This document shows positions 1 through 64,000 of a stretch of DNA of 64,000 bases, piece after piece (the first letter of the stretch is position 1; every line of letters starts with the position of its first letter). The DNA lies in assembly GCF_000165425.1 (NCBI RefSeq), contig NW_001799266.1:62001-126000 (forward strand), read 5' to 3'. The notes under the pieces were generated by a model. It ran no database searches. It was given only the letters and a program-made list of their open reading frames with translations, and was not told the origin of the DNA. This DNA comes from Paramecium tetraurelia. Lineage: Eukaryota; Ciliophora; Oligohymenophorea; Peniculida; Parameciidae. The position numbers and the translations under genes were made by a program.

Positions 1-785
1 TCAAGAATGTTATTCTGAATTAAATTAAAGAATATTAGACATAAGCAGAAATTTAGATAATGTTATTTAATAAAATTCTTAATTGCTTTAAGAAAATGAA
101 TAACATAAAAATAAAATAGACTCAATGAAGTAATTAGAGTAAAAGTATTATGATTTACTTTAAGAGAATAACAGGTAATGTTAATAAATAAATTCAATCA
201 TAAATGATAATTGTTAACTGAAAAAGATTTAATAGCAATATGAGGCAGAATGTAAGGGATATCAATAATAAATTTTAAAATTATAGGAGAAGTGTGAAGT
301 GCTATAAGCCTCTTTATAGGATTAAAATGATTCAAAAATTTTATAATAATAAATTAATGAGTTATTATAATAATAATAAGAGTAAAATAAAATTATTGTA
401 ATTAAAATTAATAATAAATTAGAGTTTAATCACAGATGAAGCCTTGTATTTGGGACAAATGACCTTGTAAACAAATGATTTGTTATAGAAGCAATAGGGT
501 GACATCCCTACTTCAATAAGGGTGTTACAAAAGGATTTAAATAACAAGAAAAGTGCTATTCAGCAGAAAATGAAAATTTTATAGCAATTTGGAAATAATA
601 TGAAGATAAAGCAATGCATTTCGCATAATAGTTCATTCAAAACGAATTCTGATGTGGATCTGTTGGAGAATTTGGAAAATGATGTAATTCCAGTGAAATT
701 TTAACAATAATCGAATTAACATAGTGATTTAATGATGATGTTGGTGGTGTAATGCCATACAATAGAAAAGATGATTGACTTTTGA
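1..785 (+). CDS. Coiled-coil protein, C-terminal part (5' end outside window)
   Basis: The frame is open from base 2 (code 6) and ends at TGA 783-785. A 25-nt intron lies at 398-422 (GTAATT...AATTAG). The exons sum to 253 codons including the stop, which supports the splice. The visible protein begins with a long Gln/Asn/Glu/Lys-rich stretch with heptad-like spacing of Leu and Ile, so a coiled coil is likely. It continues into a less charged tail that starts SLITDEALYLGQMTLQTNDL and ends TIEKMIDF. No catalytic motif is seen and no family is recognised. It could be a cytoskeletal or basal-body scaffold, but that is only a guess from composition. The N-terminus lies outside the window. Confidence 0.75.
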
Positions 786-958
786 TAAATAGATATCTAT
801 ATTTAAAGCTATTTATATAAAAATATAGATATTTAACAATTAAGCGGCGAAGATGAGTGAAATATTGATTAAAATAGTAATGTATTAATAAATAGCACTA
901 ATAAATATTCATTCCATTATTTTGCATAAAAATAAGATTTAATATTTAAAATATTAAT

Positions 959-3202
959 ATGAAACCTAATTCTGAGATTCTTTTATGCTAGATGTATTAG
1001 CTGGGACCAGATAAATGGAATTATGTAGATATTGGTTATACGCATATCAATTCGAAGGTAAGAGGTTTAGAGTAGACAATAATAGAACGAATTGATTTTG
1101 CTGCAGAAGGACACGAGTCAGGAAGTGATAGTTGTTCCAATAAAGTAAGAGAATGAGTTTTGCTTTGATTAAGGTATGGATAAAATTTAAATTGCAATAG
1201 AAGAAGCAATCTAATTCCATTGTGTTTAGGACTATGCCTTGAGTTTTCAGAGTAGAGAAGGTGCAATGGGAGTTTGGACTCGTATTCAAAACATTTTGGT
1301 GGAGAATGAGGCTGAGGATTAAGATTCAATAGCATTGACACCCGTTTCTGAAACAAATTTGGAGACTATTTTGGATACGATGAATAACATGATAGCATAC
1401 GGTTCTCAATCAAAGTAGATGTTGTTGAGTTATTTGATCAATAAGAAAGTAAAAAGTGATATTGAGTGTGTGTTAGGAATATTTCGATAAGCTTATAAAA
1501 TTGTTCCAATAGTTGGAGAAGGACAACAATACCAATCTGTTATAAACAATGTGTTAGATTGTGAAGAATGTATAAATCCATATTGATTGTGATTAGATAG
1601 TTACAGTGGCGGAACATGAATTATTTTAAATAATCCTGAACGATTAGAATTATCTATTTATTTTCGGTGCATTAGAATGTATGTTATTTGTAGATTAAAT
1701 GTTATTAGATGATACTGAGATGAACAAGAAGAATTTCGTGCCCCACCGTTAGTATTTAGAGAAACATGCGTAATTCTTGCAAGTAGTCCAAATTAAGAGT
1801 AAAGAGCGACTTAAAACCATTCATTTCATATATCGGCTGCAGTACTTGCGCGATTGTGGTTTGGCCTACTACATCGACGAGTGCCAGTTGATGTTCATAA
1901 AGATAGTTTTAACGTAATCAAAATCATGATAGATTATAAAGAGTTGTTATGTTGACCTCTTTAAGTACATTGAAAATTCGAAGGATTTTTTGATAGAAGT
2001 CATTGACAAATTAAGAAATTTCAATTTCTTGGCATTGCGATTCCTTTGCGAAATTTGTTCAGTCTTTAAAGAATTTCCAGATGTATAACAGTGATTCATT
2101 ATTACTAGTTGAATAAAGTAGTCATCTATTAGAAACTCAGTGAATACGGGTTGTATGAGATAATTGAAGATTACATCAACGATTCCCTAAAGGGGTTTGA
2201 GAAGTACAAAGCCAAATTAAAGAAACTCAAATTAAAGATATCTGTAATATATATTCATAATCTCATTAAAGGATGATGTGTTCACTAAGATACCAAATAT
2301 GATATTGGAATTGTTAATAGTGTGTTTATAACATTGTCCCAACTATTTCAGATAGTATGTTATCAGTGAACATCAACAAGTACTGAAATATCCATTTTTC
2401 AATATCATTGTGGAAAATGCCTTCTAAAATGAATTGTACATGGAGGCATTGAAATTGATGATCGACAATAACTCAGAAGAGTAGAATGAAACTATGGATT
2501 TATTTTTACTGCAATTCTATCCGAAAATCACTGCCTAAATCTCACACACAGCCACCAAAGAATTCAAATAGCAATTTTTAGAGATCACCTTAGGGTTGGT
2601 CAGAGCTATGAAACCATAGGTTAAGGAGGCAGTGATTTTGAATTAAGTGGCATTGAAAGTTGGCTTCGTTTTGTAAGAAAACTAAAAGCTATTGTAAACT
2701 AAGTGTTTGCAGATAATTAAACTGATTTGTCTGTCTAGAGATGATGACATTAACAATGAGATTACAATGATAATCCCTAATTTAATTAGTGTTATTTTAG
2801 CGTATAAGGGATTGAGGGAAAACCTAATATTTTCTTAACAATTAGAAATAATAAAAATAATTTATGAGGGGATAAGTTAAAAATTGATTACATCATTAGT
2901 AAGATTTTGTTAATAACTAATAGGAAGATGAATTAAAGAGAAGAGAAAACCAACCAAATTATCAAAGAATACATGAAATTTTCAAGAATCTTAAAAACAA
3001 TTGCATGAAATAATAATTCAGTTCATAGCCATAATAATAAAGCCAGATGTAATCTAGATACAATGTGGTAGTAGATGATGAGATGGATCTATTCATATCA
3101 GTTCAGGGACACAGCAGCCCTCATCTTGTTAAACAATAAAAGAAGACTTAGGATCATGAAGAAGAAGTAGATTTAATAACCAAGAAAATAAAGATTGATT
3201 GA
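959..3202 (+). CDS. PP4 regulatory subunit 3 (SMEK/Psy2 family)
   Basis: The N-terminal region resembles the SMEK EVH1/PH-like domain: WNYVDIGYTHINSK, then, after a 29-nt intron, DYALSFQSREGAMGVWTRIQ, which parallels the family's LALSFQEKAGCDEIWEKI. A helical-repeat region follows, with FGALECM, the family-typical HRQYLEKHAQFLQVV and YRLQYLRDCGLAYYIDE. The tail is acidic and Ser/Gln-rich and ends KKIKID. Several short introns are visible (for example a 30-nt intron near 1917). Stop is TGA 3200-3202. The family targets the protein phosphatase 4 catalytic subunit to substrates in DNA repair, centrosome and stress pathways. The gene converges on the GTPase gene with 73 bp between stops. The family call is strong; not every exon border was fixed. 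Confidence 0.85.
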
Positions 3203-3275
3203 ATTGAAAAATATAACATAGAACAACATAAAATAATCTATATATATATATATATTTATGCACTATTTGATGCAA

Positions 3276-4012
3276 TCATTAAATTGAACATTTTCCGCTT
3301 GCATCAGCATTGTCATTCGAATTACTCTTTCTTTGAGTTCCAGTTTAAGTCTTAGCTGGTCCTGAAGTTTGAGATGTTTATTGTGGGAATTTCTTTTTCA
3401 TGGCTTGTTTAATGGCTTCTAAAAATATTTATTTTATATTGGTTCCATTAAGTGCACTGCATTCAATGTACTTGCATCCCAGATCTGAAACCACTTTTTA
3501 GGCTATGTTAAAGGTAACAAATTTATTCTCATTAACATTTTCTGTTGGTCTCATATCAATTTTATTTCCTATAAATATCTTGGGAGCATTAGGTTGATCT
3601 GCTTGCAATTCAGGATACCACTAATACAATTGATAAAATTCGGTTACTTTTTTAATCGCATTTTAAAATGAACTTGGCTCATCTACTGAAAATGTAATTA
3701 AAAACACATCGCTTTAAGGATAACTGATAGATCTCAATTATTTATATTCCTCTTGTCCTGCTGTATCCCTTCGTTATTAATATAATTTTAGAATACCATA
3801 AATTAAGGTTTACCATTTTGTTCTCATATAACACTTATGCACAATAATTCTCAAAAATAGTTGGTACATAATCAGTCGGAAATTTGTCCTCAGTGTATCT
3901 ATTATTAGTCCTCTCCTATTTACCTTATCAATATGCATGTCTTCCCAACACTACCATCACCCACAATGACTAATTTGATAGAAATCGCTGAATTGGCTTA
4001 ATTATTATTCAT
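3276..4012 (-). CDS. Rho/Rac-type small GTPase with CaaX-like tail
   Basis: The G1 loop is VIVGDGSVGKTC, switch I contains DYVPTIFENY, G3 is DTAGQEEY, G4 is GNKID and G5 is ECSALNG. The YVPTIFENY switch and the later WYPEL segment point to the Rho family rather than Rab or Ras. The predicted protein has 227 residues and ends CSIQ, which fits a prenylation CaaX box. Introns of 25 nt (3899-3923) and 28 nt sum correctly to an open frame. The gene presumably acts as a membrane-attached switch for cytoskeleton or polarity. Its ATG (4010-4012) overlaps the TGA of the upstream SAM-FHA gene. Either the 5' UTR lies inside that gene or the two are spliced together (see findings). No insert helix typical of animal Rho was obvious. 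Confidence 0.85.
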
Positions 4013-5191
4013 TTAATATTATTTATATTACACAAATAAATTTTCTCATACCCAAGTCTAAATTGTCTATCTTACGTTAACTTTACTCTCTCACTACACT
4101 GCCCTTGTTCACTCAATCTAACCCAAACTCCATTTCTACTACCCATGTCTTCCAAAATCAACCCATCATTCGTGTAACTAAATTAGGCATGAACACCAGA
4201 CAAATGCTAACTCCATATATATCATAATTACCGTATCCATCCTAAATTGATCTAACTATCTGCCAAACTTCAGACAATTCTGATTCTTAACTAATTAGAA
4301 CGAGAACTTTTAATTCTTCTGTACTCCCTCAATCACTCTCAATACAACATCGCATTATTGATTACTGCCATTCATCTACTCTATTTTGTATTGCATGCTT
4401 CCCATATGTAAGATCAATCCCAATCTCATCAATGAAGGTTGCATCAACAATACGAAAGTCCCAGAAGTGCTACCAGTATCTTTCAAATAAAAGTTCTTTG
4501 TCTTCTGATCAAATTCAATCTGACAATGATTTCTACTCACATAATCTTCACCCAACACTAAAGTATTCTCTGGGTTTCTTCCTATACTAAGTCCCTTTTC
4601 TGACACACTCACTTTCTAATTATCACCTATGCAAACCAGTTCCATAGTATGCATGGATTCTGTCTACTTAATTTGGTTTGGGTAGGATGGAATCTTAGTG
4701 GCTTCTAGATTTTGTTTTGGCTACTTTAATATCTGAGGGGCTTCGACTACTTTCATTGATTCTACCAATTCAACCTTGTGATTATCTTGGAAGCTATCTC
4801 TTCTTGGTTTGAAGTCATTCAATCTTTAGATTGGAGTATAGTCAAGATTTTCCTTGTTTACAATCTGTTTGCTTGCAATTGACCATTCACTTTAACCGAC
4901 ATTATTTCTAACAAATTATTTATATTCGATGAATCCATTTTGAATCCATTATAAAATCTTCTTCTTTTTCACATTTGAACTGATTCCCAATTCATTCAAA
5001 TCGTCATCATTTAATACTTCCAAACAAGCCCCATCAATTGCATTTCTTTCTATTATATAAAATTATCAAGTATTACAAAAAACATCTGATAAATCCTGTA
5101 ACCCAATAAATTCCAACCACGATTCAACATCACATTGAGTCCATCTGCGAGGTTCTTTGGGAATCACACTAAATAATTTCTGATAATCCAT
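4009..5191 (-). CDS. SAM domain plus two FHA-like domains protein
   Basis: The protein begins MDYQKLFSVIPKEPRRW and has a SAM-like domain in about residues 10-70 (WTQCDVESWLEFIGLQDL; later LNDDDLNELGI). A basic, Gln-rich linker follows. The first FHA domain is clear: LSIGRNPENTLVL, then VSRNHCQIEF and DTGSTSGTFV, giving the conserved GR, S/RNH and S.G positions. A second FHA-like half has LSGVHAQF and EDMGSRNGVWVRL. Introns of 27 and 25 nt bring the reading frame to 377 codons including the stop, a clean multiple of three. SAM and FHA are protein-interaction modules, FHA for phosphothreonine, so a signalling adaptor is likely. Its TGA (4009-4011) shares bases with the next gene's ATG. Confidence 0.8.
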
Positions 5192-5895
5192 TAAATTTAA
5201 ATTTAAATTATATATTTATAAATTAACAATCACAAGGTTTAATTATTCATCTTTCCCATGTTAATTTTCAATATATATATATATTATTTTTATTCTTCCT
5301 ATTCCGCCACGATTATCTTTTATTTGTAGAGTCAAATCTACTAATATTTGTTATTATTATTAGCAATAATCTCAGGTAGATTTGTGATTTTCAAAGGGCT
5401 AAATTAATCTTAGTTTTTTCAAATTGAATTCTTCAAATTTAAATAGTTGGAGTAACACCTACAAACTCTTCTTTTTAATAAGAAATTTAATAAATTAGAT
5501 TATATGATGAACCCTTTATTCTTATTTAATTATTTTATAATATTAAAAACAATTATATATTGGAATTCATTTACATTGTGAGACAAAGAATCAAATTTTA
5601 ACTAAGTATTGACTTCAGAAACTAAAATGAAGTTTAATTCTTATTTGGGAATTAAACGCTATTATTTTCATTTTATTAATCTTGCATAATTAATAGACTC
5701 ATAGAATAATAGATCATTTATTATTACACATCTGAATCAATAAATAATTTTCTATGAAGTAAATTTTATTTAATATGATAATAATATTAATTTGAAGATG
5801 ATTAGTATTATAAGAGCAGTTAATTAGAATATTTAGTATAATAATCATAATTAATTCGAAATACTTAATCATCATTATCAATATAATTAAAGTTA
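5192..5895. other. Intergenic AT-rich stretch between divergent genes
   Basis: About 700 bp of AT-rich sequence lies between the divergently oriented SAM-FHA gene and the small unknown gene. I found no convincing reading frame under code 6 with recognisable motifs and no RNA gene. A TA dinucleotide run occurs near 5272-5284. Both promoters should be here. Confidence 0.6.
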
Positions 5896-6486
5896 ATGAT
5901 ATTTTCAATTTTCAAATTTCGCTTTGGCACAATACAAACAAATTTCCCAAAGCTTTCATTCAAAGTGTTAGATTTTCAGACAATGAAGGAAAGAAATCCA
6001 ACCCTTATTTCTGACTCTGATATTCAAACATTATGTAAGATGCATTCATTGAATTCAACATGGAAGATAGTAAATTATTTATAATAAATAGACTCCTCAA
6101 AAATTATATAGGGAAATCAAATTTAACAATTTTAAGGAAGCCTTTTCCTTTATGAATTAAGTAGCTATTTTTTCAGAGCAAATAGATCGTATTACAATAT
6201 TCTAATCTTAGATCATCCTGATTGGGAAAATGTATATAACTTAGTTAAGATTAATCTGAATACTCATGATGTTGGAGGCATTTCAATTAAAGACATCTTC
6301 TTGGCTTACGCAATAGTAATAATTTGTGTTATTATTTAGGATACAATAGCAATGAATGTAAGAGTGAAATCCGCAGAATCAACCAACGACACTCGTATTT
6401 TGGAGGTAGCCAAAATTGCAGAATCTTGGAATTTAAATTTTGATCAATTCCATAGAATGATTGAAACAGATTCTAGATAAATATGA
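5896..6486 (+). CDS. Hypothetical protein, about 190 residues
   Basis: An open frame under code 6 runs from ATG 5896 to TGA 6484-6486. It encodes [14 protein letters not shown]..., then a central [17 protein letters not shown] and [15 protein letters not shown], and it ends with a helical segment ([20 protein letters not shown]). A 24-nt GTAATA...TTTTAG-like stretch near 6319-6342 looks like an in-frame intron. Removing it also keeps the frame, so the protein has 196 or 188 residues. No signal peptide, membrane segment or known family was recognised. It converges on the trichocyst gene with only 24 bp between stops, so the 3' UTRs must overlap or be extremely short. Confidence 0.65.
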
Positions 6487-6510
6487 ATATTGTATATGAA
6501 TATGATGATT

Positions 6511-7681
6511 TCATTCTGACAACTTTTGATTGATGTATTCAATTAATCTATCGACGATATCGATTTCAGTTTATCTAAATTAGATTAGATAGATTACCTA
6601 CTAACTTTTTGATTACTGTATTCTTGGTCTTCCAACTCGTTGATTCTAGTGGCATCTTATATATTTAATTAGGTGACTTCAACAATAGCATTGGAAATAT
6701 TGATTAATCCATCTAATTCGTTTAATCTTGATTAGATCTCCTTGAGTCTGTTATTAGCAGTGGCCAAAGAGACTTATAAGGTTTGCTTTTCATTTCTCAA
6801 ATCATCACCCAATCTACTGAGATTCTCAACTTGAGTCTTATGGTTGGCTTCTAATTAATCTTAACCTTCTTATAATGCAGTGATCAATCTAGCAACCAAA
6901 CTCAAGACGTTGTTCAAGGTTTCTGGGTTGACTTTTGTTGTCATTTCAGCCAATCCTTCAATGATTGGTTGGAATAAGGTCAAAGAACTTTTCTTTGTGT
7001 GAGCTTCTAAGATCTCCTTGATCTTCTAAAAGTTCTCTTTGGTTTAAATCAAATTGCTCTTAGTGTCTTAACTAAATATTTAAATAACTCTGATACGTTA
7101 ATTGAATTAATGATGCTCCTTCACCTCTTAAATTTAACAACAATCTTTGAGCTTCTTTGCAAGCAAGAATTGCATCACTATAGTCTTAAAATTTAGCTGC
7201 AAAATCTGTGTTCTCAGCATCTAATCTACTTTAAGCATCACCACTTCCTCTGCCATTTCTGTCTAATGCAGCTTAATCTATGAAATTATATTGTGTGAAC
7301 AGTACCTTCTTTTACTCTTGTTTATAATGTGCTCAATTCATTGGTTAAACTTGATTATTCTTATCTTTGGTTATCAAGATCTTATTCAGCTTATTCAAGT
7401 GTGGCTTAGAGTTTGGCCAAATCAACTTAGCTTCTTCTTGTGAATGTTGCATTTTCTTAATCTTGTAATTATGTCAAGGCAATCAATTCATCCTTAATTT
7501 ATTATAAGAGCTATTTTAATTCATTTAATGATCCTCCTGTTTTCATGTTGACACTCACTAAGTTAATCATAGATGAACCAAAGGGATGATCTCCATATCC
7601 TGAAAGTCTTTCTTTCAATTCAGAAACTGTGGTTGCCTAAATGCAGGCAATCAAAACAACAACCAACAAAGCTGATTTCAT
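6511..7681 (-). CDS. Trichocyst matrix protein (TMP family) precursor
   Basis: The protein starts with a signal peptide, MKSALLVVVLIACIQATT, as expected for a precursor entering the secretory pathway. Almost all of the remainder is Gln-, Glu-, Leu- and Ala-rich alpha-helical coiled coil (for example DLAKLQATLEQAEQDLDNQ), as in the Paramecium TMP family, whose processed products crystallise in the trichocyst core. Three introns of 28, 25 and 23 nt reduce the gene to 365 codons including stop, an exact multiple of three. Length and architecture fit the family, whose precursors form heteromultimers. TMPs belong to a very large multigene family, so I assign no specific member. A less likely alternative is another secreted coiled-coil protein. 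Confidence 0.85.
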
Positions 7682-8205
7682 ATATTATTAATAAAAAATC
7701 AAAAAACAGAAAAACGAATATTATCTCAATCACAAATATTACTTCACTCAAATCATTTTTTGAATCCTGAACTCTCCATTTTTCACTTAATCTCTCTTCT
7801 CCTTTTTTAATTACATCAATCTCAATCTACTTTTCACATTCCCTTATCTCATAACTTAAATATTTGAAATGATATTCTATCAAAATTAAAAGATACTGTA
7901 ATGAATCATAGTGTTGTAATTTTAATAAAATAATAACGTAATCTATCAGAATCCAATAAGTTGTATTTAATCACTAATGTTGTTCAAATCTCAAAAATGT
8001 CTTCTTACTTACAATAAATTAATATTTAGATTAGAGCATAAAAATGATTTTAGTAATAAAATACTATGGAAAATTGAAGAGATTGCAAAGTTTTTAACTG
8101 AATTTTAACTAAATTCTAGTTTCTTAGAAATAGGTTTGAATATTAAAGATAGAATAATAATGAAAAGAATGTAAATTATATTATATGATATTATTTTATT
8201 TATTA
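7682..8205. other. Intergenic AT-rich stretch
   Basis: About 520 bp separates the trichocyst gene start from the SPT5 stop. I saw no credible code-6 frame, repeat or RNA gene. It should contain the trichocyst promoter and the SPT5 3' end. Confidence 0.6.
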
Positions 8206-10675
8206 TCAATCATTACGCATAGGGGTTTGATAAGTGATGTATGGAGATTGATATCCTCCTCGCATAGCTGATTATTGAACACCTTCAAGATCATCCCAAA
8301 CTCTTGTTGACATGCCTGGATGATGTTGTGGGGTTTTTCCAACTTGAAGATGGGAGTTTGAAGATTCGGATTTTATACATTCTAATGGAACTTTAACAAC
8401 CAAATTTTTAGCTGACAATTAGATTGTGGCAACTCTACTGGTGACTTCTTGGACCATTCCTCTGTAAGATTACCATTGTCCTTTACGAATGGTAACCATC
8501 TGTCCTCTGAGATTTTTCCAATCTTCATTGGGCATTTGGGATATAGTGTTGGCACCAGGATCTGGCTTTTTGGAGGAAGAGACTAGACCACAATTGTTGG
8601 CTTTTTCTATGATTACTCCTTGGGTGTTGTCAAATTTGCCATTGAATAGGAATAAATAATCTCTATATACATGTAGGACAGTTGCTTTGTTATCTAAATG
8701 AAATTTGAATAATAAATACTTTTATAGAAACCATCCAATATGACTACTAGATCCTATTACCTGATGTCATTACCATACATATTTTTGACCACATTGTTTC
8801 TTGTGTTGATGGAGTTTCTGATAGCTAATTTATTGATATTTTTGATTTGATTGGTTAAATCGAGGACACTGACTTCGTTATTGCTGATATTGAGGATACA
8901 TCCGATATCATTATCAATCAGACCGAACTTGACTAGATCGTTTCTCTTGAATCCTGGTTTCTGTTGTCCAGCTCCAGCATCTGGATTCTCTTCGATGTCC
9001 ATTTTTTTAATAACATTTTTTTATGATTGGAGATCTGAAATCAAAGCATCAACAATTCTGCCAGCTTCAGTGGATATCTGAGCAGTCAAATCATCCATTT
9101 TGATAATGGTACCACTTAATCCAGTGTTGGGTCCAGAGACAATGGAAACTTATTGATAAAGTTTGAAGGCCAATTTTGCTTCACTGATATCTAGTTTATA
9201 TTCATAGTTCCTTTTCTCATTATTATTCTTATTTTTAACAGTCTTGCTAATAATGAGTTTGTTCTCATCTTATAGGATTTATGAAACCTTGTATCTGGAG
9301 GATTTAGCTTGATCGTGAGTGAGAGTGATGTAATCTCCGATTTGAATTTGGGACTTTTGTTCAACCACTTACTTCAAACTGGAATGAAGTTTCTAGAGGA
9401 TCAACCTATAATCCTGGACATCGGGATAGAAGTATTACAAGTCTTCTACAGTGGGTTTGATATTGCCAGTAAGAACCTGATGAACTGGAAGAGTGATGAT
9501 TTCAAATCCATCCTTTTTAGCAGATGTCCATTCATCTCTAATGGTAGTATAGAAGAATTGGGAAGTAGGTTCGTCATTGTCATCATTAATGGATTTCTTG
9601 GTCATCTAAATAGGTATTTTAGGACCACGAATGTATTTCCTTTGTTCTTGAAGATACTTGGCTCTTTTTAAGAACTTGAATTTGCTGCCTCTTTAGAAAG
9701 GCTCATTGTCTTCAATGGGTGGTTCACCTTCTTCTTCTTTCATTTGGAAGCGAGATTGATCTGCATTGGCATTATTCTTTTTGGAATTCTTCTTTTTATT
9801 TTCTTCCTCTTCTTCAAGAGATTTCATTAGTAATTTTTGTCTGGGAACTACTTTGAGTTTGATAAGTTTTCTCTCTTGATCCACTTACATGACTCTAGCA
9901 AGATCTCCAGAGTAAATGTTGTGTTGTCTAACTCTGACCCATTGGCCTTCTTCAATGTCTATTTATTCGACTTCAGCAGGCTTGAACATGTTTGGACATT
10001 GTTCAGATTCAACCAATTCAGGTGGACATTGTCTAACAATAGTCAGACCCTCGATGGCTCTCATGACATGTTGTTCAAAATTGGCTTCGATGAAAATGGC
10101 TGCTGGGAATTTTTTGAGTGCAAAGACTGATACAATTTCAAGTGGATTGGTGTCTATCAAGTGATTATGCTTAAACATGATCGATGTCACAGCCTCTTGT
10201 TCTTTGCCCTTATTACATGAAACACGCCAAAACTTTACTATAAATGATTAAATACTTTGGGGTCTCTGAGACCTGGTTTTTCAATTTCATCTTCTGATTT
10301 GTCCACATCATCCCCAATTTATATATCTTAATCTCCATCTTGATATCTTTCCTCGATTTGCTTAACAACATCTCTGTGATGTTTTCTCTTGAGGGCCAAT
10401 TCGTTGTACATCTGCTCTTGCTTTCCCTTCGTAATTTCCCCTACTGAATTGTCATCTGACTCGTTGTCTGATGTTTCAGACGCTTCTGTGTCTATGAACT
10501 TTTGCTTATTCAATCTTGTCTTCTTCTAGTTCTTTTGTTTCTTGAGTAATTTCTTGCTCTTCGACTACTTGAATTATTCTGACTCTGAAGAATCAGGAAG
10601 GTCTTCAATTGAATCAATAGAAGACTGACTTTTGTCATCCTAATCACTTCGATAATCGTCATTTTTTTAGCTCAT
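8206..10675 (-). CDS. Transcription elongation factor SPT5 (NusG/KOW family)
   Basis: The N-terminus is acidic and Ser/Asp-rich (MSQKNDDYRSDQDDKSQ...), as in eukaryotic Spt5. After a 23-nt intron comes an NGN-like domain with FWRVSCNKGKEQEAVTSIMF, then EIVSVFALKKFPAAIFIEAN and the HVMRAIEGLTIVR segment. Several KOW-type modules follow, including IGDYITLTHD, LYQQVSIVSGPNTGLSGTI, FKRNDLVKFGLIDNDIGCI and GQMVTIRKGQWQSYRGMVQE. The tail is Gly/Arg/Pro/Gln-rich and ends SPYITYQTPMRND, a rudiment of the repeat-containing C-terminal region. Spt5 with Spt4 binds RNA polymerase II and controls pausing and elongation in the nucleus. Splicing around 8700-8760 was not fully resolved. The upstream side carries the ~54-bp repeat array. 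Confidence 0.9.
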
Positions 10676-10714
10676 TAATTAAATTAATTAATCAAAAATA
10701 TATTTACGACCTTT

Positions 10715-10960
10715 GAAGTCTCATTATTTGGAGGTTTTTAACAATCCCTAATGTATTTAAAAGTTTCGGAAGTCTCATTATTCAAAGGTATTTGCCAGCA
10801 TCTAATGTCCTTAAAAATTTTGAATTCTCATTATTTGGAGGTTTTTAGCATTCTCTAATGTATTTAAATATTTGAAGTCTCATTATTCACAGGTTTTTAC
10901 CAATTACTAATGTATTTTTAATTTTCATGGAGTCTCACTATTTGAAGGTATTTAACCCCC
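10715..10960. repeat. Five-copy imperfect tandem repeat, unit about 54 bp
   Basis: Units begin at about 10715, 10769, 10822, 10874 and 10929 (partial). Unit spacings are 54, 53, 52 and 55 bp. Each starts with GAAGTCTCATTATT or a close variant, then an AGGTTTTTA-like block and a TCTAATGTATTTAAA-like block. The array fills most of the gap between the SPT5 start and the tyrosyl-tRNA synthetase stop. I see no long open frame that would explain the conservation. It is either a minisatellite or a repeated regulatory element. Confidence 0.85.
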
Positions 10961-11034
10961 TCCCTCACCAGAGATACACTCAGAATAAGAAACCATTGTT
11001 ATATCTTAAATCTTCAACACATTTATCACATTTA

Positions 11035-12307
11035 TCACATAAATATTAATAATCTCACATCCCTTTTTCCAATCCTTAATAACATGTATTTATCATGCAA
11101 CAATTAAGCCTACTCCAACTACTCCACCTTCTAATCATTAATTAGTATTCCCCCTTATTGCAATAATCTCCGAATCTCTGATTTCGATGATCTCAATTTT
11201 AATAACACCTCCATCAATTATGTCTACTTAGCTACTCTTATCACTACATCCTTATCGATCTCTTCTGCCAACCTATCAAACTCCTATGCACTCATATTCA
11301 TCAACCGATCCCTCCTTAACCCATATAGTATCTAGTTCTTCTCAGCAGAACTCTCCTCTCCATAAATCATCCTCAATAATTCATCACTCAAACATTTCTA
11401 AGCCACTCTCTTCTCTGGACTCTACTTGTGCTATTCCATTACACTATCAATCTGCTCCTCCTTTAAGAATGTCAACATCAGTAAGAAATCTCTCATTGAA
11501 TCGTCCGCTAAATTCAACAAATACTATTTCATATTGTGCTTTGAACTCGCATCCAAAAACAATGCATTCCCTTCACTCTTCCCAAACTTCTACCCATTCT
11601 TATCTGTCAACAAAGGAGTAGTAATCCCATACACTTGCTTCTTGTATTCCTTCTTTACGAAATCACAGCCATTAGTAATATTACCCCACTAATCACTCCC
11701 TCCTATTTACAAAGTGCAATCGTATTTCTCATTTAAATATGCGAAGTCGTAACTTTGTAAAATTGTATAGAAGAATTCAGTCAACGACAAACCATCATCA
11801 CCGCTGTTCAATCTCTTGTTTATGTGATCTTTGTTTAATAGACTGTTCATTCTGAATTATCTTCCCACTTTAGAAACGAAATCAATCAACTTTGTCTCTC
11901 TATAAAAATCCATATTGTCCAGGATTTACAGTGGTTGTCCTATCTTGGCATGATTAGCAATGTTCCCGTACACACTTTCCAATTATTTCCTAATTTTCTC
12001 TAAATTCTCATGGATCACAACCAAATCCGGCTCCTTTCGTTCTTCCATCTTAAAACTGGGGTCACCCAATTACACAGTGGCTCCTCCTACTATGGCTATG
12101 GGTTTGAAGCCTAATTAAGCAAGACGTGCCAAATTCAGGATCGACACCAAGTTGCCCAAATGCAATGAATGAGCTGTAGGGTCGAATCCACAATAGACAC
12201 TCCCTGACACTGGGATGCTAGGGGCTGTTGCTTAATAGAGTAGTTTGCGAGCTGTTAGAGCACTCAGAACTGAACATTAATAGTATTAAGGCCTGATTCT
12301 TGATAGC

Positions 12308-12309
<2 letters not shown>
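11035..12309 (-). CDS. Tyrosyl-tRNA synthetase, bacterial type, probably mitochondrial
   Basis: One uninterrupted frame of 425 codons encodes a class I synthetase of bacterial/organellar type. It has CGFDPTAHSLHLGNL (HIGH-like motif, about residues 43-57), VGGATVQLGDP, QIGGSDQWGNIT and KFGKSEGNALFLD (KMSKS-type loop). A C-terminal S4 RNA-binding domain (RSSKSEIRRLLQQGGILIND...) is also present. The N-terminus, MLSRIRPQYYQCSVLSALTA, is basic, Ser/Leu/Ala-rich and free of Asp or Glu, as in a mitochondrial presequence. The enzyme charges tRNA-Tyr in the mitochondrion. An in-frame TGA just upstream fixes the ATG, and no other Met precedes the catalytic core. That ATG overlaps the start codon of the divergent kinase gene. 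Confidence 0.92.
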
Positions 12310-13650
<1,341 letters not shown>

Positions 13651-13667
13651 TGTGTTTGTTATTAATA

Positions 13668-14454
13668 TCAATGCAATTTTAGAACAAGAATTGTTACTAA
13701 TACTCCTACAAGAATGATTGCACAAACAGCTAAAACAATCCATTTCTTAGTTGTCGACTTCTATGAATCTTAGGCTTTGTCTAATTCAACAATGGCACCC
13801 TTTATGTTCTAATCTGCAGTTTTTTGGTTGACATCAATGATATCAAGAATTTCTTCTGCTTTGTTGACCTCAAAAGCCAATTCTCCCACTAATTTATTAA
13901 GCATTTGGGCTTCACGATCCTATTTAATTTAAATTGAATACAATTCTTTGAATCTCTTCCTCTCTCTCTCTTATCATCTGATTATCAACATCATATTAAT
14001 CATGCATCAATTACTCTTACAATTCATCAGCAGGTTTTGGTTTAGGGTCATTCCACTTAGCTTACGAGTTCATGGCTATAGTCTTTCTTTTCATTTGCAA
14101 TTTTTGTTCCACTTGCTTGCACACTTAGGTAAATTTGTCGATCTCTTTTTTGTAGAATTACTTGATTTGTTTCATTCTTTAATAGCTAAAATCGAGTGAT
14201 ACTTCTGTTGACGACCTGATAGATGTCCCGTGTTATTGTCAAGTCTTTGCATGTTATTTTGGAGTTGTTTAAGTAGGTTTTGTATCTGATCTTGCAAATC
14301 AATGACGTCTTGGCCAATACTAGAATTATTAACATCTTTATGATCTTGATCAAATTATTCCACATTATCGTGCAATTCAGTCAATTATGATTAAACTTGC
14401 TAATATTTTGAATTATATTACTTCAACTAGTTTATTAAATGTGCTGTCCTCCAT
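13668..14454 (-). CDS. Syntaxin-like SNARE, tail-anchored
   Basis: The protein starts MEDSTFNKLVEQ, with a 22-nt intron early. A Gln-rich helical N-terminal half contains RLDNNTGHLSGRQQKYHSIL. A SNARE-type heptad region follows (DREAQMLNKLVGELAFEV, then LDIIDVNQKTADQNIKGAIV) and ends in a single C-terminal membrane anchor, WIVLAVCAIILVGVLVTILV. This layout fits a Qa- or Qb-SNARE that drives vesicle fusion. Where syntaxins have the central ionic-layer Gln, alignment by eye places Ala (NKAEEILD), so its SNARE class is unsure. The stop is 17 bp from the kinase stop and the start is 17 bp from the next divergent gene's ATG. Confidence 0.75.
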
Positions 14455-14471
14455 TATTAATAATAAATTAA

Positions 14472-15146
14472 ATGAATAATAATTAGAACTAGCCTCCAAC
14501 AATATCAAGAATCATCCCTCCTCCCTTTGCCAATTAATAATAGGCTCTCCAGATTGAGAATGTCTCTCTCAAGACCCAAGTTTAGAAGTTATAAGATTAG
14601 TTGAAAGACGCCAATGTGAAGAACACTTAACTTTAACACCAAAATTAAGAACTATAAAGTACTAACCAATCCTTGTTAACCCAATTAAATCAAAAAAATT
14701 AGAATTCTATAATCAATTAGTTACAATTTACTTTATATTTTAATAGAAATTCGAATGAAAATTAAATATTAAAAGATAAATGTATAGAACTACAATTGCA
14801 CAACCAAGATTTGCTATAGAAAATAACCTAGTTAAGTAAAGAGAAGCAGGAGAAGCAGTTCGTTGAGATAAAGGTAGTAATCACACCTAAATCTAAGTCC
14901 TATTTACAATATTCTCCAAAAGTTTAGGAAGAGACCATCTGCTTGAAGTGGACCCAGAAAATAGCGAACTTACAAATCAAATACAAAAGTAAAGGCAAAG
15001 CTGTTGAGTTTGAAGGCTATGGAGAGATATAAAATAAAAATGTCATTTTCTAATGCCAATGTGATTTGTCCAAGATGCCTGTAGATAATTAAGAACCGCG
15101 GATAATATTAAAAGAGTGTGAGTTACATTTAATTTATCAAATTTGA
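14472..15146 (+). CDS. Coiled-coil protein with conserved-looking C-terminal domain, unknown
   Basis: The frame (225 codons including stop) begins MNNNQNQPPTISRIIPPPFA and runs through a Gln/Leu/Lys coiled coil (IENVSLKTQVQKLQDQLKD). It ends in a beta-rich segment with FVEIKVVITPKSKSYLQY, ETICLKWTQKIANLQIKYK and a Cys pair in FQCQCDLSKM. A 27-nt GTTACA...AATAG stretch near 14712-14738 probably is an in-frame intron, because it encodes an out-of-character hydrophobic patch. No family is recognised. The start lies 17 bp from the divergent SNARE start, so the promoters must lie within the neighbouring coding regions. Confidence 0.7.
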
Positions 15147-15181
15147 AATTTGATTAAAAAAAATTAATTTTTTAATTCTGG

Positions 15182-18100
15182 ATGAATAGAATCATTAGAT
15201 TTGGATTTGCTACTTACGAGTCATTGATACAGAAATTAAGCAGTGCTGATGGTCCCACAACTATTTTACAAATATTCTAACAAAACAAAGATTTATTTAA
15301 GCAAGAACATGTGGTGCTCTCTTTGAGAATGTTGGGTAGATATAGTAGATAATTGACACACGATAACAGCTATTCTGAATTAACTTCTAAGTTAAATGAT
15401 ATTGTGGATCAGTTGACTGAATATGGTATATAATTGAGTATTCATAATTTAAGATGTTATCGATGTGTTGTTTTGGTTGAGGAAATTTAGATAAAATAAA
15501 ATACCCACCAATTTCCAATAATAGGCTTAAATCAGATTGTTCTAGAGAATCCAATAGATGTCAGAGAATGAAATGTTCTCCTTCAGAAATATGTGTAATG
15601 TCTATTTCGACTTATCACTCCTTAATCATTCAAATGACCAATTAGCAAAATCAATATCTGAATAGCTCCTCACCACCAAATAGCTATCCCCATTCTTAAT
15701 CATCCAACTCTTCAGTTCCTTGGTGGTCAAGATAAACAATTGCTAGCTCTCCAAAAATGATAATTAAGTCCTTACCAACTCAGTTAAAGTAGTGGAAGGT
15801 CTCTTGGAAGAATTAGACGTTGAGCAGGTATAATTCTCTTTGTATTTAGAAATCATTACTCTTCAAAAATCTAGCTGAAATACAATTTCAAAACATCGGA
15901 CCCAAATTTTAAATCCCCAGTCTAGTAAAGCAAGTCAAGGAACTCTTACTATAGAAGATCGAATTATTACAGGAGGACTCTGTCCTTAATATCTTTAAGG
16001 CCTATGCAAGTCTACCAAGATATTTTGAAAATGACCTTATCAAAGAATTGAGAGATATGATAGTAACAACAATTGAACAGAACCCTAACAATTTATCATC
16101 AAAATTCTTAGTACATCTGATTGAAAGAATTATAAACAATCAAATTACCAAATTCCCTTAAGAAATGATGAGGAAAATCATTAAAGAGTTGGCAGCAAGA
16201 ATTCAAAAGAAGGAAGTTGAACCTCAACTCATAAGTTAATTATCCAATAGTCTTTTGAATTCCAAAAAGTATGATGATTTGACAGCAGCTATAAAAGAAA
16301 GTGGAGAAACTAACGTTAAAGTTCTCAGTTATTTATATGTAAGTGGACAAAACATGAAGGAGTACGTCGATTAATATGTTTTGAACTCAGAATCAAAGAG
16401 AATCAACATTTACAATGCTTTACATTACTTAATCTTCGCTCATAGAGATGCTTAAGAACATGTAGAAAAATTCATGAGCATCTGCAAATCATTAATTAAA
16501 TAAAATCCACAAAATCTATTAAAAACAATCCTTGAAATCAAGGTCGTTTCTACAATCAAGTCTTAAATACAAGAGGAAGCATTTATGTAGCTCATTGAAG
16601 ATATCAAATCCAAAAAGAATGATCTCTATAAAGTGCTCAAGGAATTGTTGAATTCTTGCATCAATCACAAATGTAAATCAGCTTTATTGCAATTATGTGA
16701 ACAACAAGATACCAAGAATTTAGGAAGAGTAATCTTAAACAAAGTTATTGGTGATTTAGAAGAATTTGATTCTGACAAATTATCCATCATTTTACAATTG
16801 CTACAAAAGGATCCAAGTGGTATTCCACTTTTCAAATTTGTTGATTATTTAACTTTGAGCATTTCAAACTTATAAGGATTATTGAGAAGCGATCAAATCT
16901 AATGGGTTTGTTAGGTTATATTGAATGCCTACTAAAATTAATCAACATCCAGATTGAATGTAATTGTCAACTTTGCATAAAGATTTGAAAGTGCTGGTTA
17001 CACAAGCAAATCCGTTACTTAATTGATTAAAAAAGTATCTGAGATTTACAGAGCAGCCAATCCTAATACTCCATATCCAGATTCAATCTTTGTTTAAATG
17101 TTGATTGATTAGAATATTCTTACACCTGAAGATGCTGTCATTTAGTTGAATAATGAAAGATCTTATCAATTTTTGAAAATTTAGTTATGTGGTGTTGCAT
17201 TGACCTTAGAGAATCCTCCAGAGAATGTAATTTAATTAAGTGAGAAAATTAAAGCTGATTGCTAATTAGATTCTGAAGATATCAAAATAAAATAAATATA
17301 AGAAATCTCATGTTTATTCAAATTGACTCAAGATGAAATCGATAAAATTAGACTTCAAATCAAGACTTTAGCATCTAAAATGACATCTAGATAATACTAT
17401 GAGTTGGTAATGTATTCCAAAGAAGTTGCAATCATCAAAGAATTAGCATTCCAATTCCCATCCTTTAATACCAAATTAGGGTTTATTAAAACTTTAAAGA
17501 TTGTTGAAAAGTTCTAAAAATATCATCTATCAAATCAAATGATCTATAACATACTTTTAGAGTAATATGGGTAATCCTTCAATAGCATTTATAATGAATT
17601 GAGAATCCAACTCCTCTTAGTATTGTAAATTGGTAAACTTAAACAAGTCGATGTATTTTCTAAAACTCTTGAGAAGATTAATAAATCCCCTCAAGCATAC
17701 AAACCCTTCCTTTATGATCTTTTAGAAAGTGTCATCTAATTGGGCATGACTGAAAATGAAATCTTAACACAAGTTAAAATTTTGAGTGAAAAAGTAAATC
17801 TAAGCAACACATAAAAATTGAAAGTGATTCACTATTATGTTATGGCTGGACGACCTCTCGAGGAAATCGAGATATTAGCATAGAACTTTGAAAACTTCAA
17901 AACCAAAGATACATATAGAATTAATTTAATCTATGAAATTTTGAAGAGAGAATACCCAGATTCGAAAGTAACATAACTTCATGAAACCTTAACCAAAGAA
18001 GAGAAAACAACAATTTCTTTCAAAAAAAGTCAATTTTCTATTGAGTATATCCAAACTCTCTTGCAGGCAGTAGGAGTGCAAGTTGAGATTAACCATCAAA

Positions 18101-18532
18101 TAGAAAAAATTCAAATTGAAATTTATCTACCTTAAACGTACTATCTATATTCTATTTCTAATTAGTCAATAATCAGTCCTAATCCTTTCAGGATACAACT
18201 TAAATTATGACAAGCAATCATTGACAGGCTAAGGCATTTTGTAAAAGAAGTTACTATCACTTATTACAAAGCAGGTTTGTATTGTCAATTTTAAAGAATT
18301 AATTGATATAACAAATTATGAAGAGAAAGTTAAATATTTATAAAACTCAGGTATTTTAATGTATTAAGCTTTAGGAATTCAAATCACTGTAGATCCAGCA
18401 TAAGCTGATTATACTGCTCTCAAGCAATTAGAAAAGAGAGAGAGCTAGAAAAAACAAAATAATAATAGAAATTAATAAAATCAACAACATGAATTAGATG
18501 AAACATAAGAACAAATAGAAGTCCCCTAATGA
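15182..18532 (+). CDS. RAP-domain protein, probably mitochondrial RNA-binding
   Basis: A protein of about 1,050 residues. The N-terminus MNRIIRFGFATYESLIQKL is basic and amphipathic, as in a mitochondrial presequence. The bulk is alpha-helical with recurring 35-40-residue helical pairs (for example VHLIERIINNQITKFPQEMM), which fits OPR/FAST-like helical repeats. After a 28-nt intron near 18140, the C-terminal domain reads QSVLILSGYNLNYDKQSLTG then QKKLLSLITKQVCIVNFKEL and KVKYLQNSGI. This follows the RAP pattern (strand, LTG..., K..LL, V..V.F.E, yL). RAP proteins bind organellar RNA in many protists. The tail is Gln/Asn-rich. Several internal introns near 15550-15850 were not resolved one by one. 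Confidence 0.72.
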
Positions 18533-18808
18533 GTTCTTTAATATTTCTATTAAATATTAATAAAATATAAACAAATTCTATTATAATCTCCTTAATCAAG
18601 TTCGATATAAATTTTGAATGGCAATCATTTTCGGAATAATTATATTTCTTTGTAATAAATCGAAGTCTTTTTATTATATACTATATTTTGATTGGCAATA
18701 ATACATTCTAAGTGCATATCATGAATATTTCTTAGCAGTTTCGTTTACAATTATATTTTGGCTATTGGCTTGTCTTATCAATTTAATAATATTAATTAAT
18801 TCACAGAA

Positions 18809-19784
18809 ATGAATTAAAGTTTGACTGTAATGGAAAAGGTTGAACAAGATAAGATGGAGAATCCGTAAGCGTGGATTAAAGACAATATATTGAATTCACT
18901 TTCTGGGAAATAGTGGAGATAGAATTACTTGCAAAGATTGGGAATAAAGCAAGTTTAAGAGAAGGAGAATTCAACTAAGGAATTTCAATTAAACTATGTA
19001 ATAAGAACGAATGAGGATGTTCGTAACAACTACATCCAGAAACTTATGAATAATAAATTGATGTAATAATAAAAGAAGCATCAAACTTGTAATACTTTTA
19101 TATCATTTAGTGACCATATTTGATTGGGATGACACCTTGTTGTGCACCACCTTCTTAGGAGGATATGGCTTTGTTGATTTACCCATAGATGTGTTGGAAT
19201 AGTTGACTGCATTGAATGAGAGCGCTGTAATTTAAATAAACATATAAAGAGTAGATTGTTAGAAAAAGCTTCTTAAGTAGGGGATGTCTTTATAATTACA
19301 AATGCTGCTTAGGGTTGGGTTGAATATAGTAGCAAATTGTAGATATTATAATTTAAGTAGATATATGAATAAGGTGTTTTAAGTCATCTTTGACAAAAAA
19401 ATTGTTGTTATCTCTGCAAGACATGGATATGAAGAAATGTTTCCAGGGGATTGTGGCAAATGGAAGATCGAGGCCTTTAAAGATATAAGATCTAAGTATG
19501 AAAATGATGTGTTCACCAATCTAATCTGTTTGGGGGATTCAAACATTGAAATTGATGCAGCCCACGTGTTAGCCAAGTTTAAATCTAAAATATCTTAGGG
19601 AATTCACTGTTGCATTAATAAAGACCATCAAATTCAGGGAGTGTCCAAAACCTGAAGAGTTGGTCAGGTAGTTAGATTTAGTATCTGATAAATTCGAGTA
19701 AATTTATACTACTTTCAAGAGTTTAACCATACGGTTAGAGAAGTAATTATCTATTTAAATTGTAGGAAATCTTCTGGTAGTTGA
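18809..19784 (+). CDS. HAD-superfamily phosphatase-like protein
   Basis: After an N-terminal basic region (AWIKDNILNSLSGKQWRQNY) and a 22-nt intron, the HAD nucleophile motif appears as TIFDWDDTLLCTTFL (DxD type). Motif II is VFIITNAAQGWVEY and motif IV is LICLGDSNIEIDAAHVL (GDSxxE). A Lys-containing GKWKIEAFKDI lies between. The order and spacing are those of the HAD hydrolase superfamily, and the gene ends RLEKKSSGS after a 23-nt intron. It resembles a family of HAD-like proteins common in ciliates and plants, whose substrates are not known to me. Membrane or targeting signals are not seen. It converges on the bZIP-like gene with 166 bp between stops. Confidence 0.75.
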
Positions 19785-19950
19785 TGGATTTTATTTTATT
19801 AAATATAAATATCTGACATTTAACCTTTATCATCTTATCTTTCTAAGATTTTGTATCCAATAGAAATTAAATTATGTTTATTAAATATCCATATATTGAT
19901 ATATATATAGACATTCAAATTTGTTACTTAATGGGGACATTGTTATTTAA

Positions 19951-21655
19951 TCAACATTCATAAGAACTTGAATGTTGTACAGGATCTGTATCTTAAATAA
20001 CCTTAGTCAATGGTTCAATGAACTCTGGTGATAATTATGAAACAGTGGGGTGCTTAAACACCTCAGTCAACAATTATCTTAGAGTCTCATTTTCATTTTC
20101 AATCACTTTAACCTAATTATAGAATTGAATATATACTTTTTTCTGCAATTCTTCATAGGCATCCTGAAGTGGACCTATCTTTTCAAGAGCTTCTCTTTTC
20201 TTTCTTTAGGATTCTTTAGCCGAATTCCTATTTCTTCTGATGCATTGACACTTTTTGCAATTGCATTCATCTTCTCCATTATACACACATTTATTTTTCA
20301 ATTTCTCAATCATCTTAAGATAATAATTGGAACTATTCTTGACCTAGGTGTTCTCATTATATCTATCTTATTGTATCATGTCAATCATGTGACTCTCAAT
20401 TTGTAATAACATAGGTAGAATGTATAGGATTGAACAATTCATCTATTTGTGAATTCTTTAAGTTCGAATATTGAATTCGTTCAAATCAATTTCATCATTA
20501 TTTTCCTCAAAATACACACTAGTGGCCTTTCTAAGAAAGTCTTGAGTAGTAGCTTTGAAGCTTCCCATGATTAAGAGATACTAATGATTAATGTGTTTAA
20601 ATACTTCTTGGAAAATGGAATCGTTGTGCATCTAGGCTGTTTGTTTGACCGTGTTTTCAACGACATCAAAAATCAAATTGGACTTTTTGAAGAAGTTGTT
20701 CATATTGACAGTGTATTGATTGAATTGGACTAAGAATTAATCTTTGTTCAATTTCTATTGTTATTAGCTAAGCATCTTGAAAATGAAAGTGCCCCAAACA
20801 TCTTCAGGTACCTTCTTGATCATAGAATTAAGTTGATTGAAACTCAGTTATTGACTCACTTATTGGTTTGTAGATATCGAATACTAATAAAGAGTGTTAA
20901 AGAAAATGTCACAAAAGTCATCTCTAAATATTAGGAATTTGGAAAGGTATGGAGTACCTAATATTTACATTTAAATCTTGATTACCTTTGTCATATTATA
21001 CAAGTTATGATCTCAATAATAGAGAGAGGGTTTAAAACAAAGAACTACTCATTGTAATTTTGGTTGGTTAGGCAATGAATTAAGTCTTAAGCAAGGCTAT
21101 TTGTTCTGTTTCCCCCTATATTTGATCCAATCCATGAATGATCAAATTACCCAATACATTCAAAAAGTAGGGCAGGTGATATTCAATACAGTTTTTGATT
21201 GTTACAACTTACTTTCTCAACACTTATTATTAAAAGTATTAGGTAACTCTATTTTGAATGTCAATTAGAGACCAAGCTTTTCTAAAAAATAAATATTTAT
21301 TATTACTTTTCAATAAGGTTGTTAGGCGAGTAGGACATTAGCGATAGCAGTTGCTGCTATTTCAGAATCTAATGTATTTATTATAATAATGTACCTCGTT
21401 ACTTTACTTTTGGACTTGTTCTTCTTACTTCACCTTTTCTTGCTCTTAGTGCTTGATGATTGCCTACAGGTAAAGCTATTGCAAAGGATTCATAGCTATT
21501 TAAATTTATTTTTGAATCTTGATTTGAGCAATTGCTTTAATTTACAAATCATACGTAATATTTCTCATATAGAGTTAATTACATTCAAACAAAAAATTGG
21601 AGTTAATTAATGAAAAATACACCGTCATCTTTGCATTGCCTAATTTAGCAAACAT
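19951..21655 (-). CDS. bZIP-like protein with adjacent cysteine cluster
   Basis: The frame starts MFAKLGNAKMTVYF and is joined by introns of 26, 25 and 28 nt to 542 codons including stop, an exact multiple of three. Most of the protein is helical and Gln-rich (ITQVDTIN-like runs absent; QYFQQQVLRKQVVTIK is typical). Near residue 440 a Cys cluster, CNCKKCQC, is followed directly by RRNRNSAKESQRKKREALEK, which matches the basic region of a bZIP (N-x-x-S-A). Leu-spaced helices follow (YEELQKKVYIQFYNQVKVIE, ENETLRQLL). A DNA-binding dimeric transcription factor is likely. The canonical Arg nine residues after the invariant Asn is Gln here (encoded TAA), so DNA contacts may differ. Confidence 0.65.
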
Positions 21656-21745
21656 CAAAATAAATATGAACTATTTATTTAATGACTTAATATTTCTTGA
21701 GGTTGTACAAATTATATTAAATTTCAAAAATAAGAAATATCTTTA

Positions 21746-22852
21746 TCAAATATCATAATCATAATCAAATTATTTCGTTGTTTAATTGCAACACGAATAA
21801 GTTCCATCACGTATAAAATGACCACGAAAATATTTCTTCTGCTTTACCTTCTTTTTCGTCTCTATGAACTCTGTCGGAACCTTCTGACTCTTTATTTTGT
21901 TCTCCTCCTTCAATTCAACTAGATTCATCACAAACGTCTCCTGTTCATTCTATGGCTCTTTCGCTTTTGAAGGTTTTAACAACACACTAAATTGATTCTA
22001 GTCTAAATCATTTGACTCATTAAATAATTTAAATTTAACAGTATAGTCATGCTCTTGAAATAGCAATCTGTATAAAGACGATTCCTGATTTTTCTTAATC
22101 GTCCTAGCCAACATAGGATGCTATGTAAGTTATTCATCTTTACAAATCTTAGTCACATTTATTTTCCTAAGTTCCTCAAAGTAATGCGCATAACAATGGA
22201 TCTTCTTGTACATTCTTCGCGTTATCATTTGACTAAATAAACCATATACCTCTGTTCTGCTTTTTACATCAAAATTCAAAGCATACAAGTACAGTAATTA
22301 CTAAAAAACACTGGCACATTTATAAAAATCCATTATTATAAAATCATCTTAGTAGTCCTTTAAATCGCAATCTAAAATCTTAAGCATATAGAACGCTGAT
22401 CTGGGTGGTATGTATTAGCATTTTGAATAGAATTCAGTCTACGCCCAAGACTTGTTTCTTGATGGCAAAAATACGTCTCTCATATATTTTAATCCTTATC
22501 TTAACCATCCTTTAATATATGATGTATATCTTGAAATATAAATATGTATCCCGGTTCTTTATTCAAATTACTTACTACCTGCTCTTGAATTACCTCTACT
22601 CTATATTGCAGATTCAAATAACTCCACCAATTATTCTCTTGTAAATTGTTCATCATATTATGTAAATGAAATGTAGAGTCTCTTTAATTCATAAGCTTTT
22701 CTCACTCTTACTCCAACTTAACTTTCATAGATTCTAGCCACTTAACTCCAACTTGTACAATTGATTCCTCCATGTAAGTTCACAATTTCTATTAGTTGTT
22801 TATCTGATGGCTTTAATTTTCCTTATATTTTTAAACCTACCTGTGGTCTCAT
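21746..22852 (-). CDS. ARID-like domain protein, putative DNA-binding
   Basis: After a four-residue first exon (MRPQ) and a 30-nt intron, the N-terminus reads SDKQLIEIVNLHGGINCTSW, then SQVARIY, and KAYELKRLYISFTQYDEQF. This fits the second half of an ARID domain (L..V...GG, W..VA, A..L...Y...L..YE). A SANT/Myb-like reading is the alternative. The remaining ~280 residues are helical with no known motif (SAFYMLKILDCDLKDYQDDF; MITRRMYKKIHCYAHYFEEL) and end in a basic KKK segment and CCNQTT. The exons sum to 359 codons including the stop. If ARID is right, it is a nuclear chromatin factor. The first ARID helices would then be missing or very divergent. Confidence 0.55.
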
Positions 22853-24588
22853 ACTTATTAATAATATACATTTTATGGTGGATTTCTCCAAGCTTTAATT
22901 ATTTATCCTTTGAAAATTTATCAAATTGGATGGTAATTTTTATAAATTTTCAGATTGTTTGATTATATTATGTCTTGAAAAATCAATTTATATCTTCGAA
23001 TTCTTTAAATTATATTGAAATCTGAATGAAATAAAAATTACTCATCATTAACACTGTTTATACTTTATAAATACTTTTATATTACAAATATTTTATTAAT
23101 TCAATTTATAAAGTAATATTTAGTAATTGCTTCACCTAAATCAATATGTAAAATGAATAATTAACATCATTCTATGTATTAAAATAATAAAGTTAGACAC
23201 AATAAATAAAAAGCAATAGTTTTCAAACTATTTTATCTAACAATATAAAATTAAATTAATTAAACTATACTGTTGATTTTAAACATATTTATATTTATAG
23301 CGATCATTTTCAATTATTTCAACAGTTTTATTGATTTACCATATTCTTTAGAGTTTAGATATCTTTCCTTTATATCTTGAAAACTTTATTAAATGTTTTT
23401 ATTTTTGATAGAATTTAGTGAGTTCAATTAATAGAATTCCATTTCAAACGTATTAAAAATTAACTAATACTCTGATTTGATTATTAATATATAAATTTTA
23501 TTAAATTCAAAAAGGTATAATAGTATTAGAATAATAATAATATTTTGTACCTGTTTAATTTAATAATCAATTTTTGATAATTTAAGCAAACTTCTGTACT
23601 TATTTCGAATTATTAATAAATTAATAAATATCTGAATAAATAATAAACATATATAATATTTCATTTATCATTCTTTGAAGTTTTAAGAATAAATTATTCT
23701 ACCTTTTTATTATCTTTGATGATATTCTTCTTTTTGAATATTTTTATTGTTAATTTTAATTTTACTATTAATTTTCTTAAGTTGATATTTTCTTGAAGTT
23801 TCAGAGGTTTTAGATTTAGCGATTTCACTCTAATAGAGAATAGAATGAAAAAGTATGTAATTTTATTGAGATTCTATTGGGATATACAGTGATTTTTTTT
23901 CAATTTAAAGAATCTCTTAGATTTGTTGGTCGTTTTTTAAACCAAAATATTTTTTTTTAACTACACAATTTTATGTAATTCCTTTGATTTGTCCTTCTTA
24001 TTCAGGAATATCTTATTCGACTGAATTTTATTCTTATTTGATTGAATTACATGATGATCCCATAAATAAAAAAATTATTTAATTTTCAATTTGTGATGCT
24101 AAAATTTATAATATACATCTTTATATATTTTGCTACATATGATATCGGAAATATTATTTCAATAATTTAAGCATAGAATAATGATAAAAACTTTCAAAAG
24201 TGAATCTTGTCAAATTGAATCCAAATTTCCGAGATCAAGTAATTATAATTTTCTTATAAAATCATTTTCGGTTTGCTGTGTATGCAAATATCTAAATAAA
24301 ATCAACAAGTATCATTTATAACTGCTTTGTTTTTAAGTTGTATCTGTGTGAAATGTTGTATAAATGTCGTTTTGATATTCATTCATTTTACGCCTCTTCA
24401 ATAATTATTAGTCATCTCATATATTTCGAATTAATATTTTCTATTATTTCATTTATATATTCATTTCTCAGCAAGAAAGAAATTGAAGAAATACATTTAC
24501 ATTACAAAGCTCTCCTCAATCATGCTTTAAGCGTTCACTTTTCTGAAGATATAAGATTTTTATTTTGAGTATATAAATATGAACATTA
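22853..24588. other. Long gene-poor AT-rich stretch
   Basis: About 1.7 kb of very AT-rich sequence, the longest stretch here without a secure gene. No intron-like GTA...TAG units joining meaningful peptides were recognised over 22853-24330. The only coding-like piece is the short plus-strand frame at 24338-24568. Confidence 0.55.
24338..24568 (+). pseudogene. Short orphan frame, possible gene remnant
   Basis: An uninterrupted 76-codon frame ends in a plausible soluble stretch, KKEIEEIHLHYKALLNHALS then VHFSEDIRFLF and TGA. It is preceded by an Ile/Phe/Ser/Tyr-rich portion that looks like translated AT-rich spacer. The last ~30 codons could be the terminal exon of a decayed or unrecognised gene. 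No homologue was recognised. Confidence 0.25.
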
Positions 24589-26426
24589 TCATTGTTATAT
24601 TTGCCTCTCAAAATTAGAGGCATCATCTGGGGAAGTGCCTTCCGAATGATTGTTAGAGTTATAATGTTATAATCTCGTTATCCTCCTGCCTTATGATTAT
24701 TATCCCTTAATTTCATTAATATATTTTTTTAGAAACTCATTTAAACTCTGTTTACCAATTTCATAAATATAAACCTTATTTTATATTTTTTAGACATTAG
24801 CATAATTCTAGAGAATTTCACTTACCACACAAGAGCAATTTTAAGGCTTACTTTCCTAATTGTCCTAATTGTCCTTATTTGATCCATTTTGATTCAAATA
24901 TTAATTGGTACTAGTCTTTAATAATTTTTTGTCTGATTCATCTATATCATATTTATCTACTTCACAATAATTATCTAATTCATAAATAGTAGTATAATTT
25001 GCAACACTATTTTCAGATTTATGACCGATTAGAATAAGAAGGTTGTTACTGAATTATTGCTTACCATTTTATTATTAAGAAATAAGATCCTTAAAGAACT
25101 CTCGGATGCTTGGTTGATCATTTTTTTTAACTAATTACTCGACATTCTCTACTACTAACCGCAAGGCTGTTTTACTCTTCTCACTACAGTTTTTGTTGGT
25201 TTCAAGCCAACAATTCAACAAATCCCTTTAGAGATTAACAAAATAACAATTGGATAAGAATGGCCTTGCTCTACTCCCTCCAATTATTTTATCGGAAAAT
25301 CTAAAAAATGTTGCTTCACCTTATTTATCTTTTGAGAATTCCTTTGCTTTATTAGAGCAAGCGCACCCTACATCATTAAAGAAGAACTTTATTAGTGTAG
25401 AATAAAGAAATTATGCATAACCAATTATTCTATTCGAGTTCATTCGGAAAGCTCTAACCGTGCCTTAATAATTTTTAGATAATCCTCGAATTTGAGTTTT
25501 AGTATTTTCATCTAATTCTCCACCTTGTAAAACCTAAAAAATATTTTATAATTAATCTTCTAATGGGATTTCCTTTTAGGATGAATTTCGATCTTAATTG
25601 GAACCCCCTTGATCTTATAAATCCATTTATAAATTATTTTCATCTTCTTCGTCAAAATCGGTTTCATTTGTAGATATTTCAAAAACTTAGCTATATGTTA
25701 TACCTATATCCTTTTTTTATTTAACTTCTTTTTATTGAACTTCTTAATTAACCTCATTTTCTGTTTTAGTTTCAGGTTTTGACTAATTTAAATCGTTGAC
25801 ATGGATTAATTTTAATATAGCGCATAGTATCTGAAAAATGTGTTTCAATTTCACTAGGTAATTGTCTGAAAATAACTTCTTCATAGTAGATATGAAACCA
25901 TCCATATTATTTTTATCTTCATCCTTTTATTCTAAAAAAAGCATCATTTAATTATTCCAACATAATAATACATCTTAATATTGTTTTCTAAGGTCTTCTA
26001 TAAGTACTTTTATATCCTTATCCTAAATATTTTATTAATTAATAAGATTTATCATATAGTAAAATATCTTAAATGTACTAAATTAATCAGATGCTTTTTA
26101 GTAAGGTGTTGGAATGACGAAGATTCCCTCTAATCCAAAAGATTAAATAGTAATTTCATTTAAATTAAATAACTGCAGGTAATAGCCAAAACAAAAATCA
26201 TCAATTTAATTTTATTTTTTGCTGTTAAACACTCTCAAAGTTAGGAAAGGCATTATGAGCGATGTTACATATTCAATAACTTCAGCTAATTGCCTTAATG
26301 ATTTAACTATAAATACTAATTCAGCTTTGTAAAACTCTTTTTTGATTACTCAATATTATCACTAAAGACTGGCTCTTTTTGATTAATCTCGTTTAAATTC
26401 AATTTTTTTTGTTCTTTCTTATTCAT
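24589..26426 (-). CDS. Hypothetical protein, about 600 residues, acidic middle
   Basis: The frame starts MNKKEQKKLNLNEINQKEPV and, after one 29-nt intron, runs to TGA 24589-24591 with 603 codons in total including stop. Segments include SLRQLAEVIEYVTSLIMPFL (helical), DDFCFGYYLQLFNLNE, an acidic Gln/Glu/Asp linker (TDFDEEDENNLQMDLQ), and a C-terminal half with a Cys pair, NDVGCACSNKAKEF, plus SRARPFLSNCYFVNLQRDLL. No signal peptide or clear membrane helix. I recognise no family. The frame is real by length, absence of TGA and composition, but the function is unknown. Confidence 0.7.
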
Positions 26427-27254
26427 CTATTATTATTATTATTTCTGAAAAAATGTTCTAGTCTTCATATTTAAACAATAATTTCTACTATCTTATGCTA
26501 ATAGAAAATGAATGAAAATTGATTTTATCAGAAAAATGTTTAGAATATAATAACGGAGATCTATTTATGATTTCATATAAGGAATTCACCCTCGGATTAT
26601 ATATTAATAATGTTAAGGGACTTTTATTTAAAAATAATTTTAAAAGCATCCAAGGGTAATAATTCTAAATGCTATATAATAATAATTAATCAAAATTAAT
26701 ATTACTAATCAATACTATTCAGGCTATTATTTGGTTAGCATGTATAGCCCTTCAATTTTTTTGATACAATGATTGTTTTGTTTTAGATTTCTTGTAATTT
26801 ATGATTGTATTTTGGTAATACTGAAGGAGCTTCATAAATTCTACTTATAGAATAATAAAATTTTTAAGTTTACGTTTCAACCTATTAGTGATTCATGAAA
26901 ACTGGTATTTTTTTTATAGTTTAAAAAGCTATCAGTTTGTTCTTAGGCCTTAGGGTAGATTTAAGGTAATTTTAAGCAATATATTTCTTTATTTTGGGAT
27001 TAAGGAATTGTTTATAACTTAGAATACTCTGATGATAATGCACTATCTTTCAGTTTCTAATTTGATGAAAAATAACAATAAAAGGTGTTCCGAAGATTTT
27101 GATATTTCAGATTCAGTCAATAAAACATAAGAAATAGTATAAAATTAATTAAATAAATTCTCTGTTCTGACGGATGGAGGGATTAGTTAAATTACTGAGA
27201 GTTTTAAGTTTGAATTATATAAAATTAATTTTAATTCTATTAATAATATGATAT
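26427..27254. other. Intergenic stretch with coding-like remnants
   Basis: About 830 bp between the tandem minus-strand genes. Most is AT-rich spacer. A plus-strand segment around 26880-27110 has coding-like translations in two different frames (see the pseudogene entry). Confidence 0.5.
26860..27112 (+). pseudogene. Possible broken gene fragment
   Basis: One frame gives NLLVIHENWYFFYSLKSYQF followed by VLRPQGRFK. A second frame, beginning right after, gives QYISLFWDQGIVYNLEYSDD, then NALSFSFQFDEKQQQKVFRR and TGA. Both look like natural protein, but the only GT...AG between them is 11 nt, too short for any intron known to me. I read this as a decayed gene end or a gene whose splicing I missed. 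No family recognised. Confidence 0.3.
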
Positions 27255-28598
27255 TCAAGAACAAATTGAACCTGACCATGCTTTTCCTTACAATCTACAT
27301 TAAACTTTATTTTTGTCTGCAGTAACTCCTAATCCCGTAGTTATATAATAATTAATTCCTGTATTAAGAGGTGTTACAGTGATACTACTTGAGGTACACT
27401 ATTTAGCAACCATATTGCAAGTAAAGGTGACTCCAGTTTCTTAAGTGATTCCTGATTCTTGAACATTATTAAAAGGAAACTTGAATAGTTTAAGATTGGC
27501 AGCAACAACGGTTAATAATGGGTCAGTCCAAGTCCATGTGATAATTAATGGTTTGAAAGAAGTATCAAAAGTATTTTCACCTACATTATAAACTAGGGCT
27601 GGGGGGCTTCCAATGATTGGTCTTATACAGATGACATCTGAGTATGCATTTCTAATTCCAAACATTTCAGGAGGAAATGAATACACCATTACAAATCCAT
27701 TTTAAGAATAAGCATATCCTGACCAATCGATTTTGGTTGTGTGTTGTTGTCCATTAATAGTGATTGAGTTTCTTGAGTAAGGAATGATGGCAAAGTTGAT
27801 GATGTAGTAATTTGTTTAATAATAATTAGGTTAAAAGTTGACCATTCTAAATAAAGCAATGAGGGTAACTGACCATATTTTTTGGATTAAGTTATCTCTC
27901 ATTGTATTTTATGGAGTGGTTTGTAAAACAATGAAATCCTAAGATTGATTTATTCATATACTCTCAGCATTTGTAATGATTAGTAAACAGTTCGTTCTAA
28001 ATAGAAAGGGTGCGAATCTGGCATAGTTTGTAATGCAGTTGCCAGAGTTTTATACTAAGTTAAGATGGCTCCTAAATATGATTCAAAATTGGCAGCAGTA
28101 GGCAAACTCGTAAACGACGGCATGATTTTCCAAGGGTTTACTGTGTACAATTAGAAAATGGTTGCTGAATTTTATGTGGTCAGAGATGTTAATGTTGTTG
28201 TGCCATCACTTGCTTTATCATAATAGCCATCGGTGGTTTTGGTAAATCTTACAAAAGCATAATTTAGTTTGCCTTCAGATTTGTCACAACAAACATTATC
28301 ATATTATAAACTGAATGTTTCCAGGGAATCGCAAAGAGTGGATGCACCTCCAGTAGGTAATCCAGAGCCTGTTCTACAAGCTGCAACTTCATCAATCATA
28401 TAGCATGGAAGGGTTTAGCAAGTGCTATAAAGAGAATTAATTTATAAATTACGTTTCCCAATAACAATATCCAATTCCAGAAATTACACTTGAAGTGCAA
28501 TCAGCGCTTATTAATCCTGTACAAGGAGTTTCTGCAACGTAGGTGTAAGCAGTGGATGATGTAATCAAATTTACGATTAATAAAATAGGAATTATCAT
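27255..28598 (-). CDS. Cysteine-rich secreted protein, first-listed tandem paralogue
   Basis: The frame starts MIIPILLIVNLITSSTAYTY, a signal peptide, then has Cys-rich modules (ETPCTGLISADCTSSV; CYWETTCQTLPCYMIDEVAA; CDSLETFSLQYDNVCCDKSE). A central region follows (NPWKIMPSFTSLPTAANF; KIDWSGYAYSQNGFVMVYSF) and it ends QGKAWSGSICS. Introns of 28 and 23 nt give 431 codons including stop. There is no C-terminal hydrophobic tail, so it is probably secreted or lumenal. The same order (signal peptide, Cys modules, helical middle, Trp/Tyr-rich beta region, Cys tail) recurs in the next two upstream genes. The family is not recognised; a surface or secretory-granule role is only inferred. Confidence 0.75.
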
Positions 28599-28655
28599 AA
28601 TAATATTATAGAAATATAAAATATTATTTTCTGATATTAATATTTATGTTCTTCA

Positions 28656-29865
28656 TCAACATTTTGATAGTCTCTTATATGGTTCTGTAGATGCGATTGT
28701 TGCACAGTTGGAAATAGTATCATGATGGAATATCATCAATTTATCTATTGATGCAGCTGGAACTGGAAAAGTTGGGCATGTAGTGACTGTAGTAACAACA
28801 TATGCACAAGTGACTGGAACTGCAACATTTGCAATTGGCGCAAAAGCAGCTGCAAATAATTTGTCAAATGATTAAGTATAGACTGCTGTGTAAGTAGCCG
28901 TATTCACCCAAGTGTATTTAATACTTACGGGAACATCTGTAGTTGTTTGGTCTGTACCGTCATCCTTAACTATTTTGATCCAAATTAAGTCAGACAATTG
29001 TTTTACACTAATAATTCCAAATTATTCTGGAGCCAATGTCATCACATATATGTATCCATTATTAGCATATGTTGCCCATGTGAATTCAATTTCGTAGGTC
29101 TTAGTAGTTATTACAAGTTTTTATCTATTTAAATCTGAAAATCCAAAATTTATGAAATCATAGTTTTAAACATAGTATGCTTTGTAGCTCCAATATCTCT
29201 AGAAGAGAATGTTCACTAAATCCCAAGCCTTAGATAACTAAGCAGATCTTGTAGCCAGTGTGTATGTAATATCATCCTATATTTAATAACAAAATATTTA
29301 CCCTGATGCTCTAAAAGGTCTCAATCACAGCCTTTTCCAAGAACTTTGGTTATACTGCATCTGTAATCAATTAGTTGTATCCGTGATTGAAGGCATCTAA
29401 TATTGCAGTCAACTAAGTCGGTGATGCTAAAAGAATGTCTAATGTAAATAATTAATAAGTGTATTTTTATGGTGTGGTTGTTGTTGTCAAAACTGAAACA
29501 GGGGTCTCTGATAATGTGATATCTGGTGATCTAGTTATGTTTGCTTACCTTCTAAATCGTAAAAGTCCATTTGGAACACTGGTTTCTGCTGTCTTCACAC
29601 AAATATTTTCATATTTATAATCGATGTTAAAAGCTATACAATTAGCTATTGTATTGGCTGCTGGTGATAATAAGCATGCTTAGACTTCGCTAACTCTATA
29701 ACAATCTGTAATGGTTTGGCAAGTGACTGGAGAATAACTACTGACTTAGCAATTTCCTGCCATCTTGCAAAGAGTTGCATTTGTAATCGAACTGCAAGTC
29801 TATAGAGTGAAGGCGGCCTTTATTATTTCTACTAAGGATAAACTTAATATAATGAATTGCATCAT
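28656..29865 (-). CDS. Cysteine-rich secreted protein, second tandem paralogue
   Basis: The frame begins MMQFIILSLSLVEIIKAAF, a signal peptide. N-terminal Cys modules follow (LQTCSSITNATLCKMAGNCQ; CQTITDCYRVSEVQACLLS; NCIAFNIDYKYENICVKTAE). The middle is helical. A Trp/Tyr-rich region occupies about 29000-29170, and a Thr/Val/Cys tail (VPVTCAYVVTTVTTCPTF) ends RLSKC. At least two short introns are present (near 29280-29310 and 29520-29560); exact borders were not fixed. The domain order matches the flanking genes, and the spacing to the previous paralogue is only 57 bp. Probably a secreted or surface protein. Function unknown. Confidence 0.7.
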
Positions 29866-29912
29866 CTAATTAATTATATAAATTATATTTAATAATATAT
29901 TTTCTTTCTAGC

Positions 29913-31070
29913 TCATGTACAATTACCTGTAGAATCAGTCCAATTACATTTACCAAGTCTACATTCTGACTAAGATCTCCCGCCACAATCATTTATGTTT
30001 TTATCACCGAATATATAAGCCCTTCTTCCTTACCCACTTAATGTTCCCCCACAACTTGAAAATGGTGAACAAACTATGCTAGTATTTGTTTTTTACATAT
30101 TAGTTAGGTCTATCGAATGGAGAGTTTTCGAAAAAAATGCTTATTGGTTTCTATGATAAAATTGTAATTTTCTTTGATTTACTATTGTATAACCATTTAG
30201 ATCTGATGCCCTTATCACTATGATATCAGAATGTATTGAATAAAATCCAAATTACTCAGCAGGCATAACCAATACTTCAAGATAACCAGGCTATACATAC
30301 TCCCAAGTGATCTCAAATACTTAAAATTGAGTCTCCAATACTATTTTCTCTAATTTCAGATTAGCAAATCCAAAATTTATCAAATATTTATAAGAAATAT
30401 ACATATTGAGTTTTTATTTTCTGAGTTTTTAAAAGAAGGCATCAGTCATTCCCCATAAAGCCAAATGAAATTAAAATTTATTAAATGTAGTTGAAGTATA
30501 TGAGATAGTTTCATCATCTCTTATTTATTGCATGCTCTCATAAATGGCTTTCTCCAAAAATGCTATAGGTATGTTGTCATCATTGCATAACTCATTTGAT
30601 TGTTATAGATATCCATACATGATGTTTAAGAGATCATTATTTTTGGCCTTCAAAATATTTAATGTTAAAATTTCTGATTTAACCTGTGTTGGATACCTAT
30701 TTGTAGATATTTTGGATATTTAAAAACCACTTGCCGTGGTGTAAGTAGAATTTTGAGTATTGTCTTGAGGGTAGACCAAGTATCCCCACATCAAAGTATC
30801 CTAATCATACTCAATACATAAATTTTAGAATTTGGGATCCAGATTTGGACTTATTTTACATCTTTAGTTCTAATATAAGTACCCTGATAGTTTTCCTGAA
30901 CATGCTCTTGGTTCTGTCACTTTATGACATTCAAGTAGTTTACATACTCCAGATATCCAATCACAATAGCCTGAAGCGAAACAATTATTTTGATGATAGG
31001 TACTACAAGCTATCTAATACCCATCAACCACAATTCCGAATATGGCAATTAGTGTTAAGATTATTTTCAT
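29913..31070 (-). CDS. Cysteine-rich secreted protein, third tandem paralogue, intronless
   Basis: A single frame of 386 codons including stop, with no intron. The signal peptide is MKIILTLIAIFGIVVDG. N-terminal Cys modules are CSTYHQNNCFASGYCDWISG and VCKLLECHKVTEPRACSGKL. The helical middle includes FLEKAIYESMQQIRDDETIS. A beta-rich region has VFEITWEYVQPGYLEVLVMP, and the Cys-rich end has CSPFSSCGGTLSGQGRRAY and CGGRSQSECRLGKCNWTDST, then GNCT. The C-terminal CGG..S..C..G.C.W module mirrors the N-terminal one, so this copy preserves the layout best. It belongs to the tandem family at 27.2-31.1 kb. Likely secreted; role unknown. Confidence 0.75.
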
Positions 31071-31198
31071 TTAATTTAGAAATCATTAATATAACATTTT
31101 ATAAATAATATGAATACATTCTTTAATTAACCATAAAATCTTAATCCCCATATTGCGTATTTGATAACAATTGCATTACTATATAAATTGTTGGATTT

Positions 31199-31894
31199 AT
31201 GCAAATTTACATTATTATAATTATTCTTATGATCTATTCAATTGCAAGAAACTCATTCTCAGCAATCTATTCGACAATTAAAGATGTCGTAGACTATTCA
31301 AGCACTACAATTTATGATATGTTTATTTCTCATCCCATAACTTCATTGACCTACGAGAAACTATGTGAAAGACTAACAGGATAATAATAAAGAATCCTGG
31401 ACGTAGGAGTGGGCACTGGAGTTCCTTTGAATTAAGCTCTCAATAGATTCCCAATAAATTGTGAGATCACTGCCATCGATATCAATCATAACTATTTAAG
31501 AAAGGCAACCCAATTATTTAAAGACAAGCCTTAAGTAAAATTATACGAACTAGATTTCTACCAAATGAACTCAGAAACATATGGAACATTTGATGCTATT
31601 GTATTCTCTTCCTCATTTCTATTACTTAATTAACCAAAAGAGGCTCTTCAATTAGCCATCTCGTTACTTAAACCGGGTGGCAATATATATTTTATGGTTA
31701 CTTTATCTGACTCCCATTTTGGTGATACACTAAAGTATATTACTAGTATAGATTTGCATTTGCAATCTGAAAAAGAATTTGAATAGATGATATAATAATC
31801 TCAGCTCAAAATCAATTACAAGTAACGATTACAAAAGGTAACAAACATAGCCACTCTGCTTTTTAAAGTTATTATTTATGAAACTAAAATATGA
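31199..31894 (+). CDS. Class I SAM-dependent methyltransferase with N-terminal membrane anchor
   Basis: One frame of 232 codons including stop. The N-terminus, MQIYIIIIILMIYSIARNSF, is a signal anchor. Motif I is RILDVGVGTGVPLNQAL, motif II is ITAIDINHNYLRKATQLF (acidic Asp at strand 2 end), then YELDFYQM, motif IV FDAIVFSSSFLLL, and LLKPGGNIYFMVTL as post-motif. These are the ordered core motifs of a Rossmann-fold methyltransferase of the Methyltransf_11 kind, which often acts on small molecules or lipids. The substrate cannot be told from sequence. No intron is needed. The upstream divergent gap to the secreted protein gene is 128 bp. Confidence 0.8.
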
Positions 31895-32043
31895 TTTATT
31901 TTTTAATTATTTACTATTATATATATACTAAAGAATTTTTTAATAACAATTTATTTGCTAATAATATAATTTCTATTTTAATGAATTTATGATAATTAGG
32001 CTTCATATTATAAACCGATATAATTAAAATTATCATATTTGGG

Positions 32044-35000
32044 ATGATTGCTCTAAGCCTTTTACAACTATTAAATCTCTTGCTTTTCTTGAGTTTATTT
32101 CAGATGATTTAAGCATTTCAGGGAGCATCTGAATGTTAAAATCTTATCTTAAAACCAAATGAAAAATTTTGCGAATTAAGAGATATGAATACATTTTTTA
32201 TTGGTTAAGAAAGCGACAACTTAACCAATATTAACACAATATAAAAGCATGAAGACTTAGTCTAATTCTCTAGTGGACCAAACATATACTTAAAAGAAGA
32301 TAAAATTATTTCTATATAGTTTAGAGCACTTATTGATGTGAATGAAATTTGTTCATTAATTTATAATCCAAAAATAAATAAGTATTCAATAAATCTTATT
32401 TCTACAGAAACAACTTATATCATCGATAATAAGATGAAACTAAACATTAAAAGTCAGGTTAATATCCTTTTACAAACAGAATCAGATTAAAATTGTACCT
32501 AGTTTTATTATAACACAAAAGGTTTGATTATATTTTGCCATTCTATTGATTAACTTATACTTTACTAACTATAAAAAGAAGGGTAAGAGTTCAAATAAAC
32601 TATTAAACACCAATCAGAAATTCTTAATTTATCCTGCAATTTAAAATTTCAATAATTTTCTAATCAATTTTTTATAATATACTCTTAATGTAAAGAATGG
32701 ATAATTTAAGTCTATGATGACAACTCTATCAAGCTATATTTAGATCAAAATATATTACGCGAAAACTATAATAGAGAGGGAATTCTTCTTGATGTTCTAA
32801 CATGTTAAAATAATCTGTTCCTTCTACTTTCCACAGGTGGATATTAATTTTATAATCGATATTTTACAGATCTGTTTTAGTTTGAAAATATAAATTTGAA
32901 TGAAACTTTATTTCATTATGATTAAAATTGCTAACTAAAATTTGCAGTAAAAAGTCCGTCTAAAAATTATTTTACATCAACATTTCCTTTTCATTTTAAT
33001 AACTTAATTATTAATACAACATCATTTCCAAAAGCTATTTTTATAATTTCAAATCCAATAATTGCCCTTCTTCATTATGATGATTAATTACTTTTTTAAG
33101 TAAATTCGCTTTTAAATCAAGTTGTTAAAATCAAAATTTAACGCCTAATTTAACTTTCAAATAACAAAATATATATTGGGATAGATGAAGCAAACCAAAT
33201 AACTTACTTTTAGATTGTATATACAAAACCATGCTTTCCATATTAAGGCGATAATTTAAACGCAACAAAATATTACCTTTAATTTATTTATAAAATGAAT
33301 CCAAATTTTAAGGAAGAGAAATATTTTCATTGTTATAAACCCATCATCATCGAAAATGAAGAATAAAAAAAGGAATATGCAACTCTAGTTAATATAGCAA
33401 GTAACAATTATTATATTGAAAGAAAAAATTATGAGGAATCCTTTTTTTTTAAATTGTCGACATCTTCTACTTAATCAATTTATCCTTATAAAATGAACTT
33501 TCGATCTTAATTAGAAGGAGAAACTAAGTTGTAGATAAAAAATAATTAAATATAATGTAGATTCAACTAATATTTAAAGAATTACAAAGGGAAATTTATT
33601 ATTAAAACTAAAAATGAGGATTTATATTCTATAATTGTTTAAGGTTCTAAAAATTAAATTAAAGAATATAAATGTTAGGGTGCATAAGATCTTATTTATC
33701 TTAATATGTTTGCCTTAGATGAATAAATATTACAAAAATTTTCAAATTTTAATATATTGATATTCTTAGATTCGTAAAGATAGTGCATTTATAGAATTTA
33801 ATTAGAGGAAGAGCTTAAAACTGATTTGATTAGTAAGATAATGTGTTTTGATTCAACAGTTGAAAATATTTATGGTGTTAGTTCTTAAATTATCTTAAAA
33901 TTGAAGGATAAAGGAGTATTCTACAATGTGTTTTCATCAATAGGTTAAATACAAATAGAATAAAATTAATATTTAAGTTAATTAAAAGATAAAAACCTTA
34001 AAGATATTTTTTAAATAAATCCAGACTTTTATGGTGTTCTTTACGAAAATTAGATACATCTAGTCTATAAACAAGCAACTGTATAAAGTATAATTTATTT
34101 ATCTATTAGTTATCAATATTACCGCTATTATACTTGGATTCCTCATTAATTCTCAAACTAACTTAGTATCAAGTTTAGCATTAATAGATCTAAAAAAGAA
34201 TGAACTGCAATTTTATATGGTTTAATTGAATGAATTTATACTAATTAGATATTATAGTTTAGAGAATTATGTTCCTGTTCAACCTCCTTCATTTAAAATA
34301 TGTGAGTCTAAGATAATAATTTCATGTTCTCATAAAATTAATAAAAGGTTATACCTTTTGATTTTCAACTGTGCCTTTCAATCTAGTTTGCATTTTTTAT
34401 AAACAGTTATTGAAATAAGCAATTCATATTTTTGGGTTGACAAATTTTATATTTATTATTATGATGACAAAAATTCCTTAGCTGCTTACGATATGTTGCA
34501 TATCATTTTGGAAATTAAGAATATGGAATTAAACAATAAAATCAGCGAAAAATTAACTTTATAAGTTGAAATAGATTAAGAAAATATCGAACTTCCTCGA
34601 TTTACTAAGGATGTCTCTATAGAATTGATTAATCCAAGAATTTTAAAATTAATGACAGCGAATAATACTTTATTGATTAAAAATAAATAATCAAGTAATA
34701 AATTTTACAAATTTTATTCTTGGACAAAATTAACGATATTATTTTAAACTCCAATAAAAGATTTTTAAATTAATTATATCCTTTAGAGAAAAGAAATCTT
34801 TTTATCTTGTTCATATTATTGTAGTAAGTTATGCTTTTAAAGAAATGATTATGATAATTTGACATTTTTTTAAATTGATTTGTTCTAGCAGACTTAATTT
34901 GTCTATAATTTTCAGAATTATTTCTATAATCCTGTATTCGTGGAAGCAATGAAGGAGAATTTATTTTTGTTTATAAATTCAATAAAGAATTCAAATATTC

Positions 35001-36118
35001 TAATATAAGTTGTGTTACTCAAAGAAAATTTCTTTATAATTAAAAAGTAATTAGATGCAAAAATTTCCGATTCTATATCAAATATATTATTAAAGTATTC
35101 TTGTTATTAAAATAGAATATTTTACTAATTTAAACTGTTTCATATGAGTACAGATTCTTAATTAATGATCATGGCATAACTTAGGTCGATACCATTAATT
35201 TTGAGAAGCAGGGTTATATTTAACATGTTAAATAAAATATATATGTAGAAATAGGCGCAAATATTTTTGAAAAGATTATTATAATAAACTTGTTTGAGAT
35301 ATCTAATTCTTAGCCCAGAATCTAAGGAATTTTTTAAATTTTAGTCATGAATACTTCAATGAAGAACCTATTCTTAGAATAAGAATTTCTATTATTATTT
35401 GAATCCATTAAATTAATCAAAAAAGATTACAATTAAGACAAGGACTAACTTGATTTGATTCTATGGATAACGAGTAGACAAACATATGATGTATAATTCT
35501 AAATTCGTCTTTATCTAAAAGAGTAAAAATATGAGTTTATCAACCAGAAGATTCTAAGATATCCCAAAACGTTTGATTCCTGCAAATATGTTGTATTAAC
35601 TGAAGAAGAAATCATTTTAGATTGTGGATTGACAAGATATTTTTATGATATGTAAAACTCTGACTATCTTTTTGATCCCGTATACTCAACAACATCACTT
35701 GTTTAAATGGAGGTATTAAATAGTACACATTATTTATTTGTTAATTACCTTTCTAAAAATCAGTCATATGTATTATCTGTAGGGAAAAGAGGAGGATATA
35801 GATTAGAAAAGTTATCTTAAGATAATAGCAAATCAACATCTCTTGAATTTTAGGTTTTTTATGATGATGTAATAGCGAAAGGTAATTTATGTTTATTTAT
35901 AATAAGATAATATTACCTTCAACCTTGAAGTTATTTAAACAAATATGGATTATAATGAATTTTGTTAATTAAACGTTGTGATTTTATTAATGATCTTTTT
36001 GATATTTCTGGCAACTATAGGAATCTATAGAAAATGTAAACAAAAACAGTCAAGGAAAGTGATCAGAACAGAAATTTCATTAGTTGATATTAATATGAGG
36101 AACCATTCAAAAATTTGA
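32044..36118 (+). CDS. Large type I membrane protein, unknown family (about 1,336 residues)
   Basis: The signal peptide MIALSLLQLLNLLLFLSLFQ is followed by more than 1,250 residues of low-complexity-free, Tyr/Asn/Phe/Ile-rich sequence with scattered Cys. Near the C-terminus there is one membrane helix, VVILLMIFLIFLATIGIY, then a short basic cytoplasmic tail (RKCKQKQSRKVIRTEIS). Three introns of 22 nt (near 34162), 17 nt (near 35140) and 25 nt (near 35881) bring the frame to 1,337 codons including stop, an exact multiple of three. No domain is recognised; the large lumenal part could be beta-propeller or beta-sheet rich. It may be a surface receptor or adhesion protein, but this is inferred from topology only. 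Confidence 0.7.
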
Positions 36119-37532
36119 TTTATTTTATAATAATTTTATTGTTTGAAAATTATTTTTATAGTTATATTTATCTTGAGAAAATGTATTTTCAATTATATTT
36201 TAAAAGTGAGCCAAATTAGTATAGGAAAACCGATAATTATATATTAATAAAGAATTCTAATTGTTTATTTTCATTTTGATGTTAAAGAAAGGTAATTTTT
36301 ATTGATCAATTCAATAATTTATAATTAATTTGAGGAAATTCTAATCATATTTAGATCAATTTAATTCAATAATTCAGATTTATTTTCAATCAACTCAAAT
36401 ACTATTAGTTTAAGATTGAGATTAATCATATTCATTTTAAAATACAATAATAAAGATAATGCTAATTTTGAAAAAATGGCATATAAATAATTATTAGATA
36501 AATAATAATATAATTATAATAACATATAATCAATAAATTAATAAAGTATTAATAGTAATATGTAAGTTCCACTGCTAAGTACATTGAGGGGCAATTTATT
36601 GATATGATAATATAAATATTTTTTTTTAATGAATGTAAAGGAAGTTGATAAGATATCATTATAACTAGAATTCCTAATGAATGGTATTGGAGACAATGAG
36701 ATATTTACTTAAAGGCATATCAATAAATCTATGATCTGATTCTTAAATATAAGCAATTAATTGGATAATAAGAAAAATGAGGAATGATTAAAGGTTATGG
36801 AAAAATAAGTTGTTTTTGTAGTATTTGATATTATAATCTCATTTATTTTCATCAATATACTTACTAATTATATATATAAACAAAAGAATAGATATTTATA
36901 AAGTATCATTAATAAAATTTTATTATCAATTCAATTATGATTATGATTATATAAAATCACGAACTGATTGGTCAGAACATTGAAATATTATTTAATTTCT
37001 TAATTAAGTCATTTTGAATACATATTCATTAATGACCTCATGAATTATATATTAGAATTTTTATTCTATTTATTATTTATTATACCATTTATCAATGGTG
37101 AATGGCAAAAACTTATTCTTTCTCATCCAAACATTCACAAGATAGATTATTATTTTGTCTATTGACCATATGAAGTTTATCTATCTTTATTGAAAACAAC
37201 TCATTAAAATATTCTCCTTCACTTAAAATTATTATTTATCTATATAATCCGTTATTTTTTCAAATTCCAACCCAAATTATTACTCACATCTTACAATCAG
37301 AATTATTGTATATATATAAAATAGTATATTGATCTTTCAATAATATATTATTAATTTTTCATTAGCTAATATACCTTGTTTATTAATCTGTTCCTCATAT
37401 TCAATTCATCAGCAAGTTGATGCTAAAGATTGATTCTAAATTTTTGATTATGAGATTTATAACGAACTTTTTAATAGTAAATTAAATTATTTAGCCATAT
37501 ATTTATTTTTCAATTATCTTATTTATAAATAT
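36119..37532. other. Gene-poor AT-rich stretch
   Basis: About 1.4 kb, extremely AT-rich. Apart from a 36-codon frame at 36629-36739 I see no coding signal, RNA gene or long repeat. Confidence 0.55.
36629..36739 (+). other. Small coding-like frame in a gene-poor stretch
   Basis: The ATG-to-TGA frame has 36 residues and an unusually protein-like composition for this region (MNVKEVDKISLQLEFLMNGI, then GDNEIFTQRHINKSMI). The same frame continues after the TGA for about 16 more plausible codons. It may be a micro-gene or the remnant of a longer gene. No homologue recognised. Confidence 0.25.
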
Positions 37533-39929
37533 ATGAGCCAAAAGTCTTTATAAGATTTTAATAATACTTATGGAAGCCTAATTGCAATACGAAACTCTTA
37601 ATGCTTATACAATGATCAGAACAGAATAAACATCATCTACAAATTAGAAATAAATAAATCTCAATAACCATAACTCAATACATCAATAACACAAGAGATT
37701 AAACTTTAAAATGAATTAGCTCGAAATATCAAATAATACCTCAAAATTATTGAGTATGCAATTGAAGAAACTGAGTAGAATAAAAAAGTTTATATGGTAG
37801 TATAAAATGATGAATTAAATAATTCTATTTTATATTCCTTTAAAGAAATCGATGATAAGCCCTCTAAAATATAATAATTCAAAAAGATTTTGTTACTAAT
37901 GATGGATTTAGAGAAAAAAAAACCAAAAATATTTTATTTTCGAAAAAATAATATATTCTATGTTGGAAATTTAATTTATTTAACAATTTTTGGATGGACC
38001 TAAGATTTTTTAATCTCAAATGCTACGAATTAAAATTTAAAGAAATTAGAAGATTTAACCTTCAAAATTGCTGAAATTACATACTTAGATGAGCAAGGTT
38101 AAGAAAAATAACATAAACTTACAAAACATAAATTGGACCTTGGAATTTTTTTTTAGTAAAGCATCTTGAATATTGACAGAACACAGATTTCTATATAAGA
38201 TATAAATATGAATTGCCATGATGAAGATTTAAAAAAAATTGCTAAAATTATAAAATGCTTTATAATAAATAATGGTTCAATTTAATAGATGAATCTACAA
38301 CTTTAATAAAGGAATCAGAGTTAATAATTTAAAGATAAATTAATTGAAGAATGGGAAAAATTTGTTATGATATTATAATTAAAATTAATGGATGATGCAT
38401 AATTAAGAGTTGGACTTGATTTATCAATTCTCAAGGAATTATCAGCCGATTAATTAGATAAATATATTTAAATCTAAAAAGGTGAATACCAAAGTGGTAA
38501 TATTTAGAAGAAAAAAAGAGCAAGAATACTAATTTTTTAAGCTGAACAAAGATAATTAGCTCTCGGTATGTTAAATAAATAAAATAAGGATTTTCACCCA
38601 AATTTAATTTATTTCCTTAAGGAAAATGAATTAGAATAGTTAAAAAATGATAAAAATCTTTTGAAATAAATACAAATTGATGAGAATAAAATAAACAAAT
38701 ATATTGATTTACTGTAGAAAATGTCACTTTGTCAATTAGATTAAGTGGTTTTGGACAATGAATAATTAAGTTTAATCCCTATTAAAATGCTGTAATCGAT
38801 TTAAAATAGTACAATTTAAGAGTTCTGCAGTAAAAAAGAATTTGCGATAAAGCAAAGTGCTAGTAAAATAGAGCGCTTTGATTTTGAAAAGGCTTTGGAG
38901 GCCAAGGATAAATATAATAAATTTCAACTTACAATTAATAATAAGAGCTCTATTAATGCTGATAGTCTACTGGAAAATTAATTAACATATTAATAAGTTC
39001 AATTATTAAATGAGAACACATAAAAAACATATAGAGATACAATTATAAGAACAATTGAATCTAAGAGAAATTCAACTAATAAGAACGATCGAACCTTGTT
39101 GGAAACGTTAACAAGAGTTTTAAACCAAGGTTTCTAAGAATTAGATCACCAATAGCCACTATATATTGAGAATTTTCGTAATTAATTGTATATAAAATAA
39201 TAAAAGGAAGGAGTTTATTTTAGGAATTTAAAATTTAATGATAGGAACAACCTTAATTTCTCTGAAAAAGTGAATGAATTTTTTAAGTATTGCTTTACAG
39301 GGGATATATTATACAATGAAAAATTTAGTTAATATCTTAGAGAATTCTAAAGAGTTTCAATTTCAAATTATGATGGCTATCAAATAAATGGTAAGAAATA
39401 AGGTTTAGGATTGAGAAAAATAAATGAAAATCATCTAAGATTTGGAATATTCTAACTTGATTAATAAATATGGGGTTGGGAAATTGTCTTTCAATCTTAA
39501 ATTATCAGTTTTTATAAAGGACCTTTTTTAAATGATCAAAAGGATGGATAGGGAATATAATAAAAATGTAAATTTTAAGACGAAAAAGTTTTAATTGAAG
39601 AATATGTGGGTGGATTTTAGAAGGATAAGAAGAATGGTACCGGTGAGTTAAATATTTATAATAATTCTTAATTAACAACTGTCATTAAAGGGGATTTTAA
39701 AGATGATCAAGTGCATGGTATTGCCACAATATCTTAAAATGGTTAAATAATTTTCTTTGGTTAATTTAAAAATGGGAAAAAAAATGGATAAGGAGAAGAA
39801 ATATAAGATTAAACCAGAATAACAGGGTGTTATTTGGATGACAAAAAAACTGGTATTCATATTACGAAACGTCCAGATGGTACAACGGAAACTAATGATT
39901 ATGGGTCACCTGCATGTTCTGTGTTCTGA
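37533..39929 (+). CDS. Pseudokinase-like protein with C-terminal MORN-type repeats, intronless
   Basis: A single frame of 799 codons including stop. About residues 20-160 look like the remains of a protein kinase catalytic region: KPKIFYFRKNNIFYV sits where a catalytic loop would be and NLIYLTIFGWTQDF where DFG would be, so HRD and DFG aspartates are both absent. A long charged helical middle follows. The C-terminus has MORN-like units: NGKKQGLGLRKINE, WGWEIVFQSQIISFYKGPFL, NDQKDGQGI, KKNGTGELNIY, GDFKDDQVHGIATI and GQFKNGKKNGQGE. MORN repeats bind membranes or proteins. The gene at 56622-59009 shares this architecture and the WGWEIV...YKG segment. It is an MORN scaffold, not an enzyme, if the alignment is right. 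Confidence 0.72.
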
Positions 39930-40093
39930 GTTTATTTATTAATATAAAGATATGTAATATTTATAATAATTTGATGTATATTGAACATGTTTTGAATCAG
40001 AATATAGGGATAATAGATAATATTGATTAAAATAAGTTCTAGTATTTGTGAAATAAAATATTAATTATTATATCAAAAAAAGATAACCGATGA

Positions 40094-43000
40094 ATGTTTA
40101 GTAAAAAGTGGTTTAATTTATTTAGTGATTGCACAGCGTTTACTGGAGACAAATGGGAGTTGCTTGAATAAGACACGATTGGCTTTTTGGCAGGAAGTAA
40201 TTAAATTAATAAAATTATTTAGATACTTTATGTAAGTGGAATCTAGAAAATAATAGCAAGAGCTTTGTGCATTCTTAGAGACAAGGGTTTTAGTGTTTTA
40301 CAGTTCATTATAGGAAAAACATTTTGGTTGTGGCAGAATATGGGCTGAATCCAATAGTTCATGTTTATGATAATGAAAATGAATATGATTTGGTTGGCGT
40401 GAGTCCATTGGAAATACTTTAAATGGAAGTGTCTAATTGTGGACGTTATTTGTTGGTGATTTTGGGAGTACCAAAATTTGAAATTTGTTTATGGGATTTG
40501 AAGGAGAAGTGCAGAATCAAAGGAAAGTTTAGTTAATTGCCATTGAAGTTGAATTTTATAGAGGCCAAATTCACAATATTAGGTGAACGAATTCTAATTC
40601 GATACGCAAACTAGTTGTAATTATATTAAATTACACCTCATTATGATAATTAAATTCAGAAGCAGGTCTAATTGGAATTGGTAACATCGATTGATCTTTC
40701 AGCTCCAACCATAATGGTTCAAGATTACAATCTAATTGATGATTCAAAAAACCAATTTGAATAAAACAACATCTATTTAATCTAAGGAAATGTATTGATT
40801 TATCTGGATGGAACAAATTTAACTGAAATTGCTAGACATGAGTGTCATTCAGAGATTAAACACTTAATTCCAACCTAAATTCATTTAATTGTCGTATATG
40901 CTAATGCTAAAATTGAATGGTTGTACAAATATATAACTAACAATCTGGAAGATAAAGTAGCTGTACCATTTAAAGTGAATAAGAAATATAATTTACATGA
41001 TCACATAGAAGTCAAAAAAATAATGTACAATCAATAATGCACTAAATTGATTTGGTTCATAAGACAATGCTACTCTCAATATAATCCCTGTTTCTGCAGA
41101 AGGCTTTTTGGGAGAAGATGAGGCCTAAGTTGATTAACAAGAAGAGGATAAAGTCATTGACTTGACCCATGAGATTGAACCAGTTAAGTTAGGTCCCTAT
41201 TAAAAAGGAGTCATAACATTTATAAGAGAATACAAATAACATAATGTGATTGTTTGTGGATCAGATCAAGGAGTAGTATTATTTATGGATGTGATATCAA
41301 GTAAATTTTTGTTGTATATATAGAATAACCTTTGAGTAGCTTTAATATTGAAGGCAAAATCATTTCTGGGGAATTGATAGAACCAAACTTAATAATAGGT
41401 ACATCAGCAGGAGTATTAAGATTTTATAATGTTGCTGACATTCGTTAGCCAGTACTTTTCAAGATGATCAAACTCTATATTGATAAAGCTATATCGAGTA
41501 TAAGTATAATTGATAACAATTTGGCTGTTTGCAGCAGTGATTCTCCAACAGTATTTTTCTTTTAAAATGAAAATTTGATTGGGTTTGTTGATCTTCCATT
41601 TAATTGTTAAGCAATCACTTACGGAAAAGGTCAATTATTTTGTATCTGCTCATTTTTATTATTGAGCATACCTCAACCAAAATAATAATCATCTTTGAAA
41701 TTGGAAGTGTAAATAATGGGAAGAAAGATTGACCCAGATTAAACTCTGTTGATTGTTACACCTTAATAAGAAGTAATTACAACTGGAAAGGATAAGATCT
41801 TTAAAAAATATAAGTTTCCTGAAGAATTATTATCGAAAATGGATTTAAAAATGAGAGTTGCAAATTAACCTCCAGTTGATGAATAGGATGGCCATCAATT
41901 ACCAGCTACATGCTTGGCAATTAAGGATTTTCTATACTCTTCAGCAAAGGATGGCACAATAATGTTTAGAAGTTATCAGCAATTAAATTAAGATGTCAGG
42001 TTATTGAGAGGACATAATCTGAAATCAGGTGGTGTCTCTACTATATATGTATCATAGAAGTTTAAGATGATATATTCTGGTGGTTTTGAGGGAGATTTAT
42101 TCTGGTGGACAGGAGAAAAGATTAGAGGAGATTCAGATGCAGCATAATTGATGAAGAGCAATTACAATGCCCCTATGGAAATTTAGGATATGCCAGATCA
42201 GGAAGTCAGATACTATTAATAGGTCTTGGAGAGCGAATTTCTTGAATAATAGGCACCTATTAGAGAATAACAAAAAAGATAGACAAAAGATCTATTGAAA
42301 TAAATTCAAACTAAATTAAATGCACTCTTATAAGAAAATGCTGAGTCTGATGAATTAGAAAAATTATAAAGAGATGAATTTGTTATTGATCTATATGCTC
42401 GAGATGCTATTCTAGAGGACGGAAAGAAATAATAATAAGCATTGAGAGATTTGGTCAAGAAAGAAAATGTTAAGTAAGAGATACTCTATTAATTGATCAA
42501 AGAGAGAACTTGGGATCAGATTGAAATTCCTTTGAAAGGTGTTAATGGATTGATTTAACACATCATTGTTACCAATTATCATATTAGAGTTAGACAATCT
42601 GAAGAAACGAGAAAATTAAAATTAATTAGAGAATTAAGAAAATAAGAAATTAGAGAACTCAAAATTAGAAAACAATAAGCAATTAAAGAAGCATGGAGTA
42701 TTGAAGAACATATTCAAGATCCAAAATATATAATCAATTCTAAACCTGGTGCTTAGACCATGGTCTTAAATGATTACGAAAAGAAGGAGGAAGTGGCTCC
42801 TACTAAGGTTGCTGCTAAGCCTGGTGTTGGAGGTGTTTAATAAAAGTAACCCCCCTGGAAGAGCATAGGCAGGTGCAGCTAGTATCAAATAAAGATAATA
42901 ATAATAATAATAACAATAATAATAAGAGGAGGAGAAGAGATAAGAAGAGGAAAAATAGAAAGAATTGGAGAAATAATAATAATAGTAAAAGGTCACTGAA

Positions 43001-45167
43001 GAGAAGAAGGAGGGAAGTGAAGAATTGACAGAATGGGATTATTTATATGGAGTTAGCGAGTTATTTACTCTTAATAGAAAGAGAAATCAAATGATATTGA
43101 TTAATGATGTGATATTTTCAATGAAAAGATAATTTAATGCTGAGTTTGAATTGATCTAAAAATAGAGATAATAATAATTGGATAATATTAATGAAAGAAA
43201 TAAGAGAATTATTGAAATTAATGGAGAATTGAAGAGAGATCCTCAATTACAATTAATGAAAAAGAATATTTTGGAGGACCCAGAAAAAATATTGATTGTT
43301 AAACCAGAAGAAATAGGATTCCAATAATATGAGACAAGAGAAATGAGAGAGAAGAAGGAATAAGAAAGATTGAAAGAAGAAGCTCGTTTGAAGGCTTTGA
43401 TGGCAGATGATTCAGGAGTTAGAGCAGTTAAAGACATGATGGGAGGTACCTTGGAAGAAAAGAAGGAAACTCCATTAGATGAGAAATTAGAAGTAGAAGA
43501 ATGGATGAAGAAGAGTCCAGATGATATGACAGAGGAGGAGAGAATGAAATTAAAAGAATTTGAAGTTAGGAAGTAGAAGTTGGAAGAAGAAAAAGAGAAG
43601 ATTCGTAAAAACTTAGAAGCTGAACTCAAAAAATTGAATAATGAAATTACTGATATTTGTTAAAGATTTGATGATAAATTGTTAATTCTATTTAGAAGGA
43701 AATTAGAATATGATTATAGAATACTTGAATAAGAATTATCAATTGTAAGATTGGCATTATCTATTATTATCTCATAATAGGCTTAATTGAGAGTTTCAGA
43801 ATTGGAGAAATTGCATGATGAGATGACTGCTCAATTAAACCAATTGCAATAAATGAAGAATAATCTAGATTAAACTAGAGATTTGACATAATAACAAAGG
43901 AAGACTTTGAATGATTAAATTGTCAATTACTTCAATAGAGGCTAGACTGCCGGTATGGATGCAAACAAAGTTAAGATCCTTTGGCAATATGCTTTTGAAG
44001 ATTAGAAGACCAATGAAAGAGCAAAATAGGAATAAGATGAAAAATTGTTAAAAATTCAAAAATATAAGGATGTACTTATCTAAATTGATCCTTTGTTTGA
44101 AAATCAAAAGAAAATCATTTCTGCATAATTGGATGAATAATTTGAAACCTACTTATTTGATATCCAAGAAAAAGCCAGCAATTTATAAGGAATTGATTTT
44201 GAACATGTTCGTGATCAATTATTGTAAGTTCTAAGTTAAAGATTCAGAATGAAATTAGATTATGAAAAAATTGATAAGGATTCTAATGATCTTGAAAATT
44301 TCAATAAAAAGTTTGAATAAGAATTTAATCAATTATCTTCCTAACTCTAAAATAGTGAAGAAGATATTTAGAGTCTACATAATATGCTTGAAAAGAGTAG
44401 ATCTAATATTGAAGTCATGTTCAGATTCAAATAAGGATATGTTGAAATCAGTCAAGATAAGCCAGTCCCTAATTTATAGGATGCAGCACTAATTCCTAGA
44501 GAAACTATTGAGAAAAAGAATGATGAAATCAAAAAGGAAGGAGATACTAAAATTGAATTGATGAAAGATATTATCAAAAGTAAATATTAAGTTGAAAAAA
44601 ATGAATATGACCTAAAGAAGAGAGATCTCATTATATAGGATTTAGAATGCAAGACTAGAGAAGTCTAATTGTTGAAAGTTAAAAAAGAAATGCAAATTGC
44701 TTTAACCAAAGATGACACCAGATTGAATGAGAGAGAACTGGCTAACCTAAAAGATTAGATTGATCTTTTAAAGAGTGCTACTGATAAGAGATTATAGATT
44801 ATTAACAAGAAGAGAGAGAAGATTGAAAAAGATATCGATTTCATTAAAAAGGAGAATCAATAATTGATTGGATAAGGAGGAGTTTTATCTGTATCTATTT
44901 TATATTATTATAGGGAAATGTCAAATAATTATAAGATATCTCAGATATGTAGAATAAAAAGAATGTTAGGTAAGGAGAAGAATAATAAGAACCATAAGAA
45001 GACAAATTTACGTATTTACATATTTTATATATTTTAGTTAAATTGCTCGAAATTACAGACTATTTAAGAAAGCCAAGGAATAGGCCGAAGAAATCGAGAT
45101 TTTGAGAGACGAGCTTACAAAACTTAAAGCTAAGACATTTGCTAATTTCTAATAAGTTCACCGCTGA
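40094..45167 (+). CDS. Cilia- and flagella-associated protein CFAP43-like (WD repeats plus coiled coil)
   Basis: The N-terminal half is WD-repeat propeller (HYRKNILVVAEYGLNPIVHV; KFEICLWDLKEKCRIKGKF; VIVCGSDQGVVLFMDV; MIYSGGFEGDLFWWTGEK). The second half is coiled coil and contains SGVRAVKDMMGGTLEEKK and MTEEERMKLKEFEVRKQKLE, which match CFAP43's conserved RAxxDMMGGxLE and TEEE segments; CFAP44 is the alternative. Four introns (26, 23, 23, 26 nt) are visible. Without two surplus bases the length is about 1,657 residues, close to the 1,665 I recall for human CFAP43. The protein belongs to the axonemal tether/tether-head complex of inner dynein arms and is expected in Paramecium cilia. Two apparent +1 shifts, at about 41057 and in a C6 run at 42850-42855, are discussed in findings. 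Confidence 0.82.
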
Positions 45168-45870
45168 TATAATCAAATTTATAAAAATTAATTACAATTA
45201 ATGAAACTTGTGATAGTATATGTTAAACTTACTATTATGAAATTTTAAGTAATTCAAAAAGACATTGGGTTATTTTATTCTCTAACTTCTATGAGAACGG
45301 ATCATTATTAAAACTAAAACGCTTAATATTTAATATTGACATTAGCATTTATAATAATGTTTTTGATTTTATACCTCATTTTTGGCAATTTTGTTCTATT
45401 TCTCTTTCTCTTTGATTAAACTAATATTTCTTCGAATTATAAGTTTTTTTAATAATTTACAGATATATAATATAAATAATTAAAATATTTATTAAATATT
45501 TTATTATCGAAATTGATAACAGATTCGAGGAACTATATTAAATCCAAGGTTGGTAATAACGAACTAAAAATAGATAGGATATGTAATTCTTATTGATTTA
45601 AATGAATTGAAATCTTTTAATTCAGAAAATATTTTGAGCCATTTAAACTATTTATTTTCTATTCAATTTAATTTTTTATTTTTTATTGATGTTCATCATT
45701 TATTAAATTGAAATTAATTGGCTTGCAATCCTTCCAATTAAAGATTATGATTATGTTACCCAAAATAGATTAAACTTACATTTCAAGTTAACAGAAATTT
45801 ATATTTACATTTTTTTAGAACACAATTATTTAAAGTTTTTATTTATTCTTTCGCCTTAATAATTAAATCC
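45168..45870. other. Intergenic AT-rich stretch
   Basis: About 700 bp between co-oriented genes. It is AT-rich, with no code-6 frame that reads as natural protein and no RNA gene seen. Confidence 0.6.
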
Positions 45871-47566
45871 ATGATCCAAATATTTCTTAGATGTTTTAGG
45901 AACTTAAGAATGAAATTGCAAGTGTTGATAATAATTTTACCGATCCTCGCGTTAACTATGTTGTTGGTTGGGTTAACTAGCTATATATAATCTACAGTAA
46001 TTTTTAATTTACTTGAAAACTAATCAAACCACTTATTGATGTATTAAGAATATAAAGCCCTATCCCAAGTAGCTTTGGAATTGCAAACATATATCGGATA
46101 TAAGCATAAATTTTGTAAATTTTCAATTAATTATTAGATATCTCCAGATTAGGTCACTTAAATTAGTTATTCAGCTTTATTTAATAAAATGGGAGAGATT
46201 CAAACATGAATCATTTAAAAAGTTGCCTAAGACTAGAGGACATATAAAATAATTTTATAGAGTTTGATTTACCTTAATTTTGTTATTTTGCCTGTGGATC
46301 AAATGATAAAGTATCATTGCCTTAAGAAAATCAACTGATAAAGATCTTCAATCAAACAACTTAGTTGATTAATTAGTTTACTATTGCTTTGGATGCAACA
46401 GAAAATTCATTAATTGCAATGGTAGATTTTTCAGATACTATTTATTTTGCTGCCTACCCTCATATTTATTTGAATTTGTAATACAATCCTCTTAAAAGAC
46501 CTTGGTAATTATCACCATAAACAAAAGGTACATAAGTCACATGAATGGATTGAAAACACATCCTGAGAACAACTACTTTTTCTCCCCTATATTTACGAAT
46601 TACGTCAAAAATATTTACTAGATGTCAATTACGTATTCTATATCTGGGACTTCTAATTCAAATATTGGTATAATTATGTAAAATATCGAATTAAATGATA
46701 CAAATATTAAAGAAACCCCCTACAATATTATTGTATCCAACGAGAATGGGGAGGTTGTACTATAAGGAATAGAATCCATAAAAAAAATGGTATATTGATT
46801 TCTTTAGATATTAGATATACATTAAGGATGATGTTTTGTTTATCAATGATACAAACCAAACCGGTTTCAATGATACTGATTGGTAATAAATCAAAAAAGT
46901 CGCTTCAGGAGAAGAAATTGAGAATAGATGTAACACGTATAATGCCAATGCATTCTGTTTATACAACAAATTCTTTTAATAATTCGTTTTAGTGAATGCA
47001 ACTAGAATTAAAGAGGGCAGCTTTTATTTAATAATGTAATTGTAGCATAATTAATTAGATACTCCAATATCACTTCCCAAACCATATTAAATTAACAGTT
47101 AGCAACTATCAATTAGAATTTGTAGTCATAGTTATAGTAGAGTTAATATGTCATTTTCTTTTCAGGAATCTCTTTATTATTTTTGTCCATTTTAATCATC
47201 CATTAAATGTTCCTCCCTTTAACAGATCTTATGAGAACTCTCTTCTTTTATATTAAGTCCACAGGAAACAATATTAATAAGGAAATATTTTAATTGTTAA
47301 ATACTCAAAAGAAGACAAGAAAGAATAATATATTTTCAGATTTAATGCAATAATTTTTGAGGTTTGAAGCAAAACTAAATGGTAGTCAATAGAATAAAAA
47401 TAAAGAGTGCTTATACTTTGAATAAATCGAATATTAAAAATAACCATAAAGTGAACTTATTAGTCCTTTAAATCTTAGTTTAAATAATATCTCAAATGAT
47501 TATTTGACTATGTGCAAGATTAAAAATATATTTGATTTATTAAAACTTAAATTATTTAATTTCTGA
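45871..47566 (+). CDS. dCache-type membrane sensor protein, tandem copy 1
   Basis: A basic N-terminus leads into a membrane helix (VLIIILPILALTMLLVGLTS), then an extracellular region with CYFACGSNDKVSLPQE and the Cache signature NPLKRPWYISHMNGLKTHPE, after a 23-nt intron that creates RPWY. A second membrane helix, VIFFSGISLLFLSILIIH, is followed by a HAMP-like stretch (MFLPLTDLMRTLFFYI) and about 130 residues of Lys/Asn/Gln-rich tail ending KLKLFNF. Introns of 23-25 nt were recognised near 46110, 46506 and 46787. Cache domains bind small ligands outside the cell. No kinase, cyclase or methyl-accepting output domain follows, which is unusual. The gene just downstream is a paralogue with the same layout. 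Confidence 0.72.
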
Positions 47567-47608
47567 ATTTACATTATTCTAAAAATAACAAAATCATTAT
47601 AAACTATT

Positions 47609-49416
47609 ATGCTAAGGAGATAGTGGAAAACCTTGAAAATTAGATCCTAAATCTCAATATTTCTATTTGTTACTTAAATATTGATTCTTTCATTAATAAT
47701 AGGACTTCTGTATATAAATTTGAGTTTTTTGGAATTTTACATTGAAAAAACCTCAACAAAAATATTAGTTTAATAAGAATTGAATCTCCAAACCAAATTA
47801 ATGAATTATTCTATTACAGACACGAAACTTTAATTATATAGAAGCTTAAACTAAATTTACAGAGTTAAATATCTCTTCCAAAAAATTGAAATGGAAAAAA
47901 TTAACTTTCTATTTCCAACATATAACTGTTTACAAAATTTTACAAATCTAGATGACTATGCATATTAGTATTCGTTCTGCTATGGAGAATTTGGATTGGC
48001 AACCGCTGAATCCAATTCTATTGAATCCTTTAAGAATTTAACAAGTAGTTTGACAATATTATTGCACTTATTGGATTGGGACTTAGATTTGTCAATATGT
48101 ACTAATACCTAAGAATAATATTTTGCACTATGGCCCGGCGATAAATTTATAGACTATAAACCATAAATAAGACCATGGTACCTATCACATTTAAGGTAAA
48201 TGTAAACGAATCCGAATCAAGAAGTATTTTTTAGTGATCCATTTGTATTTTGGACTTGGAATGTCGTGATGATTAGTCAAACTCTTACACTGAAATCTTA
48301 AAGTGGTGAATTTTAAGGGATAGCAGCAACAGATTTGAACTTGACTCTTTTCTAAAATCTGAATAATCTCTATAAACAATCAAACCGGCTGTTTACTTTA
48401 AGCGATGGTAAGATTTTGATATCAAATACTAATTTCACCTTTGGTAATTACATTTACAATGAATCAACTATTGGGTTAAATTACGAGGACTTCATTCACA
48501 TTTAACGCTATCTACAGAATGAAAGCTACACTAGCAATTGCCTCAAACTTAATTAATATCTTGGATATGATATTTTTTGTAGGTACAATTAGGTTTTCTA
48601 GTAGGATTAAGTAATATTTGCTAAAAATTTAGGGATATCAAACTTAAATTTAATAATGTAAATTTAAATATTGATGTAGCATATTTGATATACTTTAAAA
48701 TTATGAACTTATTTTAAAAAGCTTAGATGGAATTAAAGGAAGGTTCTTAGAAATCTCTGCATATTCATTTTTCTTTATCATAATCATAATATTCTTATCT
48801 TTTCTGGTAAATCTGATAGTCATTAAATTCATCACTAAGCCATTGCAGAATGTAGTAACATCAGTATAACAATACATAAGATCAAGTGGATTTATTTACG
48901 ATCGACAAAAGACAAGGAAAATAATTAGAGAGAACAATCAAAATGATATGTGCAGGTCATTAAGCAATGTTCTTAATCATTTCCAAATTTAAAATAGTGA
49001 ATTTCAAAAGTAGTAGTTAATGACCTCATAATATCCTTTAAACTACTACAACTTCTCAAAATTTTATAAGACTTCAGATTTTAATGTAAATATTTCTACT
49101 TAATTTAGCATATCCCAGATTCTTACCTTTAGTAATAAGACATAATTGATATGGTTATCAAATTATTATAATAGCAGTCAGCCTCGTGATCATTATTTTG
49201 ATTGATTAAAATAGGTTTTATTTAAGTTTTTATTTTTAAATTTATTAATTCTTTAAGAAGGGTTGAGGTTGAATTCCCAGAAATTAACAAACTGCTTGAG
49301 AACATGATAGACTCTTATTTAACTGAGTTTAAATTAAAGAAGATGTAGATATGAGAAACACTAAGTAGAATTAAGATAGACTGCTGGATATTATGCAATA
49401 AATATAACATAATTGA
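47609..49416 (+). CDS. dCache-type membrane sensor protein, tandem copy 2
   Basis: The N-terminus is LRRQWKTLKIRSQISIFLFV after Met1, with a first membrane helix ILILSLIIGLLYINLSF. The extracellular domain has YSFCYGEFGLATAESN, the Cache signature DKFIDYKPQIRPWYLSHLRQ and GEFQGIAATDLNLTLFQNLN. A second membrane helix (FFFIIIIIFLSFLVNLIVIK) is followed by a HAMP-like FITKPLQNVVTSVQQYIRS and a Gln/Ser/Asn-rich tail. The C-terminal splicing is uncertain. A 29-nt intron near 49330 would give the end SYLTENTKQNQDRLLDIMQQ, then IQHN and TGA 49414-49416, but a stop at about 49203 or a tail reaching ~49790 is possible. Only 42 bp separates it from copy 1's stop. Likely arose by tandem duplication. 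Confidence 0.7.
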
Positions 49417-49797
49417 AAATAAAAAAATGAAACCTCTAAATCTACTAATTTATAGTAGTATCAGATATCTTTGTACTTCCAGCATAATATTATGTTATAA
49501 AGAATACTGATTACACTTAAAATTAGGTATGAGCTTATAAATCTATATTAAGGAAGAAAGTGGATGATAGAAATCACATAAATTAATGATTAAAAGCTGT
49601 TCACTAGATAAAGTATTATTGATGTGAAAATATATAATCCAAAATTCTATTAAAATTGATAATAGTTCAAAACTTTAAGTATCAGATATTTCTAAGAGAG
49701 GAAATAGCAAATTGTCAAATTCAAGAAAAGAGGAGGTGTCTGACATTCCCACAGATTTTAACTAATTTATGATTATTTTTCAATATTAAATTAATAA
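49417..49797 (+). other. Coding-like sequence of unresolved ownership
   Basis: About 380 bp between the second dCache gene and the ubiquitin-like gene. Two frames give protein-like pieces: KSTNLQQYQISLYFQHNIML, and later SDISKRGNSKLSNSRKEEVS followed by DIPTDFNQF. They may be further C-terminal exons of the dCache gene joined by introns I could not place, or spacer. Confidence 0.4.
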
Positions 49798-50052
49798 ATG
49801 TCGTAGGATATCGTTTGTACTATTGAATATCCAGGGGGAAATAAAAAGTTTACGGTGTAATTGAGTTATGAAATTACTCCAGCAGAACTAATAGAAGAGT
49901 TTAAATCTCAAATAGTAACGAACTCAAATAAGATAATGCTCTATTGTAACCAGAAGCTGCTGGATCCGAATGTTCCATTTCGCAAATAAAATGTTTAAAA
50001 TGGTGCCACTATTTTAATGAATGTTGAAGTGGAAGGAGGAGGAGATTTTTGA
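49798..50052 (+). CDS. Small ubiquitin-like fold protein with C-terminal Gly-Gly-Gly-Asp-Phe
   Basis: An 84-residue intronless frame. The pattern is that of a beta-grasp ubiquitin-like fold: strand 1 DIVCTIEYPGG, strand 2 KKFTVQLSYEITPAELIEEF (strand then helix), strand 3 KIMLYCNQKLLDPNVPF, and the final strand NGATILMNVEVEGGGDF. The spacing resembles ubiquitin, including the equivalent of LIFAGKxLxD and the terminal Gly-Gly. Residues after Gly-Gly (GDF or DF) would have to be removed for conjugation, as in SUMO or ubiquitin precursors. The sequence is too diverged to name. It may be a new modifier, or an ordinary ubiquitin-like domain protein that is never conjugated. The stop lies 35 bp before the next ATG. 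Confidence 0.7.
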
Positions 50053-50087
50053 GAGATCTTATTAGATAATATAATATTAATTTAAAT

Positions 50088-50989
50088 ATGTTCAAGTGTT
50101 TGTCTAGAAAATTAGAGATTGCGAACAGGCCTTAGATTTATAGATTAAGCAAGGGGAAATACAAAGAAGAAGAATTAATTGATGCAGGTGGGTACTCTCA
50201 GATTTGGAAATGTGAAGGGTTTGCCATAAAAAGGATGTTGATTCATTCTCAAGAAACCTACTTGATGGCTAAGTAGGAGATTAATATTATGGTATTGATA
50301 TAAGAATGAATAAGAAGAAAAGATTACCGGAACACCCAAATATAGTGAGATTGATTGATTATGGGGAAGTAAAGATTCAAAATAAGCTGTTCTTTTGCAT
50401 TGTGATGGAGTTGTGTGAAATGAACTTATAAGCAATGCTGACGTAAGAGATGTTAACGGAGAGCAGAATAATAGAAATATTTAAATAGATTCTGGATGGA
50501 TTAGAAGTATTACATGCAGAATAGATTAGTCATAGAGATTTGAAGTTGGAAAACATAATGATCAGACGAGGTACTTGCAAGATATGCGATTTTGGGTCAG
50601 CATCAAATGAGATTATTGATCTGAATGTATTGAGTTAGACTCAATTGAGTGAGATGGAAGAACAATTCAGTAAAATAACAACCATTACTTGCAGACCTCC
50701 TGAAATGATTGATGTGTTTAAACGGCAAATCATAGATTTCAAAGTTGATATTTGGCAATTAGGATGCATCCTATATAGTTTATGTTTTAGAAAGTCTCCA
50801 TTTTAAGATATCAACAAAGTGTCCATTGCACAAGCTGAGTTTGAAATTCCACAATCTTAATTATCATAGAAGACTGTGTCATTGATTTAGAAGATGTTGC
50901 AATTGGATCCCAAAAAGAGACCCAATCTCAAAGAATTGAAATTATTCCTTTATAGTAGAGAGATTGATGATGGCGATGATTTTTAATGA
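50088..50989 (+). CDS. NAK-family (AAK1/GAK-like) Ser/Thr protein kinase
   Basis: One 23-nt intron and 293 codons including stop. The kinase starts ELIDAGGYSQIWKCEGFAIK (Gly loop and VAIK-type Lys), has the catalytic loop ISHRDLKLENIMI, CKICDFGSASNEI (DFG), then EEQFSKITTITCRPPEMIDV and VDIWQLGCILYSLCFRKSPF. GFGSAS plus TT..YR.PEM-like and KVDIWxLGCxLYxLCFxxxPF are the marks of the numb-associated kinase family, which phosphorylates AP-2 adaptor subunits in clathrin-mediated endocytosis. There is no C-terminal adaptor-binding tail: the protein ends EIDDGDDFQ right after the kinase domain, much shorter than animal AAK1 or GAK. All catalytic residues appear present. Confidence 0.85.
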
Positions 50990-51025
50990 AATAAATAATA
51001 ATAATTCTCAATATAAAATAAATTA

Positions 51026-52254
51026 ATGAGTGGTCTTTACAATTAGTTCGATCTCAATAACTTCTTGCCAAGCGCATATGTAGTGGAAGCCTTACCGTTG
51101 TGTTCCATCCAAGAAAATTAAGTTAGATCTGAGAGAGTGGGGGACCAAGATGCTCGCATCTACAGTGTGTACAATCAGAGCAAAGATAGAATCACGCAAT
51201 AAACCAATCTGGTAGATAAGATTGCCAGATTCGTTAAAGAGGATGAAGAGAAAGAAGAAGATCCAGAACAATCAGCTGAAGTGCAGACCAGATACTTTAA
51301 TCTCGATAGTATTGATGTACTCTCGAAGGGAGTATGTAGAAGATGCAAAAAAGTAATTGCTAGTGATAACCAAAGCCTGGCCATTTTGAAAAATGGTGTG
51401 TTGAAGACATTGCTGAATCTAAAGTGACTTGTCGATTTTGCTTGGGAGATCATTATTTTTTAAAATGCCCTAATAGTTTGTGTTTCAAGTGCAACCAAGC
51501 TGGACATATGGCAAAGGATTGTGATGTAGAGGGTATCAAATGTCATAGATGCAACAAAAAGGGACACAAATCTAAAGATTGTAATGTTATCATTATAGAT
51601 GATGAAAATGTATTTGAAAAGGACAAGTAAAGATTAAAGGATCTCTTGTGTTTGAACTGTCAAGAGAGAGGACATTTGAATTGTTTCTCAAAAGGATACA
51701 AGAAATACGATCTACTATACTGTGAAGGCAAGGAATTAAGAGAAAGGGAAAAAATGAATAGAACCGATCATTCTTCAAAGGATAAACATAACAGTTAACA
51801 TCATAATAATTAGGATCGTCATTAACATCACAATAATTAGGATCGTCATTAATATCATAATAATTAGGATCGTCATTAATATCATAATAATTAAGATCGT
51901 CATTAACATCAGAATGATTAAGATCGTAATTAACATCGTCATCATTAACATAATAATTAACATCATCATTAACATGATAATCATCACAATCATTAATAAC
52001 ATAATAATTAATATGACAATCATCATCAATAAAATCATTAACAATCACATAAATAAAAACATTTGAAAGAATAAACCCAAAATTTACCTCATAAAGTCAA
52101 TAAAACAATCTAAAAATAAAAGTATCAGCAATAAGACTCATCTTCACAATATTCCATGTGGTCAGAAGAATCTCCAAATACTAAAAGGATGAATAATAAT
52201 AAATAAAGAAAAAATAAGATTAAATAGAAAAAGCATTTCAAATAATTTAATTGA
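51026..52254 (+). CDS. Multi-zinc-knuckle protein (Air1/2-like) with His/Gln/Asn-rich tail
   Basis: The frame (402 codons including stop, one 23-nt intron) holds at least four CCHC knuckles: CRRCKKPGHFEKWC (formed across the intron), CFKCNQAGHMAKDC, CHRCNKKGHKSKDC and CLNCQERGHLNCF, plus a variant CRFCLGDHYFLKC. This arrangement resembles Air1/Air2 of the nuclear TRAMP RNA-surveillance complex, and other CCHC RNA-binding proteins. The N-terminal part is acidic with VYNQSKDRITQQTNLVDK. The C-terminal ~150 residues are His/Asn/Gln/Asp-rich repeats, coded by a 27-bp tandem repeat, then a basic KKHFKQFN end. It probably binds RNA in the nucleus. The Air identity is a resemblance, not proven. Confidence 0.75.
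51799..51960 (+). repeat. 27-bp coding tandem repeat, about six units
   Basis: Units of CATCATAATAATTAGGATCG plus TCATTAA-type variants start at 51799, 51826, 51853, 51880, 51907 and 51934. Each encodes the nonapeptide HHNNQDRHQ or a variant (HQNDQDRNQ) inside the zinc-knuckle gene. Because the unit is a multiple of three, copy number can change without breaking the frame. Downstream, the pattern decays into irregular His/Asn/Gln codons. Confidence 0.85.
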
Positions 52255-52264
52255 TTATATTATT

Positions 52265-53746
52265 ATGTTTAATAAACCTTAAGAATATGCCGCACAAAAA
52301 AAAGAAGCCTTTCGATCTGAAATCCGTAGAATAGACAGAGAACGAATATTTAATTAAAAAAGGATTTTAATTCATTAACAGAATGAAATGAAAGAAAAAG
52401 ACGATTTAGAATTAACCAACTTAATACCATAAATTATATTATGCCAATAGAATCAGAATATCAAGGAATTAAAACAACTTCATCGATTTGCATTCAATTC
52501 CATCTCAACCAACAATCTTAACTAAATTACTTAGAATCAAGAATTCCTAATTAAAAATAACTACTTATAACACAGCCTCCCAAGTTTGATCATTAAAGAA
52601 GTCCAATGTGAAGTCATTAGAACCCTGGCTAATTCATGTAATCATCCTCTGTTTTTATAATAATAACCTTAAAATTTACTCCAATCTTTAGAAGTTTCAT
52701 ATTAACTACTCCTATCCTTAACAGATACTTAGGATATAAGCGATGTATTCATTATAACTATTTTTTAGATTCTTATATATTTAGGCAATATCTCCAACAG
52801 ATGGCCAGAGATCTGCTAATATTTAATTAAGAGTTTTGATCGTATGTTAGAATTAAGTTCTTCAAATGACAGTAATCTATATAGAAATATTTGTTTCTGT
52901 ATGCATAATATATGTTATGTTATGGATAATCAAAATTTAAGCGTGAAAGATGTAATTGATAGTATTAGCTTAAATTAGAGAATCACCTGCTTAAAAGTAA
53001 TAGACAAAGGAGTTAACAGGAATGATTGCGATTTCTTACAAAATGAAATATTGCATCCTTTGACTGTATTGTATTTCCAAAATGAAGAAATTGATAAGTA
53101 CTTGATGAGTTCAAAAATAGTACAATATGTAATTACAACTTTAAAAGGAGAATTTGTAGAAACAACTTTGCAAGTTTTGAAATAGTTTTCATTAACTGAA
53201 ACCATAAGCTTTTCGAATGTATGTGTTCAAATGATATAATAATAGTTTCTAATTGAATAGGATATTTTGGGGATAGCTTACGAGTATAGCAACAATCGAA
53301 AGAAGTAAATTAGAAAATTTTCATTCCTAATTGTGATCAATCTGGCTTATAATGATAGTAAAATCTCAAATAAAATTGTTAAACATAAAATCATCAATAG
53401 AGTTATTAATGGCTTAAATGCATCAGGAATATAGGAAAAGCAAAATTGCATTCAAGTCATCCAAAACCTACAAAAGACAGGGGACAATGCAGTGTTTTAA
53501 ACTCTGATAGAATTGGGTACAGTAGAAATCATAGGAAATTTGATTGATGAAGTGGATACAGTAGTTTTAAAAATCTTTGTAGATGCTCTTTGTAGATTTC
53601 TAAACTATGCAAAAGAAGTTCAATCCAATAAAGTGATTGAGGATATCAAGAAGATTAAACCTAAATTAGAATTAATATATAACGACAACAAAGATCCAAA
53701 ATTTTAAGATCTATTTCAATTGTTTTTATAGCTCTTATAATAATGA
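52265..53746 (+). CDS. Divergent importin-alpha-like armadillo protein, intronless
   Basis: One frame, 494 codons including stop. The N-terminus (MFNKPQEYAAQKKEAFRSEI, then RRIDRERIFNQKR) is basic and resembles the importin-beta-binding segment of importin-alpha. Helical repeats follow: SLIIKEVQCEVIRTLANSCN, IFQILIYLGNISNRWPEIC, FSFLIVINLAYNDSKISNK and ALCRFLNYAKEVQSNK. The usual armadillo landmarks (Gly turn and W..SN ladder) are weak, with WPEIC and W-poor helices, so cargo binding through the Trp/Asn array is doubtful. Alternatively it is a more distant ARM/HEAT protein. If correct it is a nuclear transport adaptor. It ends 78 bp before the tRNA gene. Confidence 0.6.
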
Positions 53747-53824
53747 TGTTATATTTTATAAGTAATATAAAAATCATAAATCTCAAGTCGTTCATAAGAA
53801 AATACAGGGCATTTAGTTTAATAC

Positions 53825-53898
53825 GCCCGGATAGCTCAGCTTGGTAGAGCGAGAGACTCTTAATCTCTAGGTCCAGGGATCGAGACCCTGTTCGGGCG
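53825..53898 (+). tRNA. tRNA-Lys (anticodon CTT)
   Basis: A 74-nt cloverleaf: acceptor stem GCCCGGA pairs with TTCGGGC (one G-T pair) plus a G discriminator. The D arm is GCTC...GAGC, the anticodon arm AGAGA-CTCTTAA-TCTCT gives anticodon CTT, and the T arm is CAGGG-ATCGAGA-CCCTG. The loop differs from the usual TTCGANNC start by carrying ATCGAGA. No intron and no encoded CCA. It reads AAG. It has nothing to do with the reassigned TAA/TAG codons. Confidence 0.95.
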
Positions 53899-54126
53899 TA
53901 AATTTTTTATTTTTATAATTTAATTAATTAATAATTGATTAATAATTATTAAATATTAAATTTTAAATTACATTCATTTATACTCATAAAGCAACTAATA
54001 AATGATATTCATTTTTATAGAAGACTTAGTATTAATAATAGACAATAAATGGAAAAAATTAAACGGAGTGGTTTGGAAGGAATATAAATTATAATTGATT
54101 GGATAATATATATGAAAATGATATAA
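53899..54126. other. Short AT-rich intergenic stretch with tRNA terminator region
   Basis: A T-rich run (ATTTTTTATTTTT) directly follows the tRNA (53901-53913), the expected RNA polymerase III terminator. The rest is AT-rich spacer before the convergent PiggyMac-like gene stop. Nothing else seen. Confidence 0.6.
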
Positions 54127-56064
54127 TCATTTACTTTGTCTATTCATGTAGGATTATTAATAAGCTTCTGAATTACCCAATGTTGATTGTTCGAACTATG
54201 CGGACTATTAAAGAACTGGTAAATCCATGGCAGATTGAACGTATTTCTTAGGTTCTTAATGGAAGAGTGAAAAGCATTCAGTAGCACACAGGGTTATCAG
54301 TTTTCCTGAAATTTCAGAGCATGATTCACATTCTACCATTTCTGTAGGAACCTTTTTACAAACAAGACAAACAAGTTTATTTTGTAATTTTGCAGGAGGA
54401 TTACATTTTCTTGGGACATGGAAATTGATCTTAGGCAATAGTTCCATATCTTGAGGATTGAAACTACCCATAATATCAGTCACAATTCCGATAGTTGAAT
54501 ATCTTGGTTATGCAGTTTGAAGATTGTGATGTGTTTCTGAAACATTTGGAATATTCTTCATTTTAGTTCTGAGTAATTGTTTAGCTAGAGTAAGTCTAAA
54601 CTCTAAGAAATTGATTTGAGAATTTACTTTCTGAATGCTTTTAAATGCAATGAAACTATTCCAAATGACGATCTCTTACATTTCAGTATAGATGGCTCCA
54701 TTGACAGTGGCTGAAGAGAACAAACACTTATAAGCATCTGATAGAGCAGGATATTATTCTACTAATTTAATGTATTCCTAATAAATGACAACTGCATAAC
54801 TCTTTTTATCTTGACTGGTGTTTCTGTGAAATCCATCAGCAGTTGAAGCAAAGACTTTGAAATCAGCTTAATTAGGAGTGAGCAATTTAAGCAACATCAC
54901 ATGATTGTTTGTTACAAGTCCATCTTTGAAGTCTATCTTCTGTGTTTAAGTAGTTGATGCCAAAATACCACATGAGTATATAGCAAAGAATTCCACTAAT
55001 ATTTGCACTTACTCTAGAGTTAGCAATTCCTGCTGGAAATATAATTTGTGATTCTTGTGTTTATATGGATCCAACATGTTAAATATTGTGTTGCTGACGT
55101 TTTCCCTAAAACAAAATCGAATGGCTATTATATATTGTGTTTGTACATCCATAAGCAATATACATTCGATTGATCTCCCTTATAGATCTTAGGCTTCAAA
55201 TAGATTGTTTTTAATAACTGCCAAACATTGACCTGCATCATGAGATATCCTAAATTTCTTATTCAATTTCTTTGTTAAATAGCTGTAGACTTCTCCTTCC
55301 ACTTTGAATTTCTTCTCAACATCCTCCTATTTCAAATTGTGATACTTTGCTTGAATCATCACCTCATCTCTCAAATTCGTATTTTATTCCAAGAACTTAA
55401 ACCTACCAACTTTGATTAATTCTCCGATCTTATTACGGAATGGCAATTTATCATTAAAATAGTCTTCTGGATCAGGCATTCTATTGTAACCCATCAGAAT
55501 TTTCACTCCAAAATATTCGTATATCTAATCCAATTTAAATAATCTCTTTTTAACATCCTTCTCATGTTACTCTGAAAAGTGATCCTTCATCTAATCATTA
55601 ATCATTTTCAAGATGCTCTAAACTATTTGTCTATGAAACAAAGAGTAATAAATGTCCTTTGCATCATTTGTTACTTATGATTTCCAAAAATTATAAGCAT
55701 TTCTATCTCCTTAAAATGGTAACTGCTTTGTCGTTGTACTTGAAGCATTAATTGATTGCCATTTGCTTTTTGAATAAAAGTCTGGATTCTCTGCCAGTTT
55801 TTTGCCAACTTGCAATCGCAATTACTCAGATCTTATAGTTTATCCAGGTGCATGCTCATGTTTCAAAGGTTCTTATTTATCTAATTTGATTGGTGCTGCT
55901 GGTAACTAAACTTCACAATCAATTACACTTTGACTTATCTGATTCTTTTGGTTATTTACTTCCACTACTGCTTGCTCTTCTTCATTATTATTATTATTAT
56001 TAATTTATTCTTGTGGATTCTAATCTTCAGCAACCTCTCTATCGTTTTCTTATTCAATATCCAT
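54127..56064 (-). CDS. PiggyMac-like domesticated PiggyBac transposase
   Basis: A single frame of 646 codons including stop. An acidic, Gln/Asn-rich N-terminus is followed by a PiggyBac-type core: YEYFGVKILMGYNRMPDPED, DYFNDKLPFRNKIGELIKVG, RFKFLEQNTNLRDEV, ISHDAGQCLAVIKNNLFEAQ, KLYFQQELLTLEQVQILVEF, then GILASTTQTQ, DFKVFASTADGF, VVIYQEYIKLVEQYPALSDA and TEMQEIVIWNSFIAF. These line up with the order of PiggyBac blocks (DNFFTS, GT.R, ST, YN..M..VD, W). Near residue 565 lies a Cys-rich zinc-binding module (CLVCKKVPTEMVECESC...C...C). Only the first acidic position (SHDAGQ) seems kept; the second DNF block reads FQQ. In Paramecium, PiggyMac and its Pgm-like partners excise internal eliminated sequences during macronuclear development. 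This resembles a catalytically inactive partner. Confidence 0.75.
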
Positions 56065-56621
56065 TTATTTTTTAATTATCATTCATTATTATTTTCCATC
56101 TGTTTTAAAGATATTATTTTCCAGGAATTTTTAATTATTGTATACAAAATTTTGCTATCTTTATTTCCTTAAGCTATTTTCATCTTAAGACCTCAATACT
56201 CAATTCCTTCCTATTAGCATCACTCAATTAACTCATCTTAACGAATTTGACAACTATTCAACATTCCAAGTATAAGCCGTTTGATATATATTGATTAATG
56301 CAATCAAATAAATGAATTATCTGATAATATGAAATCAAATAGACTCCTTTATATGTACATTTTATTGCATTCGACCAGTCAAGAAGTATCACATTAAAGA
56401 GAGTCAATATCTTCAGTTGAATTATATTTTATCAAGAATAGATAAAATTTCCATTTTATAATAATTTGAATTAAATATAAAATCAATAGTAATCTACAAA
56501 AATTGTTCCATAGTTTTTACATTTAAACTAAAATAAATAATTTGATAATAACATATCTATTAATACAATAAATAATCTTTTTGAAATTAACTGCCAAATA
56601 ATTAATATTCATTTAATTCAC
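56065..56621. other. Intergenic AT-rich stretch
   Basis: About 560 bp between the start of the PiggyMac-like gene and the stop of the next co-oriented gene. No credible code-6 frame or RNA gene seen. Confidence 0.55.
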
Positions 56622-59009
56622 TCATGGTTTTAAGTATTTAAAAATAGATTATCCTCCATTTTGTTCATTTTCATATGCTTTATTGATTCCTCTATTAGTT
56701 TTTCTTCCATTTTAAAATTCACCTTTGTATAATAAAATTTTTTTTTCTTCTGCTTTGACAATCTCCCACCCCCATATTATCTATCCATATTTAAATATTC
56801 CAAATTATAAAGTCTCTTGGTTTATTCTCTGAAATCCTTATCCATGAGGCTTATCATTGACTAAGTATCCAATATAGTTTTTTTTAATTTAAATACTGCC
56901 AAATTCTTTTAGATAATCTAAGTACTTGTAATCTACTTTAATCCTTACACTATATTTTTATTCGAAAAACATTTATATTTCCTCACATAATTCTGATGGT
57001 AACATCCCATAAGTCAACATTATTTCTGCATATTTTTGTCTAAATTTGTATTTGAGTGATGGATATATATGATTGACTCCTGAAATAAATTATTAGACAT
57101 CTTATTTATTTTTTATTCCAATATCTATGCAGCTGAATAATGTCTTCAAATACTGACTTTTGAGTTTTGCTGATATAGATTGATATTCTTCAAAGCCTAA
57201 TAAATATTTAAGTTATTTTTCGTTAATGAACGCTTGAGCCTTCTACCTGGTTCTTAATGCTAAATTAAATGGGAATTATTCAGCACCATATTTCTTTTTT
57301 TCCTCCTCCTTTTTTTCAAGAGTATCTTTATATTCTGGTAAACCTTTTAAATAATAAATTGAAATTATCTTTTATTAAACTTAACTCAACTTAACAGGGA
57401 CTTAGGCTTCGATTTTAAGTTCTTTTTTTCTTAATTTGATTAAACCTGCTATTTTTTTAGGTGAGAAGTATGGCTTAGCTTCAATATTTGTAAGTTAATC
57501 TGTTACTTCATCAGGAATTTAAAATTGCTTCTTCCATTAAAGAATATTTGCTTCTTTTAGATTATAATAATAAATTATATCTTCTTCTGGCGCTTCCATT
57601 TCATAATTATAAAAGTATTATAGAGCCTACTTCCTATTTTCTACCAGAAATATATTTTCTTTAAGCTTCTCAATGTTATTTTTATGACTTTGTTGTATCG
57701 CTTCATTTTAACTTGTTTCTCTCTAAGAGATCTCAGAGAGTTCAATCAGCAATCTCATTAGATCATCCAAATAGGATTAAACCTCTTTAAGATCAAGTTG
57801 AAGTAACATATGAAAATCCAAAAAACACCAAAGTTTTTGTTCATTATTTTATTAAAAGAATTTTCCCAATTCAGGATAAATTTATTTTTGTACTAATTGG
57901 AGAAATTTATCCATTGCTTAAATAGTCCCATATTTAGTGACCTTTGCTTTACAACATGTTACAGGGTTGGGAAAGGTTCTATTGAATTCTGTAATTATAG
58001 AGCTCGTGCTTAATTAACCTTGCTAAACAATTACACTGGTTGGAAACTTTTAGGATATATTTAACTATACATTATATTAATATGGTTATTATTATTATTA
58101 TTATTATCTTTAATTTTCAGGATAAAACAGCATCTATAATCCTTAACCTATTTGACTATCTATTAGAGTTATTTCGTTAATTTTTTTGTCTAATTCTACT
58201 TTTTATAAAGCATAAAATGTTTCAATTGGTGGATTGATATAATCTTTAGGATAAAATATTTGAATAATGATTACTCCAATAGCCCATGCATCTAGATTAA
58301 AGGAATTTTAAGGAACATTCAGAACATCTTCGAATTATTTTTATCGTTTCATTTATTCTCTTATATTATCGAACTCAATAATTCTCATATCATAATCTGG
58401 CAAATTTTAAATGATATCTAATATTATCTTAGGATTATAAAAATAATAATCTTTCTGCCAGTTCTATTCTGACCTTCTATCAAATTATTAAATATAATTC
58501 TAATGAAATGTTCTATTACTCCCAAAATCTGAAAAGAAAATATCATTATCATAAAAGAATACATTATTAGGTTTAATATTTTGATGGAAAACATTACTTG
58601 ATCTTAATATGTTATAAACTTCTAAGAGTCTCTTGCTCACAAATATTTTTCTTTCTATTCCTGGCGCTTGATTTTTGATATATTTTAATATTGGAGCACA
58701 TTTATCATCATTATAATATGCAATCATTACAACTTTTCTATTCTTATTTTCACTTTGGAATATAGTAAAATTCTTAATTTCCAAAACACAATTCTTATTA
58801 TTAAGGCTTGTTTAGATTTTAATTTCATTTCTAATTTCCTCTATAAAATAATCTTAATATTATCCTTGAATCCTTCTTTTCTTAATCCAAAATACTTCAT
58901 TTTCATTCCTGCTTTTATATTATATGGTAAAAGGTTGATCATTCAAATTTAGCTTAGTAAGAGGACTATATTTTCTATAGAAGTCATCTTTGGTCAATTC
59001 AATATTCAT
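56622..59009 (-). CDS. Pseudokinase with C-terminal MORN-type repeats, intronless
   Basis: One frame of 796 codons including stop. The N-terminal ~280 residues resemble a protein kinase: VVMIAYYNDDKCAPIL, then RLLEVYNILRSSNVFHQNIK, PNNVFFYDNDIFFSDFGSNR, later FNLDAWAIGVIIIQIFYP. The catalytic HRD is HQN, so the catalytic Asp is missing, while DFG is kept; a typical Lys33-type VAIK is not obvious. It should bind but not phosphorylate. A helical, Lys/Gln/Glu-rich middle follows (KFLQLVQKQIYPELGKFFQQ). The C-terminus carries MORN-like units: YIGYLVNDKPHGQGF, FGIFKYGQIIWGWEIVKAEE, LYKGEFQNGRKTNRG and NGGQSIFKYLKP. It shares this layout with 37533-39929. Confidence 0.78.
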
Positions 59010-59504
59010 AAAAATAAAATAAAAAAATATTCTATTAATAGAGATTCATAAATTTAGGTTATCTAATTAATTAAGTCATCACCACTGATACGTTTATAAG
59101 GTCATAATAACATGATAACCGAAATTATTATAATTGAATAATTATATGCTTAAAATACGGATTCAATTTCTAAGTTTAATGTTAGAATAATTAATGTTAA
59201 GTATATCTAAATCTATAAAAATAATTCTAGTTTGGATTGAACAACTCTGGAACTTAATTAATATAATTAACAATCATAATCAATAAGAAATTAATAAACT
59301 AAATTAATTAATTAATTAATTAAGAAAAGAGTCTTTAAGACTACTCTGAAGGAATAGGGATAGTTAAATAAATTCTAATACTTAAATGAATAAAACTTTA
59401 AGGAGAATGATTGGTTTGATTTATTAGATTTTAGAGGTAGATAATTTGAGTATTTAATTTAATCATACAACCCACATATAGAAATTGATTTGAGAATAAT
59501 CTCA
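59010..59504. other. Intergenic AT-rich stretch
   Basis: About 500 bp of AT-rich sequence between co-oriented genes, including a TTAATTAA-rich run near 59302-59322. No coding frame or RNA gene seen. Confidence 0.55.
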
Positions 59505-60390
59505 TCATTATTATTTTTTAGTTTTAGATATACCATAATTCCTTTCCAGGTAATCTATAGTGGGAGTTGTAAGAAGAGCTTGGCAAAAGTAAGCTATAAT
59601 TCTAGCTTGCCATCCTGCATATAAACCAGCAAGACCGTAATTTTGATACACAATCCTAAAAGACTAATACAAAGAAATTTTTCTATAGTTTTGGTTTTCT
59701 TCCATTTAAACGAGTGTTTTGATTGTATCGAAGGGATGCACTAATTTAAATCAAGAATCATACCTGCTAAGATGTTCAGAATGCTACTCAAGGTTGAAGC
59801 AATCAATGAATTAACTATTGAGAGAGGTTGTCCAGGATCTGCTTTTAATGCATAACGGACTTTGTGATCCCAATACAAATAGTTTGTCCATGAGACTACT
59901 TGTCTTGTTGTTTGAATTCTAAATCCTACATAAATAGATTGCAATGTTATATATTTAAGATAGCCAAAGCCTGTAGCCATGGAGGTCATCTTCAATGTTT
60001 TCAATCTTTCGAAGGGTGTAATAATGCAACTTTCAAATAGGCCAATGCTTGCTCCTGTGATTATTTTGTTTATTGATTGGTTGTGGATGTGATCATTCAA
60101 CATGGAAGGAATGAAAATCATCATAGGCCATCTGTAGTATTGTTTAACCATGTTTCTAAGAAAGCTAGGGTAAAAGCCGTCGTAAAAACCAATCAATCCT
60201 CTTGCTCCTTTGATGTCCAAGTAACTCTAAAGTATAAGATCTATTATTATACTTATATATAAGTTATTCCTTATTTGGATTGCTTATACGTCTTGATTCT
60301 GTCCAAAACATGTTCTAAAGGCATTGTTAATGCAACTCTAAACGCTCCTATGACTTAGGTTTCAATTAAGGCTTTAATGTAATCTCCCAT
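59505..60390 (-). CDS. Mitochondrial carrier family (SLC25-like) transporter
   Basis: Three repeats, each with a carrier signature: MPLEHVLDRIKTYKQ (repeat 1), ITPFERLKTLKM (repeat 2) and HPFDTIKTLVQ (repeat 3). Introns of 26 nt (near 60230) and 23 nt (near 59755) give 279 codons including stop, about the usual 280-300 for the family. Membrane-helix segments are visible (GASIGLFESCIITPF; SIVNSLIASTLSSILNILAG). The second half of each repeat has GLxxxYxGF-like turns (LIGFYDGFYPSFLRNMV; GLAGLYAGWQARII). It is an inner mitochondrial membrane exchanger. Substrate residues cannot be assigned by eye. It is divergent from the glycine-rich protein gene with 181 bp between starts. Confidence 0.85.
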
Positions 60391-60571
60391 TCGTGAGAAA
60401 AGGTAAATTCTTTAAAAAAAAATTTAACTATGGATCAGATTAATTTAGCTTTTATATGAAACAGACTTTATTGCAAAAAAGAGAGAGTTTCTGAAAGTGA
60501 TTTCGATAAATTCACACTTATAACACCTTTGTATAACAACACTTGATATAATAATTTAATAAATTATAAAT

Positions 60572-63500
60572 ATGTTCCTACTCATTTATTTTTAATTTGC
60601 ATTTGCTCTTTAAGATTGCTAATAATAATATTAAGATTGTTTTAATCAAGATAATTGCATCATAAAAGACTGCGAAGCTTAATTATTTGTATAAACTACA
60701 TGGAAATTTTAAAATATTACTATGAAAAATGTTGTTTTCAACATAGAAAATCATTAATCTTAGGTTGAAGAATACTCCATAACAGCCTAAATTATGACTA
60801 TATAATCTTCGACGTTTTAATAAAACATCGGAGAATACTTTGTAGATTTAGCATTTCAGGGACTGGAAATCATACTTTAAGATATAGACTTTGTCTTATT
60901 TGAGAAAGTTTAATTTACAGCAAAAACTCTATAATTGTAGGATGTTGTGATGAATACCAATTTCCTAATGATGTATTCTGATTATGTTGAATTGGAAAAC
61001 TCCCTAATATAATGCCATTTTTTAAAGTGTCTTGGTGCTGATTGTCTGTGTAATTAAGGTTACTGTAATAAAAATTTGATTGGAGAAATAAAACCATTTA
61101 AGAGAATTCCCGTTAATTTAGAAGAGAATTTCACTCTTGGTATTGCAGCAGATGAAGTACTGTTACAAAACACATAATTATTTGGAAGTAGTATTGGTAT
61201 TTATGCGAATAAATCTAATATAACCATCGATTCTAAATCTATTGTTTATGCATCTGGTTTAGGATGCAAGGAATAATAAGGATATGGTTGTGGATTTTAT
61301 GATTGGATGTTATCCTACACTTTGAAATGTGGATCTTCTGGAGGGAGTCATGGTGGCTTTGGTGGAAGACCCAAATCATAAGTGCTTGATTTTGATGAAT
61401 AGTGCAAAAAGTTAATACCTAGAGAAGCTTATGGAAATCCATTTAATCCATTATTTGAGGGATCTGGAGGTGGAGGAAACTACTTTGGAGGATATGGTGG
61501 AGGAGTTATCTATTTTTAGAGTATCAATATTATAATAGATGGAACAATAGAAACCAATGGGGAATCTTCTTAGAGAGATGATTCTATTATCTATGGTGGG
61601 GGGTCTGGTGGATCAATTTAATTTAGAGGCAAACTGTTTGGAAGAGGACTTGTATCTGCTGAAGGTGGTGAAGGATCAAAAATTAGTGGGAAAGGAAGCG
61701 GAGGCAGAATATTTTTTGATGATCCAATGAATCATAATCTGAAAATAACTACAGGCCTGAAGTCTTCATAAGGAACTATATATTATAATGAGTGTCCTTA
61801 AGGATTTGGAATAATTAGATAAGATTCAAGGTGTACATAATGTCCATCAGGGTTTTATACTTATTTATCAAGCGTTGGAGAATGCAAAAGATGCATTAAT
61901 TATGATGATGATGTTAATATTTATGAATAATCGATCAGTCCAATATGTAAAATATAATCATGTAAATATGGAAAAATACTTGATAAATAATAATGTGTCG
62001 TATATAATTTTGTTAGGTAATCTGGAGGTGAAAATGTTTTATTTGGCATCATTTTCTTTATTGGATTACTGGTCGTAAATTTCATCATATTCCTCTGTCT
62101 ATAAAAGCGAATCTCTAATCATAAAGTTAACTAAACTATATCCTTCTCAGACCTCCAAGAAAATCCTAATTTATACGAAGCAGCATCAGAAGATCCGAGA
62201 TTTCTACCTGAAGATCTTCCTTACTACGTTAAAAGGTTATATATTTAAGGCAACAACACTCCTAGTACTCCATGGCATTTACCTCTTCATACTTAACTTG
62301 ATCAATAGGATATCAATAATATAGTTTCGAATATTAACTCTATTGGATAATACACAAAATGGTAATAAATCTCGTTAGTGTTCTTAAAGATTTGGTACTT
62401 CCCTTTTTACTTTATATTATTAAAGTACTACCAAAAGAAAAAATCTAAGCAGATCTTCAGCTTTATGCAAAAGAATAATAGATTTAGCATTTATTGTCTG
62501 AAACTATCCTGTAGTTCAGATTACACTTTAGCCTATATAGATGTCTTGAATTATAATAATAACATCTTAGATTGGAACAAATCCACTCAATTTCCAATTT
62601 CCTTAGTGTTATAAGGAGATGGAGATTTCCTATTTCCTTGGTAAATCAATTTAAAAGATCCCTTGGTAAAATCAATGAAGATGTCATTTGAGAAATAGAA
62701 GATATTTATGCCAATAGATGACGGTGATTCAGATGGTTTATTATCTGAAAATGATGAAGAGGAAATACACACTTTTGATGAATTCATTATAAAATTCAAT
62801 TTATTAATGTTGCAGATAGATATTAGAAAGGGAAATGCAGAATTCATTAAAAATTGTTTTTCTTTATTTGAATTTATTGATGAAAGCAATAGTGAGATTT
62901 TCAACAAAAAACAAATCTTGTTAGATATATGTTTTCACATTTTGGGATTTCAATAATCATCTTTGATCATATTGACTACTTAAAAGCTTCTCGATTTTCA
63001 ATAGACTTTGAGAGAACTCCATTATATAGTGAATTACAAATCAGAATATCAGATTAAGGTATCAGTTAATTTTGAAAAGTAAGATTTTAATGTCAAGAGA
63101 TATTACGATAATTAAATTGTAATTAATACTATTAATGATATAAATAAACAAATAACAATGTATTAAAGGTATGAGGAAGACAAAGAGGAATTGAATAATC
63201 TAAAAATGTAAATGCAAAGGAAAATAGAGGCTGATGGAATACTCACTCCATTATTAGCTTAAAAGTAGGACGCAGAAGAAGAAGAGGATAATCATTTATA
63301 AAAAAATAATAAGTGTAATATATTGTGGGTTAGAATTATAAGATTCATCACAATTACATTTTCTTATTTTCTACGTTATAGAGATTTCAAAAATGAGAGA
63401 ATGCTGACATCAGTTTTGGTTGTGCTATGCATAATTCAAATTACGCTTTATGTGATATATGTATTAGAATTGATAGTTGATGTTTTCGACACAACATATT

Positions 63501-63855
63501 TAGATTAACAGTACTTTTTTACCTTTTATGTTGTCGAAGCTATTGTGTAAATAACCTTGTTCCCCTTCTCATAACTAATTACTGAAATAGTTTTGGTGAT
63601 TTGGGTAAGAGTATTGATTGTTATGTGTAGTTATTGAATCCGCAGAAGAAGTATTTTGGAAAGAACTTCTTAATCTTCAACTTCTGTTCCACCATCAACA
63701 ATATGATTTTATCAATATTTGCCATCATAGAATTTGCAATAATCACCATATAGAATTTAGAATCAGACTATTACTTCTTTGCATCAGTAAAGCTAATTCT
63801 ATTTTTGATCCAAAGTGTACAAGGGTATCTAGGGACTAAGTATTTAACCCTCTGA
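60572..63855 (+). CDS. Large glycine-rich membrane protein, ciliate/plant-type family
   Basis: One intron (26 nt, 63605-63630) and 1,086 codons including stop. The signal peptide is MFLLIYFQFAFALQD, then a Cys-rich region. A Gly-rich beta-helix-like domain follows (KCGSSGGSHGGFGGRPKS; GSGGGGNYFGGYGGGVIYFQ; IYGGGSGGSIQFRGKLFG; KISGKGSGGRIFFDD), each unit likely one coil. A Cys-rich EGF-like stretch (CTQCPSGFYTYLSSVGECKR) leads to a membrane helix, VLFGIIFFIGLLVVNFIIFL. The long C-terminal part has further hydrophobic segments (SVLVVLCIIQITLYVIYVLE; FLIFNFCSTINNMILSIFAI). I recall similar glycine-rich multi-pass proteins in ciliates and plants, without an assigned role. It is probably a surface or lumenal protein. 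Confidence 0.75.
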
Positions 63856-63963
63856 ATACATTACTTACAAGAAATTAAGAATAATTAAAATATCATACAA
63901 ATATTATAATTCTAGACAATATTATTCAGGCTATTCTATTTTCAATAATTTAAATTAAAAATT

Positions 63964-64000
63964 ATGCAAGTAGAACCGTATATAAATTCTGTGGTGAAGA
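63964..64000 (+). CDS. Start of a gene running off the window
   Basis: ATG at 63964 opens MQVEPYINSVVK, followed by the window end. The codons look protein-like, the spacer before it (about 108 bp) is typical of this region, and no TGA interrupts it. Too short to name. Confidence 0.4.
   Translation, partial: MQVEPYINSVVK

Follow-up and report, generated by a model that had tools for sequence, protein, structure and literature searches.

SAM-FHA and Rho GTPase reading frames sharing an ATGA in Paramecium tetraurelia: probably two tightly packed genes

The stop codon of a gene for a SAM-FHA-FHA protein and the start codon of a gene for a Rho/Rac-like GTPase share bases in a single ATGA on the minus strand (4009..4012) of the window, by which we mean the whole 64,000-nucleotide stretch of DNA analysed, and we consider it probable, at roughly 0.6, that these are two neighbouring genes of the same strand in which the stop of the first overlaps the start of the second and whose mRNAs overlap as well. 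The initial annotation had proposed either such an overlap of co-oriented genes or their fusion into one protein; the overlap can be read directly from the sequence (ATGA at 4012-4009), whereas the fusion is not favoured, since the intron that it calls for is 35 nt long and since chance supplies a comparable bridge in about one of ten such junctions. Two tightly packed genes are the likelier and indeed a fairly ordinary arrangement, because a fusion needs an unusually long intron. If true, the overlap is a sharp example of minimal intergenic DNA, in which the promoter of the Rho gene would lie inside FHA coding sequence.

The window and the two gene products

The sequence of the window has the character of ciliate macronuclear DNA. 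Under code 6 long frames appear in positions 1-9000, the standard code leaves only three ATG-started frames of at least 60 aa in positions 1-8000, and the G+C content per 4 kb is 22-34% across the window; code, composition and tiny introns fit Paramecium. Introns were predicted with an ad hoc gene finder, which gave 81, and 44 of these are better supported (margin of at least 3 nats). ARAGORN finds one tRNA in the window, a tRNA-Lys (ctt) at 53824-53899, and the coding starts of two divergent predicted genes at 14454-14472 are 17 nt apart. Three adjacent predicted genes on the minus strand at 27255-31070 have signal-peptide-like starts, as judged by eye, and a similar layout, and look like tandem duplicates; a Pfam scan of one of these three paralogues gave no match.

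The SAM-FHA-FHA gene (4009..5191, minus strand) runs under code 6 from an ATG at 5191-5189 to a TGA at 4011-4009 and encodes 376 aa after splicing of two introns with GT...TAG borders. Removal of the first (5050..5076, 27 nt, gene-finder margin 12.6) keeps the SAM domain in one frame, and removal of the second (4207..4231, 25 nt, margin 6.5) joins the two halves of the second FHA domain, FHA2, which then scores 36.0 bits against the Pfam FHA profile and is aligned as far as the profile end (14-67 of 67). In the protein Pfam recognises SAM_2 at 1.9e-13 and FHA at 7.9e-23 in two stretches, and a phmmer search with the FHA2 segment against solved structures returned nothing at E 0.01.

The Rho gene (3276..4012, minus strand; ATG 4012-4010, TGA 3278-3276) encodes 218 aa ending in CSIQ, and Pfam matches the product to Ras at 1.7e-50. 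Removal of its first intron (3899..3923, 25 nt, GT...TAG, margin 4.4) joins ILIR to YTEDKF in alignment with Rac1, and the second (3769..3796, 28 nt, GT...AAG, margin 6.3), with its AAG acceptor, is required for the conserved LWDTAGQEEY. The third (3621..3647, 27 nt, GT...TAG) has a finder margin of only 0.8 and is a multiple of three without an in-frame stop; its removal yields NAIKKWYPEL, which aligns to NVRAKWYPEV of Rac1. The core is 51% identical to the piece of human Rac1 with which it was compared, the best 60 of 835 matches to solved structures are mainly Rac and Cdc42, and the family motifs G1 (GDGSVGKT), G3 (WDTAGQ) and switch I (YVPTIFENY) are present in alignment with Rac1. The protein furthermore has a short N-terminus ahead of IKLVIVGDG and a CaaX-like C-terminus in CSIQ, a predicted prenylation motif. 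For the two proteins NCBIfam contributed nothing beyond weak matches to FHA and to small GTPases. The domain make-up described in the initial annotation, namely a SAM domain, two FHA-like domains and a CaaX-ending Rho GTPase, is thus upheld by the Pfam matches to SAM_2, FHA and Ras and by the terminal CSIQ.

Searches for relatives of the Rho protein in viral contigs and genome contigs and of the SAM-FHA protein in viral contigs gave none. An alignment of Rho and Rac1 matched one locus in viral contigs, at 31% identity, and eleven loci in genome contigs, and none of these 12, for all of which base composition and longest frames were listed, was recognised as ciliate. One of them (L012), read in part, has 49-60% G+C and intron-like gaps in the Rho match, and is probably a eukaryotic contaminant. 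Records titled Zetaproteobacteria and Maricaulis (L002-L007) hold Rho-like GTPases 40-48% identical to the Rho protein of the window, and contamination is unlikely for L004, since it is found on an 857-kb contig.

The ATGA junction and its surroundings

Both genes lie on the minus strand, and if they are two genes they have coding bases in common on one strand. The junction is spanned exactly by a 35-nt segment (3997..4031, minus strand; G+C 4/35) that reads GTAATA...TTAAG and has GT...AG borders, making it either a candidate intron or a chance match, and once it is removed ...KIYLC continues in phase into SNSAISIKLV, with a Ser codon divided by the join, such that both the segment and the in-phase joining noted in the initial annotation stand. 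Four single GT...AG segments of 15-60 nt give one open frame here (35, 44, 50 and 53 nt), of which the 35-nt bridge is the shortest. Such bridges also come about by chance: when each end among 35 predicted genes was paired with each start to give 1225 artificial ATGA junctions, an in-phase bridging GTA...[TAC]AG of 20-35 nt was present in 130 (10.6%) and one of 20-28 nt in 56, and the bridge alone is therefore weak evidence. Its presence nevertheless counts somewhat against two genes, since chance supplies one in no more than that 10.6% of junctions.

At the junction, G+C is 8% over the final 24 nt of the SAM-FHA frame and 7% over the initial 15 nt of the Rho frame, both stretches being more AT-rich than in all 35 comparison genes, which were taken from the first gene model and some of whose starts are uncertain. 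In the 36 nt preceding the Rho ATG it is 11%, among the lower values of a comparison range of 3-44%. The junction thereby resembles an intron, a spacer or noncoding DNA, which counts against two overlapping genes, but a coding tail doubling as a promoter could show the same AT-rich composition. The overlap is likewise tighter than any gap between the 28 pairs of same-strand neighbours in the first gene model, which are 18-1451 nt apart and free of overlaps in a model that cannot place them; the smallest gaps are a doubtful one of 18 nt and then 35, 35 and 36 nt. In favour of two genes, a 16-mer around the Rho ATG, TTAAATGAATAATAAT (4001..4016, minus strand), recurs where the gene at 14472 is predicted to start. 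It occurs twice in 64 kb, both times at a predicted start codon, and its expected recurrence is 0.00 in 100 shuffles, with the proviso that it was spotted after the fact in a list of starts. Both products furthermore look complete, given that FHA2 reaches the end of its profile and that Rho has a short N-terminus and a CaaX-like end.

With two genes, SAM-FHA and Rho would each probably make their own mRNA from separate promoters. Given the median 5'UTR of 19 nt and 3'UTR of 44 nt in P. tetraurelia (PMC5485702), the Rho mRNA would start near 4031, within the final codons of SAM-FHA, and that of SAM-FHA would end near 3965, within the first Rho exon, such that the transcripts would overlap by ~65 nt and presumably be translated independently. 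This arrangement fits published descriptions according to which neighbouring genes of P. tetraurelia 'sometimes overlap' (PMC5485702) and intergenic DNA in Paramecium is 'sometimes simply absent' (PMC12716044). For other species of the genus, a mean intergenic region of 174 bp is given for P. calkinsi (PMC13059789), and in P. bursaria conservation upstream of genes is described as peaking in the first 50 bp (PMC7702705).

Alternative readings of the junction

The best placed of the alternatives, though an unlikely one, is that there is a single gene, in which 4031-3997 is an intron and whose product, SAM-FHA-FHA-Rho, would be 582 aa long and terminate in a CaaX motif; such a gene would combine a Rho GTPase and a SAM-FHA scaffold in one protein, and retention of the intron would meet the in-frame TGA. 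The GT...AG borders, the usable donor GTAATA, an in-phase join directly after the last FHA strand and the intron-like composition of the segment all speak for it. Its acceptor is AAG, and to our knowledge 3' splice borders in P. tetraurelia are almost only TAG. The acceptors of the 44 better-supported introns are nevertheless TAG in 34, AAG in nine (including a doubtful case of 16 nt) and CAG in one, and AAG is also that of the Rho intron within the WDTAG motif. Since AAG acceptors are used in the window, this border is hardly an objection to a 35-nt intron, the objection being its length.

Of the better-supported introns, 43 of 44 measure 22-28 nt, the exception being the doubtful 16-nt case, and the rival intron thus exceeds all of them, which argues for two genes. 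Five of the 81 predicted introns are longer than 28 nt (30, 30, 35, 39 and 40 nt), none with a margin of 3, and those above 30 nt besides the 35-nt segment, of 39 and 40 nt, both have margins below 2. For P. tetraurelia a length of 20-30 nt is given for about 98% of introns (PMC5485702), a tiny-intron range outside which a length of 35 nt falls, and a review gives between 20 and 34 nt for >95% (PMC11334263). An intron model trained on 43 introns scores the segment at -6.0, compared to -2.7 to 2.4 for the training introns themselves. The length term of this score is -8.4 and becomes -4.8 when the pseudocount is raised to 1.0, and because the length penalty hangs on so small a pseudocount, the model alone cannot exclude a 35-nt intron. 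An open in-frame ATG is found inside none of the 44 better-supported introns and inside five of all 80 others, and it further counts against a fusion that the appearance of an ATGA junction with both frames correctly placed arises in only 4.2% of random introns of 35 nt.

The gene finder picked the join under both of its settings, at a low gene-opening cost with overlaps barred (margin 2.7) and again at a high gene-opening cost with overlaps allowed, which favours a fusion and counts against two genes. However, the high-cost setting also merged the three predicted paralogues that lie side by side at 27255-31070 and have a signal-peptide-like start each, and the path score without gene or overlap priors is better for two genes by 9.25 nats. 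The gene finder cannot decide the matter, its outcome resting on priors and its intron length penalty on the pseudocount. As a control with real neighbours, five tandem pairs were picked by hand, with spacers of 35, 57, 47, 35 and 36 nt, at which a bridge of at most 35 nt reaching past the next ATG is geometrically impossible; when longer bridges were allowed, they occurred in one of the five pairs (89 and 95 nt). Of these pairs, three (28598/28656, 29865/29913 and 50052/50088) became one gene under the high-cost model, and two (15146/15182 and 50989/51026) stayed separate in both models. The high-cost model also merged two pairs that had been kept out of the control as doubtful, 40978/40997 (18 nt) and 52869/52922 (52 nt). 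The junction may accordingly serve as a warning that gene finders in such genomes can merge neighbours by way of chance GT...AG matches.

Less probable again is a combination of the two arrangements, in which splicing of the 35-nt segment would give the SAM-FHA-FHA-Rho fusion and its retention free SAM-FHA and free Rho, both made either from the same transcript or from a second one. If true, this would be a switch by which a Rho GTPase is tethered to a phosphopeptide-reading scaffold. A narrow literature search, with little bearing on other organisms, found no paper on a fusion of a SAM domain, an FHA domain and Rho in Paramecium.

We consider it very unlikely that SAM-FHA ends earlier, by way of a 29-nt (4058..4086, minus strand, GT...TAG) or a 20-nt (4086-4067) intron leading to a stop at 4048-4046. 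Such an intron has a TAG acceptor, a length of 29 nt is inside the Paramecium range, and the 33-nt AT-rich spacer left before the Rho ATG resembles the tandem spacers of 35, 35 and 36 nt. The 29-nt form would however remove the last strands of FHA2, lowering its Pfam score from 36.0 to 31.4 bits and halting the match at profile position 47 of 67. These lost residues furthermore take part in an h.hG...h.h pattern that is common to the FHA1 and FHA2 tails and occurs at 15 of 16000 noncoding positions, albeit a pattern chosen post hoc, whereas a BLOSUM62 shuffle test gave no significant similarity between the two tails (p 0.19 with the register fixed and 0.73 in the best register).

A dicistronic mRNA, on which ribosomes stop at the TGA and restart at the overlapping ATG and thereby couple both proteins, would agree with the geometry of the ATGA, one shared with stop-restart sites known from some viruses and from other dicistronic messages, but we give it very little credence, since a limited literature search found no report from Paramecium and since genes of P. 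tetraurelia usually have their own start, adjacent transcription starts being nearly all in different genes (PMC5485702). Just as improbable is a one-base difference introduced in sequencing or assembly, or else a genuine frameshift of recent date, such that a one-base change in length near the junction would give a single open frame without any intron: a shift of one base indeed separates the two frames, and ahead of its ATG the Rho frame stays open back to the TGA at 4048-4046, but indel errors seem rare, given that three long intron-free predicted frames (31229-31894, 54127-56064 and 56622-59009) are intact.

Comparison with known systems

The SAM-FHA product has the Pfam SAM_2 and FHA domains in common with SAM and FHA domain scaffold proteins. 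The Rho protein differs from Rac1 in being 7 alignment columns shorter, chiefly because of gaps of 4, 2 and 1 columns within and behind the Rho insert, and in having NKID in place of TKLD. The presence of Rho in a ciliate is unsurprising, because a table assigns Rac-type GTPases to all eukaryotes apart from Apicomplexa and Kinetoplastida (PMC2651865) and because Tetrahymena encodes Cdc42 according to a review (PMC6813674). As for the arrangement of the two genes, the closest likeness is to the overlapping or abutting genes of P. tetraurelia (PMC5485702, PMC12716044), and although a 4-nt coding overlap was not encountered among the cases described there, the ciliate code, the tiny introns and the very short UTRs are the same.
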